NCBI GenBank assembly: GCA_903873905.1
Contig: CAIQQJ010000176.1
Coordinates: 1-47,326, forward strand
Length of the DNA: 47,326 nucleotides
Source of the DNA: an uncultured Flavobacteriales bacterium
GTDB taxonomy: Bacteria > Bacteroidota > Bacteroidia > Palsa-965
Reading direction: 5' to 3'
A program made the translations under genes and the position numbers. The first letter of the stretch is position 1. The number at the start of each line of letters is the position of its first letter. Under the pieces are notes generated by a model. It had not been told where the DNA came from and did not search any database. It saw only the letters and a program-made list of their open reading frames with translations. Positions 1-47,326 of the stretch are shown piece by piece.

Positions 1-213
1 ACGAAACAGCAAGTTCCTTCGCGGAATGGCATGCTGATGATAATTTGTAGAAAATATTTTTTATTTTTTTGAAGCACGTCATCGTCTTGTTCTAGAAACA
101 CTTCACCTGCTTTCCGCTTTTGCATGGCAACCGCTGCAATCAGGGCTATTTTAGAACATCGCAGTATTTACTTCACGAGATGCAAACAAGAAAAATTTGT
201 GAAGGAGAAAAAA
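1..213. other. left edge, no secure gene
   Basis: Nothing here can be called firmly. A minus-strand frame opens at an ATG at 125..123 (MQKRKAGEVF...) and stays open to the left edge, about 42 codons, so it could be the start of a gene that continues outside the window. I do not recognise the translation and there is no clear promoter, so it is left uncalled. Confidence 0.3.
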
Positions 214-957
214 CTAAATCAATCCCGCTTTTTTCAACTTCTCGATATCTTCAGGAGAATCCACCGACAAGGTTTCGAATGCTGTGAAAGCAGTTCTGAT
301 TTTGTAACCGTTTTCAAGCCATCGCAATTGTTCAAGCGATTCCGCAACTTCCAATTTTCCCTGTGGTAATGCAGTAAGTTGTTGCAAAATATCTGTGCGA
401 TAACCGTAGATGCCGATGTGCTTGTAGAACAAATTTTTCTCCAGCCATTTTGATTTTTCTACGCCACGAATGAATGGAATAGGGGAGCGCGAAAAATACA
501 TTCCGTTTCCATGGATATCCAAAACAACTTTCATTGTATTTGCATTATCAAGATCAGAAGGATCAGATAATTTCTTCACCAACGTTCCAATTTCAATTTC
601 CGGATTTGTGAAAAGTTCCGCAAGCAAATCAATTTGCTCTGGTAAAATAAAAGGCTCGTCGCCCTGAATATTGATTACGGCATTCCAATTCCCCGCAACT
701 TTTTTCACCGCCTCTGCACAACGATCCGTTCCACTTTGATGTTGGTCTGACGTCATCACAACATTACCGCCAAACTTTTTTATTTCATCAGCAATTCGTT
801 CATCATCCGTTGCAACAAAAACCGCTGCAAGTTTCGAAGATTTTTTTGCTTGCTCGTATACCCTACGAATCATTGTTTTTCCTCCAATATCAATGAGCGG
901 TTTGCCCGGAAAACGGGTTGAAGCAAATCGAGCTGGAATGATTCCTAAAATGGACAT
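214..957 (-). CDS. kdsB: 3-deoxy-manno-octulosonate cytidylyltransferase (CMP-Kdo synthetase)
   Basis: Cytosolic enzyme that activates Kdo with CTP to CMP-Kdo, the donor for the LPS inner core. The 247-residue protein has the usual family length. It opens with the nucleotide-binding motif IIPARFASTRFPGKPL, has the family motif VINIQGDEPF near residue 95, and YFSRSPIPF further on. The ATG at 957 is chosen because it places the IPAR motif at residues 5-8. A TTG at 1020 would add 21 residues with no family likeness. It lies 28 nt downstream of a small membrane-protein gene on the same strand, so the two are probably cotranscribed. Its presence implies a Gram-negative cell with Kdo-containing LPS. 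Known from the family: Mg2+-dependent cytidylyl transfer. I see no damage to the gene. Confidence 0.96.
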   Translation of the reverse strand: MSILGIIPARFASTRFPGKPLIDIGGKTMIRRVYEQAKKSSKLAAVFVATDDERIADEIKKFGGNVVMTSDQHQSGTDRCAEAVKKVAGNWNAVINIQGDEPFILPEQIDLLAELFTNPEIEIGTLVKKLSDPSDLDNANTMKVVLDIHGNGMYFSRSPIPFIRGVEKSKWLEKNLFYKHIGIYGYRTDILQQLTALPQGKLEVAESLEQLRWLENGYKIRTAFTAFETLSVDSPEDIEKLKKAGLI

Positions 958-985
958 GGTGAAATTATTGGGTGAAGGTAATAAT

Positions 986-1219
986 TCAGGACGCTTTTTT
1001 GAGCAAACCATAAATGGCAACAGCGCACCAAATCATTTCAAGAATGACAAACGGAATGGCATGGATTAGAATTGCACCATAACAAGCTAGCCCGGCACCA
1101 GCCAGATTCAGCAAATTATAAGTTTTGTCCTGTTGTTTCGTTTTGCCAATAGTCAATAGAATAAAGGCAAGCAGAATCAAACTAACGCCTGCTGAATTGA
1201 TGATGTTTGGTAAATCCAT
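986..1219 (-). CDS. small conserved inner-membrane protein, CBU_0592-like
   Basis: A 77-residue protein made almost wholly of hydrophobic helices: about residues 7-24 (INSAGVSLILLAFILLTIG), then a short polar stretch GKTKQQDKTYN, then two more helices to near the C-terminus. The pattern resembles the small CBU_0592-type membrane proteins that are widespread and of unknown function; this likeness is from memory of the pattern, not a search. The ATG at 1219 is the only sensible start. The gene precedes kdsB by 28 nt on the same strand. That points to shared transcription, but no functional link to Kdo synthesis can be inferred from the sequence. Confidence 0.75.
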   Translation of the reverse strand: MDLPNIINSAGVSLILLAFILLTIGKTKQQDKTYNLLNLAGAGLACYGAILIHAIPFVILEMIWCAVAIYGLLKKAS

Positions 1220-1243
1220 TTTTAAATTGAGTTAATAAAAATA

Positions 1244-1273
1244 AAAAGACATTCTATTTATTGAATGTCTTTT
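1244..1273 (-). terminator. intrinsic terminator of the SBBP-repeat gene
   Basis: Perfect 11-bp stem, AAAAGACATTC (1244-1254) with its complement at 1263-1273, and an 8-nt loop. It begins 16 nt past the stop of the minus-strand gene at 1290. Read on the minus strand, the stem ends in a T-run that continues as a T-rich stretch. Confidence 0.8.
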
Positions 1274-1289
1274 AAGAATTGAATACGCA

Positions 1290-3809
1290 TTATTTATCAA
1301 TGACCATTCTACGAGAGAAAGTACTCCCATCCTCAAGCGTAATCATCACAAAATAAATTCCTGAATCAGAAAGAAGTTCGAACGTTGTTGTGCTAATTCC
1401 ATTCGAAGCAATTTCTTTTGCAAAAACCTTTTGTCCTGCAACATTGTATATTTCAATTGTTGCGCTCATTCCCTTTTGATCGAATTCCGCAGTGAATATT
1501 CCATTATTCGGATTCGGGAAAAGATTAATCAGATTTGAACTGCTGAGTTCATTCATTCCTACATCAACCATGGTATAAGGAGAAGAAAAAGCTTGACAGC
1601 CATTTGCATCTGTTGTTACAACGTAATAACTTCCGTTTTGTGTTGGTGTGTAGGATTGCGATGTTGCACCAGGAATTAAAACGGAATTAAAATACCATTG
1701 ATAAGTTGTTGCGGAAGTTGATGTCAATACGGCAATGTTGCGCGAAATAATGGGAACAGAAGGAAGTGGAAACAAAGAAACTGCAACGGTGTCTGAACCC
1801 ATGCATCCATTTCCGTCAGTACCGTAAACAATGTAAGTTGTGTTTGAAGTTGGACCAGCCATCGGACATGCAATGGTTGTGTCACTTAATCCAAAAGAGG
1901 GTGTCCATGCATAAGTCAATCCTCCTGTTGCGCATAGTGCAACGGAAGTGCTTTGACAAACACCAACATCATTTCCTGCAAAAATTATAGGAGGAAGATT
2001 CGCAATAACATTGATCGAAGTGATTCCGTCGCAACCAATAGAATTTGTGATCGTAACGGTATATGTTCCTGTAGTATCAACTGTAATACTTTGGTTCGTT
2101 GATCCTGTATTCCATAAATAAGTTACAATGCCGTTAGTGGTGTCTACTGCAGTTAACATGACGGAATCTCCCATGCAAAATGATGCAGGTCCATTGGTTT
2201 GAATTTGTGGTCCTGGTAAAGGGAAAACAGTAATGTTAACCGTGTCAACATCAATACAACCATACTGATTTCTCAAATGAAGAACATATGAAATGGTAGA
2301 CGATGGAGTGGCAATAGGATTTGCAATGTTTGATTGGTTTAGATAAGTGGAAGGTGTCCACCAAACGGAATCAATTGCTCCATAAGAAGATTGCGCATGT
2401 AATTGAACATTTGCACCAAGACAAATTGAAGTGTCATTGGAAGCACTTGCAGTAAGTTGACAATATTTCACCACTGCATAATCTTCATTCGTACCAAGTC
2501 CTTTTGACATTCCAGCAACATAGATTTCAGCTGTTGGTCCAATTGCTATTGCGTAGGCTTGATCAGAATTGTTTCCGGGTCCATTATATTTTACGATCCA
2601 AGAAGTGTCACCATTCGCTTCATATTTTATAGTGAGAAAATTATTGTTGGAAGCATTCGCATAGCTAAAGCCAGTTACGAAAATTCTGTTTGAACTATCT
2701 GCAGCAATTGCAGTTCCTTCATCATAATTCACAGCGCCTCCATCAAAACGTCTTATCCAAATTGAATTTCCATTTGTTCCATTGTATAGGATGGTAGCGC
2801 AATCTTCGGCCGTTTGTGCTGTGCCAATTGAATGTCCAGTAACAGCAACATTTCCTGAAGGAGTAAGTGTAATAGCAGTAGCCTCATCCACATCACTCGA
2901 AGGACCATCATAAATACTTGCCCATTGTTGTGTTCCAGCAGCATTGATTTTGATTGTTACGTAACTGTAATTTGTAGTTCCAATCAAATCTCGAGCATAT
3001 CCCGTTAGAAAAACATTTTGTGCTGCGTCAACAACAATATCAGAGCCTGCATCAAAAACACTACCTGGTCCATTGTACCGAGAAACCCATTGTTGAACTC
3101 CTGCGTTATTGTATTTGATGGTTGCTATGTCATTGTCAGTTCCCGTGGTTCCAAAACTACTTCCTGTTACATAAACATTATTAGCAGCATCCAAACAAAT
3201 GGCATAGGCTGTTTCAGTAGCCGTTGAACTGGTGGTGTTACTGTAAACTGTTGCCCATTGTTGAACGCCAGTTGAGTTGTATTTTAGGGTAACATAATTT
3301 GCATTGCTCGTTGTCGTTTTTGTTCCTCCGCATACATAAACATTTCCGGAACCATCGAGGGCAAGATCATAACCTTCATCAAAACCACTTGCCGTTCCAT
3401 TGTAACGTGTTGCCCATTGTTGAACTCCTAATGGATTATATTTTATTGTTACGATATCGTAATTCGCCGCAAGGCCAGCACTGTATCCAGTTACATAAAT
3501 GTTGCCTGTTGCATCAACTCTTATTTGACGCGCTTCATCATAACCATTTCCTGGACCATTATAAGGAGTTGTCCATTGTTGAATCCCATTTGCATCAAAC
3601 TTTACAGTAACAATATCAAAATTGGTTCCGTTCCAACTTGTACCTACCACAAAAGAGTTGCCTGCTGCATCAACAACCATTGACTTTGCGCGGTCAATGT
3701 TACTTCCTGCACTTGTATAACGACCAACCCATTGAACATTTATTTGTGAATGGACTGAACAAGAAATTATTAGTGCGGCAATTAAGCCGATAAGTGATTT
3801 GCGAATCAT
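1290..3809 (-). CDS. secreted SBBP-repeat beta-propeller protein with T9SS type A sorting domain
   Basis: An 839-residue exported protein. Residues 1-21 form a signal peptide ending CSVHSQ. Residues 25 to about 450 are tandem SBBP-type repeats of roughly 55 residues with the pattern NVYVTG...DIATIKYN..GVQQW...YNGPG, which should fold as a propeller or similar beta solenoid. Then come two or three Ig-like segments with cysteine pairs and aromatic-rich strands (about 455-745). The last 80 residues are a type A T9SS sorting domain: NLFPNPNNGIFTAEF, VAGQKVF, GIYFVMI, RRMVIDK. The protein is therefore expected to cross the outer membrane by T9SS and be anchored at the surface or released. The repetitive DNA reflects the repeated GVQQW motif. 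The gene is monocistronic, with its own promoter upstream and a strong terminator downstream. Function beyond a surface or extracellular role is unknown. Confidence 0.92.
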   Translation of the reverse strand: MIRKSLIGLIAALIISCSVHSQINVQWVGRYTSAGSNIDRAKSMVVDAAGNSFVVGTSWNGTNFDIVTVKFDANGIQQWTTPYNGPGNGYDEARQIRVDATGNIYVTGYSAGLAANYDIVTIKYNPLGVQQWATRYNGTASGFDEGYDLALDGSGNVYVCGGTKTTTSNANYVTLKYNSTGVQQWATVYSNTTSSTATETAYAICLDAANNVYVTGSSFGTTGTDNDIATIKYNNAGVQQWVSRYNGPGSVFDAGSDIVVDAAQNVFLTGYARDLIGTTNYSYVTIKINAAGTQQWASIYDGPSSDVDEATAITLTPSGNVAVTGHSIGTAQTAEDCATILYNGTNGNSIWIRRFDGGAVNYDEGTAIAADSSNRIFVTGFSYANASNNNFLTIKYEANGDTSWIVKYNGPGNNSDQAYAIAIGPTAEIYVAGMSKGLGTNEDYAVVKYCQLTASASNDTSICLGANVQLHAQSSYGAIDSVWWTPSTYLNQSNIANPIATPSSTISYVLHLRNQYGCIDVDTVNITVFPLPGPQIQTNGPASFCMGDSVMLTAVDTTNGIVTYLWNTGSTNQSITVDTTGTYTVTITNSIGCDGITSINVIANLPPIIFAGNDVGVCQSTSVALCATGGLTYAWTPSFGLSDTTIACPMAGPTSNTTYIVYGTDGNGCMGSDTVAVSLFPLPSVPIISRNIAVLTSTSATTYQWYFNSVLIPGATSQSYTPTQNGSYYVVTTDANGCQAFSSPYTMVDVGMNELSSSNLINLFPNPNNGIFTAEFDQKGMSATIEIYNVAGQKVFAKEIASNGISTTTFELLSDSGIYFVMITLEDGSTFSRRMVIDK

Positions 3810-3835
3810 ATTAGGGTTTGCCTCAAGTTTATATT

Positions 3836-3865
3836 CAAAGATAAAATGTTTACTGAGAAGGTCAA
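3836..3865 (-). promoter_or_regulatory. Bacteroidota-type promoter for the SBBP gene
   Basis: On the minus strand TTG (3865-3863), a 19-nt spacer, then TATCTTTG (3843-3836), an exact TAnnTTTG -7 box. The start codon lies 27 nt downstream at 3809. Inferred from the known Bacteroidota consensus. Confidence 0.65.
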
Positions 3866-3915
3866 GCTAAAAAAAGTATGGAAGTGAATGAAGGATTTGC
3901 GACATTAGCTAAATT

Positions 3916-4368
3916 ATGCGACGTTCCATCATCCCAATAATAATTGCTTTTGTGGTACTTCTTTCTGCTGGAGGAATTGTCACCTATATTTTTTTTCAGC
4001 GAGAACGTCAGTTTGTGAAAGTGGAAATTCCTCCTTCTTATCTTGAAACAGTAGATACATCAAGGTTTAGCGTGACACCGATTTTACTCAAAAGAAATTA
4101 TCCAGATGATAGTTTGCTGGTATTTTTCCCTAATAATCAATCGAAATCACAAGTGTTTCTCTATGATCAAGCAAATTATAATCGACTTCTTTTTGGTGAT
4201 CACCACGGGGTTCCAATGTTCTTAACGGATCAAGAAGGGCTAACGGCAATTTATGGTCGTCCTGTAATTAATCTTTCAAGATTTCCAGTCGGCAAATATT
4301 ATGTGCATGTTACCGCATGTGATTTTGGCGGTTTTCTCCAATTGAATATTAGTGATTCTTTGCGTTGA
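3916..4368 (+). CDS. membrane-anchored protein of unknown function
   Basis: A 150-residue protein not recognised. Residues 5-26 form one membrane helix or uncleaved signal (IIPIIIAFVVLLSAGGIVTYIFF), followed by positive residues RER and a soluble part predicted to be beta-rich and to face the periplasm. It contains PVINLSRFPVGKYYVHVTAC near the C-terminus, a strand pattern like the last strands of small beta-sandwich domains. The ATG at 3916 directly precedes the hydrophobic helix. A GACATTAG sequence 7 nt upstream of the start resembles the -7 boxes elsewhere in the window. It lies between a divergent SBBP gene and the adhesin operon, 128 nt before the latter, with a separate promoter between them. 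Confidence 0.65.
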   Translation: MRRSIIPIIIAFVVLLSAGGIVTYIFFQRERQFVKVEIPPSYLETVDTSRFSVTPILLKRNYPDDSLLVFFPNNQSKSQVFLYDQANYNRLLFGDHHGVPMFLTDQEGLTAIYGRPVINLSRFPVGKYYVHVTACDFGGFLQLNISDSLR

Positions 4369-4430
4369 ATTATTCTATATAGAAATTCAAAGCGACTCCA
4401 CGAATATAATTTTCCCAAAAATTTCTGAAA

Positions 4431-4460
4431 TTGCTACTTTCCCCAATTGTTGTATCTTAG
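4431..4460 (+). promoter_or_regulatory. promoter of the adhesin/PorP/OmpA operon
   Basis: TTG (4431-4433), 19-nt spacer, TATCTTAG (4453-4460), near the Bacteroidota TAnnTTTG box. The adhesin ATG follows 36 nt later. Confidence 0.55.
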
Positions 4461-4496
4461 TCACGGCAGATCCCAAAACCATCCTGCATATTTTCA

Positions 4497-7400
4497 ATGA
4501 GAAGGATTCCCCTACTATGTCTGGCATTGCTATGCTCGCTATTTGCTAATGCAACTCACATTGTCGGCGGTTCGCTGACTTACTCTCATCTTGGAGGCGC
4601 GACTTACAGAATTACGCTCAAGATGTATCGAGATTGCCGACCAACCAGCGTATTTTTTCCCGCCTCCGTTACGATTGAAATTCGTGATGTGAATGGGAAT
4701 AATTTTTCACCTACTAAGGCCCTCACAATTCCATTTACAACTTCAACTATGGTCAATCCATATATTGATACTTGTGCCGTGAACCCTGGAATTTGTCTCG
4801 AAGAAGCTTCTTATGTTGCTGTAGTAAATAATCTTCCTCCTCAAACCGGTGGATATCAACTTTATTATAATTATTGCTGCAGAAATAATTCGCTTACGAA
4901 TGTTGTCAATCCACTTAATGTCGGCGAGGGATGGTATACACACATTCCCGATGAATCAGCTTTGATTACGGATGATAGTCCTGTTTGGGTAAATCCTCCT
5001 CCTGTTTTCGTTTGCCAGGGAAATCCTATCAATTTCAATCATGGCGCTACTGATGCAAATGGAGATTCACTGCATTATTCTTGGTACAATGTTTCAGATC
5101 AAAATCCTCCAACTTTTCCTGGTGGAATTGCAACATTCACTCCTATTCCTTGGGTAGCAGGATTTGGTCCCAACAATCCTTGTGGAGGTCCCAATCTTAC
5201 CATGAATCCAAACACTGGATTTATTTCAGGTGTTCCAACTATGATTGGACAATTTGTTGCAGGAATAAAATGTGAGGAATTTAGAAATGGTGTGAAAATC
5301 GGAGAAATTCTTCGAGATTTCCAATTCAACGTAATTTTTTGTCCGCCTGTAGCACAAGCAAGTTTAGCTGCACCAGTAGGCGTTTGTTCCGGTAGCAATG
5401 TTCAATTCATTAATACAAGTGATCCCGCCAATAACTATTTCTGGAATTTTGGAGATGGAACAACCCTAGCCGATACATCTCATTTGCTCCAACCGAATTA
5501 TACTTATCCAGGTCTTGGCCCTTATACGGTTACGCTTGTTATCAATGTGGGGACTGCCTGTGCTGATACTGCTACACAAATTGTTCAGTTGTCTTTTGTT
5601 ACAACTTCCATGACACCTTCAAATGATAGTGCTTGTGTTGGGCAGCCCGTATTGTTTACCGACAATTCTGTTCCTTCACCGAATTCCACACTTTCAAGTT
5701 ATTGGTGGGACTTTGGTGATATGAGTACTTCCACTCTGCAAAATCCTTCGCACACCTATGGATCAAGTGGAACATATGTGGTTTTTCATTCTGCAACAAA
5801 TAGTTTGGGCTGTAATGACACCATTTCGCAATCCATCGTTGTTCTTGCTGCGCCTATTGCGCTTGCAGGAAATGACACGTTTGCTTGTACCAACAATTCT
5901 ACTTTTGGTCTTGGCGGAAATGTACTGAATGCTACCGGTGGAATTTGGGCTGGGTCAGGAACCTTTACACCGAACCCAACAGTTCTAAATGCAACGTATA
6001 CACCAACTCTAGCAGAAATAGCTGCAGGATTTACGTACCTCACTTTGACCACTACAGGATATTCACTTTGTAATCAAAATGTGGATTCTGTAAGAATTGA
6101 TTTTACACCAGGCCCAACTTCAAATGTAGGACCTGACATTATCGTTTGTCGTGATACTCCTTCTGTGGCTGTTTGTGCAACTATTACACTTGCAACAGGG
6201 GGTATTTGGTCAACATCAGGTTGTGGTGCATTTGCAAATCCCAACTTGCTTTGCACTTCCTACACGCCATGTCTAGCAGACCAAACCTCAGGACAGGTGT
6301 GGTTGTATTTTACTACAACAGTCGGAAATGGATCTTGCTTCCCTGAAACAGATACGTTGGTGCTTTTCTTAACACCACCACCAAATATTTCTGCAGGTGG
6401 ACCAGATTCTGCTTGTAGTAATCTTCCTTTTTCAATAACCGCTTCAACAGCAACAGGAGTTGGATATTGGAGTACAAGTGGTGATGGAACTTTCCCATTG
6501 GGAGATTCACTTTTGACAACGAACTATTTGCCGGGCACAGGAGATTTGGCAACAGGAAGTGTCATGATCATTTTCAATTCGCTGAATAACGGTGGATGTC
6601 AACAACAACATGATACTTTGTTTGTAACCATTATTCCTGCACCGAATGCACAATTTACTGCGGTAAGTGAATGTCCAGGAGTGCCAATTCAATTTACCGA
6701 TTTGTCAACTTCCGTAACATCAATTGTTTCATGGAATTGGAATTTCGGAAATCCTCCAACGAATAATACTTCAGCGCTGCAAAATCCAAGTCATACTTAT
6801 CCTGGTGGAGGATCCTATAATGTGACGCTAGTCGTTACCTCCACCAATGGTTGTCCTGACACTGCAATAATTCCAACACAGGTTTTTCCAAATCCTATTC
6901 CTGCTTTTACAACAAATGGTAACTGTTTGAATGACGGAACTGTATTTACGGACAATTCCACAATTGCTTCAGGAAGTGTTGTTGCATGGCAATGGGAATT
7001 TGGAGATGGAAACAATGGAATTGGAACTCCTGTTTCTCATATTTATGGATCATCTGCAACCTATAACGTAACCTTGATTGCAACTTCAGATCATGGTTGT
7101 GTGGATTCCATTACAATGCCATTAATTATTCATCCTTCACCAACAGCTTCATTTTATGCCACTCCGCCAACTGTTGCAAACGTGAATGAAAATGTACATT
7201 TTACAGATCAATCCTATTCAAATATAATTGCATGGTTGTGGAATTTTGGGGATTCAAGTAGTGTTGTTACACAACAAAATCCTGATCATTCCTGGCCGAA
7301 TGCGGGTGTTTTTCCAATTACATTAATAGTTGCTGATTCAAATGGGTGCACCGATACACTTGTTCAGGATTATCTCATCACTTCACCGCCTATTGTCCCT

Positions 7401-7655
7401 TCTGGCTTCTCTCCAAATGGCGACAATCAAAATGATTTTTTCTGGGTTCGAGGTGGTCCTTTCAAGGAACTTGAATTGCGCATTTACAATAATTGGGGAG
7501 AATTGATTTACGTTGGTACAGAACAACATCCTGGTTGGGATGGAAAACGTGATGGCATTCCGCAACCAATCGGAGTTTATGTTTACACGGTTTATGCAAT
7601 GACGCCAGATGGTGTAGAACATCATTTGTCTGGCGACGTAACACTACTGCGATAA
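4497..7655 (+). CDS. giant PKD-repeat surface protein with T9SS type B (gliding motility) C-terminal domain
   Basis: A 1052-residue secreted protein, probably an adhesin. Residues 1-19 are a signal peptide (LPLLCLALLCSLFANA-like), followed by the conserved start THIVGGSLTY of large Bacteroidota surface proteins and a domain to about residue 260. Five PKD-type domains are marked by WNFGDGT, WWDFGDM, WNWNFG, WQWEFGDGN and WLWNFGDSS. Between the second and third lie three related segments with GGIWAGSGTFTPNP, GGIWSTSGCGAF and VGYWSTSGDGTF. The last 85 residues are a type B sorting domain: PSGFSPNGDNQNDFFWVRG, LRIYNNWGELIY, GWDGKRDG, GVYVYTVYA. The domain is secreted by T9SS, and in Flavobacterium such proteins depend on SprF-type partners. 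The next gene, 3 nt downstream, is a PorP/SprF, which fits. Substrate or ligand is not visible. Confidence 0.93.
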   Translation: MRRIPLLCLALLCSLFANATHIVGGSLTYSHLGGATYRITLKMYRDCRPTSVFFPASVTIEIRDVNGNNFSPTKALTIPFTTSTMVNPYIDTCAVNPGICLEEASYVAVVNNLPPQTGGYQLYYNYCCRNNSLTNVVNPLNVGEGWYTHIPDESALITDDSPVWVNPPPVFVCQGNPINFNHGATDANGDSLHYSWYNVSDQNPPTFPGGIATFTPIPWVAGFGPNNPCGGPNLTMNPNTGFISGVPTMIGQFVAGIKCEEFRNGVKIGEILRDFQFNVIFCPPVAQASLAAPVGVCSGSNVQFINTSDPANNYFWNFGDGTTLADTSHLLQPNYTYPGLGPYTVTLVINVGTACADTATQIVQLSFVTTSMTPSNDSACVGQPVLFTDNSVPSPNSTLSSYWWDFGDMSTSTLQNPSHTYGSSGTYVVFHSATNSLGCNDTISQSIVVLAAPIALAGNDTFACTNNSTFGLGGNVLNATGGIWAGSGTFTPNPTVLNATYTPTLAEIAAGFTYLTLTTTGYSLCNQNVDSVRIDFTPGPTSNVGPDIIVCRDTPSVAVCATITLATGGIWSTSGCGAFANPNLLCTSYTPCLADQTSGQVWLYFTTTVGNGSCFPETDTLVLFLTPPPNISAGGPDSACSNLPFSITASTATGVGYWSTSGDGTFPLGDSLLTTNYLPGTGDLATGSVMIIFNSLNNGGCQQQHDTLFVTIIPAPNAQFTAVSECPGVPIQFTDLSTSVTSIVSWNWNFGNPPTNNTSALQNPSHTYPGGGSYNVTLVVTSTNGCPDTAIIPTQVFPNPIPAFTTNGNCLNDGTVFTDNSTIASGSVVAWQWEFGDGNNGIGTPVSHIYGSSATYNVTLIATSDHGCVDSITMPLIIHPSPTASFYATPPTVANVNENVHFTDQSYSNIIAWLWNFGDSSSVVTQQNPDHSWPNAGVFPITLIVADSNGCTDTLVQDYLITSPPIVPSGFSPNGDNQNDFFWVRGGPFKELELRIYNNWGELIYVGTEQHPGWDGKRDGIPQPIGVYVYTVYAMTPDGVEHHLSGDVTLLR

Positions 7656-7658
7656 TTT

Positions 7659-8675
7659 ATGAGTTTTCAAAAAAATAAAATGATCAAAAGGATTCTTCTT
7701 TCAGGTTTACTTGCGTTGGTGATGTTGCAGTCATCAGCACAGGATTTTCACTTGACGCATTATGATGCAGCGAAGATTTATTTGAATCCTGCAATGACAG
7801 GAATGTTCGATGGTTATTATCGCATCACTGCAAATTATCGCAATCAATGGAGCGCTCTTACTAGAAATCCATTTCAAACGGCAGCAGTTGCATTTGATAT
7901 GCCTATCAAACGTTATGGTGCTGGAATTCAAATCATGAATGACCGTGCTGGTTTTGGAAATTTTGATGTGCTTCAAATTAATTTATCCGGCTCTTACGAT
8001 TTGCAATTGGATAAGAAAAATATCCATCATCTTGCTTTTGGAATGGAAGCAGGCGTGATTCAAAAAAGCGTTGATTACGGAAAATTGTCTTGGGACAACC
8101 AATACACAACAATTGACGGAGGAAGTTTTGATATGGCAATGCCAAGTGGAGAATCTGGTTATGTTGAACGAAAATATTTGCTAGACATCAGTGCAGGCGG
8201 TTTGTATTATTATGCAAAAGAATCATCTCGAATAAATCCTTTTGTTGGATTTTCCGCATTTCATTTGAATCGACCAACAGAATCATTCTATGGTATTGAT
8301 AATAAATTGCCGATTCACTACATCCTTCACGTTGGTGCACGCATTGGTATTAATGAACGTTTGCAATTGCAACCACGTTTTCTTTACATGGCACAAACTA
8401 ATGCACAAGAAATGGTTTTTGGTTTGCAAGCAAATATTTTTCTGCCAAATTCCGAATCGTATTTGATCGTTGGACCAAGTTTCCGCTCTTCAAAAGATGC
8501 ATTCATCATGGAAGTTGGTTTGAAGAACGGCCCATTCACTTATCGAATGAGTTACGATGTGAATACTTCAACTTTAAAACCAGCTACCAACAATCGCGGA
8601 GGAATTGAGTTTTCCGTGATTTATATTGCTAAAAGAAAAACTCCTGTTGTAGCACCCAATTGCCCGAGATTATGA
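7659..8675 (+). CDS. PorP/SprF family type IX secretion outer-membrane protein
   Basis: A 338-residue outer-membrane beta-barrel. After a signal peptide (MIKRILLSGLLALVMLQSSAQ) comes the family hallmark FHLTHYDAAKIYLNPAMTG, then YRITANYRNQWSAL, FQTAAVAFDMPIK and alternating barrel strands, ending in an aromatic-rich strand region. In known systems PorP binds the PorE lipoprotein, and SprF-type paralogues help export type B cargo such as SprB; this copy sits directly after a type B cargo gene, so the SprF-like role is favoured by context. Two starts are possible: ATG at 7659, 3 nt after the previous stop, or ATG at 7680, which gives a more compact signal peptide. Its stop overlaps the next start (ATGA), so translation of the two is probably coupled. 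Confidence 0.92.
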   Translation: MSFQKNKMIKRILLSGLLALVMLQSSAQDFHLTHYDAAKIYLNPAMTGMFDGYYRITANYRNQWSALTRNPFQTAAVAFDMPIKRYGAGIQIMNDRAGFGNFDVLQINLSGSYDLQLDKKNIHHLAFGMEAGVIQKSVDYGKLSWDNQYTTIDGGSFDMAMPSGESGYVERKYLLDISAGGLYYYAKESSRINPFVGFSAFHLNRPTESFYGIDNKLPIHYILHVGARIGINERLQLQPRFLYMAQTNAQEMVFGLQANIFLPNSESYLIVGPSFRSSKDAFIMEVGLKNGPFTYRMSYDVNTSTLKPATNNRGGIEFSVIYIAKRKTPVVAPNCPRL

Positions 8676-10858
8676 GGCGTCTTCTCCTAACCCTATTTTA
8701 TTTTGTTGTTGCATCCATTTCTGTTTATGGACAAAGTCGTCGTGAATGGATGGATTTTGGCGACAAGGCTTTTGACAATAAAGATTATAAACTCGCGCTC
8801 GCATGTTATCAGCATGTGATTACGCTTACTGCTGGAACCGATCGTGATTTGGTTACGCCTTATGAATGTCGCCCATATACGAATCCGAAAAAGGCGCTTG
8901 ACACTTCCAAAGTAACAACGGCCATTGCTGATACTGTTGAATTAAAAAATCCAAATCTTGTAAAAGGTGACGATGAACGCAGTCGCTATGTTGTGAATAA
9001 GGTTGCAGATTGTTATCGTTTGCTTCACGATTATACGAATGCTGAATTGTGGTATCGTCAGGCTTTGTTCATGTCTGATAAAAGATTTCCGGATGTTCGT
9101 TTTTATTATGCTACCGCATTAATGAATAATGCAAAATATGCTGAAGCAATAAAACAATTCGACACTTATGCAGAACCACTTGATCCTTCAAATCCGAAAT
9201 TCGTAAAAGCAACTCGCAACAGTGCCGGTTGTCTTTTCGCAACAGATTCCAACAGTGTAAAGAAAGAAGTAATTGTTACGCGTCTTGATAGTGTCATCAA
9301 TGCAGGAACAGCAGTATTTGCGGCAACCTATTATGGAGACCCTGATGAACTTTTATTTACTGCGGCAAAAGCAGGGAATTCTTCAACACCAGAATTTACA
9401 AAACTAGGACTCGACGCATACAGCACCGATATTTTTACATCGAAAAAAATGAATGGCTCTTGGATGAAACCAATGCCAATGAATAGCGCTTTGGGGTCCT
9501 TGAATAGTCCTTCCAATGAAGGAGCCGCTATGGTTTCTTTCGGAAAAGAAAATTTATTTTTTACACGTTGGAGCGACAATGGAAAAGAGTGCGCCATTTT
9601 CATGTGTAATAATGTAAATGATAAATGGCTTGCGCCAAAACGTATGGACGCTAATGTAAATGCGCCCGGTTGCAGAAACATGATGCCATTTCTTTCGAAT
9701 GATGGATCAACACTTTATTTTGTTTCTGATCGAGAAGGTGGACAAGGTGGACTTGATCTTTGGTTGACGCAGTTGGATGATAATGGAAATACATCCACAG
9801 CAAAAAATCTTGGACCACTGATCAATACACCTGATGATGAGGTGACACCATTTTTCCATTTTACCACTAGCACGTTGTTTTATAGTACAAACGGCATGGG
9901 AGGCTTTGGTGGTTTTGATGTTGTAAAATCCGCTTTTGATTCGGATGATTCTACTTGGACAAAACCAAAAAATCTCGAAGCGCCATTTAATTCATCCCGT
10001 GATGATGCTTATTTTGTTTTAGACAGAATGCAACAACATGGTTATTTTTCTTCCGATCGTGAGCCTTGCAGTTCATGTGGACCAGGAAGTGGTTTTTGTT
10101 ATCGTGCCTATCAATTTTCGAATGAACCGATTGTCATTTCAATTCATGGGCACGTTTTCAATTCTGAAACGAAAGAGCCAATCAATACGGCGCTGCTCAC
10201 CTTCAAGGATATTCGCGGTAACGTAGAATCGGATTTTAGAATTACGGACTCTGCCGGTTATTATGAAATGGATCTTGTTGTTGGCGAAGAACTTTATATC
10301 AAGGCGCAGAAAAATAAATATTTTGGTGATGCAACAAATATTTCCACTGTAGGAATTACAGAGAGCACCGTTTTTGAACACGATTTTTATCTCACACCAA
10401 TTCCTGCTGGAGAAATTGTTATTCCTGGAATTGAATATGATTATGATAAAGCAACGCTGCGTCCTGAATCACAAAAAGTTTTGGATGATCTTGTTGCATT
10501 TCTTGAGTTAAACGATAATATCAGTGTTGAAATTGCATCGCACACCGATTCGCGTGGAAGTGATTCTTATAACTTAACGCTATCTCAAGCACGTGCAAAA
10601 AGTTGTGTGGATTATTTGATTTCTAAAGGAATTGCCACCGATCGTTTGGAAGCAAAAGGTTATGGTGAAACACAAACGTTGATTTCCGATAAAGAAATTA
10701 ATGCAATGGCCACCAACGAAGAAAAAGAAGCTGCTCACCAGAAAAATCGTAGAACTACTTTCCGTCCAGTGAAAGAAGGGATTATCAGAGACAAATGGGA
10801 AGGTAAAATTCCTGAAGGCTCTCATTTGAAAGCGCCGGAGAGTTCAGGTCAGCATTAA
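8672..10858 (+). CDS. PorE-like OmpA family protein (TPR, PD40 propeller, CarboxypepD, OmpA domains)
   Basis: A 728-residue envelope protein. Domain order is: signal peptide (1-21, ending SVYGQ); TPR-like helices (about 22-190, DFGDKAFDNKDYKLALACYQ and NAKYAEAIKQFDTYAEPL); a PD40/WD40-like propeller (about 220-460, YFVSDREGGQGGLDLW and FYSTNGMGGFGGFDV); a CarboxypepD regulatory-like sandwich (about 485-560, IHGHVFNSETKEPINTALL); and an OmpA C-terminal peptidoglycan-binding domain (about 580-710, with HTDSRGSDSYNLTLSQARA and NRRT). This is the layout of PorE of Porphyromonas, which ties the T9SS ring to peptidoglycan, and of OmpA proteins next to SprF genes. I see no lipobox, unlike a strict PorE lipoprotein. 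ATG 8672 is chosen because it overlaps the porP stop as ATGA and starts the signal peptide; a TTG at 8660 would add four residues. Confidence 0.92.
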   Translation: MRRLLLTLFYFVVASISVYGQSRREWMDFGDKAFDNKDYKLALACYQHVITLTAGTDRDLVTPYECRPYTNPKKALDTSKVTTAIADTVELKNPNLVKGDDERSRYVVNKVADCYRLLHDYTNAELWYRQALFMSDKRFPDVRFYYATALMNNAKYAEAIKQFDTYAEPLDPSNPKFVKATRNSAGCLFATDSNSVKKEVIVTRLDSVINAGTAVFAATYYGDPDELLFTAAKAGNSSTPEFTKLGLDAYSTDIFTSKKMNGSWMKPMPMNSALGSLNSPSNEGAAMVSFGKENLFFTRWSDNGKECAIFMCNNVNDKWLAPKRMDANVNAPGCRNMMPFLSNDGSTLYFVSDREGGQGGLDLWLTQLDDNGNTSTAKNLGPLINTPDDEVTPFFHFTTSTLFYSTNGMGGFGGFDVVKSAFDSDDSTWTKPKNLEAPFNSSRDDAYFVLDRMQQHGYFSSDREPCSSCGPGSGFCYRAYQFSNEPIVISIHGHVFNSETKEPINTALLTFKDIRGNVESDFRITDSAGYYEMDLVVGEELYIKAQKNKYFGDATNISTVGITESTVFEHDFYLTPIPAGEIVIPGIEYDYDKATLRPESQKVLDDLVAFLELNDNISVEIASHTDSRGSDSYNLTLSQARAKSCVDYLISKGIATDRLEAKGYGETQTLISDKEINAMATNEEKEAAHQKNRRTTFRPVKEGIIRDKWEGKIPEGSHLKAPESSGQH

Positions 10859-10880
10859 TTTTTCATTCCATTATTTTCAC

Positions 10881-11471
10881 ATGATAAAAAAAACGCTTGC
10901 ACTTTTTATGCTCTCGTTTTTTTCAATAAGCATTTTTGCACAAGGAAATGTGGAGGGTGGATTTTATGTGGAATATTTTCAATTGGGCGAAAGAGGATTC
11001 ACTGACTTTGGAGGAATGTTGCATGTTCCCATTGGTGAAAAAGTCACACTCAATTATCATTTAGGTTTTGGGACCTCTACCAATGGTGGAATATTTGTTC
11101 ATGCAACGGGCGGTGCAGTGGCAGGTTTTTGGGTTTTGAATAAACTTGGAGGTTCAGGTTTACAAGTGGGATATCTTTCTTTTCTTTTTTGTCTCGTTCC
11201 TGAAGGTGTTGGCGTTTATCTTCCTGCAAAAAATAAAATCACTACGCACATTTCTGTCAATCCACTTAGTGTGGAATATTATTACAAATCAAGTCCAAAT
11301 GAAGAGTGGGGAAAATTGGGTTGCGATGTTGTGGCACGATTCAAAATGCAAACCGGTTTGAAATTTCCCAATTATGCTGCACCACAAATTGCAGGAACAT
11401 GGATTTATACACCAGGATTGAGCACAGGGAAATTTGGAATTAAAGCGGGTGTAACTTTTGGGTTTGAATAG
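10881..11471 (+). CDS. small outer-membrane beta-barrel-like protein, unknown
   Basis: A 196-residue exported protein. Residues 1-20 are a clear signal peptide (MIKKTLALFMLSFFSISIFAQ). The mature part alternates polar and hydrophobic residues with many glycines (VEGGFYVEYFQLGERGF, KVTLNYHLGFG, KFGIKAGVTFGFE), and ends in phenylalanine-containing strands, as outer-membrane barrels do. The family was not recognised. It starts 22 nt after the OmpA gene on the same strand, so it may close the adhesin/PorP/OmpA operon. I infer a role at the outer membrane only from the fold pattern. An 85-nt gap with a separate promoter follows before the next gene. Confidence 0.75.
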   Translation: MIKKTLALFMLSFFSISIFAQGNVEGGFYVEYFQLGERGFTDFGGMLHVPIGEKVTLNYHLGFGTSTNGGIFVHATGGAVAGFWVLNKLGGSGLQVGYLSFLFCLVPEGVGVYLPAKNKITTHISVNPLSVEYYYKSSPNEEWGKLGCDVVARFKMQTGLKFPNYAAPQIAGTWIYTPGLSTGKFGIKAGVTFGFE

Positions 11472-11501
11472 GAGGGGATTATCATTCCATTCCATTTGTC
11501 T

Positions 11502-11532
11502 TTTGCTTTTCCTATTTAATAGTCTACATTAG
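11502..11532 (+). promoter_or_regulatory. promoter of the C9-tract gene
   Basis: TTTG (11502-11505), exactly 19 nt, then TACATTAG (11525-11532), near the Bacteroidota TTTG/TAnnTTTG pair. The ATG at 11556 lies 23 nt downstream. Confidence 0.6.
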
Positions 11533-11555
11533 CTAGACATTAATCGCTACCTCAT

Positions 11556-13106
11556 ATGTATACCCCCCCCCATTTCGTACGCAATTTCGCTTTTGTAGCG
11601 GCAATCTTTAGTTTTCAAATGGCATTCTCCCAGCAAGGTGCCAAATGGGGAACAGGAGGAAATTCTGTTTCCACGGGAGATTTTATAGGAACTACAAATA
11701 ATTTCTCTCTCTTGTTCAAAGTAAACAATATTCAAAGGATGTCTTTAAACACAACTGGAATATTGCAACTCAATTCACTTGCCGGTACAGGAACAGGTTT
11801 TACAACACTCGATGCGAATGGAAATTTGATTCGAACGAATTTTCCAAATGACCCGAATAAGTTTTTGAACGGTAATGGCACATTCAGTACAATTACAACT
11901 CTCGGTTCATGGTCTTATAATGGAAATAATATTTTCAATCCAAATTCCGGATTTGTGGGAATAGGAACAAATAATCCTCAATTTATTTTGGATGTGAATG
12001 GTGATGCAAGGGTGAACGGAACCTTGTACGCGCAAGGAATTGTCCTGGCTACAAAAATGCAAGCAGATACAATGAAGAGTGGTAGCATGGTGGCAGATAC
12101 ATTGACGAGTGCAAGTGTGGTTACGGCTATCATGACGAGCGCTAATGTGGTTGCTGGCACTGTGAAGAGTTCAGGAATGATTTCCATAAATAATAATTTG
12201 AATTTTGCTGGAGGATTACAGAATGAGATATACACTTACAACGGTGATGTGAGAATGCAAAGTTTTCCCGGTTATAATGGGAATACAATTTTGAATGCGG
12301 GAACGAATGGAAATGTTGGTGTTGGAATTTATTCTCCGCAATATAAGTTTGATGTGAATGGGGATGTACGGTTGAACGGAAAGACACATGTTTATCGTAT
12401 TGTCCCTTTGCCTGGAGATAGCCTTATCCGATTTGGCGACAGTACTATTTATCTCAACACTTCTCAGAATATGCTTTCTGCTAATCCAATCGGACAATTC
12501 AAGGGCTTGGGAATTGGATTTGGCATCAATCATCCTTATGGAAATGGTTCAATTACTATTGGGACAAAAGTTGGGGTGGATAATCTTGGTACGAATTCAA
12601 TTGTTATTGGTCGTGGTGCATTGACTGGGCCAATCCTGAATAATAACAAACCGTATTCTCTGATGATTGGATTTAACTCAGATCTTCCAACTTTATTTGT
12701 TAGTCCTGCAGATGGCGTTGGAACTACAGGAGGAGTTTGCATTGGAGATACACATATTCCTGAAGGATTTAAATTGGCAGTAAACGGAAAAATAATTGCA
12801 GAGGAAGTGCAAGTGAAATTGCGCGGCTTTTGGCCAGATACGGTTTTCAGTTCCTCCTATTCGCTTATGCCAATTCCTGAATTGACTGCTTATGTGAATC
12901 GCGAACATCATTTACCAGGAGTTCCTTCTGCGCAACAAGTGCAACAAAAGCAGAGTTTCGGAGTGGGAGAAATGGAAGTTACATTGTTGCAGAAAGTAGA
13001 AGAACTCACCTTGTACATGATTCAGTTGAAACAACAGAATGATGTGATGCAGCTACAGAATGCGGAGATGCAGAAGGAGATTGAGGATTTGAAGAAGAAA
13101 CAATAA
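11556..13106 (+). CDS. exported tail-fibre-like repeat protein with C-terminal coiled coil; C9 tract at start
   Basis: A 516-residue protein. Residues 8-25 form a signal peptide (FVRNFAFVAAIFSFQMAFSQ). The body holds repeats of the kind GIGTNNPQFILDVNGDARVNG (around 135-155 and again near 255-275), common in Bacteroidota proteins that resemble phage tail fibres. Residues 170-209 are four tandem copies of a 10-residue unit, for example ADTMKSGSMV and ADTLTSASVV. The C-terminus has the conserved PELTAYVNREHHLPGVPSA segment followed by a heptad coiled coil (EMEVTLLQKVEELTLYMIQL to KEIEDLKKKQ), which suggests trimerisation. No T9SS domain is visible. Nine consecutive C residues (11563-11571) lie inside codons 3-6, upstream of the signal peptide: a gain or loss of one C would shift the frame. 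No in-frame ATG replaces the start before the signal peptide core. Confidence 0.8.
   Translation: MYTPPHFVRNFAFVAAIFSFQMAFSQQGAKWGTGGNSVSTGDFIGTTNNFSLLFKVNNIQRMSLNTTGILQLNSLAGTGTGFTTLDANGNLIRTNFPNDPNKFLNGNGTFSTITTLGSWSYNGNNIFNPNSGFVGIGTNNPQFILDVNGDARVNGTLYAQGIVLATKMQADTMKSGSMVADTLTSASVVTAIMTSANVVAGTVKSSGMISINNNLNFAGGLQNEIYTYNGDVRMQSFPGYNGNTILNAGTNGNVGVGIYSPQYKFDVNGDVRLNGKTHVYRIVPLPGDSLIRFGDSTIYLNTSQNMLSANPIGQFKGLGIGFGINHPYGNGSITIGTKVGVDNLGTNSIVIGRGALTGPILNNNKPYSLMIGFNSDLPTLFVSPADGVGTTGGVCIGDTHIPEGFKLAVNGKIIAEEVQVKLRGFWPDTVFSSSYSLMPIPELTAYVNREHHLPGVPSAQQVQQKQSFGVGEMEVTLLQKVEELTLYMIQLKQQNDVMQLQNAEMQKEIEDLKKKQ
11563..11571 (+). repeat. C9 homopolymer tract in codons 3-6
   Basis: Nine C residues follow ATGTATA at the very start of the surface-protein gene, in otherwise AT-rich DNA. 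Such tracts are classic sites of replication slippage. Confidence 0.95.
12063..12182 (+). repeat. four tandem 30-bp units encoding a 10-residue repeat
   Basis: Units begin at 12063, 12093, 12123 and 12153, all in frame. They encode ADTMKSGSMV, ADTLTSASVV, TAIMTSANVV and AGTVKSSGMI. The nucleotide copies have diverged, so this is an established protein repeat, not a fresh expansion. Confidence 0.85.
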
Positions 13107-13205
13107 TTATTTAGTTTTTTAGACAGTGAAAACTGAATAGAACGGAAAATCCCTTACTAATTCCATTTTCGCTTTTTATCTACTTTTCTCAAGAAAAAGT
13201 GCACA

Positions 13206-13760
13206 ATGAAAAAAGAAATTGTCATATTATTTTTTGCAGTGTTTTGTTGCACTTATTGTCAAGGACAAATGGATACAACACATTATGCGAAAAATACATT
13301 TTATATTGAAATTGCTGGAAATGGAATTATTGGTTCCATTAATTACGAAAGACTGGTATATAGCAAGGAAAGAAAAAACATTTCTCTTCGGATTGGTCTG
13401 CTTCCTTTTTATGAAAAGACAGCCAGCTTTATTGCTGTACCCTTTGAAACTTGTTTGTTTTTTGGAAAAAAAAATTTCATAGAATTTGGGTTTGGTATAA
13501 GTTATTATCATGGTCTCGCAGTTGATAACTATAATGGTATTCCTCGTGATAGCTATCTGTTTGGCGGATCATATTTTATTCCAAGAATAGGTTACAGATT
13601 TCAAAAGAGGGATGGAGGTTTTTTTCTTCGTATTGGAGGCGGTCCATTTATTAAGCTAATAGAGTTATATCAATATAGGATAAATAATAATAATGGAGGG
13701 CTATTATTGAATTCTCCATTTACTATAGGTTTGAGTTTGGGGTATACTATTAAAACATAA
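13206..13760 (+). CDS. exported beta-barrel-like protein, unknown
   Basis: A 184-residue protein. Residues 1-20 are a signal peptide (IVILFFAVFCCTYCQGQ). The mature part has alternating strands rich in glycine and aromatic residues (FIEFGFGISYYHGLAV, GGSYFIPRIGYRFQ, FFLRIGGGPFIK) and ends GLSLGYTIKT, a pattern seen in small outer-membrane barrels. A conserved start of the type YIEIAGNGIIGSINYERLVY is seen in Bacteroidota proteins of unknown role. The ATG at 13206 is the natural start before the signal peptide. It precedes the T9SS cargo gene by 5 nt, so the two should be cotranscribed and may work together, but no function is evident. Confidence 0.8.
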   Translation: MKKEIVILFFAVFCCTYCQGQMDTTHYAKNTFYIEIAGNGIIGSINYERLVYSKERKNISLRIGLLPFYEKTASFIAVPFETCLFFGKKNFIEFGFGISYYHGLAVDNYNGIPRDSYLFGGSYFIPRIGYRFQKRDGGFFLRIGGGPFIKLIELYQYRINNNNGGLLLNSPFTIGLSLGYTIKT

Positions 13761-13765
13761 TTTGC

Positions 13766-15742
13766 ATGAAAAAATATCTGTTCCTAATTTATTTATTTCC
13801 AATTTATCTATGTTCTCAAAATTACGAGAATGTAAAAGTAAAAGAGTATTACGATGCAAACTTGGAAAGTGTGAACGAAAACGTAATGCCAGCTCCTTTA
13901 ATGGAGTTTTTAGTAGCTGATGGAAATAACGATGACTTATTTGGCGATAGGATTTCGAAAGTTCTTTCATCGTTACTGACAATGTATGAAACAACTGGTG
14001 ACAAAGCCTATTTGATAAAGTTTGTAAAAAATTCCTTTATAGCTCAAAATGTTAGAAATGATATAGCTAATAGTTCTAATCATCCAGGTTGGACTGAAGG
14101 TGAATCAGCGCAGACTCCAGGACGTCGATATTTAGACGGTTATATACTCAAATCAATGGCTGAGTTTGTTTATTTAGTTAGGTTGAACCCACAATTATTT
14201 AGCACGCCTTTGCCAACATCATTCTTATTGAATATCAGTTCACAATTTTTCCCTCAATCATGTATTACATATGGGGATTATGCAAACTGGCTTGGATTTC
14301 GTGTTAATCAGACCTTGGATTGGTATATTGATAATGATAATTGGGATGATAACAAGGGTATGCTAGATTTTAATCATGATGCATTAATAATAAATATGCA
14401 ATCTGGTTTTGCATTAGCATTTTTTTACATGGGAAATTCAGACCCAAGGCAAAGCTATCAGGATAAAGCAAATGTGATCGCAGGTTTATATAAGTTGCAA
14501 ATTATTATTGATGATAGATGCAATTGCGGAACGTATGATGCACCTGTATTCATAATAAGTATTCACAACTCATATGTATGGTTTGATAATGGTTGGACGA
14601 TTACGAAAAATACTCATCCTTGTGTTTCATCCTGTTTCCCGTTTTATTCAGGTACTGGCGAACAAGATAATTTGCCAGAGTATGTAGCGACTCCCGAGGA
14701 TTTGTCACATGGTGTTCCTGACCTATGGGTACCTCTTGCTTATAATCGTTTCGCACCCAATTCTTATTTTGATCAGAACGATATGATTCGATGGAGAAAT
14801 ACTTTTGCCAAAAATATTTATGATGATGGCGATTTTCATAATAATTGTGAAGGAAATGAAATTTCGAATGTCCCAGCATGTATTCCAAATGGCTGTCCAA
14901 TAAATCAATTTCGTTATGCAGCTTTTGCCTGGATGCCATTTTATCAATGGGATGAAGCTGATAATACAGCCTCTGCTCCAAATGTCTATGATATTCTAAT
15001 GCAACTTTTTATTTCTGATTTTTCAAATGGCACGCCAACAAGTTTTAATTCGGCATATTATGGGGGTTTTGGAGAGGTAGTAAAGGCTCAATGGGACAAG
15101 GAATGTGTCAATCTTTCCATGTACAAAAGAGATGTGAAATATGATCAAGATTTTAAAGTTAAGAATGCACTTACCATAGATCCAGCATCTAACTCCACTT
15201 ATAACACAGCTAATTCTTTTGCGGAACCATTTATTACCACACCAACCTTCACCATCGAACCCAATGTTACAAGTAATATGACAGCAGGTGAGGAAATAAT
15301 TCTCAAACCAGGTTTCACCGCTTTGTCTGGCAGCAATTTCACCGCCTCCATTGTTCCTTCTATTTGCACGGATGGCCACAGAATCGGCAGTCCTGGAAAT
15401 GGTTTGCCAAACATTGCGTTGCAAAACAACACAACTTCCAAGCAAAATAAAACGGCAATAAAAAGTGCACTTCCCGTTTTCCAGAACAATCTCACCATTG
15501 CACCCAATCCATTCAATGGCACAACAAGCATTCTTTTCTCATTGGAAAATAAGGGAAATGTAACATTGAAAATCATCAATGCATTAGGTCGGGAAGTTTT
15601 CAGTGAAATTGAAAACGTACCAACAGAAGCAGGAAACTACAATGTTCCATTTGATGGAAATAAAATTGGGACAGGGATTTATTTCTGTGTGCTGCAAGTG
15701 AATGGGGAAGTTATGCAAACGAAAAAGATGGTTGTGTTATAA
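13766..15742 (+). CDS. large T9SS cargo protein with helical N-terminal domain and 3-coathanger-like stack
   Basis: A 658-residue secreted protein. Residues 1-17 are a signal peptide ending YLCSQ. Residues 30-460 look mostly helical, rich in aromatic residues and Asp/Asn (TMYETTGDKAYLIKFVKNS, NHPGWTEG, YANWLGFRVNQTLDWYIDN, AAFAWMPFYQWDEAD). This resembles alpha/alpha-barrel six-hairpin proteins such as glycan-degrading lyases or hydrolases, but I cannot place catalytic residues. Residues about 467-535 match the 3-coathanger stack pattern (TAGEEIILKPGFTALSGSNF), often found just before T9SS domains. The last 85 residues are a type A sorting domain (LTIAPNPFNGTTSILF, LGREVFSE, GTGIYFCVLQ, KKMVVL). 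The gene is convergent with the unknown minus-strand operon, with only 12 nt between stops. Confidence 0.85.
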   Translation: MKKYLFLIYLFPIYLCSQNYENVKVKEYYDANLESVNENVMPAPLMEFLVADGNNDDLFGDRISKVLSSLLTMYETTGDKAYLIKFVKNSFIAQNVRNDIANSSNHPGWTEGESAQTPGRRYLDGYILKSMAEFVYLVRLNPQLFSTPLPTSFLLNISSQFFPQSCITYGDYANWLGFRVNQTLDWYIDNDNWDDNKGMLDFNHDALIINMQSGFALAFFYMGNSDPRQSYQDKANVIAGLYKLQIIIDDRCNCGTYDAPVFIISIHNSYVWFDNGWTITKNTHPCVSSCFPFYSGTGEQDNLPEYVATPEDLSHGVPDLWVPLAYNRFAPNSYFDQNDMIRWRNTFAKNIYDDGDFHNNCEGNEISNVPACIPNGCPINQFRYAAFAWMPFYQWDEADNTASAPNVYDILMQLFISDFSNGTPTSFNSAYYGGFGEVVKAQWDKECVNLSMYKRDVKYDQDFKVKNALTIDPASNSTYNTANSFAEPFITTPTFTIEPNVTSNMTAGEEIILKPGFTALSGSNFTASIVPSICTDGHRIGSPGNGLPNIALQNNTTSKQNKTAIKSALPVFQNNLTIAPNPFNGTTSILFSLENKGNVTLKIINALGREVFSEIENVPTEAGNYNVPFDGNKIGTGIYFCVLQVNGEVMQTKKMVVL

Positions 15743-15754
15743 GATGCCGAAGAA

Positions 15755-17314
15755 TCATTTCCCCTCATCCAAAATCTTCTGAACCAATTCCTCCATTTGC
15801 ACCAAAGCATTCACATCCTTATTCGCCATGGTCAAACGTATTTGAGAAACACGTTTGTTGTTTGAAATGATGGGCGTTGAAATGCTAGCCACTTTAATGT
15901 TGTCCGTGAGCAATTGTTTTCCAGATTCATATTTTGAAAAGAAATAGAAAAAGGAAGAATTCTCCAAGAGAAAGAAATTATCTGCAAGGGGGAAATAAAA
16001 ATCAAATCCTTGAAAATTCTTTGGAACTTCTCTTTTCTTTCCATCTGTTTTTGGCCAATTGCTAATGGTCAAGACATTTTCAGAAATCATCATGCGTTGA
16101 GTTGCTCCTTCATTTTCAATCAACCAAGATTCTCCATTGAAAGGAATGCTGTCTTCCTGCATCCAATCTGTCAAATATTTTTTCGCTGCTTTTTCATTTT
16201 TCAAACCAAAACAAGCACTGATTCCATTTGTAGTTTCTCTTTTCACTTCAGACTTTGGAATACCGTTAAAATTCTCATCGTATTGGTACGTGATGTAATT
16301 CACATTATAACTCAGCGTGTCGTGAAATAATACGGTACAAGTTCCATCCAATGTGGAAGCGAGTTTTTTGTATTGCTCGTCATTCAGCGGCAACATGTTG
16401 AAAGGTGGAGTGGAGGAATACAATTTAACTAAACTGTCATTGCTCAAATCAATTGGAATTTTCCAAAATCCTTTTACCAGTTTTGGATCGCAATTCAAAA
16501 GCAGTGTGCTGTTAAAAGGAAGATTATGTTTTTTTCCATCGCCCTCAATGGTTCTTTGAATATCCAATTCTCCGTCCTTGAAATCGAGTGCAAGAGAAAT
16601 GTATTTTGCATCGTCGAAGGCTGTGCGGAATAATTTTCCACCACCGGTAAATTTTATCAGCGCTTCTGTCTGAATCCAAATTCCTGCGTCGAAAGAACTC
16701 ATTTCATGTTCACGGAAATTCGCATTGGTAAGAACAGATTGGTTTTCCGCTTGCGCAAGTAATTTTGCACATTGATCACCCGTAAACTCAGCACCATGAT
16801 CGCTTATGGGAAATAAAAAAACAGTCAAGTCATTATTCCATCCCAACACTGCTGAAGACGTATCGAAGCGAACCAAGCTTGTTCCGCTAAGTGAGAAAGG
16901 ATGAATTGGAATTTGTTTTGAAATTTGTTCTCGAATGAGTTTTCCAAATTTCGTACTGTCTTTCATGGATGCAACAACACCAAAAAAAGCCGCATCACCT
17001 TCTTGATATGAAAATGCAAGAACATCAGCGGTTTCATATAAACCAATTCCATTATTGTCTTCAATCGCACGAATGAAAGGATCCAATTCTTTGTGAATGT
17101 TTTTTTTGCCTTCCATCTCCGGAAATAAATGTCCACCGAAGGATCGGTCCAATGCCAATTCACGAATGTTTAAAGTCATTACCGCAAATGCATTTTTCGG
17201 AATGCAACGCGCATGCAATGGAATTTCACGTCTGATTCGGAGAAACCAATACATCATGAAGATGAAAAGAATACTCAGAATGGAAATAAGTGCAATGCGA
17301 AGGCCTTTTTTCAT
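15755..17314 (-). CDS. membrane-anchored protein of unknown function, DUF4836-like
   Basis: A 519-residue protein. Residues 6-25 are one membrane helix (RIALISILSILFIFMMYWFL), so it is probably tethered to the inner membrane with a large periplasmic part. It begins IPKNAFAVMTLNIREL, a pattern shared with the preceding gene (IPKHSTYIVTINPATH), and both contain a YVTYDFDENF or YITYQYDENFNGIPKSEVK segment. That suggests the two are distant paralogues. The layout recalls Bacteroidota DUF4836-type proteins, but this is a guess from motif memory. It is last in a three-gene operon, 7 nt after the second gene. No catalytic motif is seen. Confidence 0.7.
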   Translation of the reverse strand: MKKGLRIALISILSILFIFMMYWFLRIRREIPLHARCIPKNAFAVMTLNIRELALDRSFGGHLFPEMEGKKNIHKELDPFIRAIEDNNGIGLYETADVLAFSYQEGDAAFFGVVASMKDSTKFGKLIREQISKQIPIHPFSLSGTSLVRFDTSSAVLGWNNDLTVFLFPISDHGAEFTGDQCAKLLAQAENQSVLTNANFREHEMSSFDAGIWIQTEALIKFTGGGKLFRTAFDDAKYISLALDFKDGELDIQRTIEGDGKKHNLPFNSTLLLNCDPKLVKGFWKIPIDLSNDSLVKLYSSTPPFNMLPLNDEQYKKLASTLDGTCTVLFHDTLSYNVNYITYQYDENFNGIPKSEVKRETTNGISACFGLKNEKAAKKYLTDWMQEDSIPFNGESWLIENEGATQRMMISENVLTISNWPKTDGKKREVPKNFQGFDFYFPLADNFFLLENSSFFYFFSKYESGKQLLTDNIKVASISTPIISNNKRVSQIRLTMANKDVNALVQMEELVQKILDEGK

Positions 17315-17321
17315 TGGGGAA

Positions 17322-19394
17322 TTAATGATTTGAATGAACCAAGTATAATGAATTCAGCAATCTAAAAAAACGCACGAAGCTGGTTTGTTTGGAACCCGGT
17401 TGTGGATCATTCAATTCAATCTTCATATCTATACGTTGAATTCCATTTTTGCCTTTTCTTCCGAGAATCAATCCGCTGTTTACATCTTGCTGCAATAATT
17501 CAAGCGATTTTTTGTCCGCTTCACTCAATTCCACTTGTTGGTTTTTCTTCACCAACTCAAAAGATTTTTTTCCATCCCAATAAGCAACTAAAGCACTTTT
17601 GCGTCCGAGTTTTTTTAATTTTCCATTCATTGCTTTTCCCCTGCTATAACCGTGTTTCAGATTATTCAACATCAGCTCTTCGTTATTGGTAACGATCAAC
17701 ATGCCATTCTGAATTGCCAAAAACATTTTGATGTCATATTCTCCTGGCGTATTAATCAAATAGTATTGATTGTTTTGTTTTTTAATTGCATTCGCGCGTT
17801 GAAGAATTTCCAAAATCTTTTCCGCATCTTCTTTCTGACCAATTCCTGCCACCATAATGAATTCAGGACGAATTTCTGTTTTCTCTTTTCTGATTTCTGT
17901 CTTGTTGAAATTTTCATCGAAATCATACGTGACATACGAAGCAGTGTATGGTTTCAAATCTGTAACGGCAAACAAAAATTGTCCGTCAAGCAAATTGTAT
18001 AATGTTTTATCGTCAATGAAAACGCGCAACATATCCCACATCATCATATAATAATTGCCATACATTCCAGCCAATGAATTATTCAATGATTCACGATAAA
18101 CGCTTCCATAAAATTTCATCATCTTTTCCATATTCACCGACATGGAAACAAATGCCATTAAGTTTTCGCCTTTTACATACTTGAACATTTTTTTGTCAAC
18201 GCGACCTGCATACAATCCAGTTGTATGTTCCTGAAGCGCGGGAGAGAAATAAGAACGCTGTTCCATCTTCGCAACATTTCCTTCGAAGTGCACAAGGCTC
18301 ACTATGTAAGAACCCAACCACATGTTCTGAATGTTGGCCGTGTCTGCACCCATTCCCAAATACGCATAGGAATTTCTTTCCAACATGTTCTTCTCATAAT
18401 ACTGTTGCATCATTTCGCCATAATTGAACCAATACACAGCATCCGATTTTTCTTCACTTACATTTCTGAAATTGGGGATGTCCTGAACCGATTCTTCATA
18501 GGAGAGATTGATGAGATAATTTAATTTCCGCATTGCTTTTGCAGTCATGGTGGAATCTATGATGTGCTGCGAATTATCAATTCCGTAATCATACGATTGT
18601 TCACTGTTATAATCAGGCATGTAATTTTCTTCCGGTATTGTATCCTTCGCGAGTTTTGAAATCATTTCAGATTGCTCTTTCATCAAACTATTCATTCTGT
18701 TCTGACGCACACTGTCAGGAATGATTGAATCGTTTTGCGCTTTCATTTCATTTGCCATCGCGGTGCTGTCTGCAATTGCCTTTGCCATTTGGTCCTGATA
18801 CATTTGTGCTTGTGCTGCACTATCTGCTGCAAATAATTGCGAATACATATCAGTTGACTTGTGGCTATAATCAAAATCGGCAAAAAGAAAAATGGCATAA
18901 CTGTTTGTCCAGCCTACTGAAATTTTCTCTGCATTTATTTCAGAAAATCCCGAACCTTTTTTGATTTCCTTTTTCTCGCTGAATAAATGAGTGGAAATGT
19001 AATCGCCGAATGTTGCGCCATTGTTGATTGGTAAAAGGTATGCCCAATAATGAATGGAATCAGGTGTGTCATTAAAAATGAAAATCTTTCTTGCCGTGTC
19101 AACACCAGTAATTGTTGGATTGGAAAAGATGTCCTTGAATAATTGTGCGAAGGCGTTTTTTCTTTCCCAATCCAAATCTTCATCGCCGTACAAATAATCA
19201 AATTTTGAACCGTATTCATTCGATTGCGTAAACATCTCAAGCGTATTCACTTGCTTCATATCACCATTAAAAACATGCGTTGCGGGATTGATCGTAACGA
19301 TGTAAGTGGAATGTTTCGGAATGTGCGTTGAAATATCTTGAGCAGATAGGAGCGATGAAAATGCAAAAAGTGAAAGAAGAAAAATATATTTCAT
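17322..19394 (-). CDS. exported protein of unknown function, paralogous to the next gene
   Basis: A 690-residue exported protein. Residues 1-18 are a signal peptide (MKYIFLLSLFAFSSLLSAQ). The N-terminal IPKHSTYIVTINPATH recalls the start of the following gene product. Around residues 185-265 lies a Met-, Gln- and Ala-rich helical segment (AADSAAQAQMYQDQMAKAIA and ENYMPDYNSEQSYDYG), likely a coiled coil insert absent from the neighbour. The C-terminal half has DLKPYTASYVTYDFDENFNK and AVQNGMLIVTNNEELMLNN-like strands. It sits 8 nt after the lipoprotein gene and 7 nt before the membrane-anchored paralogue, so the three are surely one transcript. Function unknown; an envelope complex made of a lipoprotein, a periplasmic and a membrane-tethered subunit is my inference. 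Confidence 0.7.
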   Translation of the reverse strand: MKYIFLLSLFAFSSLLSAQDISTHIPKHSTYIVTINPATHVFNGDMKQVNTLEMFTQSNEYGSKFDYLYGDEDLDWERKNAFAQLFKDIFSNPTITGVDTARKIFIFNDTPDSIHYWAYLLPINNGATFGDYISTHLFSEKKEIKKGSGFSEINAEKISVGWTNSYAIFLFADFDYSHKSTDMYSQLFAADSAAQAQMYQDQMAKAIADSTAMANEMKAQNDSIIPDSVRQNRMNSLMKEQSEMISKLAKDTIPEENYMPDYNSEQSYDYGIDNSQHIIDSTMTAKAMRKLNYLINLSYEESVQDIPNFRNVSEEKSDAVYWFNYGEMMQQYYEKNMLERNSYAYLGMGADTANIQNMWLGSYIVSLVHFEGNVAKMEQRSYFSPALQEHTTGLYAGRVDKKMFKYVKGENLMAFVSMSVNMEKMMKFYGSVYRESLNNSLAGMYGNYYMMMWDMLRVFIDDKTLYNLLDGQFLFAVTDLKPYTASYVTYDFDENFNKTEIRKEKTEIRPEFIMVAGIGQKEDAEKILEILQRANAIKKQNNQYYLINTPGEYDIKMFLAIQNGMLIVTNNEELMLNNLKHGYSRGKAMNGKLKKLGRKSALVAYWDGKKSFELVKKNQQVELSEADKKSLELLQQDVNSGLILGRKGKNGIQRIDMKIELNDPQPGSKQTSFVRFFRLLNSLYLVHSNH

Positions 19395-19402
19395 CAGCAG
19401 AA

Positions 19403-20086
19403 TTATTTAAGAAGAACTTTATTGATAATGGATTTTTGACCCAAGGCCAATTGAAGCATGTTGAATTTTACCATAACGGATTTCCCACTCTTCGAAATCT
19501 TTGTGTCTTGATTCGAGCAAGTATTTACTGATTGATCAAAACGGAAAATGCAAGTATATGATGCCACTTTCAGTATTTCCTTGTCTTTCGCAGTAAGTTT
19601 TCCCGCCTGAGTTTTGGAATCATAATGACTTTTTCGATCAAAAGATTTTCCCGTAAATGCAAAATTGTCAGCAGCTTCTGGAATGCGTTTGTGATCGCTT
19701 GCCAATTCTTGTGAAACAGTTTCAAGAGCGAGATTGAGATTGTTCACAGAATTGAAATCGAATTTTATGGTGAAAATGTAATTTGTCCAATCGCTTGTTG
19801 TGCTCACGTTAGTAATGCCAAGTGATTTTTCAATGGAAGCTTTTGCTTTGAGAATATCGGAGTCAATTTCTTTTCGTTGTGGAACGCGGTAACCGTCAGT
19901 GCTATCCATCTGCATGATTCCATCCAAACGACTTTTGCTTTGACTTAGATTAATGGTGTAAAAGAAAGTGCCCGTTCCATTGTCATGAATTGTAACATCT
20001 TCAACGATTTCGAAACAACCGCTGAGCATGAAAACAAGAAAGATGAAAAACGGGAAAATAATTCGCTTTTGTGAATGAAATTGCAT
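19403..20086 (-). CDS. lipoprotein of unknown function, first gene of the operon
   Basis: A 227-residue lipoprotein. The signal sequence has basic residues, a hydrophobic core (IIFPFFIFLVFMLSGC) and a lipobox LSGC with Cys near residue 24. It continues FEIVEDVTIHDNGTGTFFYT, which has the look of LppM-like bacterial lipoproteins (C..I.E.V....NG.G.......), and is otherwise unrecognised. The ATG at 20086 is chosen because it gives the lipoprotein signal; upstream extension to 20167 would run over the divergent start region. A TACCTTTG box ends 5 nt before the ATG. It shares a 54-nt divergent intergenic space with the PlsC gene. Confidence 0.75.
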   Translation of the reverse strand: MQFHSQKRIIFPFFIFLVFMLSGCFEIVEDVTIHDNGTGTFFYTINLSQSKSRLDGIMQMDSTDGYRVPQRKEIDSDILKAKASIEKSLGITNVSTTSDWTNYIFTIKFDFNSVNNLNLALETVSQELASDHKRIPEAADNFAFTGKSFDRKSHYDSKTQAGKLTAKDKEILKVASYTCIFRFDQSVNTCSNQDTKISKSGKSVMVKFNMLQLALGQKSIINKVLLK

Positions 20087-20091
20087 CTTAA

Positions 20092-20099
20092 CAAAGGTA
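20092..20099 (-). promoter_or_regulatory. -7 box abutting start codon (leaderless candidate), three-gene operon
   Basis: TACCTTTG on the minus strand is an exact TAnnTTTG box. Only 5 nt separate it from the ATG at 20086, so transcription should start at or next to the A of the start codon. Confidence 0.5.
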
Positions 20100-20128
20100 A
20101 GCAATCGAAACAATTCACGTTCATTGTG

Positions 20129-20136
20129 TACATTTG
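20129..20136 (+). promoter_or_regulatory. -7 box abutting start codon (leaderless candidate), plsC-like gene
   Basis: TACATTTG is an exact TAnnTTTG box, with 4 nt before the ATG at 20141. It faces the similar box of the divergent operon. Confidence 0.5.
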
Positions 20137-20140
20137 CATA

Positions 20141-20899
20141 ATGTTTCGCCGCGATCCTTTTGGACATTGGTATTTTTTAAAACGAATTGTCATCAGCGCC
20201 ATTGGCTGGTCGACTTGGCGTCGTTTTGCCAAACGGAATAGGTTTGAAATTTCCGGCACGGAACATTTGAAGAAACTCAATTCCACAAACGTTCTTTTCG
20301 TTTCCAATCACCAAACTTATTTCGCGGAGGTGATGGGCATCTTGCACGTTTTTAGTGCAGTCAAAAACGGATACGTCAATTCAATTAAAAAACCATGGTA
20401 CCTTTTCCGTCCTGGCATTCATAATTATTTTGTTGCTGCAGAAGAAACGATGAAAAAAGGAATTCTTCCACGCATTTTCGCTTATGCAGGTTCTGTTTCA
20501 ATACAACGAACTTGGAGAGCGGATGGAACAGATGTCAATCGAAAAGTTAGAATGACTGATCTTAGTGGTATTGGTACTGCTTTGAAAGATGGTTGGGTTA
20601 TTAATTTTCCACAGGGAACAACAAAAGTTCAAGCGAAAGGTAGACGCGGCGTTACTATTCTTGTAAAGAAATATAATCCTATTGTTATTCCAATTGTTAT
20701 TGAAGGATTTCGTGAAGCGTTTGATAAATCGGGATTGAGACTGAGAAGAAAGGATGTGAAATTGTCCATTCGATTCAAAGAACCTCTGATTTTGGATCCT
20801 TCAGAGAATGGAGATAGTATGTTGGCAAAAATCATGGAAGCGATTGAGCAGAATGATTATTATTTCAATCTTGGCAAGGATAAAGTGACAACAGAATAA
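20141..20899 (+). CDS. lysophospholipid acyltransferase, PlsC family
   Basis: A 252-residue membrane-associated acyltransferase, expected to acylate 1-acyl-glycerol-3-phosphate or a related lysolipid. Acyltransferase block I is VLFVSNHQTYFAEVM (about residues 54-68) and block III is FPQGTTKVQAKGRRG (about 155-170). Block IV is the IVIPIVIEGF region. The catalytic His of block I is present, but the acidic partner is a Glu at H+6 and block III has FPQGT where the usual form is FPEGT; this is a Bacteroidota-type variant, judged from memory. ATG 20141 is chosen because a TTG at 20075 would add 22 residues overlapping the divergent gene. The next gene, a YceI lipoprotein, is 24 nt downstream. Confidence 0.85.
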   Translation: MFRRDPFGHWYFLKRIVISAIGWSTWRRFAKRNRFEISGTEHLKKLNSTNVLFVSNHQTYFAEVMGILHVFSAVKNGYVNSIKKPWYLFRPGIHNYFVAAEETMKKGILPRIFAYAGSVSIQRTWRADGTDVNRKVRMTDLSGIGTALKDGWVINFPQGTTKVQAKGRRGVTILVKKYNPIVIPIVIEGFREAFDKSGLRLRRKDVKLSIRFKEPLILDPSENGDSMLAKIMEAIEQNDYYFNLGKDKVTTE

Positions 20900-20923
20900 A
20901 ATATTTTCAGTAATTATTCTCCA

Positions 20924-21643
20924 ATGAAAAAAATATTCTTTTCATCAGTTTGTTTCGTTTTTCTATTGGCATGTAATGGAGATACGACAATCAAAAACAA
21001 TGTTTCTGATCCAAATGACACAAGTGGGAATGTAAAAAGAGAAGTAACTCCGATCATTCCAAAGCGCGATACATTTGCATTGGATGAAAACCAAAGTTCA
21101 TTCGCCTGCACAAGATCGAAAACTGTGAAGGATGTAGAAAAGCAAGTGAAAATTTTCGGTGGAACGATGAATTTGAAAATGGACAATGCTTCTTTTTCGG
21201 CCAATACATCTATTAAAATAAAAAATGGATGGTGGTTTTTACTTGATAAAAAATCAGACGGAGGAAAAGTTATTCTTGATATGAAAAGTGTTGCAGCGTT
21301 GCAAATTGGAAAAGAGGACGAGATAGAAACAGGAAACCCTGAGTATCTTGAAACAAAAAAATATCCAACGGCAACTTTAACAATTATTCGTTTTGATTCC
21401 ATTCCTGGAAATGAAAAAAAATTAAATGTCATTGCCAATCTTCAGATAAAAGACACAACTGGCGCCATCACTTTCCCTGCAAAAATCGAATATCTCAATG
21501 CTTCACAACCAGCTGTTCCATCAAAACTCACTGGTGATTTTAGTATTGATGGAATCAAATGGGCACTCAATCCAAAAAACGCAAAAGTCTTAAAAGACGA
21601 CCTTGCATTTCATGTAGTGTTGGTGACAGAAAAGAAAAAGTGA
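20924..21643 (+). CDS. YceI-like lipoprotein
   Basis: A 239-residue lipoprotein. Lipobox LLAC lies at residues 14-17, followed by a polar linker. From about residue 45 the sequence follows the YceI fold, a lipocalin-like barrel that binds isoprenoid or other lipids: FALDENQSSFACTRSKT, then VKIFGGTMNLKM, ILDMKSVAALQ, YLETKKYPTATLTIIRFDSI, and LTGDFSIDGIKWALNPKNAK. Family proteins are small soluble or periplasmic lipid carriers. The physiological ligand here is unknown. The gene follows plsC by 24 nt on the same strand, so a link to lipid handling is plausible. It is convergent with the Spy-like gene, and the gap holds a repeat element and that gene's terminator. Confidence 0.88.
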   Translation: MKKIFFSSVCFVFLLACNGDTTIKNNVSDPNDTSGNVKREVTPIIPKRDTFALDENQSSFACTRSKTVKDVEKQVKIFGGTMNLKMDNASFSANTSIKIKNGWWFLLDKKSDGGKVILDMKSVAALQIGKEDEIETGNPEYLETKKYPTATLTIIRFDSIPGNEKKLNVIANLQIKDTTGAITFPAKIEYLNASQPAVPSKLTGDFSIDGIKWALNPKNAKVLKDDLAFHVVLVTEKKK

Positions 21644-21674
21644 AAATATAGTTTGTTTTCTGAAGTGTTTTTTT

Positions 21675-21750
21675 GTCAGCCTGAGCGTTTTTTGTCAACA
21701 GGGATTTTCATTTGATTCAAAAATCCTATTTGACAAAAAAATGTATCGAA
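21675..21750. repeat. convergent-gap repeat, copy A
   Basis: About 76 nt: GTCAGCCTGAGCG, an internal imperfect hairpin (TTTTTTGTCAACAGGGATTT with its partner ending TTGACAAAAAA), then TGTATCGAAGG. A second copy at 25380-25454 shares the flanks and the hairpin feet. Both lie between convergent genes. Confidence 0.75.
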
Positions 21751-21756
21751 GGCCAC

Positions 21757-21788
21757 AAAAAAATCCCCATCTTTTTGAGATGAGGATT
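21757..21788 (-). terminator. intrinsic terminator of the Spy-like gene
   Basis: On the minus strand an 11-bp stem (21788-21778 with 21772-21762, one G-U pair, 5-nt loop) is followed by seven T residues. It lies 19 nt past the gene's stop. Confidence 0.88.
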
Positions 21789-21806
21789 GAACAGAAAAAA
21801 TATTTT

Positions 21807-22181
21807 TTAATGTGCGCTTTGGTGACTTGCTTTTGCTTCCTGTTTTTTATGAAGATAAAGTGCAAATTGTTCAGCAGTTAAGATGCCTGCTAATTCTTTT
21901 TCTTTCGAATCATTCACAGCTTGAATTTCCTTTTGCTTAACATCAGCAGCTTTTGTTGCGTCCAAATTTATGGCTGCATTTGACTCTAATCTGCTAAGTA
22001 AAACAGATTCAACTTTTACAGTTTGTGCATCCGATAATGAAAGCGCTTTCTGCATGGTCACAGCTTGCTTATGCGCTGTTTGTGGGTACGTTGAACGTAG
22101 ATCGGCTGGTGTGTCTTTCACTTGCGCTTCTAGTGTAACAAATGAGAAAATCAGACCGATAATGAGAATTACATGTTTCAT
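21807..22181 (-). CDS. small exported protein with Spy/CpxP-like helical repeats
   Basis: A 124-residue protein. Residues 1-19 are a signal peptide (HVILIIGLIFSFVTLEAQ). The mature part is almost all helical, with Gln- and Leu-rich patterns: MQKALSLSDAQTVKVESVLL and ILTAEQFALYLHKKQEAK. These recall the LTxxQ motifs of Spy/CpxP periplasmic chaperones and of the many short Bacteroidota proteins annotated that way. The assignment is by pattern only. ATG 22181 is preferred because the extra 13 residues of the longer frame are not signal-like. A TAGCTTTA box 18 nt upstream (22207-22200) with a TTG 20 nt further on is a likely promoter. Monocistronic, with its own terminator. Confidence 0.75.
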   Translation of the reverse strand: MKHVILIIGLIFSFVTLEAQVKDTPADLRSTYPQTAHKQAVTMQKALSLSDAQTVKVESVLLSRLESNAAINLDATKAADVKQKEIQAVNDSKEKELAGILTAEQFALYLHKKQEAKASHQSAH

Positions 22182-22199
22182 GTTCTTGTGTTTGTTGAG

Positions 22200-22230
22200 T
22201 AAAGCTAGGTTATTGAGCACTAAATTGCAA
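22200..22230 (-). promoter_or_regulatory. promoter of the Spy-like gene
   Basis: On the minus strand TTG (22230-22228), 20 nt, then TAGCTTTA (22207-22200), one base off TAnnTTTG. Confidence 0.45.
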
Positions 22231-22333
22231 GTTTCAAATCAAAAACGCTGGGAGCAAGTAGTTTCAATCGATTGAATACTTTTTTGGGTAGATGAATCCC
22301 ATAAATTCTCAATTAACAATTATATTTAGCATT

Positions 22334-23560
22334 ATGAAAAAAATAATTTTACTGCTGATTCCTGTGTTGCTGCCCATTCTTATTCTTGCTCAGCCAGCCT
22401 ATGTTTTCCACGAGAAAGGGCAGAAATTATTCAATGATGGGAAATATGTGGAGGCAATCGCACAATTTGACTTGGCCATAAAAACAGACGCAACTTTTTT
22501 CGAAGCTTATATGGATCGTGGTCGTGCAAATTTGCAGCTTGGTAAAAATGATTTGGCGATGGCGGATTTTATCAAAACAACAGAACTGAATAAGGATTAC
22601 GCTCCCGGATTTTTTTACAAGGCAAAATTGAATGCACAATTAGGAAATGATGCTTTGGCAATTTCGGATTATGCAAATGCAATAAAATTGAATCCCAATT
22701 TGGCGGAATATTATGTGAATCGTGGAATGCTTTATGTGAAAACAAAACAATCCGCACTGGCTTTAAATGATTTCAATAAAGCAATTGCGCTTGATGACAA
22801 GAATGCAGAAGTTTTTTTTCAACGCGGAATTCTTTATCGGGAAATGAATAAACAAGCCGAGGCACTTGCTGATTTCACCAAAGCAATTGCTCTTTCTCCT
22901 GCAATGGGTAAGGCTTATTTTGAAGAAGGCCGCGTTCACTCCTCGCAGAAAAAATATGATCTTGCTCTTGCAGAATATTCCAAAGCGATAACATTTGGTT
23001 ATGTAGGAGAGGAGATTTATCGCTTGCGAGCTGACGCCAATATTGCACTTGGGAAAAATGAGGAGGCGATAAAAGATCTGAGTATGGTGATTGAACAATA
23101 CCATTCCAAGGATGCTGATGTTTTACGAATGCGCGGAGAACTTTTTGCGAAACAAAAAAACTATCCCTTGGCAATAAAGGATTTTAATAAAGCACTTGTT
23201 TTGAAAAAAGATGATGTTCCAACTTTACTTGCACGCGCTGATGCGAATTATGCGCAGGGAAAAACAAAATACATTCAGGCAGAAGCGGATTATAAAAAAG
23301 TGCAGACAATTGAAACGAATAATGCGCACGCTGCAAGAAGTTTAGGTAAAATTTATTTCGAACAGGAAAAATGGCAACTCGCCGTTGACAATTTGACCAT
23401 CGCCTTAAAAAACAGTCCAACAGCAGAAGATTATGACATGAGAGGAAAATCAAATTTCAAACTCAATAATAAAAAAGGCGCTTGCGAAGATTTTTCCAAA
23501 GCAGAACAATTGGGTTTCCCCGATGCCGCGAAAGATAAAATGAGCGCGGGGTGTAAATAA
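22334..23560 (+). CDS. exported tetratricopeptide repeat protein (about 11 TPRs)
   Basis: A 408-residue protein built of TPRs. Residues 1-20 are a signal peptide (MKKIILLLIPVLLPILILAQ). From residue 22 to the end I count about 11 repeats of 34 residues, for example YVFHEKGQKLFNDGKYVEAI, YMDRGRANLQLGKNDLAMAD and YYVNRGMLYVKTKQSALALN. It ends with a degenerate SEL1-like repeat (GACEDFSKAEQLGFPDA). Such proteins are scaffolds in the periplasm, and no enzyme domain is present. ATG 22334 starts the signal peptide; the longer frame from 22292 is not signal-like. A TATATTTA sequence ends 5 nt upstream of the ATG. Confidence 0.9.
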   Translation: MKKIILLLIPVLLPILILAQPAYVFHEKGQKLFNDGKYVEAIAQFDLAIKTDATFFEAYMDRGRANLQLGKNDLAMADFIKTTELNKDYAPGFFYKAKLNAQLGNDALAISDYANAIKLNPNLAEYYVNRGMLYVKTKQSALALNDFNKAIALDDKNAEVFFQRGILYREMNKQAEALADFTKAIALSPAMGKAYFEEGRVHSSQKKYDLALAEYSKAITFGYVGEEIYRLRADANIALGKNEEAIKDLSMVIEQYHSKDADVLRMRGELFAKQKNYPLAIKDFNKALVLKKDDVPTLLARADANYAQGKTKYIQAEADYKKVQTIETNNAHAARSLGKIYFEQEKWQLAVDNLTIALKNSPTAEDYDMRGKSNFKLNNKKGACEDFSKAEQLGFPDAAKDKMSAGCK

Positions 23561-23563
23561 CTA

Positions 23564-23646
23564 ATTACTCAATTACCGGATTACCTTCTAATTTTATAAA
23601 TAGGATTGGGCATTATAATTTCATCGGTAATTTGTAATTGAGTAAT
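23564..23646. repeat. imperfect inverted repeat in intergenic gap
   Basis: Arms 23564-23585 and 23626-23646 are complementary over nearly their whole length, with a 13-bp perfect core (ATTACTCAATTAC), separated by 40 nt. There is no T-run, so it is not a standard terminator. Confidence 0.7.
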
Positions 23647-23693
23647 CGGTAATTAATCCCTATCTTAGTGTAAACCCCAAAATCAAAATCATC

Positions 23694-24698
23694 TTGTCAA
23701 AATTATCACGACGATTATTTTTCGCGTCACTGCTATTCTTGTCGACTTTTTCATCCTCGTTGTTTGCGAATGGTGATACGCTTGCATTGAATAAGAATTC
23801 GGCTGCAATTGCTGCTTCAGTTGATAATATGAGTGAACCCGAATTGGTTCTGCTCATGGATTCTCTTTTTGATTCCGATGTGCACGATCCTAAATTATTT
23901 GAATTGATCAAAAATAAAATTGCGGTATTGAAATCGGAACAACCAAAAAATAATTTTGGCGCTTTCGCTTTTTATCCTGCCAATCGATTTTATGGAGTGT
24001 GGGATTCTCAACATGTTTTTCCTTACAGCGATTCACTTTACAAATGCGAAGCACAAACGGCATTGGATTTCTCCCCAGCAACGAGTGGCGATTTTACTTT
24101 TCCAATCATTGGTCCAATCACGTCTCCTTTTGGCTGGCGCGATACCGCTTTTCATCGTGGTGTTGACATTGATTTGAATCGTGGCGATACGGTTCGTTGC
24201 GCGTTCATGGGAATGGTTCGTTTCGCAGGGAAAGATGGAGGTTATGGAAACATGATTATCGTTCGGCACTACAATGGACTCGAAACCGTTTACGCGCACC
24301 TCTGGAAAATAAAAGTGAAACCGGGTGATATCGTGAATAGCGGGCAATTACTCGGACTCGGCGGTTCAACAGGACATTCCACTGGAACACATTTGCATTT
24401 CGAAACACGTTTCCGAGGAATCGCAATTGATCCTTCTTATTTTATCGATTACCAATCCCACTTGTTACGCGCTGATCATGTTTGTTTGGTGCGAACAAAG
24501 CAAGGCTATGCGGTTCGCCCAGCGGGAACAGAATTTTACATTGTGATACGTGGAGATAATTATGTGAAGATTACTCAACATTTCGGAATTTCCATTGCTG
24601 AACTGAAAGCGTATAATGGTTGGGATGCTTATGTGCGTTTGCGTGCGGGAATGAAAGTGCGTGTGCAACCTGCAGAAATTATGTCTGCGAGTTTTTAG
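23694..24698 (+). CDS. M23 family metallopeptidase, TTG start
   Basis: A 334-residue peptidoglycan endopeptidase of the LytM/M23 type, cutting peptide cross-bridges in the periplasm or outside. The zinc-site motifs are intact: FHRGVDIDL (H and D ligands, about residue 161) and THLHFETR (HxH, about residue 242), with GWRDTAF and GLGGSTGHS between. The C-terminal 50 residues (YIVIRGDNYVKITQHFG... NGW) look like a degenerate LysM. The signal peptide (LSRRLFFASLLFLSTFSSSLFA) lies wholly upstream of the first ATG and there is no upstream ATG in frame, so TTG at 23694 is the only start that keeps it. The second M23 gene at 29298 is a close paralogue. A Nudix gene follows after 17 nt. Confidence 0.9.
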   Translation: MSKLSRRLFFASLLFLSTFSSSLFANGDTLALNKNSAAIAASVDNMSEPELVLLMDSLFDSDVHDPKLFELIKNKIAVLKSEQPKNNFGAFAFYPANRFYGVWDSQHVFPYSDSLYKCEAQTALDFSPATSGDFTFPIIGPITSPFGWRDTAFHRGVDIDLNRGDTVRCAFMGMVRFAGKDGGYGNMIIVRHYNGLETVYAHLWKIKVKPGDIVNSGQLLGLGGSTGHSTGTHLHFETRFRGIAIDPSYFIDYQSHLLRADHVCLVRTKQGYAVRPAGTEFYIVIRGDNYVKITQHFGISIAELKAYNGWDAYVRLRAGMKVRVQPAEIMSASF

Positions 24699-24702
24699 AT
24701 CG

Positions 24703-24710
24703 TACTTTTG
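24703..24710 (+). promoter_or_regulatory. -7 box abutting start codon (leaderless candidate), Nudix gene
   Basis: TACTTTTG is an exact TAnnTTTG box, with 5 nt before the ATG at 24716. It overlaps the end of the M23 gene region, so the Nudix gene may be expressed on its own. Confidence 0.5.
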
Positions 24711-24715
24711 TATCA

Positions 24716-25363
24716 ATGATTCACCTGCTGAATAATTCCGAAGAATTCTTTTCTGCTTTACAAAAAAGATTTTCCAATCCTCTTCCTGGTGAATCTTCCC
24801 AAGAACCCATGAATGCGCGTGCTCGTGTTTCCACTGAAAAATATTTGGCGAATAATCCAACGCACCGAAGTAGCGCAGTTTTACTTTCTGTATTCCCGCA
24901 CGAAGGAACTATTTACACCGCACTTATTCGTCGCCCTGCGTACGAAGGCACACACAGCGGACAATTAGCCTTGCCTGGAGGGAAAGTGGAACAGGATGAC
25001 ATTTCATTAGCTCAAACCGCTCTGCGTGAAACACAAGAGGAAGTGGGAGTAAAACTTTCAGAAGAAAATATTTTCGGTGCACTTACACCAATTTATATTC
25101 CTGTTAGCAATTTTTTGGTGCACCCTTTTGTCGCGAAAATAAGTGAACGGCCAATCTGGATTCCAGATAAACATGAAGTGGATGCGATAATTGAATTCCC
25201 CCTTTCACAATTGCTCGATGCATCTCTAAAAGATCGAAGAAGAATTCACATTGGCAAAAACATGTTCATGGATGTCCCCTGTTATATCATCGACGGACAA
25301 GTGTTGTGGGGAGCCACAGCAATGATGTTTTCGGAACTGGAAAGTATATTGAGGGGGAACTGA
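24716..25363 (+). CDS. Nudix hydrolase, CoA pyrophosphatase (NudL/UPF0035) type
   Basis: A 215-residue cytosolic hydrolase. It has the UPF0035 pattern IRRPAYEGTHSGQLALPGGK and a Nudix box ending RETQEEVGV (about residues 104-112). In CoA-type Nudix enzymes this pair goes with cleavage of CoA or its thioesters to phosphopantetheine and 3',5'-ADP. The metal-binding Glu residues of REtqEE are present. ATG 24716 is chosen since a longer frame from 24620 lies inside the M23 gene. It is 17 nt downstream of M23 on the same strand but has its own -7 box. It is convergent with the conserved unknown at 25461, and the gap holds the second copy of the convergent-gap repeat. Confidence 0.9.
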   Translation: MIHLLNNSEEFFSALQKRFSNPLPGESSQEPMNARARVSTEKYLANNPTHRSSAVLLSVFPHEGTIYTALIRRPAYEGTHSGQLALPGGKVEQDDISLAQTALRETQEEVGVKLSEENIFGALTPIYIPVSNFLVHPFVAKISERPIWIPDKHEVDAIIEFPLSQLLDASLKDRRRIHIGKNMFMDVPCYIIDGQVLWGATAMMFSELESILRGN

Positions 25364-25379
25364 TTTGAAAAGCGTACTT

Positions 25380-25454
25380 GTCAGACGGAGTGTTTTTTGT
25401 CAACTGAAATAGAGGAATTCTAATCAAAAGTTAGCTGACAAAAAATGTATCGAA
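25380..25454. repeat. convergent-gap repeat, copy B
   Basis: About 75 nt: GTCAGACGGAGTG, hairpin feet TTTTTTGTCAAC and CTGACAAAAAA, then TGTATCGAA. It is shared with 21675-21750. The hairpin interior differs, while the feet and flanks are kept. Confidence 0.75.
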
Positions 25455-25460
25455 CTCTAT

Positions 25461-26252
25461 TTATTTCCTCTTGATATCCACAACCTTATCGTCGTAACAG
25501 AAATAATAGTTTCCTTTTACAAAATCACTAAGGTCGACTTTTGTTCCGTAGCCTTTTAATACAACATTTCCATAAGCGTCATACATTTCATATAACGACT
25601 CACTGGAAATAGTAATGGTTTTTGAATCATTCGATTGAACAAAACTCAAAGTCGGTTTGTCTTTCGGTGTAAAAGTTACTTCGGGAGTGTATTTTACTTC
25701 TTTGCCAAAGCCAACTTGTTTCACACGAAATCTGTTTTCTCCTGAGTGTGGAGTAACCTGAAAAGAATATTGGTGATCACCAGGTTTTCCTTCTCCTACA
25801 ACTTCACCAACATAAATCCATTTGTTCCAACGGTATTGCTCAACAATAAAAGGAAGTGATCCTGCTTCGCCAGATGATGTCCAACTCAACATGCCCAATG
25901 CAGAAATGGTAATCGTTTTTGTTGTGAATGTTGGACGTGGTTTTAGTGCCTCTGGATTCAAAACTCTTGGCTGACAACCATTATTATGGTAAATCTGTAT
26001 TTCAACTTTATCACCCTGAACCATATTATACGGACGCAAATCAATTTCAAAAGCGGAAGAATTCACTTCGTCTGTTGTACGATTACCATTTACATAAACT
26101 TCATAGGCGCAAAATCCAACACCATTATCATTGTAGGAATTCTGAACATAAATATTCTTGTTCTGATATTTTCCTTCTATCAATAATGCCTCATTAGCAA
26201 AAAGACTTGCCAATGGGATGAAAATTGAAATGATAAATAATAAGCTTTTCAT
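25461..26252 (-). CDS. conserved exported Bacteroidota protein of unknown function
   Basis: A 263-residue exported protein. Residues 1-19 are a signal peptide (MKSLLFIISIFIPLASLFA), followed by NEALLIEGKYQNKNIYVQN, a start I recognise as widespread in Bacteroidota proteins without a known role. Later conserved blocks are VGFCAYEVYVNG, SSAFEIDL, PRVLNPEALKPRPTF and FIVEQYRWNKWIYVGEV followed by a HQYSFQVTPHSGENRFRVKQ segment. The C-terminus ends VKGNYYFCYDDKVVDIKRK, which resembles a degenerate sorting-domain-like tail but lacks the clear PNP pattern. The fold is probably two fibronectin/Ig-like domains. ATG 26252 is chosen over 26279 because it starts the signal peptide directly. Confidence 0.8.
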   Translation of the reverse strand: MKSLLFIISIFIPLASLFANEALLIEGKYQNKNIYVQNSYNDNGVGFCAYEVYVNGNRTTDEVNSSAFEIDLRPYNMVQGDKVEIQIYHNNGCQPRVLNPEALKPRPTFTTKTITISALGMLSWTSSGEAGSLPFIVEQYRWNKWIYVGEVVGEGKPGDHQYSFQVTPHSGENRFRVKQVGFGKEVKYTPEVTFTPKDKPTLSFVQSNDSKTITISSESLYEMYDAYGNVVLKGYGTKVDLSDFVKGNYYFCYDDKVVDIKRK

Positions 26253-26407
26253 ATGAGGGGCGCTGATTGGGTTATTCAATTTCGACCGCGAAAATAGTAA
26301 GAAAGCAGGCTCATGTCAAGCTATTTGATTAGCAAAGTCTGGTAAAATGCAACATTATTGTTTTCTCGGATCAAAAGCTTTTACGCCTCTCTGTAAGGTG
26401 TTGAAAA

Positions 26408-26602
26408 TCAGTGCAAATGAATGTTCTTCAAGATATAAGAAAGTGTGGCAAAAATGATAATTACTGTTAACAGGATCTTCCAAGTTGCCCCGAAGTTTTT
26501 ACGATTGGTTTTACTATCCTTCCAATACGACCAAATTAAGGCTATCGTAAATCCGGCAATGAAAACCAATGCAAATGAAATTTGTCCGTGCGAAAATGGC
26601 AT
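26408..26602 (-). CDS. small conserved inner-membrane protein
   Basis: A 64-residue protein with two membrane helices: about residues 8-25 (ISFALVFIAGFTIALIW) and 43-60 (WKILLTVIIIFATLSYIL), joined by a basic loop (SYWKDSKTNRKNFGAT). The start MPFSHGQISFALVF is a pattern I have seen in short Bacteroidota proteins of unknown function. ATG 26602 is favoured: a near-consensus TACTTTTA box ends 4 nt upstream, and the extra 8 residues of the longer frame are not conserved-looking. Orientation is toward the conserved unknown at 26252, with a gap of about 155 nt. Confidence 0.7.
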   Translation of the reverse strand: MPFSHGQISFALVFIAGFTIALIWSYWKDSKTNRKNFGATWKILLTVIIIFATLSYILKNIHLH

Positions 26603-26606
26603 AGTG

Positions 26607-26614
26607 TAAAAGTA
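26607..26614 (-). promoter_or_regulatory. -7 box abutting start codon, small membrane gene
   Basis: TACTTTTA on the minus strand, one base off TAnnTTTG, with 4 nt before the ATG at 26602. Confidence 0.4.
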
Positions 26615-26693
26615 CGGAAAAGGCAATTGCTAATCGTTGATTGAACGTCCCAATTAAATTCAAGACTTTTTTGACATCCGACTGTTTTTTCAT

Positions 26694-26818
26694 GGCGCAA
26701 CCCTCTCGGGTCGGGCTCATTAGTGGCAAGTCCTCAGCCGTGGTGTAGGGTTTTCAAACCCGACACCACGGCTTCTGGGCTTTCTCTCGAAGGGACCACT
26801 ATGTGGCACTTCTATCCC
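26694..26818 (-). ncRNA. structured repeated element, copy 1 (candidate noncoding RNA)
   Basis: Noncoding, GC-rich for this window, in the 322-nt gap 26603-26924. On the minus strand: a 5' hairpin (GGGA..CCAC with GTGG..TCCC), box GAAAGCCCAGA (26784-26774), an 18-bp hairpin with one mismatch (26773-26756 with 26753-26736, 2-nt loop), box GAGGACTTG (26735-26727), then a GACCC-GAGA-GGGTT stem-loop (26712-26699). AAGCC and GGACTT can pair across the base of the central hairpin. The two boxes and the hairpin position recur in copy 2 at 29090. No ORF here looks real. Confidence 0.6.
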
Positions 26819-26910
26819 TTGCGCATGGAAATTTATACACTCGATTGTCTTGAACATAAACTCATAACTTCGGCCTTCTTGTGAAGAACCACCAACAAGC
26901 AAACTTCTCG

Positions 26911-26918
26911 TAAATTTA
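26911..26918 (+). promoter_or_regulatory. -7-like box near start codon, WG-repeat gene
   Basis: TAAATTTA, one base off TAnnTTTG, with 6 nt before the ATG at 26925. No -33 box was found. Confidence 0.3.
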
Positions 26919-26924
26919 CCCGCA

Positions 26925-29039
26925 ATGCAAAAGCGAATTCTCCTGCTTTTTATTTTTTCAATTGTCACATCACTTTCTGTTTCCGCTGGTAAACTTGAAA
27001 AGGGATTTGAAGCTTTGCGCATTTACAATTATTTCAAGGCACGCGAAATTTTCAATTCATCACTGCATAAAAATCCAATGGCCGCAGGCTTCGGACTTGC
27101 AACAATTTATTCCAGAACCGACAATCCTTTTTACGATGTCAATCTCGCGCATTCTGCAATTCTTGTTTCCACTTGGGGAATAACCAAAACTTCTGAAAGT
27201 GAAAAAGCAATTCTCGTGAAGTTTGGGGCTACTGAAAAAAATATTATTTCCCTGAAAATTTATATTGACACACTCGCTTTTCATGTGGCCGAAAAGAAAG
27301 CAAGTGTTGCCGCCTGGAATGAATACCTCGATTTTTATTGTGGTTCTGTATTGACAAAAGAAGCAATTACAATTCGGAATGAACTGGCATTTGGTGAAAC
27401 ACAAATTGCTGGAACATGGGAAGCATATAAAAACTTTGCTGTTTTATATCCTGATGCCATTCAACATCAAACCGCAATTTCCATGTACCAAAGGTTGCTG
27501 TATGAAACGGAAACAAAATCGGGGAACATTTCTTCCTATGAAAAATTTCTTGTTGATCATTCTGAAAATCCATTCTGTACGAATGCCGAAGATGCCATTT
27601 TTAGTTTATCAGTGCCTGATCACAACATGGAGGAATATCACCATTTCATTCTGAAATATCCAAAAAATAGAAATGTTACAGATGCGTGGAAAAGTGTTTA
27701 CGCATTATATACGGCCGATGGAAAATCAACCACTATTGCACAATTCTGGATTGCCTATCCCGATTTTCCTTTCAAGGAAACCATTAGCGAAGATTTGCGT
27801 TTATCGATGACCACTTTTTATCCCATACGGCAAAATGAGAAATGGGGTTTTATGGATAGTACAGGGCAAATTATTATTCCATGCGCATTCGATTGGGTGG
27901 AATCTTTTTCAGAAGGAATTGCAAGTGCAGGAAGTAATGATAGGAGTGGTTTCATTGGTAAAAATGGCAAAATCGCAATTGCTTTTGATTTTGATGAAGT
28001 GGAAGCTTTCAATAAAGGATTGGCACAAGTGAAAAAAAATGGGAAAGTGGGTTTGACTGATCGTGCAGGACATTTGGTTGTTCCAATCGTTTATGATGCG
28101 ATCAGTGATTTTTATGATGCGCGTGCTGTGGTTGTTCGTGACGGGAAATACGGGTACATCGATATGTTTGGCAGCGAAGTGATCGCTTGTCAATATGAGC
28201 AGGCGGGTGATTTTTCAGGTGGTATCGCATATGTTGTCGACAGTTCGAAATACGGTTTCATTGATCATTCTGGGAAAATAATTATCAATTGTGAGTTCGA
28301 ATGGGTGGAAAATTTCGATCATGGTTCCGCGCGTGTGAAGAAGGATGGGAAATATGGTTTACTCGCGAGTGATGGAAAATTATTATTGCCTTGTGAGTAC
28401 ACCAATATTTCTGGTTTCACCGAAGGATTTGCCATGGTTGTTTTAAGTGAACAATGCGGATACATTCGCCGCAACGGAACTTTTGCAATTTCCTGCAAAT
28501 ATGAATTAGATAAAAATCTGTTGGGCGAAAGCACATTTAAAAATGGATTAGTAAGAATAAAAAACAAGGGAAAATGTGGCATGCTCGATTCAACTGAAAA
28601 GGTAATTGTGCCTTTTGAATTTGATGATGTTCTTCCTTTTGAAAATGGTTTGGCGCCCGTTAGGAAAAAGGAACTTTGGGGATTTATAGATTCAAAAATC
28701 CGATTGGTCATTCCTTACCAGTACGATTGGGTAAGTTCTTTTAGCAATGGCATGGCAAGAATTAAAAGAGACGATAAAATAGGTTGGATTGATACCAAGG
28801 GCAAAGAAATTATTGTGCCGCAATTTCAAAATGCAACTTATGTGAATAGGTTTATTTGTGTGAATGATGGAAATGCAAATGGCTTGATGGATAAAAAAGG
28901 AAATTGGATTTTACCTTGCAACTATTCGAAAATTGAATTTGTTGATGCAACAATTCTCCGAGTGGAAATGAATGAAAAATTCGGCTATTACAATATTGTG
29001 AAATGCGAATTTATTTGGAAAGAGGATGGAGTGGAATGA
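26925..29039 (+). CDS. WG-repeat protein, exported
   Basis: A 704-residue protein. Residues 1-21 are a signal peptide (RILLLFIFSIVTSLSVSA). Residues 22-290 look helical and resemble TPR-like coils (FEALRIYNYFKAREIFNSSL). From about residue 300 to 700 I count about 11 WG/KWG repeats with the pattern KWGFMDSTGQIIIPCAFDWV, KYGYIDMFGSEVIACQYEQA and KYGFIDHSGKIIINCEFEWV. Proteins with WG repeats occur widely in Bacteroidota; the repeat forms a beta-rich solenoid of unknown binding partner. ATG 26925 follows a TAAATTTA box by 6 nt. The gene is bracketed by two inverted copies of the structured element described separately. No enzyme motif is seen. Confidence 0.88.
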   Translation: MQKRILLLFIFSIVTSLSVSAGKLEKGFEALRIYNYFKAREIFNSSLHKNPMAAGFGLATIYSRTDNPFYDVNLAHSAILVSTWGITKTSESEKAILVKFGATEKNIISLKIYIDTLAFHVAEKKASVAAWNEYLDFYCGSVLTKEAITIRNELAFGETQIAGTWEAYKNFAVLYPDAIQHQTAISMYQRLLYETETKSGNISSYEKFLVDHSENPFCTNAEDAIFSLSVPDHNMEEYHHFILKYPKNRNVTDAWKSVYALYTADGKSTTIAQFWIAYPDFPFKETISEDLRLSMTTFYPIRQNEKWGFMDSTGQIIIPCAFDWVESFSEGIASAGSNDRSGFIGKNGKIAIAFDFDEVEAFNKGLAQVKKNGKVGLTDRAGHLVVPIVYDAISDFYDARAVVVRDGKYGYIDMFGSEVIACQYEQAGDFSGGIAYVVDSSKYGFIDHSGKIIINCEFEWVENFDHGSARVKKDGKYGLLASDGKLLLPCEYTNISGFTEGFAMVVLSEQCGYIRRNGTFAISCKYELDKNLLGESTFKNGLVRIKNKGKCGMLDSTEKVIVPFEFDDVLPFENGLAPVRKKELWGFIDSKIRLVIPYQYDWVSSFSNGMARIKRDDKIGWIDTKGKEIIVPQFQNATYVNRFICVNDGNANGLMDKKGNWILPCNYSKIEFVDATILRVEMNEKFGYYNIVKCEFIWKEDGVE

Positions 29040-29089
29040 TTTGGCTCGTTGATTTCTATTGTGAATTAAAAGCATAAAACGAACTTAAC

Positions 29090-29190
29090 TAGCCCCGGGT
29101 GAAACGGAAAGCCCGGAATGCGCAATGATAAGTTGTTTTTAAACACAATGTTGATGCGCATGAGGACTTGTAGTGGAACACGGGACAGGT
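29090..29190 (+). ncRNA. structured repeated element, copy 2 (candidate noncoding RNA)
   Basis: Noncoding, in the 258-nt gap 29040-29297. It reads TAGCCCCGGGTGAAAC, then box GAAAGCCCGGA (29107-29117), a hairpin with feet ATGCGCA (29118-29124) and TGCGCAT (29155-29161), box GAGGACTTG (29162-29170), then TAGTGGAACACGGGACAGG. CCCG (29094-29097) can pair with CGGG (29181-29184), and AAGCC (29109-29113) with GG-A-CTT (29164-29169). Copy 1 has the same boxes at the same hairpin feet but a different hairpin sequence. Nothing else is seen in this gap. Confidence 0.6.
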
Positions 29191-29297
29191 GAAACTAAAT
29201 TGTGTTATGGCAGCGCTTCTTCACACATTCCATTTTGGTGCAACAAAAAAGCCAATCATTTCTGATCAGCTTATTTTTTCATTTGAAAGTCTTGGAA

Positions 29298-30539
29298 TTA
29301 TTTGACTCGAAGTTTCTTCCCAACACTTAAAACACCTTTTTCCTTAATGCCATTCAATGCACAAAGCTTCGCAACTGTGGTATGGTATTTCAATGCAATG
29401 GCGTAAAGTGAATCGCCAGATTTGACACTGTAATATGCAGGGGTACCACCAATAGGTTCCCTTACTTGAGTTTTTGTAGAATTAGCAGCAGGCTTCTTCT
29501 GTGTTGTAGCATTTTTCTGGGCACTGCTATTGTTCACAGGATTCTCTCTCGGTACAACAGTTGTATAATTATTATCAGGTGAGCAAAAAGCGGTAGGTGG
29601 AGTTCCTGGCATGGTTGGATAAGGAACTTTAGCCATTATCGATTTTGCTTCCGGTGTTGAATAACGAGCGCCGCCTGGGCAATAATAGGTATACCAAGTT
29701 TTTTTCTTCTTGCGGGAATAGTGGCGAACCTTGTACTGCTCAGCAAGGTATTTGAAATCCGATTTTGTAAGATTGTAAGTATCGGTGCGCAACGCTTGCG
29801 TTTTGAAATCGATCAGGTAAGTGGGATCAATTGCAACTCCTCTGAAACGCATTTCAAAGTGCAAATGACTTCCGAAGGAATGACCGGTATTTCCACCAAG
29901 GCCAAGAACCATTCCTGCTTCCATGTCTTCACCTGGTTTCACTAGCAATTTGGAAAGATGCGCATAATACGTTTCAAGTCCATTGTTGTGTCTAATTACA
30001 ACTACAAAACCGTAAGTTTTGCTTCGCTGTGCAATGCGAACTTTTCCATCAAATGCGCAACGAACCGTGTCACCAGTTTCAAGATTAATATCTACACCAA
30101 AATGGTAACGGTAGGACCGGAATGCAAAACCAGAAGTTGTCGGTCCGTTAAATGGATGAACATAATTACAATGGCCAGGATCATTTAAGGGAATTCGAAC
30201 GGTGTCATTAAAGGTGAGTGCGTCAAATTTCTCAGCATGAACGCTTGTGGTATCCCAGTCATCATAAAGATCACCAGCAGGCTCCAGCGATGCTGCTGAA
30301 GCACTAACTGGAGGTTCAGTGTCATCTTCTGAAGAATCAGTCAGAACAGTATTTGTTGCTAAAAAAAGTTTTGTAGAATCGCCTGTAAAATCTGGGGAAA
30401 TGGAGGGCTCGGTGGTGTCGGAAATAAATTCAGCATATGCCATAGCATGATCGGGAGTGCGTCCGACTGCATTGTTTTGTTTAGCCCAGAACCCGTAAAG
30501 GGCGAGCGACAAAACGGCTATATACCTGAGTGATTTCAT
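29298..30539 (-). CDS. M23 family metallopeptidase with C-terminal LysM
   Basis: A 413-residue peptidoglycan hydrolase. After a short N-terminal hydrophobic segment (YIAVLSLALYGFWA) and an acidic low-complexity linker comes an M23 domain with intact zinc motifs: YHFGVDINL (about residue 144) and SHLHFEMRF (about residue 226). A Ser/Thr/Asn-rich linker with NNSSAQKNATTQKKPAANST follows, and the last 45 residues are a LysM (YYSVKSGDSLYAIALKYHTT... KLRVK) that should bind glycan. It is a close paralogue of the M23 at 23694. ATG 30539 is preferred over TTG 30596 because it begins the hydrophobic segment and because a consensus promoter lies upstream. Monocistronic. Confidence 0.9.
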   Translation of the reverse strand: MKSLRYIAVLSLALYGFWAKQNNAVGRTPDHAMAYAEFISDTTEPSISPDFTGDSTKLFLATNTVLTDSSEDDTEPPVSASAASLEPAGDLYDDWDTTSVHAEKFDALTFNDTVRIPLNDPGHCNYVHPFNGPTTSGFAFRSYRYHFGVDINLETGDTVRCAFDGKVRIAQRSKTYGFVVVIRHNNGLETYYAHLSKLLVKPGEDMEAGMVLGLGGNTGHSFGSHLHFEMRFRGVAIDPTYLIDFKTQALRTDTYNLTKSDFKYLAEQYKVRHYSRKKKKTWYTYYCPGGARYSTPEAKSIMAKVPYPTMPGTPPTAFCSPDNNYTTVVPRENPVNNSSAQKNATTQKKPAANSTKTQVREPIGGTPAYYSVKSGDSLYAIALKYHTTVAKLCALNGIKEKGVLSVGKKLRVK

Positions 30540-30583
30540 TTCGTGTTTTACTAAAACTGTCCATGGTATTTTTAAAAGACCCG

Positions 30584-30614
30584 CTAAAATAGCCAATTAT
30601 GGCTTTTATGCAAA
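30584..30614 (-). promoter_or_regulatory. promoter of the LysM-M23 gene
   Basis: On the minus strand TTTG (30614-30611), exactly 19 nt, then TATTTTAG (30591-30584). The ATG at 30539 lies 44 nt downstream. The 294-nt gap 30540-30833 also holds a small hairpin (around 30714-30740) and the terminator listed next. Confidence 0.6.
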
Positions 30615-30776
30615 TTTTAATCATCCATGGGTCTATGTGGATAACTCTTAATATACAGTCTAATACGTGTGAAACCCTTTATGGTTGCGGTTTGTAGAGG
30701 GTTGGCAGGCTTGACTTTATCAACATTTAAAAATGTTAAAGTATCAGAATCGAATAATAATGAATCATAATTGGAC

Positions 30777-30811
30777 AAAAAAAGAATGTCGGACCAGAAG
30801 ACCCGACATTT
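30777..30811 (-). terminator. intrinsic terminator of the endonuclease I gene
   Basis: On the minus strand an 8-bp stem (AATGTCGG at 30785-30792 with 30803-30810, 10-nt loop) is followed by seven T residues at 30783-30777. It lies about 22 nt past the stop at 30834. Confidence 0.88.
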
Positions 30812-30833
30812 CTTTATACATGTTTCTCTAAAA

Positions 30834-33035
30834 TTATTGAAGGATCAATTGCTTATTCAGCATTTCTTTTCCTTGAATCTGCAAGGTGTAAACACCTTTT
30901 GCAACATTACGAAGATCAAGTGAAAATGAATTTGCTCCAATAGAAGCTGTGTTGGATTGTTCAAATACAATGCGACCTGCAACATCGATCAGGCGAATTG
31001 CGATTGATTCACTTTCTTTTGTTTGATAGAAAAGAGTGAATTCCCCCACACTCGGATTTGGCCACATTGCCATTTGAGTGGTATTTGGATTGTGTTCACT
31101 CACTCCGATACTTGTATTATTACAAGGCAATACCGGCCCAGCAATTTTTGTCATGTTATCGAAATCGATGTAACACGCATAATTCATGCTATCGATAAAT
31201 GGATTACGATTTCCCTGTAAAGAATCTAGGAAATCATTTTTCGCAATTTCGCGTGCATCTGGCGGATCAAGATAATTCCACATTTTCATAAGATTTTGAT
31301 CTTCACCGTATGGAACACTTGTACTGATTGGATCTCTAAATCCCCAGTTTTGTGATCCATTGTAACAAGTTGCCATATAAAACAACGCACGAGCTGCGTC
31401 ACCTTTTTGCGCATCACGTGGCTCATATACGTTATGCCCTGCCGCATCGGTTCCATATTTTGCTCCCATAAAGAAACTGGTAACGTTTACAACAACTCCC
31501 AAAGGCAAATCACTGCGAACGGAGTTGCAATTGTTTTGATCAACAGGGAATAAGTTGAAATAATCACTGTATTCAACTCCTGTTGTACTTGGGTAAGTTG
31601 GCATCCAGAAATGACAGTAGGTGTGTTCACGACTGAAAGTTGTCCATCCGAATGGCTCTGTGTAAACATTGTTTTCACCTGAATAAACACATGTAATTGC
31701 TTTGTCTCCATTTGAAGTATCACGTGCCCAAAACAATGCAATCATTCTTGGTCCGTAGTTACTGTAGAAATTATCTGTGTGGGGGTTAGTCAATGCAGTA
31801 AGGTCAGCTACAAAAGTTGGAGCTGCTGTATTAATGCCGTTATAGTAAGCAGCAGGTTGCATGGAACCGGAAGAAACAGTCATACCAGGAAGAGGCGCTG
31901 CACCATAATAATTTGTGAAGGGAGCCTGTCCATTAAAAGAGAACACTTCGAAATAATAATTCTCGCTTGCTCCAATGTAATTGGCCCAACAAGAAGTTCC
32001 TGTTCCTACATAAGCAACTTTGCTATTTCCAATTTGATCACCTTGCAAATAAGAGCTTCCATCAGCAGGAACATCAGTAGTTGCTGCGAAATCGCGACGA
32101 AGAACAATGTATCCGTCTGGGGCAGGACTTGCTGCTGTCCAATTTAATTTGAAGCGATATGATTTTACATTGGAGAATGAAAGATTTGTGGGAGCGGCTG
32201 TAGGTTCTGAAACATAATTTCCACCAACTCCATTCAAATTAATTACATAAGCACTTTCATCAGCATCATTACTGTTTATGGTAAGAATTGCAGAACGTGT
32301 TCCACCAGCTGAAGGTGTGAAGTTAATGGTAAGTGCTGCGTTTAAAAGTGCAGTAACTGTTCCTGGAAAAGAAGCAACTGAAAAATCAGCTGCGTTTGGA
32401 CCACTTAATACTGCGCTTGAAATGTTTAGTGTGTTTAATGTTCCCTGATTTTCTACTGTGAATATTTCAGGAGTCATTGTGCTCACTGGAGAATTGAACC
32501 AAACATTTCCTCCAGTCAAAACTGTTGTTGAATTAAATTTTACATTGATTTCCTGAGCTGGAGTTGCTGCACCAACAGCAAGAATCACATCATCCAAACC
32601 AACGTTTCCTGCAGATTTTAGCGTGTAAAAAAAGCGAATGTAACGACTTGCAATAGCTGGAATGTCCGTGTACTGCGTGTAAGTTGCTGTTGCCAATTGA
32701 ACATCAGTAAAGGCGTGGAGTGTTGTCCATACAGTTCCGTTTACAGATTCCTGCACATCAAAATTTCCACCAACAAAACTATTTCCTGCAATGTAATAAG
32801 TCAGTGCACCAGGATTACCGGAAAAATAAATTTGCACATAGGCTCCTGTGGCCGCAAGTTTTGCTGCTGGAGGAGTATTGCCCGAACCAGTATAATAAGA
32901 ACTGGCAGCAAGATTTGAGGTCCATCCTGTAGGAAAATTCGTATTGGGGAAACTCCAAGAGGTCGGCAATGGTGTAGGTTGTGCTGCCGCAGCGATTGCC
33001 GCAAAAATAAACAGCGATGTTAGTATTCGTTTCAT
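30834..33035 (-). CDS. secreted endonuclease I family nuclease with T9SS sorting domain
   Basis: A 733-residue secreted nuclease. After a signal peptide (MKRILTSLFIFAAIAAAAQ) come a jelly-roll-like N-terminal region (about 20-160), a choice-of-anchor D type domain (about 165-280, EINVKFNSTTVLTGGNVWF), and a fibronectin type III domain (LSFSNVKSYRFKLNWTAAS). Next is the endonuclease I domain (about 390-630), marked by FSREHTYCHFWMP with the catalytic REH, FNLFPVDQNNCNSVRSDLP, and EPRDAQKGDAARALFYMA. The last 75 residues are a type A T9SS domain (MAMWPNPSVGEFTLFY, VAGRIVFE, GVYTLQIQ). It should degrade DNA or RNA outside the cell. ATG 33035 is chosen over GTG 33050. It lies 88 nt downstream of the TonB receptor gene. 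Confidence 0.92.
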   Translation of the reverse strand: MKRILTSLFIFAAIAAAAQPTPLPTSWSFPNTNFPTGWTSNLAASSYYTGSGNTPPAAKLAATGAYVQIYFSGNPGALTYYIAGNSFVGGNFDVQESVNGTVWTTLHAFTDVQLATATYTQYTDIPAIASRYIRFFYTLKSAGNVGLDDVILAVGAATPAQEINVKFNSTTVLTGGNVWFNSPVSTMTPEIFTVENQGTLNTLNISSAVLSGPNAADFSVASFPGTVTALLNAALTINFTPSAGGTRSAILTINSNDADESAYVINLNGVGGNYVSEPTAAPTNLSFSNVKSYRFKLNWTAASPAPDGYIVLRRDFAATTDVPADGSSYLQGDQIGNSKVAYVGTGTSCWANYIGASENYYFEVFSFNGQAPFTNYYGAAPLPGMTVSSGSMQPAAYYNGINTAAPTFVADLTALTNPHTDNFYSNYGPRMIALFWARDTSNGDKAITCVYSGENNVYTEPFGWTTFSREHTYCHFWMPTYPSTTGVEYSDYFNLFPVDQNNCNSVRSDLPLGVVVNVTSFFMGAKYGTDAAGHNVYEPRDAQKGDAARALFYMATCYNGSQNWGFRDPISTSVPYGEDQNLMKMWNYLDPPDAREIAKNDFLDSLQGNRNPFIDSMNYACYIDFDNMTKIAGPVLPCNNTSIGVSEHNPNTTQMAMWPNPSVGEFTLFYQTKESESIAIRLIDVAGRIVFEQSNTASIGANSFSLDLRNVAKGVYTLQIQGKEMLNKQLILQ

Positions 33036-33123
33036 TTTCTTTTTTGTCACCGCCCGTTGTCAGTGAGGTTTTGGTTTTGGTTGTGTTACGCTACAACAGG
33101 TCGGCGCAACAGGACTGTTTTTT

Positions 33124-36051
33124 CTAAAATGAGAAACGCATGCTGGCCGTCCAGCGACGTCCCATTCCCATATAAACTAATGCGGTTGTTGAACTGAAAT
33201 CGGTTCCGTTTTGTCCATCACTAATATAAACAGTATTGAGCAGATTATTTACTGCAAGACCAAATGTGATATAGACAACTTTCGTTTTTTCTTTTGCAAA
33301 TTCCTCTCGAATTTCATAGCCACCATAAAAATCAAGCAAACCATACGAAGGCATTTTCCATGATTCGCGATCGCGGTTATCAGAAAAAACAGTTCCATTT
33401 GAATTCAGCAATTGTGTAAGTGCAATTGGATCGAAATTGGCGTAATGACGTGCGAAGTAGGTGTAACGAGAAGTGAGGTAAAAACCCTTAAGCGGCTCCC
33501 ACCGCAATGATCCGCCTAATTGTGTTTGTGCAGCATCACCAATGTGAATGTTTTTTGCGCTGTAGGTAATTGTATCTGTTAGAACATAATTCTGGTCGTA
33601 AAGCAAAACGGTTCCTGCAGAAGTGTTTTTCCAATTTCCAAATGAAGCAAAGACGTCCGTGGTGATTTGTTTTATCGGTTTATACTTTCCGTCAAGTTCA
33701 ATCCCCATCATTTTTGAATTGAGGTTCTGAAGGTCATAGGTAAAAGACCCGTCTGGAGTAGTAATGGTTGGAGCAAAGGATGGTGGTTTATTGATCCAGT
33801 TTGTGAAATACATATTCAGATTGCCAGCAAACTTTCCAAATTTTGCACCAAACCCTAATTCAATTGCAGTAACTTTTTGCATTTTCGGATTAGGGAATTC
33901 TTTATTGTAATTATCAAATACTGTATTGAATCGTGGGGCCATTTGCAAATAACCAACATTCATGAACACGTGATAATTTTCTCCAATGTTATAATTGATT
34001 CCTGTCTTGAATGTAAAACCTGGATACTTTTTCTTTTCTGTTTCTGCTGTTCTGGCTTGTGGTGAATTCCATGCATAACCTGTTGCATTCGCAATATGAT
34101 AGGTTGGTCCGCTGGGATTATCGATAGTGGTGGTGTCGCCTGAAGTGGTGACGATTGCTCCGTTTTGTGCAACAGCTGATTGTGTTCCATTGGTATAATA
34201 CGTTTCATTATAACCAACAATCATGTTGACAGTTGTGTCGGGAAGCACCAAGTCACGTTTTCTGAAATGGTCAACACGTTGATATTCCGAAAGTGATCCG
34301 GATAGGGTTAGAAATGCACTCCAGTTCTTTTTGGAATATTCTGCTTGCGTAAAAACGCCTTGCCAATCCACATAACTATCATTCCAATAACCAATCTTGT
34401 CACCCGTTCGTTTCATGGAATATTGGAAATTTGGATCTCCCAAATAGGTACCAGTAGGTAGGTTCTTATCATTATTGTCAATGAAATAATCTCCTCCAAT
34501 CAAATCATAAACTTTTCTGTAATGGGATCCTTTGTAATGGCGAACGTCAAGACCAAGAAGAAAGGAAAGGTTATCATTTGGTTTATAGGTGGCTGTTGAA
34601 AGTCCTCCAAACCAAATATGATTATTCATTGATGCAGCAAGAATGCGTGATGATTTGTTTTCTGTTGTACTATACAAAGCATCTGTTGTGGTAGAATTTG
34701 AATTGTAAACGGATGTTAGGTTTTGTTGACCTGTTAATGTGTCACGAATAACCGATGAGCCACTGAAATTTGTTCCTCCACCATTTCCAATTGACAGATA
34801 TGCAATAGTTGAAATTGAAATTTTTTCATTCGGGGTGCAGTACCAAGAAAAATTGAAAAGTGGTTTATTGTAGAAATTAATGTCCTGACTCATTTTTCCT
34901 TTTTGTCCATCACCATAAGCAAGATAACCCCAATTCGGATTATAACGCAAACCGCGATCTCCTTGCGTCATGGTTGTGTAACCGCCATTCAACATATTTA
35001 CATTGGCCAAGCTGTCGATAAATGAAGCAGATGCTCCTTTATTATCATTGGAAATTAATTTTTTAGCGTAATCTCTGTCGTAAACTCCAACAGACATTCG
35101 ATCATAGCGCTGGCTATGTGATTGTGGAGCACCATTCAAACCAAAGCTGAAAAGATTACTCTTATAACGCTTCTGGATTTTTACAAAATAAGACCATTGG
35201 TCATCCCAAGTCTGATCTGCCCAACCCAATCCTGTTTTTCTGGAACCTGCGAAAGTTATTCCCCATCCTTTTCCAATTTCTCCGGAATTAAATCCGAAAG
35301 AAAGTTTTTGCATACTGTTGTTTCCGAATTCGGTACGCACAGAAAAACTCCGTTTCTGATCTATTCCACGAGTAAGCACATTGATTGTTCCACCAACGGA
35401 AGGAATGGCAAGTTTTGATGCGCCGAGTCCTCGTTGTACTTGCATTGTTCTTGTTACATCTGCTAATCCATCCCAATTACTCCAATAAACGGCTCCGTTT
35501 TCCATATCGTTCATTGGAATTCCATCAATCATCACACCAACATTTCGTTGATCCACACCACGAATGTTTACACGTGAATCGCCAGAACCGCCACCTTGTT
35601 CACTTGCATAAGCGCCAGGTGTTGAGTTGAGCAACATGGTCATATCACGTCCGCCACCCTCTTCACGAATTTTGTTTTCATTGATATTCGAAAACGCCAC
35701 AGGAGTTTTTCTGTCGATTGCAACATCTGCAACAATTTCAACTTCTTTTAAAGTTGTGCTGATACAATTAAAATCCTGAACAATATTTTTTCCGGCAACT
35801 TTAATGAAAATGGAATCGGCATCGTAACCCGTGTATTTTACTCGCATTAAATAATTGCCATCTTCAAGAATGAGTTTGTAATTTCCATCCAGATCTGCAA
35901 CGGCATGAATCTTTCCATCACCAACAACGACAATTGCGCCGACTAAGCCTTCACCCGAAGACGCGTCACGCACAGTTCCACTCACTGTTTGTTGTGCAAA
36001 AACACTACAAGTAGAAAATGCCAGAAAAAGAAAAGTCACAAAACGTTTCAT
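33124..36051 (-). CDS. TonB-dependent receptor with CarboxypepD-like N-terminus (SusC/CirA-like)
   Basis: A 975-residue outer-membrane importer. The signal peptide is RFVTFLFLAFSTCSVFAQ. Next is a CarboxypepD regulatory-like domain (about 20-100, TVSGTVRDASSGEGLVGAIV). The plug follows (about 115-230) with GGGRDMTMLLNSTPGAYASE, RVNIRGVDQRNVGVMIDGIP and NDMENGAVYW. A 22-strand barrel runs to a C-terminal phenylalanine (RRWTASMRFSF). Transport is driven by TonB-ExbBD in the inner membrane; the cargo cannot be read from sequence, but its neighbours are a secreted lamin-tail protein and a secreted nuclease. ATG 36051 is chosen because it starts the signal peptide. A 14-bp perfect inverted repeat lies in the leader. 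There is no SusD-like partner next to it. Confidence 0.92.
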   Translation of the reverse strand: MKRFVTFLFLAFSTCSVFAQQTVSGTVRDASSGEGLVGAIVVVGDGKIHAVADLDGNYKLILEDGNYLMRVKYTGYDADSIFIKVAGKNIVQDFNCISTTLKEVEIVADVAIDRKTPVAFSNINENKIREEGGGRDMTMLLNSTPGAYASEQGGGSGDSRVNIRGVDQRNVGVMIDGIPMNDMENGAVYWSNWDGLADVTRTMQVQRGLGASKLAIPSVGGTINVLTRGIDQKRSFSVRTEFGNNSMQKLSFGFNSGEIGKGWGITFAGSRKTGLGWADQTWDDQWSYFVKIQKRYKSNLFSFGLNGAPQSHSQRYDRMSVGVYDRDYAKKLISNDNKGASASFIDSLANVNMLNGGYTTMTQGDRGLRYNPNWGYLAYGDGQKGKMSQDINFYNKPLFNFSWYCTPNEKISISTIAYLSIGNGGGTNFSGSSVIRDTLTGQQNLTSVYNSNSTTTDALYSTTENKSSRILAASMNNHIWFGGLSTATYKPNDNLSFLLGLDVRHYKGSHYRKVYDLIGGDYFIDNNDKNLPTGTYLGDPNFQYSMKRTGDKIGYWNDSYVDWQGVFTQAEYSKKNWSAFLTLSGSLSEYQRVDHFRKRDLVLPDTTVNMIVGYNETYYTNGTQSAVAQNGAIVTTSGDTTTIDNPSGPTYHIANATGYAWNSPQARTAETEKKKYPGFTFKTGINYNIGENYHVFMNVGYLQMAPRFNTVFDNYNKEFPNPKMQKVTAIELGFGAKFGKFAGNLNMYFTNWINKPPSFAPTITTPDGSFTYDLQNLNSKMMGIELDGKYKPIKQITTDVFASFGNWKNTSAGTVLLYDQNYVLTDTITYSAKNIHIGDAAQTQLGGSLRWEPLKGFYLTSRYTYFARHYANFDPIALTQLLNSNGTVFSDNRDRESWKMPSYGLLDFYGGYEIREEFAKEKTKVVYITFGLAVNNLLNTVYISDGQNGTDFSSTTALVYMGMGRRWTASMRFSF

Positions 36052-36073
36052 GAGAACAATATTTGAAGCACAA

Positions 36074-36116
36074 TTTCTCAATTGCCAACGAAAAAATTTC
36101 AATGGCAATTGAGAAA
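36074..36116 (-). promoter_or_regulatory. perfect inverted repeat in TonB receptor leader
   Basis: Arms TTTCTCAATTGCCA (36074-36087) and TGGCAATTGAGAAA (36103-36116), 14 bp with no mismatch and a 15-nt spacer, sit between the lamin-tail stop and the receptor ATG. No T-run follows, so it may be an operator, a mRNA stability hairpin or a processing site. Confidence 0.6.
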
Positions 36117-36134
36117 ATAAAGCCCGATTAAAAA

Positions 36135-37052
36135 TTATCGAATACTAATTTTTGAAACGACACGTTTCCCGTTTGCAAGTTCAATCTGCATCAGGTAAAG
36201 TCCTTCAGGCTGATTGCTTAGATTGATCTGCTCTGAATTATCAGTTGTAGAAAAACGTTTTGTGAATACAATTGCACCAAGTGAATTGTAAATTTCCACA
36301 CCATAAATATTCTGATTTGCATTGACTGCAAAAGTTCCGTTTGAAGGATTTGGGAAAACAGATACAAAATTTGGATTTTTTGCAGCTTCATTAATTCCTA
36401 CAGGACAAGAAGAAGTGTGCGTTCCAAGATTGGTCCAAGTGTTTACTGGAAGTGAATCCCATTCTGTTGTAACATTAAATGCTGTAGGATTAACAGTAAC
36501 TCCTCCTGTAACACTTGCTTTACGAACTAGATCATGATCTTTTGTCCACCATGAACCTGCTCCTGTGTAAGGGAAAACATCAGACCAACATGGGACTGGC
36601 TGTTCACCAATTTTTCCGAAAATATCAACGAAAGTGCGAGGGGCTATTTTACAAAGAACCAAAGCATCATCTCCATTAAAATACATAACCGCAGTGCCAG
36701 CAACGTAAGCAGCAGGTCCGACTTGATCACCCATGGCCATCAAAATAGGATCGCAAAAGGCACCGTTTCCATCAGGAGTAACCTGGCCGTTTACAACTAC
36801 CCATACATCATGCGCTAGAATTGTTCCGGTTAATGGGATACTATCTACAGGAGTAACCGAGCCATTTGAAAAACGAATGATTTCGTAATTGGAAAGAGCA
36901 ATCGGATTAGCGGTTGGGTTATAAATTTCGAGTGCTTTGCTATGTGATGTTCCTTCTACATATTCAGAGAAGAAGAGTTCGTTGCAACCGGTTTGTGCGT
37001 GTACAGAAAAGGCTGAGCCCAACGAAATGATCGCGAGTAAAATTTTTTTCAT
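36135..37052 (-). CDS. secreted lamin-tail domain protein with T9SS sorting domain
   Basis: A 305-residue secreted protein. Signal peptide ILLAIISLGSAFSVHAQ, then a lamin-tail-like (LTD) domain of about 180 residues, with CNELFFSEYVEGTSHSKALE near its start, IYNPTANPIALSNYEIIRF, and then VMYFNGDDALVLCKI. This fold is common next to extracellular nucleases in Bacteroidota. The last 70 residues are a type A T9SS domain (VSVFPNPSNGTFAVNA, SLGAIVFTKRF, EGLYLMQIEL). ATG 37052 begins the signal peptide and is preferred over 37139. It is the first gene of a minus-strand trio with the TonB receptor (83 nt) and the endonuclease I gene. Ligand unknown; nucleic-acid or phosphate related binding is my inference. 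Confidence 0.85.
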   Translation of the reverse strand: MKKILLAIISLGSAFSVHAQTGCNELFFSEYVEGTSHSKALEIYNPTANPIALSNYEIIRFSNGSVTPVDSIPLTGTILAHDVWVVVNGQVTPDGNGAFCDPILMAMGDQVGPAAYVAGTAVMYFNGDDALVLCKIAPRTFVDIFGKIGEQPVPCWSDVFPYTGAGSWWTKDHDLVRKASVTGGVTVNPTAFNVTTEWDSLPVNTWTNLGTHTSSCPVGINEAAKNPNFVSVFPNPSNGTFAVNANQNIYGVEIYNSLGAIVFTKRFSTTDNSEQINLSNQPEGLYLMQIELANGKRVVSKISIR

Positions 37053-37136
37053 GTGATGTTGTGGTGATGAGCAAAAAATATCGATACTGGTTTCGGCGAC
37101 AAACCGCCTGTAGGTTTTCAGTATTGATTGATGTCG

Positions 37137-37167
37137 CAAAAGTAATTTGAAAAACCACTCGACGCAA
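37137..37167 (-). promoter_or_regulatory. promoter of the lamin-tail/TonB/nuclease genes
   Basis: On the minus strand TTG (37167-37165), 20 nt, then TACTTTTG (37144-37137), an exact TAnnTTTG box. The leader is about 80 nt to the ATG at 37052. Confidence 0.55.
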
Positions 37168-37213
37168 GGTGTAAATGACTGTTTGTGAATAAAATCAAAA
37201 ATTGTTAATACTC

Positions 37214-37227
37214 AGGTCATTTGACCT
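37214..37227. promoter_or_regulatory. palindrome AGGTCA-TT-TGACCT, candidate operator
   Basis: A perfect 6-bp inverted repeat with a 2-nt centre, midway between the divergent promoters and about 47 nt upstream of the minus-strand -33 element. It could bind a dimeric regulator; no regulator gene is adjacent. Confidence 0.4.
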
Positions 37228-37321
37228 TAACAGTAGGCTTGAAATGTTAAAAATGTTGTCCAATTTATCATCGTTTCTCCTACTTTCTGGAGCTGTTCTG
37301 AAGTCTAGGGACAAAAAAGTT

Positions 37322-37329
37322 TAGATTTG
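37322..37329 (+). promoter_or_regulatory. -7 box of the deoxyhypusine synthase-like gene
   Basis: TAGATTTG, an exact TAnnTTTG box, 34 nt before the ATG at 37364. The leader is A-rich just before the start codon. The -33 side is poor. Confidence 0.45.
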
Positions 37330-37363
37330 CACCTGTTTTTAACAAATCAACAAGAATAAAAAA

Positions 37364-38338
37364 ATGAATAAAGGACCTATTTCCCAATTTGTAGACCATC
37401 ATTATCGTCATTTTAATGCTGCTGCACTTAAAGATGCAGCCATTGGCTATGAAACCCATCTTCTCGAAGGTGGCAAAATGTTGGTTTCTCTGGCAGGTGC
37501 AATGAGTACCGCAGAACTTGGTCTTTCCTTGGCAGAAATGATTCGCCAGGATAAAATCGCGATTATTTCCTGTACAGGTGCAAATCTTGAGGAGGATTTG
37601 ATGAATTTGGTTGCTCATTCGCACTATAAACGCGTTCCAAATTATCGCGATCTCACTCCGAAAGATGAATGGGATTTATTAGAAAAAGGTTTGAATCGTG
37701 TAACTGATACTTGCATTCCTGAGGAAGAAGCATTTCGTCGTTTGCAAAAACATATTTATGAACTGTGGAAAGATGCCAATACAAAAGGCGAAAGATATTT
37801 TCCACATGAGTTTATGTACAAAATGATTTTGAGTGGTGTTTTAAAACCATATTATGAAATCGATCCAAAAAATTCTTGGATGATTGCTGCCGCTGAAAAA
37901 AATCTGCCAATCATTTGTCCAGGTTGGGAAGATTCAACAATGGGAAATATTTTCGCATCCTATGTTATCAAGAATGAATTGATCGCGACGACTGTGAAAG
38001 GTGGAATTGAATATATGGTTTGGCTGGCCGATTGGTACAGGAAAAATTCAGGTGGAAAAGGAGTTGGATTTTTTCAGATTGGTGGAGGAATAGCTGGAGA
38101 TTTTCCAATTTGTGTTGTGCCAATGATGTATCAGGATTTGGAATGGCATGATGTTCCATTCTGGTCTTACTTCTGTCAAATTTCTGATTCCACAACTTCT
38201 TATGGTTCTTATTCCGGTGCTGTGCCGAATGAAAAAATCACTTGGGGTAAATTGGATATCAATACGCCGAAATTCATTGTGGAATCAGATGCAACAATTG
38301 TAGCACCACTGATTTTTGCTTGGATTTTGGGATGGTAA
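37364..38338 (+). CDS. deoxyhypusine synthase family protein
   Basis: A 324-residue cytosolic protein of the deoxyhypusine synthase superfamily. Markers are LAGAMSTAELGLSLAEMIR near residue 45, IISCTGANLEEDLMN near residue 68, ICPGWEDSTMGN near residue 185, and SYSGAVPNEKITWGKLD near the end. The Lys of TWGK (residue 296) sits where the catalytic Lys of eukaryotic and archaeal enzymes lies. Classical enzymes transfer an aminobutyl group from spermidine to eIF5A, which bacteria lack, so related bacterial proteins are thought to make homospermidine or other polyamines, or to act on an unknown target. No eIF5A-like or polyamine gene is in the window. ATG 37364 has an A-rich leader and a -7 box upstream. 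Confidence 0.88.
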   Translation: MNKGPISQFVDHHYRHFNAAALKDAAIGYETHLLEGGKMLVSLAGAMSTAELGLSLAEMIRQDKIAIISCTGANLEEDLMNLVAHSHYKRVPNYRDLTPKDEWDLLEKGLNRVTDTCIPEEEAFRRLQKHIYELWKDANTKGERYFPHEFMYKMILSGVLKPYYEIDPKNSWMIAAAEKNLPIICPGWEDSTMGNIFASYVIKNELIATTVKGGIEYMVWLADWYRKNSGGKGVGFFQIGGGIAGDFPICVVPMMYQDLEWHDVPFWSYFCQISDSTTSYGSYSGAVPNEKITWGKLDINTPKFIVESDATIVAPLIFAWILGW

Positions 38339-38343
38339 TCAAC

Positions 38344-38398
38344 AATTTTGAATTCTGAATTTTAGAAGAACACAATTCAAAATTTAGAATTCCAAATT
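38344..38398. repeat. AT-rich intergenic hairpin repeat
   Basis: Arms 38344-38363 and 38379-38398 match at 18 of 20 positions, with a 15-nt loop. The 18-mer at 38374-38391 recurs in inverted orientation at 46554-46571. There is no T-run. It ends 14 nt before the GTG start of the next gene. Confidence 0.7.
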
Positions 38399-38412
38399 CA
38401 AAATTTCATATT

Positions 38413-40368
38413 GTGGCAAAAGTAAAACAGCCCAAAATTATAAAACCGCCTTTCTGGCAAGATGATCGGAAAGTGGCTTGGTTGTTTTTTGGAATTGCAT
38501 TTTTGCTTTATGCACAAACCATTTGGTTTGATTTTGCACTCGATGATCGTGCTGTGACGTTTGCGAATAAATTTGTGATGAAAGGATTTGGTGGGATTGG
38601 TGATATTCTCAAAACATTTTATTGGGCCGGTTTTTGGAATTCAAATGCGGGATTATTTCGCCCAACCTCATTGATATTATTCGCAATCGAGTGGGCTTTT
38701 GCTCCGAACGCTCCACATGTTTTTCATTTTGTGAATGTGGTTTTGTATGCGACTTGTGCTCTTCTGCTTTATAGAACATTGCGGGAATTATTTCACAATT
38801 CTTCATTGACACTTCCTTTTTTTGCAACCTTATTATGGATAGTTTTTCCAGCACATTCTGAAGTTGTCGCGAATGTAAAAAGTGGCGATGAATTATTAAG
38901 CATGATTTTTTTCTTAATGTCACTGCGACAAATAATGAAATGGTCGGAGAATAATTTGTTGCAGCCTTTGCTGCTTTCCGGGATTTATTTTTTTCTGTCG
39001 CTTCTTTCGAAAGAAGGAGCAGTTTTATTTATCCCAATTATTTTCATCGCGCTTTATTTGTTTAAGAATAAGGATTTGAAGCAATTTATAAAACCTATAA
39101 TGGTTTTGGGTGCTTTCACCATCCTATGGTTTACTTGGCACAGTGCTGTAATTGCAAATGCACCAAGTGAAAAAATTACCTATACCTATCATGACAATTC
39201 ACTCATTGCTGCCCCCGATCTTTCTTCTCGTGTGGCAACAGCAATGCAAATGCAAGGAAAATATTTATTGAAATCGTTTACTGGTTTTCCTTTGTCGTAT
39301 GATTATTCGTTCAATGAAAATCCAATTGTAGGATGGAGTGATCCTTTTGCCTTGCTTTCAATTTTGGCTTGTGTTTCGCTTTTTGGTTTGGCGATTTTCA
39401 AATTCAAGAAGGATCCCGTTTTATCATTCGGAATTTTATTTTATTTCATCACGTTTGCATTAACCTCGAATGTTTTTATTCTCATTGGTGCAACAATGGC
39501 AGATCGTTTTTTATTCGTGCCTTCCATAGGATTTGCAATTGCAATTTGTTGGGTAATCTTGAAATTGACTAAAGGAGAATCTCAAAAGTCATTTCATGCA
39601 ACGGCCTTGTATGTTCTGATTCCTTTATCCTTGCTTTATAGTGTCCGTGCATTTACACGAAGTGCTGATTGGGAAACGGAAACAAAATTGTTTACTGCTG
39701 ATGTTGAAAATACTCCGGGCAGTGCAAGAACACATTTTAATTATGGAGTTGTCCTTAAAACACAAGCTTCGAATGAGCCTAACACAAATTTAAAAAACCA
39801 ATTGTTCGATCAGGCATTCAAAGAATTTCAAACGGCAGTAAAAATTGATACGCTTGATTATGGTTCATTTGCTGCAGCGGGAGAATGCAAATTTCTTTCT
39901 GGTCATTATGAGGAATCTGTTTATTGGAGAACAAAATCATTGCAAGTTGAACCGCGATATGTTCTATTGTATCGAGATCTAGGAAATTCACTTATGAATT
40001 GCAAAAAATACGATAGTGCAATTGTTGTCTATGGACAAGCCGTAAAAACGAATTCAATGGATTCACTTACATTGATTCATATCAGTGATTGTTACCTTTC
40101 AAAGCAGGATACGGCTCAAGCAATTTTAACGTTGGAGAAAAATGTATTACAATATCCAAAGAATATGGAGGGCTGGAATAAACTTGCAAACATTTGCGGA
40201 ATGTATGGGCAAATCAAAAGGTCCTCCGAAGCATTTCTTGAAATTTCAAAACTCGATCCGCGAAATCAGAATGCTTATCGCATGCTATATAAAAACTATT
40301 CTCTCCTTGGCGATACTGCAAATGCGAATAAATACGCAAAGGCTTATTTTCAAGCGGGGGGAAAGTGA
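38413..40368 (+). CDS. multipass membrane protein with C-terminal TPRs, TMTC-like
   Basis: A 651-residue inner-membrane protein. About ten membrane helices run from residue 22 to about 410 (VAWLFFGIAFLLYAQTI, HFVNVVLYATCALLLYR and others). The first periplasmic loop has WFDFALDDRAVTFAN, where an acidic DD resembles the metal- or sugar-binding loop of GT-C enzymes. Residues about 430-650 form TPR-like repeats. This order (GT-C-like membrane part plus TPRs) is that of TMTC proteins, known in animals as O-mannosyltransferases, so a sugar transferase role is possible but unproven. GTG 38413 is the start, as no ATG is in frame upstream and the first downstream one falls well inside. It lies 74 nt after the deoxyhypusine synthase gene. 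Confidence 0.82.
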   Translation: MAKVKQPKIIKPPFWQDDRKVAWLFFGIAFLLYAQTIWFDFALDDRAVTFANKFVMKGFGGIGDILKTFYWAGFWNSNAGLFRPTSLILFAIEWAFAPNAPHVFHFVNVVLYATCALLLYRTLRELFHNSSLTLPFFATLLWIVFPAHSEVVANVKSGDELLSMIFFLMSLRQIMKWSENNLLQPLLLSGIYFFLSLLSKEGAVLFIPIIFIALYLFKNKDLKQFIKPIMVLGAFTILWFTWHSAVIANAPSEKITYTYHDNSLIAAPDLSSRVATAMQMQGKYLLKSFTGFPLSYDYSFNENPIVGWSDPFALLSILACVSLFGLAIFKFKKDPVLSFGILFYFITFALTSNVFILIGATMADRFLFVPSIGFAIAICWVILKLTKGESQKSFHATALYVLIPLSLLYSVRAFTRSADWETETKLFTADVENTPGSARTHFNYGVVLKTQASNEPNTNLKNQLFDQAFKEFQTAVKIDTLDYGSFAAAGECKFLSGHYEESVYWRTKSLQVEPRYVLLYRDLGNSLMNCKKYDSAIVVYGQAVKTNSMDSLTLIHISDCYLSKQDTAQAILTLEKNVLQYPKNMEGWNKLANICGMYGQIKRSSEAFLEISKLDPRNQNAYRMLYKNYSLLGDTANANKYAKAYFQAGGK

Positions 40369-40399
40369 TGAGCGGTAATTCGGATCACAATTCCTTTGA

Positions 40400-40407
40400 T
40401 AACTTTG
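40400..40407 (+). promoter_or_regulatory. -7 box of the M2 peptidase gene
   Basis: TAACTTTG, an exact TAnnTTTG box, 25 nt before the ATG at 40433. No clear -33 box. Confidence 0.4.
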
Positions 40408-40432
40408 AGCTGATAAACACAAACACATTTTT

Positions 40433-42283
40433 ATGAAAACAATTTTCCAAAAATTTCTATTGACAGTTTCTATTCCGATGAGTTTCGGAATTATTTTGAC
40501 AAGTTGCGGAGGAGAAACAAAACAGGACGATGCCGCATTTGTAAAACGGGTCGATTCATTTCTCGTTTCCTATAATAATAAATACCGTGAATTGAATATT
40601 GCTGCCAATGATGGACAATGGAAATTGTTGACGCATATGGTAACGGGAGATACAGCAACTGAAAATTTCGCCAATCGTGCGAACGACGCACTTGCTAAAT
40701 TTTTGGGGAGTTCTGAAAACATAAAACAGACGCAAGAATTCATCGCGCAAAAAAGCAAATTGAATGAATTACAAATTGAACAATTGGATCACATACTTTA
40801 TTTCGCTGGAGGAAGCCCACAAACTGTTGCGGATATCGTTTCACAAAAAATCAAGGCTGAAACAGATGCTGCGAAAAAATTATATGAATTCAATTTTATG
40901 CTCAATGGAAAATCGGTAACCACCAATGACATTGACAGATTGTTGCGAACAGAAATTGACACAGTTGAACGTTTGAAAGTTTGGGAATGCAGTAAAGAAG
41001 TTGGAAAAAATTTGCACCAACCATTGGAAAATTTGCGCATGCTCAGAAACAAAACAGTTCAAGGATTGAATTACCCTGATTATTTCAGTTATCAAGTTGC
41101 CGATTACGGAATGAGCGCTGATACCATGATGGCGATGCTTCGAGGAATTAACGATGAAATTTATCCTTTATATCGCGAGTTGCATACATGGGCACGTTAT
41201 GAATTAGCTGCGAAATATCATTCCAAAAGCGTTCCCGATTATTTGCCAGCACAATGGTTGCCGAATCGTTGGGGACAAGATTGGAGTGAATTGGTAACGG
41301 TAAAAGGAATTGATCTTGACAGCATCATCAAGTCTAAAAATTACAACGCAGAATGGGTTGCTAAAGCTGCTGAAGATTATTATGTGAGTATGGGATTTCC
41401 AAAGTTGCCACAAATTTTCTGGGATAAATCAAGTTTATATCCATTGCCTGCTGGTGTTGATTACAAAAAAAATAATCATGCTTCTGCTTGGCACATGGAT
41501 TATGATCAGGATGTTCGTTCCTTGATGAGTATCGAACCCAATGCTGAATGGTATGAAACAACACATCATGAACTTGGGCATATTTATTATTTCTTGGCTT
41601 ACAGTCGTCCTGAAGTTCCGTTTATCATGCGTGAAGGTGCAAATCGTGCTTACCATGAAGCGTTGGGAACTTTGTTCGGAATGGCCGCAATGCAAAAACC
41701 ATTTCTTGTCAATAAAGGATTTGTAAATGCGGATACAAAAATTGATTCCATTCAAAGTTTGTTGAAGGAAGCTTTACGTTATATCGTTGCATTGAATTGG
41801 CAGGCAGGAACCATGAGTGAATTTGAATACGAACTCTATGCAAAAAATCTTCCGGCGGATCAATTCAATCAACGTTGGTGGGAAATTGTAAAGCGTGAAC
41901 AGGGAATTGTTTCGCCGTATTTCCGCAATGAAACGTATTGTGATCCTGCAACCAAAACGCACATCATTGATGATCCAGCGCAATATTATGATTATGCTTT
42001 GTCAACAGTTTTGCAATTTCAATTCCACGATTACATTGCGAAAAATATCTTGCATCAAGATCCACGCAATACCTGTTATTACGGAAACAAGGAAATTGGA
42101 AAGTTCATTGGAGATATGATGAGTGTTGGTGGAGTGGGTGATTGGAGAACTTTGCTGAAAGAAAAAACCGGATCAGATTTAACAGCGAAACCTATGTTGG
42201 ATTATTTCTCTCCGCTTATGAATTATTTGAAAGAAGTAAATAAAGGAAGAACCTATACGCTTCCTGAAAAAAGGGCGCATTAA
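40433..42283 (+). CDS. M2 family (ACE-like) peptidyl-dipeptidase, lipoprotein
   Basis: A 616-residue zinc peptidase. The signal sequence ends in a lipobox LTSC (Cys near residue 25), so it is membrane-anchored. The metal site is HELGH at residues 379-383 with the third ligand in YHEALG (Glu 409), inside the M2 pattern REGANRAYHEALG. This is the order of angiotensin-converting enzyme, whose bacterial relatives remove C-terminal dipeptides. Other shared blocks are NRWGQDW and LLKEALRYIVALNW. The DP and RTYTLPEKRAH tail is plain. ATG 40433 starts the signal. A strong terminator follows the stop. Function here is probably peptide turnover in the envelope. Confidence 0.92.
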   Translation: MKTIFQKFLLTVSIPMSFGIILTSCGGETKQDDAAFVKRVDSFLVSYNNKYRELNIAANDGQWKLLTHMVTGDTATENFANRANDALAKFLGSSENIKQTQEFIAQKSKLNELQIEQLDHILYFAGGSPQTVADIVSQKIKAETDAAKKLYEFNFMLNGKSVTTNDIDRLLRTEIDTVERLKVWECSKEVGKNLHQPLENLRMLRNKTVQGLNYPDYFSYQVADYGMSADTMMAMLRGINDEIYPLYRELHTWARYELAAKYHSKSVPDYLPAQWLPNRWGQDWSELVTVKGIDLDSIIKSKNYNAEWVAKAAEDYYVSMGFPKLPQIFWDKSSLYPLPAGVDYKKNNHASAWHMDYDQDVRSLMSIEPNAEWYETTHHELGHIYYFLAYSRPEVPFIMREGANRAYHEALGTLFGMAAMQKPFLVNKGFVNADTKIDSIQSLLKEALRYIVALNWQAGTMSEFEYELYAKNLPADQFNQRWWEIVKREQGIVSPYFRNETYCDPATKTHIIDDPAQYYDYALSTVLQFQFHDYIAKNILHQDPRNTCYYGNKEIGKFIGDMMSVGGVGDWRTLLKEKTGSDLTAKPMLDYFSPLMNYLKEVNKGRTYTLPEKRAH

Positions 42284-42312
42284 AATAATTGCAGATTGCC
42301 AATTTGAATTTG

Positions 42313-42342
42313 AAAAGTCCTGCTTTATGCGGGACTTTTTTT
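42313..42342 (+). terminator. intrinsic terminator of the M2 peptidase gene
   Basis: 11-bp stem (42313-42323 with 42329-42339, one T-G pair, 5-nt loop) followed by T residues to 42342. It lies 30 nt past the stop and 20 nt short of the convergent gene's stop, and could also serve that gene. Confidence 0.9.
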
Positions 42343-42362
42343 GCTTTAATGAATGGAGATAA

Positions 42363-44081
42363 TCAATTGGTAAATCCGGTTATTTGCAATCCAAATAATT
42401 GTCCGTGGAATTCCGAGAAACTTTCCAAGTTTAAAACCGCACGATCAATGCCACTGTTTTCAGGCAACTCAATATAAAAAGCATGTTCATTCCATTTTGT
42501 TGGTGAACTTGTTGGATAAAACAATCTCACCTGCGCTGTTTTAATAATTTCATTGTTGTGCAATAAGTTCATTCGCAAATTCGCTGTCCGCTGACCCGTT
42601 TTCGCTTTGATGTAACAATTCACTTTTATCCACTTGCAATTCGGTTTCAATAGAGTATTGGAAAGTTCAATTGGATTGCCAGAACTACAACTTATGTTAT
42701 CACGAAAAGATTTATAAAATAAATTTTTGCTTGAAAAATCTTTTTCGTTATTGAGGTAATCGTTATTGTCGAGCAAACTGAAATCAAGTGCGGAGGGAGA
42801 ACCGTTGAGATAAATTTTCCCATAATACTTTCTATTCATTTCGTCGTAATGCAAAATGGTTTTGTTGTATTGTCCGATCTGAAATAAATTCACGGCAATA
42901 AGATAAATCCCAATTGTATAGAGCGAAACTTTTTGCCAATTTTTTTCCACTCGAGCAATGAGAGCAGCCAACGCCAACGCAAATACAGGATAACTCTGTA
43001 CCATGGCACGACACGAATAACTTGCGCCATATTTCCAATCGCTCCAGGCCATGATGATCCACATGTTGAGCAAACAGAAAATCAATACGGATTTACGGAA
43101 GGGGTATTTTTTCAGAAAGAAAAATCCTAGCACCATCAATAGAGCGACTGGTGTATAAATGAACCAGCCTTTTTCAAATCCGAACAATACGCGGAAATAG
43201 GGATTCGCGAAAACCCATTTGCTTCCAACGTCATAAACAAAATGACCACTGGAATATTTCCAGTAAATCAGTTGTGGTAAAATTCCGATTAAACCACCTG
43301 CGACTAGAGGCAGAAATTGGTTTTTATTTTGTTTAACAAGATTCCATTTATTTTTCGCGTCTTCTTTAGTGTGTGTATTCCAAAAAAGTGGAATGAACAA
43401 CATAACAGCTTCAGTTGGACGTGCAATGGTTGCGAGACCAATAATTCCTCCAATGAGAAAAGCCCATTTTCGATTTGGTGTTTCATGCCAGCGGATACTT
43501 GCAAGAAGAATGCAAGGATACAATGGGAAAATCCAAGCATGACTCATGGCGCCATCAACAGAAACGTATTGAATGAAATTGGAAGCGAGTAGCAGGAGTA
43601 ATAATGTTATCGCTGTGACGCGATCATCAAAAAAACGGAGTAATAATTTTCGCAATAGAAATATTCCAAACATCACCCAAATGATCACACCGAATGCAAG
43701 CGCATATTGGTAGGGCCAAGAAAATCCATCTGCAGGAGCTCCTGTTATGTGCGCGATTGCGTGACCAATGAGAAAAAATGGAATTTGTAGGATTGCAACT
43801 CCACCTAAATATTTGAAAACATATCTCCCATTCTTGGCAACACCTGCTTGGTAAAGTTTTCCTCCTGTGAGGTTGTATTTTATGTCAACTTCTGGCAACC
43901 ATTTTAATTCACGCGTGTCGTGATAAATAAAAGTGGCCGGCAAATACATGTAATAGCCGAAGGCATCCCAAGTTGTTAAATTCAGTGAACCGTTTTCCTG
44001 ATTGGGAATGTGTTGGAAACGAAATGCAAGCAATACTGCAAGAATAATTACACAGGCGAAACGGGAAAGCGGATTGCTCAT
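42363..44081 (-). CDS. multipass membrane protein, GT-C glycosyltransferase-like
   Basis: A 572-residue inner-membrane protein with about 10-11 helices between residues 8 and 420 (FACVIILAVLLAFRF, YALAFGVIIWVMFGIFLLRK, AFLIGGIIGLATIARPTEAV and others). The first loop has TTWDAFGYYMYLPATFIYHD, with an acidic residue at the position where GT-C enzymes bind metal or the sugar donor. A further loop has VDGAMSHAWIFPLY. The last 150 residues are soluble and beta-rich, probably periplasmic, with SSPTKWNEHAFYIELPE. Such proteins often add sugars from polyprenyl carriers, or span the membrane in cell-surface polysaccharide work. No enzyme motif is specific enough to name the substrate. It follows the helicase gene by 51 nt on the same strand. 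Confidence 0.8.
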   Translation of the reverse strand: MSNPLSRFACVIILAVLLAFRFQHIPNQENGSLNLTTWDAFGYYMYLPATFIYHDTRELKWLPEVDIKYNLTGGKLYQAGVAKNGRYVFKYLGGVAILQIPFFLIGHAIAHITGAPADGFSWPYQYALAFGVIIWVMFGIFLLRKLLLRFFDDRVTAITLLLLLLASNFIQYVSVDGAMSHAWIFPLYPCILLASIRWHETPNRKWAFLIGGIIGLATIARPTEAVMLFIPLFWNTHTKEDAKNKWNLVKQNKNQFLPLVAGGLIGILPQLIYWKYSSGHFVYDVGSKWVFANPYFRVLFGFEKGWFIYTPVALLMVLGFFFLKKYPFRKSVLIFCLLNMWIIMAWSDWKYGASYSCRAMVQSYPVFALALAALIARVEKNWQKVSLYTIGIYLIAVNLFQIGQYNKTILHYDEMNRKYYGKIYLNGSPSALDFSLLDNNDYLNNEKDFSSKNLFYKSFRDNISCSSGNPIELSNTLLKPNCKWIKVNCYIKAKTGQRTANLRMNLLHNNEIIKTAQVRLFYPTSSPTKWNEHAFYIELPENSGIDRAVLNLESFSEFHGQLFGLQITGFTN

Positions 44082-44096
44082 TGTTTTTTTTATCGC

Positions 44097-44113
44097 CGCG
44101 AATTATTTTCGCG
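44097..44113. other. short GC hairpin between helicase and GT-C genes
   Basis: CGCGAA and TTCGCG with a 5-nt loop. It sits in the 51-nt gap after the helicase stop. There is no T-run, so its role as a terminator is doubtful. Confidence 0.4.
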
Positions 44114-44132
44114 AATTGGGTTTTGAAAAGAA

Positions 44133-46532
44133 TTAGGCCTCAATAATATCCAACTTCGCGAATTTCAAGAGCAGTAATTTTTGTCCAACCTCTTCAAATA
44201 TCACTGTTGCTTTTGTATTTGGGAAAGGACCTTCAAGGTTAGAAACTTTTCCAATACCGAAACGTTCATGCTTGACAGTCATTCCAACCTGCAGGTTTTT
44301 TAAGTGGGAATTATCAATAGGAGCGGAGGTGGCGGCACTTGCTTTAACCAAATTTTTTCGCGGAGGAACAGTTTCGGTTTTTTGTACAATTTCCGTCTTC
44401 TGTTTTGGTTGGAATGATTTTTTAATTCCAAATGTAGGTTCGCTGAATTCATCCACTTCTCCTCGTGCAGCGCTATTCGCGTATTCAATAAATTTTACGT
44501 CAATTTCCTCAATGAAACGACTTTTTTCGGAAGACGTGAGACTTCCCCAGCGGTAACGCGAAGATGAATAAGTTACCGTCGCACGTTTTTCTGCACGTGT
44601 TAATGCAACGTAAAACAAACGACGTTCCTCTTCCAAATCCGATCTTGAATTGAGTGACATTGGATTTGGGAAAAGATTTTCTTCCACACCAACAATAAAT
44701 ACATAGGGAAATTCCAATCCTTTTGCCGCGTGAATCGTCATCAATGAAACACGATCCATATCTTCTTCACTTTCTTTTTTATCTGCGTCGGTCAATAATG
44801 CAATGTCTTGCATGAACTGATCGAGTGTGCGCAAAGGTTGTTCCATTCCCAATTCCTCTTCGAGAATTTGCGCTTTGCGTTCCACTTCGATGCGTTGCAA
44901 TTCAGGATCATTTTCATTCAGGTCGATTGCAGGAATATTATCGCTGTCGGAAAATTCTTTCAAGCCATTTAATAATTCCTGCACGTTTTCATATCGACTA
45001 ACACCTTCAGGCGTTTTGTCGGAATACAACTCACGCAACAATCCTGATGTATTTGCAATTTGATTTCCGAGATCATATGCATTTTGAACATGCAACATGG
45101 CAGAGAAACTCTGGATCATGGTTACGAAATCCTGAATGCGCTGTGTTGTTCCTGCATTGATTCCCAAATTGAAATCCAAAATATTTTCGCAAGCTGTAAA
45201 CAAACTGATGTCGTTGTCACGTGCGGCAATTAGGATTTTCTCGAGTGAAGTGTCACCAATTCCTCTAGATGGAAAATTAATAATACGCTTGAATGCTTCC
45301 TCGTCGTGCCGATTAATTGTCAAGCGGTAATAGCCCAATAAATCTTTCACTTCCTTGCGTTGGTAAAAAGAAAGGCCGCCATAAATGCGATATTGAATTC
45401 CTTTTTTGCGTAAAGCTTCCTCCATTGCACGACTCTGTGCGTTGGTGCGATACAAAATGGCGAAATCACGATTGTGCGCTTGCTTGTCCATCTTCGTATC
45501 GAAAATACTTCTCGCTACGATTTGACCTTCTTCGTTATCCGTGTGCGCTTTTAATAATTGAATTAAATCTCCTTCGTGATTGGCGGTCCAAACATTTTTT
45601 TCCAACTGATCACGATTGTTTTTAATAATTGCATTTGCTGCATTGACAATATTCTGGGTGCTACGATAATTCTGTTCGAGTTTGAACGTATGCAAATCGG
45701 GATAATCGCGTTCGAAACTTAAAATGTTTTGAATGTTCGCACCACGGAATCCGTAAATTGACTGTGCATCGTCACCCACAACACAAATGTTTTGAAATTT
45801 GGCAGCGAGCTGTTTGACAATGACGTATTGTGAAAAGTTGGTATCCTGATACTCATCAACAAGAATGTAACGGAATTTATCCTGGTACTTATTCAGCAAA
45901 TCGGGATAATCGCGCAACAAGACATTGGTATTGAAAAGCAAATCGTCAAAATCCATTGCGCCAGCCTTGAAACAACGCTTGTGATAAAAATCGTAAATGA
46001 GTCCGATTTTTGGTTTGCCACTCATTCTATCTTCTTCAATTGCTTCTTTGTTTTGCAAATAGGCTTGTGCCGAAAGTAAATTATTTTTTGCTGAAGAAAT
46101 TCTTCCGAGAACAAGCGAAGGTTTGTAAATTTTTTCATCAAGACCTTGTTCCTTGAGAATTGTTTTGATCAAACTTTTCGAATCATCCGTATCGTAAATG
46201 GTGAAATTGGTTGGATAACCCAAACGCGTTGCTTCTGTTCTGAGAATTCGTGCAAACACGGAGTGAAAAGTTCCCATCCACAAATTTCTTGCTTCACCTT
46301 TGGAAACAATTTTACCAATACGATCTTTCATTTCGCGCGCAGCCTTATTGGTAAACGTGAGTGAAAGGATGTTGAATGGATCGGCGCCTTTGCGTATGAG
46401 GTGGGCAACGCGATAGGTGAGCACGCGTGTTTTTCCGGAGCCTGCTCCCGCAACAATCATGACAGGGCCGTCTATGCATTCCACTGCTTGGCGTTGTACT
46501 TCGTTAAGTTCTTTGAGATAATCGTCGTTCAC
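44133..46532 (-). CDS. uvrD: UvrD/PcrA family ATP-dependent DNA helicase
   Basis: A 799-residue superfamily 1A helicase acting 3'-5' on DNA in repair and replication restart. All core motifs are intact: Walker A GAGSGKT (about residues 30-36), motif II VDEYQDTNFSQYV, motif III VVGDDAQSIYGFRGA, motif IV YRSTQNI, motif V LMTIHAAKGLEFPYVF, and motif VI RRLFYVALTRAEK. The C-terminal 60 residues carry GMTVKHERFGIGKVSNLEG, the Tudor-like tail of PcrA/UvrD. The start is GTG at 46532, which gives the PcrA-like NDDYLKELNEVQRQAVE opening; no ATG lies nearby in frame. Gene length is normal. It is preceded by an AT-rich repeat and followed by a GT-C gene, with no shared function evident. Confidence 0.95.
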   Translation of the reverse strand: MNDDYLKELNEVQRQAVECIDGPVMIVAGAGSGKTRVLTYRVAHLIRKGADPFNILSLTFTNKAAREMKDRIGKIVSKGEARNLWMGTFHSVFARILRTEATRLGYPTNFTIYDTDDSKSLIKTILKEQGLDEKIYKPSLVLGRISSAKNNLLSAQAYLQNKEAIEEDRMSGKPKIGLIYDFYHKRCFKAGAMDFDDLLFNTNVLLRDYPDLLNKYQDKFRYILVDEYQDTNFSQYVIVKQLAAKFQNICVVGDDAQSIYGFRGANIQNILSFERDYPDLHTFKLEQNYRSTQNIVNAANAIIKNNRDQLEKNVWTANHEGDLIQLLKAHTDNEEGQIVARSIFDTKMDKQAHNRDFAILYRTNAQSRAMEEALRKKGIQYRIYGGLSFYQRKEVKDLLGYYRLTINRHDEEAFKRIINFPSRGIGDTSLEKILIAARDNDISLFTACENILDFNLGINAGTTQRIQDFVTMIQSFSAMLHVQNAYDLGNQIANTSGLLRELYSDKTPEGVSRYENVQELLNGLKEFSDSDNIPAIDLNENDPELQRIEVERKAQILEEELGMEQPLRTLDQFMQDIALLTDADKKESEEDMDRVSLMTIHAAKGLEFPYVFIVGVEENLFPNPMSLNSRSDLEEERRLFYVALTRAEKRATVTYSSSRYRWGSLTSSEKSRFIEEIDVKFIEYANSAARGEVDEFSEPTFGIKKSFQPKQKTEIVQKTETVPPRKNLVKASAATSAPIDNSHLKNLQVGMTVKHERFGIGKVSNLEGPFPNTKATVIFEEVGQKLLLLKFAKLDIIEA

Positions 46533-46540
46533 AGTAAGGG

Positions 46541-46571
46541 ATTTTGAATTCTAAATTCTAAATTTTGAATT
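46541..46571. repeat. AT-rich intergenic repeat, inverted relative to 38374
   Basis: ATTTTGAATT occurs twice (46541-46550, 46562-46571). The 18-mer at 46554-46571 is the exact reverse complement of 38374-38391. It sits just upstream of the helicase GTG start. Confidence 0.7.
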
Positions 46572-46732
46572 ATAAATAAGTAATGTGCGAATTTACGGGT
46601 TTGGCTTGGGGAAATTTGGATTGTGGAAAAGTGTTTTTAAAAATAATGCTGATCAAAACCTTTCGGTCTGTTGATTGTGGTCATTCTCAAGCAACTGAAA
46701 TTGCAGGAAATTTGGAATGCTTATTTATTAGT

Positions 46733-47290
46733 ATGAAACGATTAGTTTTCATTTTGTTGTCATTGGCTTTTTCTTCAGAAGTTTCAGGTCAAGAAGAAAA
46801 AAAGGTTCCCTATTTCTGGTTGACTGTTGGTTCTGGAGGGACTTCGGTGCAAAATGAGCATCCCGAATTGAGTGCGGGAGTCAGTGCCAATGTGGAATTT
46901 AAAAAGCAATTGGTAGGTGTGCGTTATTTGATGAACAAGGAATTTTCAATTTTTGCCACGCCGCATGAAGTGAAGGAACTTGGTTTTTATTGGGGGAAAT
47001 ATTTTCTTGGATTGAATGGTGATGTTTATGCTTCAGTGGGAGTTGGTCCTTCACTTGAAATATATTATACCTATGGTGCGATAAAACCAAATCCATCTTC
47101 CAATGGTTTTGGCACTTATCATTATTTGGTTGCGCATGAAGTTTTTGGAATTGCATTGGACGCACAAGCAGGAATAAATTTCGGGCGTTTTGCTAGTTTG
47201 GGTATACGTGGATTTGCTTGTCTGAATACTAAAAAAGTTATTGCAGGAGGAATGTTTGATTTGCGTTTGGGATTTTTGCGCGTGAATTGA
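46733..47290 (+). CDS. exported beta-barrel-like protein, unknown
   Basis: A 185-residue exported protein. Residues 1-19 are a signal peptide (RLVFILLSLAFSSEVSGQ). The mature part alternates strands and ends VIAGGMFDLRLGFLRVN, as small outer-membrane barrels do (WLTVGSGGTSVQNE, VYASVGVGPSLEIYY, AQAGINFGRFASLGIRGF). ATG 46733 is chosen because the longer frame (from 46583) adds 50 residues with no signal or conserved look. Divergent from the helicase gene, with a 200-nt gap that holds only the AT-rich repeat and a possible promoter. Family not recognised. Confidence 0.75.
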   Translation: MKRLVFILLSLAFSSEVSGQEEKKVPYFWLTVGSGGTSVQNEHPELSAGVSANVEFKKQLVGVRYLMNKEFSIFATPHEVKELGFYWGKYFLGLNGDVYASVGVGPSLEIYYTYGAIKPNPSSNGFGTYHYLVAHEVFGIALDAQAGINFGRFASLGIRGFACLNTKKVIAGGMFDLRLGFLRVN

Positions 47291-47326
47291 TTTTTTTTGA
47301 AACTGCGATGGTGTGAAATAGCCCCG
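47291..47326. other. right edge; possible start of a third structured element
   Basis: The window ends ATAGCCCCG. TAGCCCCG (47319-47326) equals the first 8 nt of the element at 29090, and it lies at a similar place, just past a gene end. Too short to call by itself. Confidence 0.25.

Follow-up and report, generated by a model that had tools for sequence, protein, structure and literature searches.

Flavo-1 elements of an uncultured Flavobacteriales bacterium are probably palindromic DNA repeats with exchangeable hairpins

Introduction

Two intergenic elements in a 47,326-nt contig of an uncultured Flavobacteriales bacterium (CAIQQJ010000176.1; the whole contig is called the window below) carry the same sequence boxes around hairpins of unrelated sequence. 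How can the boxes stay fixed when the hairpins that they enclose differ completely, and does such an element act as RNA or as DNA? The preliminary description regarded both copies as members of a structured RNA family and proposed the Rfam family Flavo-1 (RF01705) as the nearest relative. Flavo-1 was given as a probable RNA by Weinberg 2010 (PMC2864571), and a 2022 review counts it among the most abundant bacterial small RNAs (PMC9029176). The present analysis suggests that Flavo-1 is here probably a dispersed, non-autonomous palindromic DNA repeat of ~60-130 bp with exchangeable hairpin cassettes, and not an RNA gene; no description of Flavo-1 as a mobile repeat was found in the open-access literature.

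Flavo-1 elements in the window

Side-by-side reading of the copies distinguished two classes. Class B elements have the arrangement TAGCCCCGATTGCAGCGGAAA-helix-hairpin-helix-TTGCAGCGGAAAGCGGG, class A elements add an outer helix (GCGTG/CACGC) and a second hairpin, and a minimal one-motif form, in which a hairpin is set into TTGCAGC^GGAAAGC, is also present. Copy 1 is a class A element on the minus strand (26694..26824), in which an outer helix GCGCAA/TTGCGC (its pairs were counted across class A, see below) encloses the boxes, the central hairpin and the second hairpin. Its parts, all on the minus strand, are the 5' arm GCGCAA (26819..26824; GCGTG in most copies), an arm insert with two mini-hairpins GCCACATAGTGGTCCCTTCGAGA (26785..26807) that only a minority of the other class A copies share, the 5' box GAAAGCCCAGA (26774..26784), the central hairpin (26736..26773), the 3' box GAGGACTTG (26727..26735), and the second hairpin CCCGACCCGAGAGGGTTG with the 3' arm TTGCGC (26694..26715). 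The inner palindrome of the central hairpin recurs as the hairpin type in ~20 other copies and is similar to palindromes on either side of a Y1-transposase gene in region L059.

Copy 2 is a class B element of the classic Flavo-1 layout on the plus strand (29090..29189), with an outer helix between CCCG (inside AGCCCCG) and CGGG. Its 5' box GAAAGCCCGGA (29107..29117) and 3' box GAGGACTTG (29162..29170) enclose a central hairpin (29118..29161) unrelated in sequence to that of copy 1, with the feet ATGCGCA (29118-29124) and TGCGCAT (29155-29161). In both copies the boxes lie where they had been placed and touch the hairpin feet. For the copy 1 stem, which had been given as 18 bp with a 2-nt loop, the loop (GA) was correct, whereas the stem consists of 17 pairs and one C·T mismatch. 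The proposed pairing of AAGCC with GG-A-CTT beneath the hairpin is part of the RNA fold predicted for each copy (folding z-scores of -5.9 for copy 1 and -1.9 for copy 2), and it covaries across copies. The 5' box alone, with one mismatch allowed, occurred within chance for the window (26/100 shuffles).

A third copy at ~99..151 on the minus strand has a degenerate one-motif form, TAGCCCTGATTGCAGC-GGTTGCCATGCAAAA-GCGGAAAGCAGG (RF01705 33.7 bits, E 3.6e-5; 37.4 bits with our model R1, described below), and an apparent fourth, the class B start TAGCCCCG, lies at the contig end (47319..47326, plus strand). Both ends of the contig (1-230 and 47263-47326) are in or near Flavo-1 copies, as are the ends of several other contigs (C20, C40, C59, C94 and C141), a pattern that suggests breaks of the assembly within the repeats. 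A second repeat family of like design is present at 25378-25454, with the boxes CTTCGATACA and CACTCxGTCTGAC around a variable hairpin; further copies lie at L075:2005, L078:2053 and L083:1985, and one is nested within a class A hairpin (L056:846).

Family identity and copy number

The box-N(10,40)-box pattern has 30 exact occurrences in the 3.93 Mb genome compared with none for the reversed control, which bears out the expectation of a family with many further copies. Comparison with Rfam gave a divided result. RF01705 has 72 matches in the genome, 10 of them above the gathering threshold (42 bits), and none in 14 control genomes, whereas neither copy 1 nor copy 2 reached the gathering threshold of any Rfam family, and relaxation to E 10 added chance matches only. 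The link to Flavo-1 comes through sister copies with identical boxes that do pass the threshold, including C10:6924-7022, whose boxes and hairpin type are those of copy 1. The boxes, the hairpin type and the class A arms tie copy 1 to Flavo-1; copy 2 shares the Flavo-1 helices and conserved strands (aligned with 28 others over 8 pairs, 93.5% paired). Judged by these sequence features, both copies are Flavo-1 elements. They share with the Rfam family the outer helix, the two AGCGGA-containing conserved strands, the inner box helix, the occurrence in Bacteroidota and the high copy number, and differ from it in the additional GCGTG/CACGC helix and second hairpin of class A and in the DNA-repeat behaviour described here.

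The covariance-model search that had been proposed was run in this genome and its relatives with R1, which was trained on 29 sequences, eight of them from this genome. Copy 2, itself in the training set, scored 43.4 bits. At least 100 copies were detected in this genome, compared with 29, 5, 5, 4, 1 and 0 in six same-genus genomes, the last of which is near-complete; presence of the element is lineage-specific. No related copy was found in plasmid and phage collections, and a scan with proteins for named relatives matched unrelated WG-repeat proteins only.

Helix covariation

The expectation that the structure covaries was confirmed for the box helices and the outer helix. Among 29 diverse copies with the hairpin interiors trimmed, 93.5% of the cells were paired (67.5% after shuffling), with 60 double changes versus 21.6 and a covariation score of 0.62 versus 0.15 (0 of 500 shuffles). 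When the partners were slid by 1-3 columns, at most 48% of the cells were paired, and the covariation was seen again in a set of 97 model-fitted copies. The terminal inverted repeats of class A were fully paired in 56 of 57 copies, distributed over GCGTG/CACGC (46), GCGTT/AACGC (6), GCGCA/TGCGC (3) and GCGTA/TACGC (1), with one mismatched.

RNA helices normally contain several percent G-U pairs. The elements contained 689 Watson-Crick, 6 G-U and 7 A-C pairs. G-U being as rare as its mirror mismatch A-C, the structure would be strand-symmetric, although this result is suggestive only, because just eight pairs were counted.

Genomic placement and the RNA reading

The window region is syntenic in relatives of the same genus. 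In the same-genus syntenic genomes examined, neither spacer contains an element: that of copy 1 (321 nt here) is shorter, and that of copy 2 (258 nt here) measures ~90 nt in one relative and ~20-25 nt in two others. In codirectional spacers, nine copies were sense and ten antisense, giving no strand preference, with a further 20 copies in convergent and 13 of 52 in divergent spacers (simple ORF calls, in a sample chosen for elements). Class A copies have a T-run before the hairpin and A-rich sequence after it, and at least six of the last eight nucleotides of the 5' flank were T in 37 of 53 copies.

A structured small RNA as catalogued in Rfam would be transcribed, bind a protein or a target through its motif pair and carry the hairpin as a neutral cap. 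The strong helix covariation, the conserved unpaired motif TTGCAGCGGAAAGC, the folding z-score of copy 1, the pairing kept at orthologous sites (sites 2 and 4 below) and the original assignment of Flavo-1 all fit such an RNA. It is disfavoured by the variation from at least 100 copies here to none in a near-complete genome of the same genus, by the syntenic absence of both elements, by the even sense and antisense counts and by the lack of a G-U excess over A-C. In addition, published RNA-seq of F. psychrophilum shows no relation between Flavo-1 matches and transcript strand, the matches being sense or antisense alike and many lying outside transcripts (PMC9723704). The claim of a selected RNA is therefore left unsupported, and we consider a small RNA improbable.

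Occupied and empty sites in a second genus

Occupied and empty versions of four sites were found in a second, densely sampled genus (that of genome G032, 173 genomes); three of the sites are just downstream of a conserved terminator. Region L109 of G032 carries two elements; R1 had no match in 20 orthologous regions, and in the orthologous spacers that were read the same terminator is kept and the element is missing. At site 1 the element begins directly after the T-run, the elements at sites 2 and 4 are likewise 3' of a terminator, and that at site 3 is directly upstream of a start codon. Site 3 spans ~126 nt in G032 but 4-14 nt in G203, G138 and G088, which lack the element. This is the cleanest empty site, at which 3-4 nt are replaced with no clear target-site duplication, the nearest species being ~85-90% identical.

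Two further features were noted at these loci. Both G032 sites (L109 5000-5050 and 9055-9112, and orthologues) have another dispersed palindrome, CCACCCCGNCAAAAATTTCTNAGAAATTTTTGCCACCCCTCC, downstream of the element. The site 2 spacer of G138 (L204 ~4900-5200) has, in place of the element, a short open frame (MKKILKNQMQEIKGGL...) which resembles a small leader-peptide or bacteriocin-type gene.

Hairpin exchange at orthologous sites

The difference between the hairpins of copies 1 and 2 had been ascribed to compensatory change. Orthologous sites revealed wholesale replacement of the hairpin instead. The insertion at site 1 is common to six species with homologous flanks: in G032, G138 and G203 a short hairpin is bracketed by GGAAATCC...GATTGCA, whereas the same outer arms enclose other boxes (AATTGTCTGAGCTCATTTT...AAAATAGCGAGT) and a long hairpin of unrelated sequence in G135, G119 and G063. 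At site 2, the latter three genomes again carry the same new cassette type, with outer arms that are those of site 2. The outer arms are therefore characteristic of the site, and the inner cassette of the genome. G032 and G210 have nearly identical arms and boxes at site 3, with hairpins that are unrelated. At site 4, a REP palindrome of the CTTCGACAGGCTCAGC type lies inside one arm in G138 and G088 and is missing in G032 and G210. Thus, the combination of fixed boxes and unrelated hairpins that posed the initial question is seen at single loci.

The main alternative to exchange is that shared occupancy of some sites could reflect repeated insertion of variants at a hotspot, which is disfavoured at site 1 because both the unusual outer stem GCGCG and the flanks are shared. 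Outer pairs also change in a compensated-looking manner, from C-G to T-A at site 2 and between A-T and T-A at site 4 (G032 compared with G210). These changes would also fit selection for structure in place, so that a function of the structure, as RNA or DNA, is conceivable.

The palindromes that replace one another while the arms are kept are often repeats themselves. The genome contains 100 copies of CCCAACA-N4-TGTTGGG (control 0), a palindrome that occurs at three element positions, in the CTTCGATACA...CACTCAGTCTGAC repeat family and also free, and TGTCGGGT...ACCCGACA was found inside elements and beside a Y1-transposase gene. We tentatively propose, at somewhat less than even chance, that Flavo-1 is a hairpin acceptor, whose central palindrome would, within a genome lineage, be repeatedly overwritten by resident REP-type palindromes via an exchange guided by structure. 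Such an exchange, by template switching or by transposition of single strands into the hairpin tips, would lead to concerted evolution of the hairpins, with the arms following the locus.

Proposed mode of movement and alternative mobilising systems

For the DNA repeat as a whole, we infer movement as folded DNA, in which the element would move as a folded single strand and an enzyme supplied in trans would recognise the paired TTGCAGCGGAAAGC motifs together with the outer helix. Landing would be preferred next to T-runs, including those of terminators. Pairing would persist since copies that cannot fold would neither spread nor be tolerated, and the hairpin tips would be exchanged through REP insertion or conversion among copies. 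The intervals between neighbouring copies were inspected for a transposase or an autonomous unit and contained ordinary genes only (for example, judged by eye from their sequences, uvrC-, FBPase-, fumarase-, dapF- and icd-like genes).

A Y1 (RAYT) transposase could be the mobilising enzyme, which would make the element an unusually long REP/REPIN-like repeat. This was an attractive idea from two adjacent copies, since the sole Flavo-1 copies of G001 (L191:1965-2039) and G025 (L182:2038-2120) lie ~60 nt and ~180 nt, respectively, from a Y1_Tnp gene. Hairpin tips resemble the palindromes around the L059 transposase, and Y1 subclass 2.6 in Bacteroidetes has been reported with atypical flanking structures (PMC6006769). 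However, the hypothesis failed on copy-bearing genomes without any Y1 gene: G020 (27 copies) and G026 (9 copies) have no PF01797 match, so Y1 transposases are not required, and no transposase could be tied to the element. Moreover, the element was present at only these two of the 32 Y1 loci examined, and G002 has four Y1 genes and no element. We consider mobilisation by RAYT unlikely.

The element resembles several known systems in part. REPs are defined as palindromes of 20-40 bp with a GTAG or CGTC tag (PMC3733652). Flavo-1 elements are, like REPs and REPINs, dispersed intergenic palindromes that need pairing, and have REP-like palindromes as hairpin tips, but they are longer (60-130 bp), have the consensus motif TTGCAGCGGAAAGC with no GTAG or CGTC tag found, and lack a consistent RAYT partner, whereas REP copies are expected on either side of their cognate tyrosine transposase gene. 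Like MITEs, they have a short terminal inverted repeat (GCGTG/CACGC, class A), no gene, high copy number and empty sites, whereas no target-site duplication or parent transposon was found; to our knowledge, exchange of hairpin cassettes is not a standard property of MITEs. In the folded single strand of integron attC sites, the boxes are fixed and the terminal structure that they surround is variable. Flavo-1 likewise has fixed boxes around a variable hairpin, but no R/L box consensus or cassette array was seen and the elements are single in their spacers.

The element is very unlikely to be a transcription terminator or an insulator maintained between genes, even though copies are intergenic and three of the four G032 sites adjoin terminators, because the class A hairpin has T before it and A after it, which is the opposite order to that of an intrinsic terminator (a GC-rich hairpin and then a T-run) whichever strand is read, the neighbouring terminator is present without the element in sister species, and elements also occur in divergent spacers.

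Implications

Strong covariation is by itself no proof of RNA function. A widely annotated Rfam family probably labels repeats and not RNA genes, and genome annotations and small RNA counts of Bacteroidota would need correcting. If the hairpin-acceptor reading is true, a mobile DNA repeat that is listed as an RNA family would be evolving in a new way, and orthologous sites with swapped hairpins make in-place replacement of palindromes directly testable.
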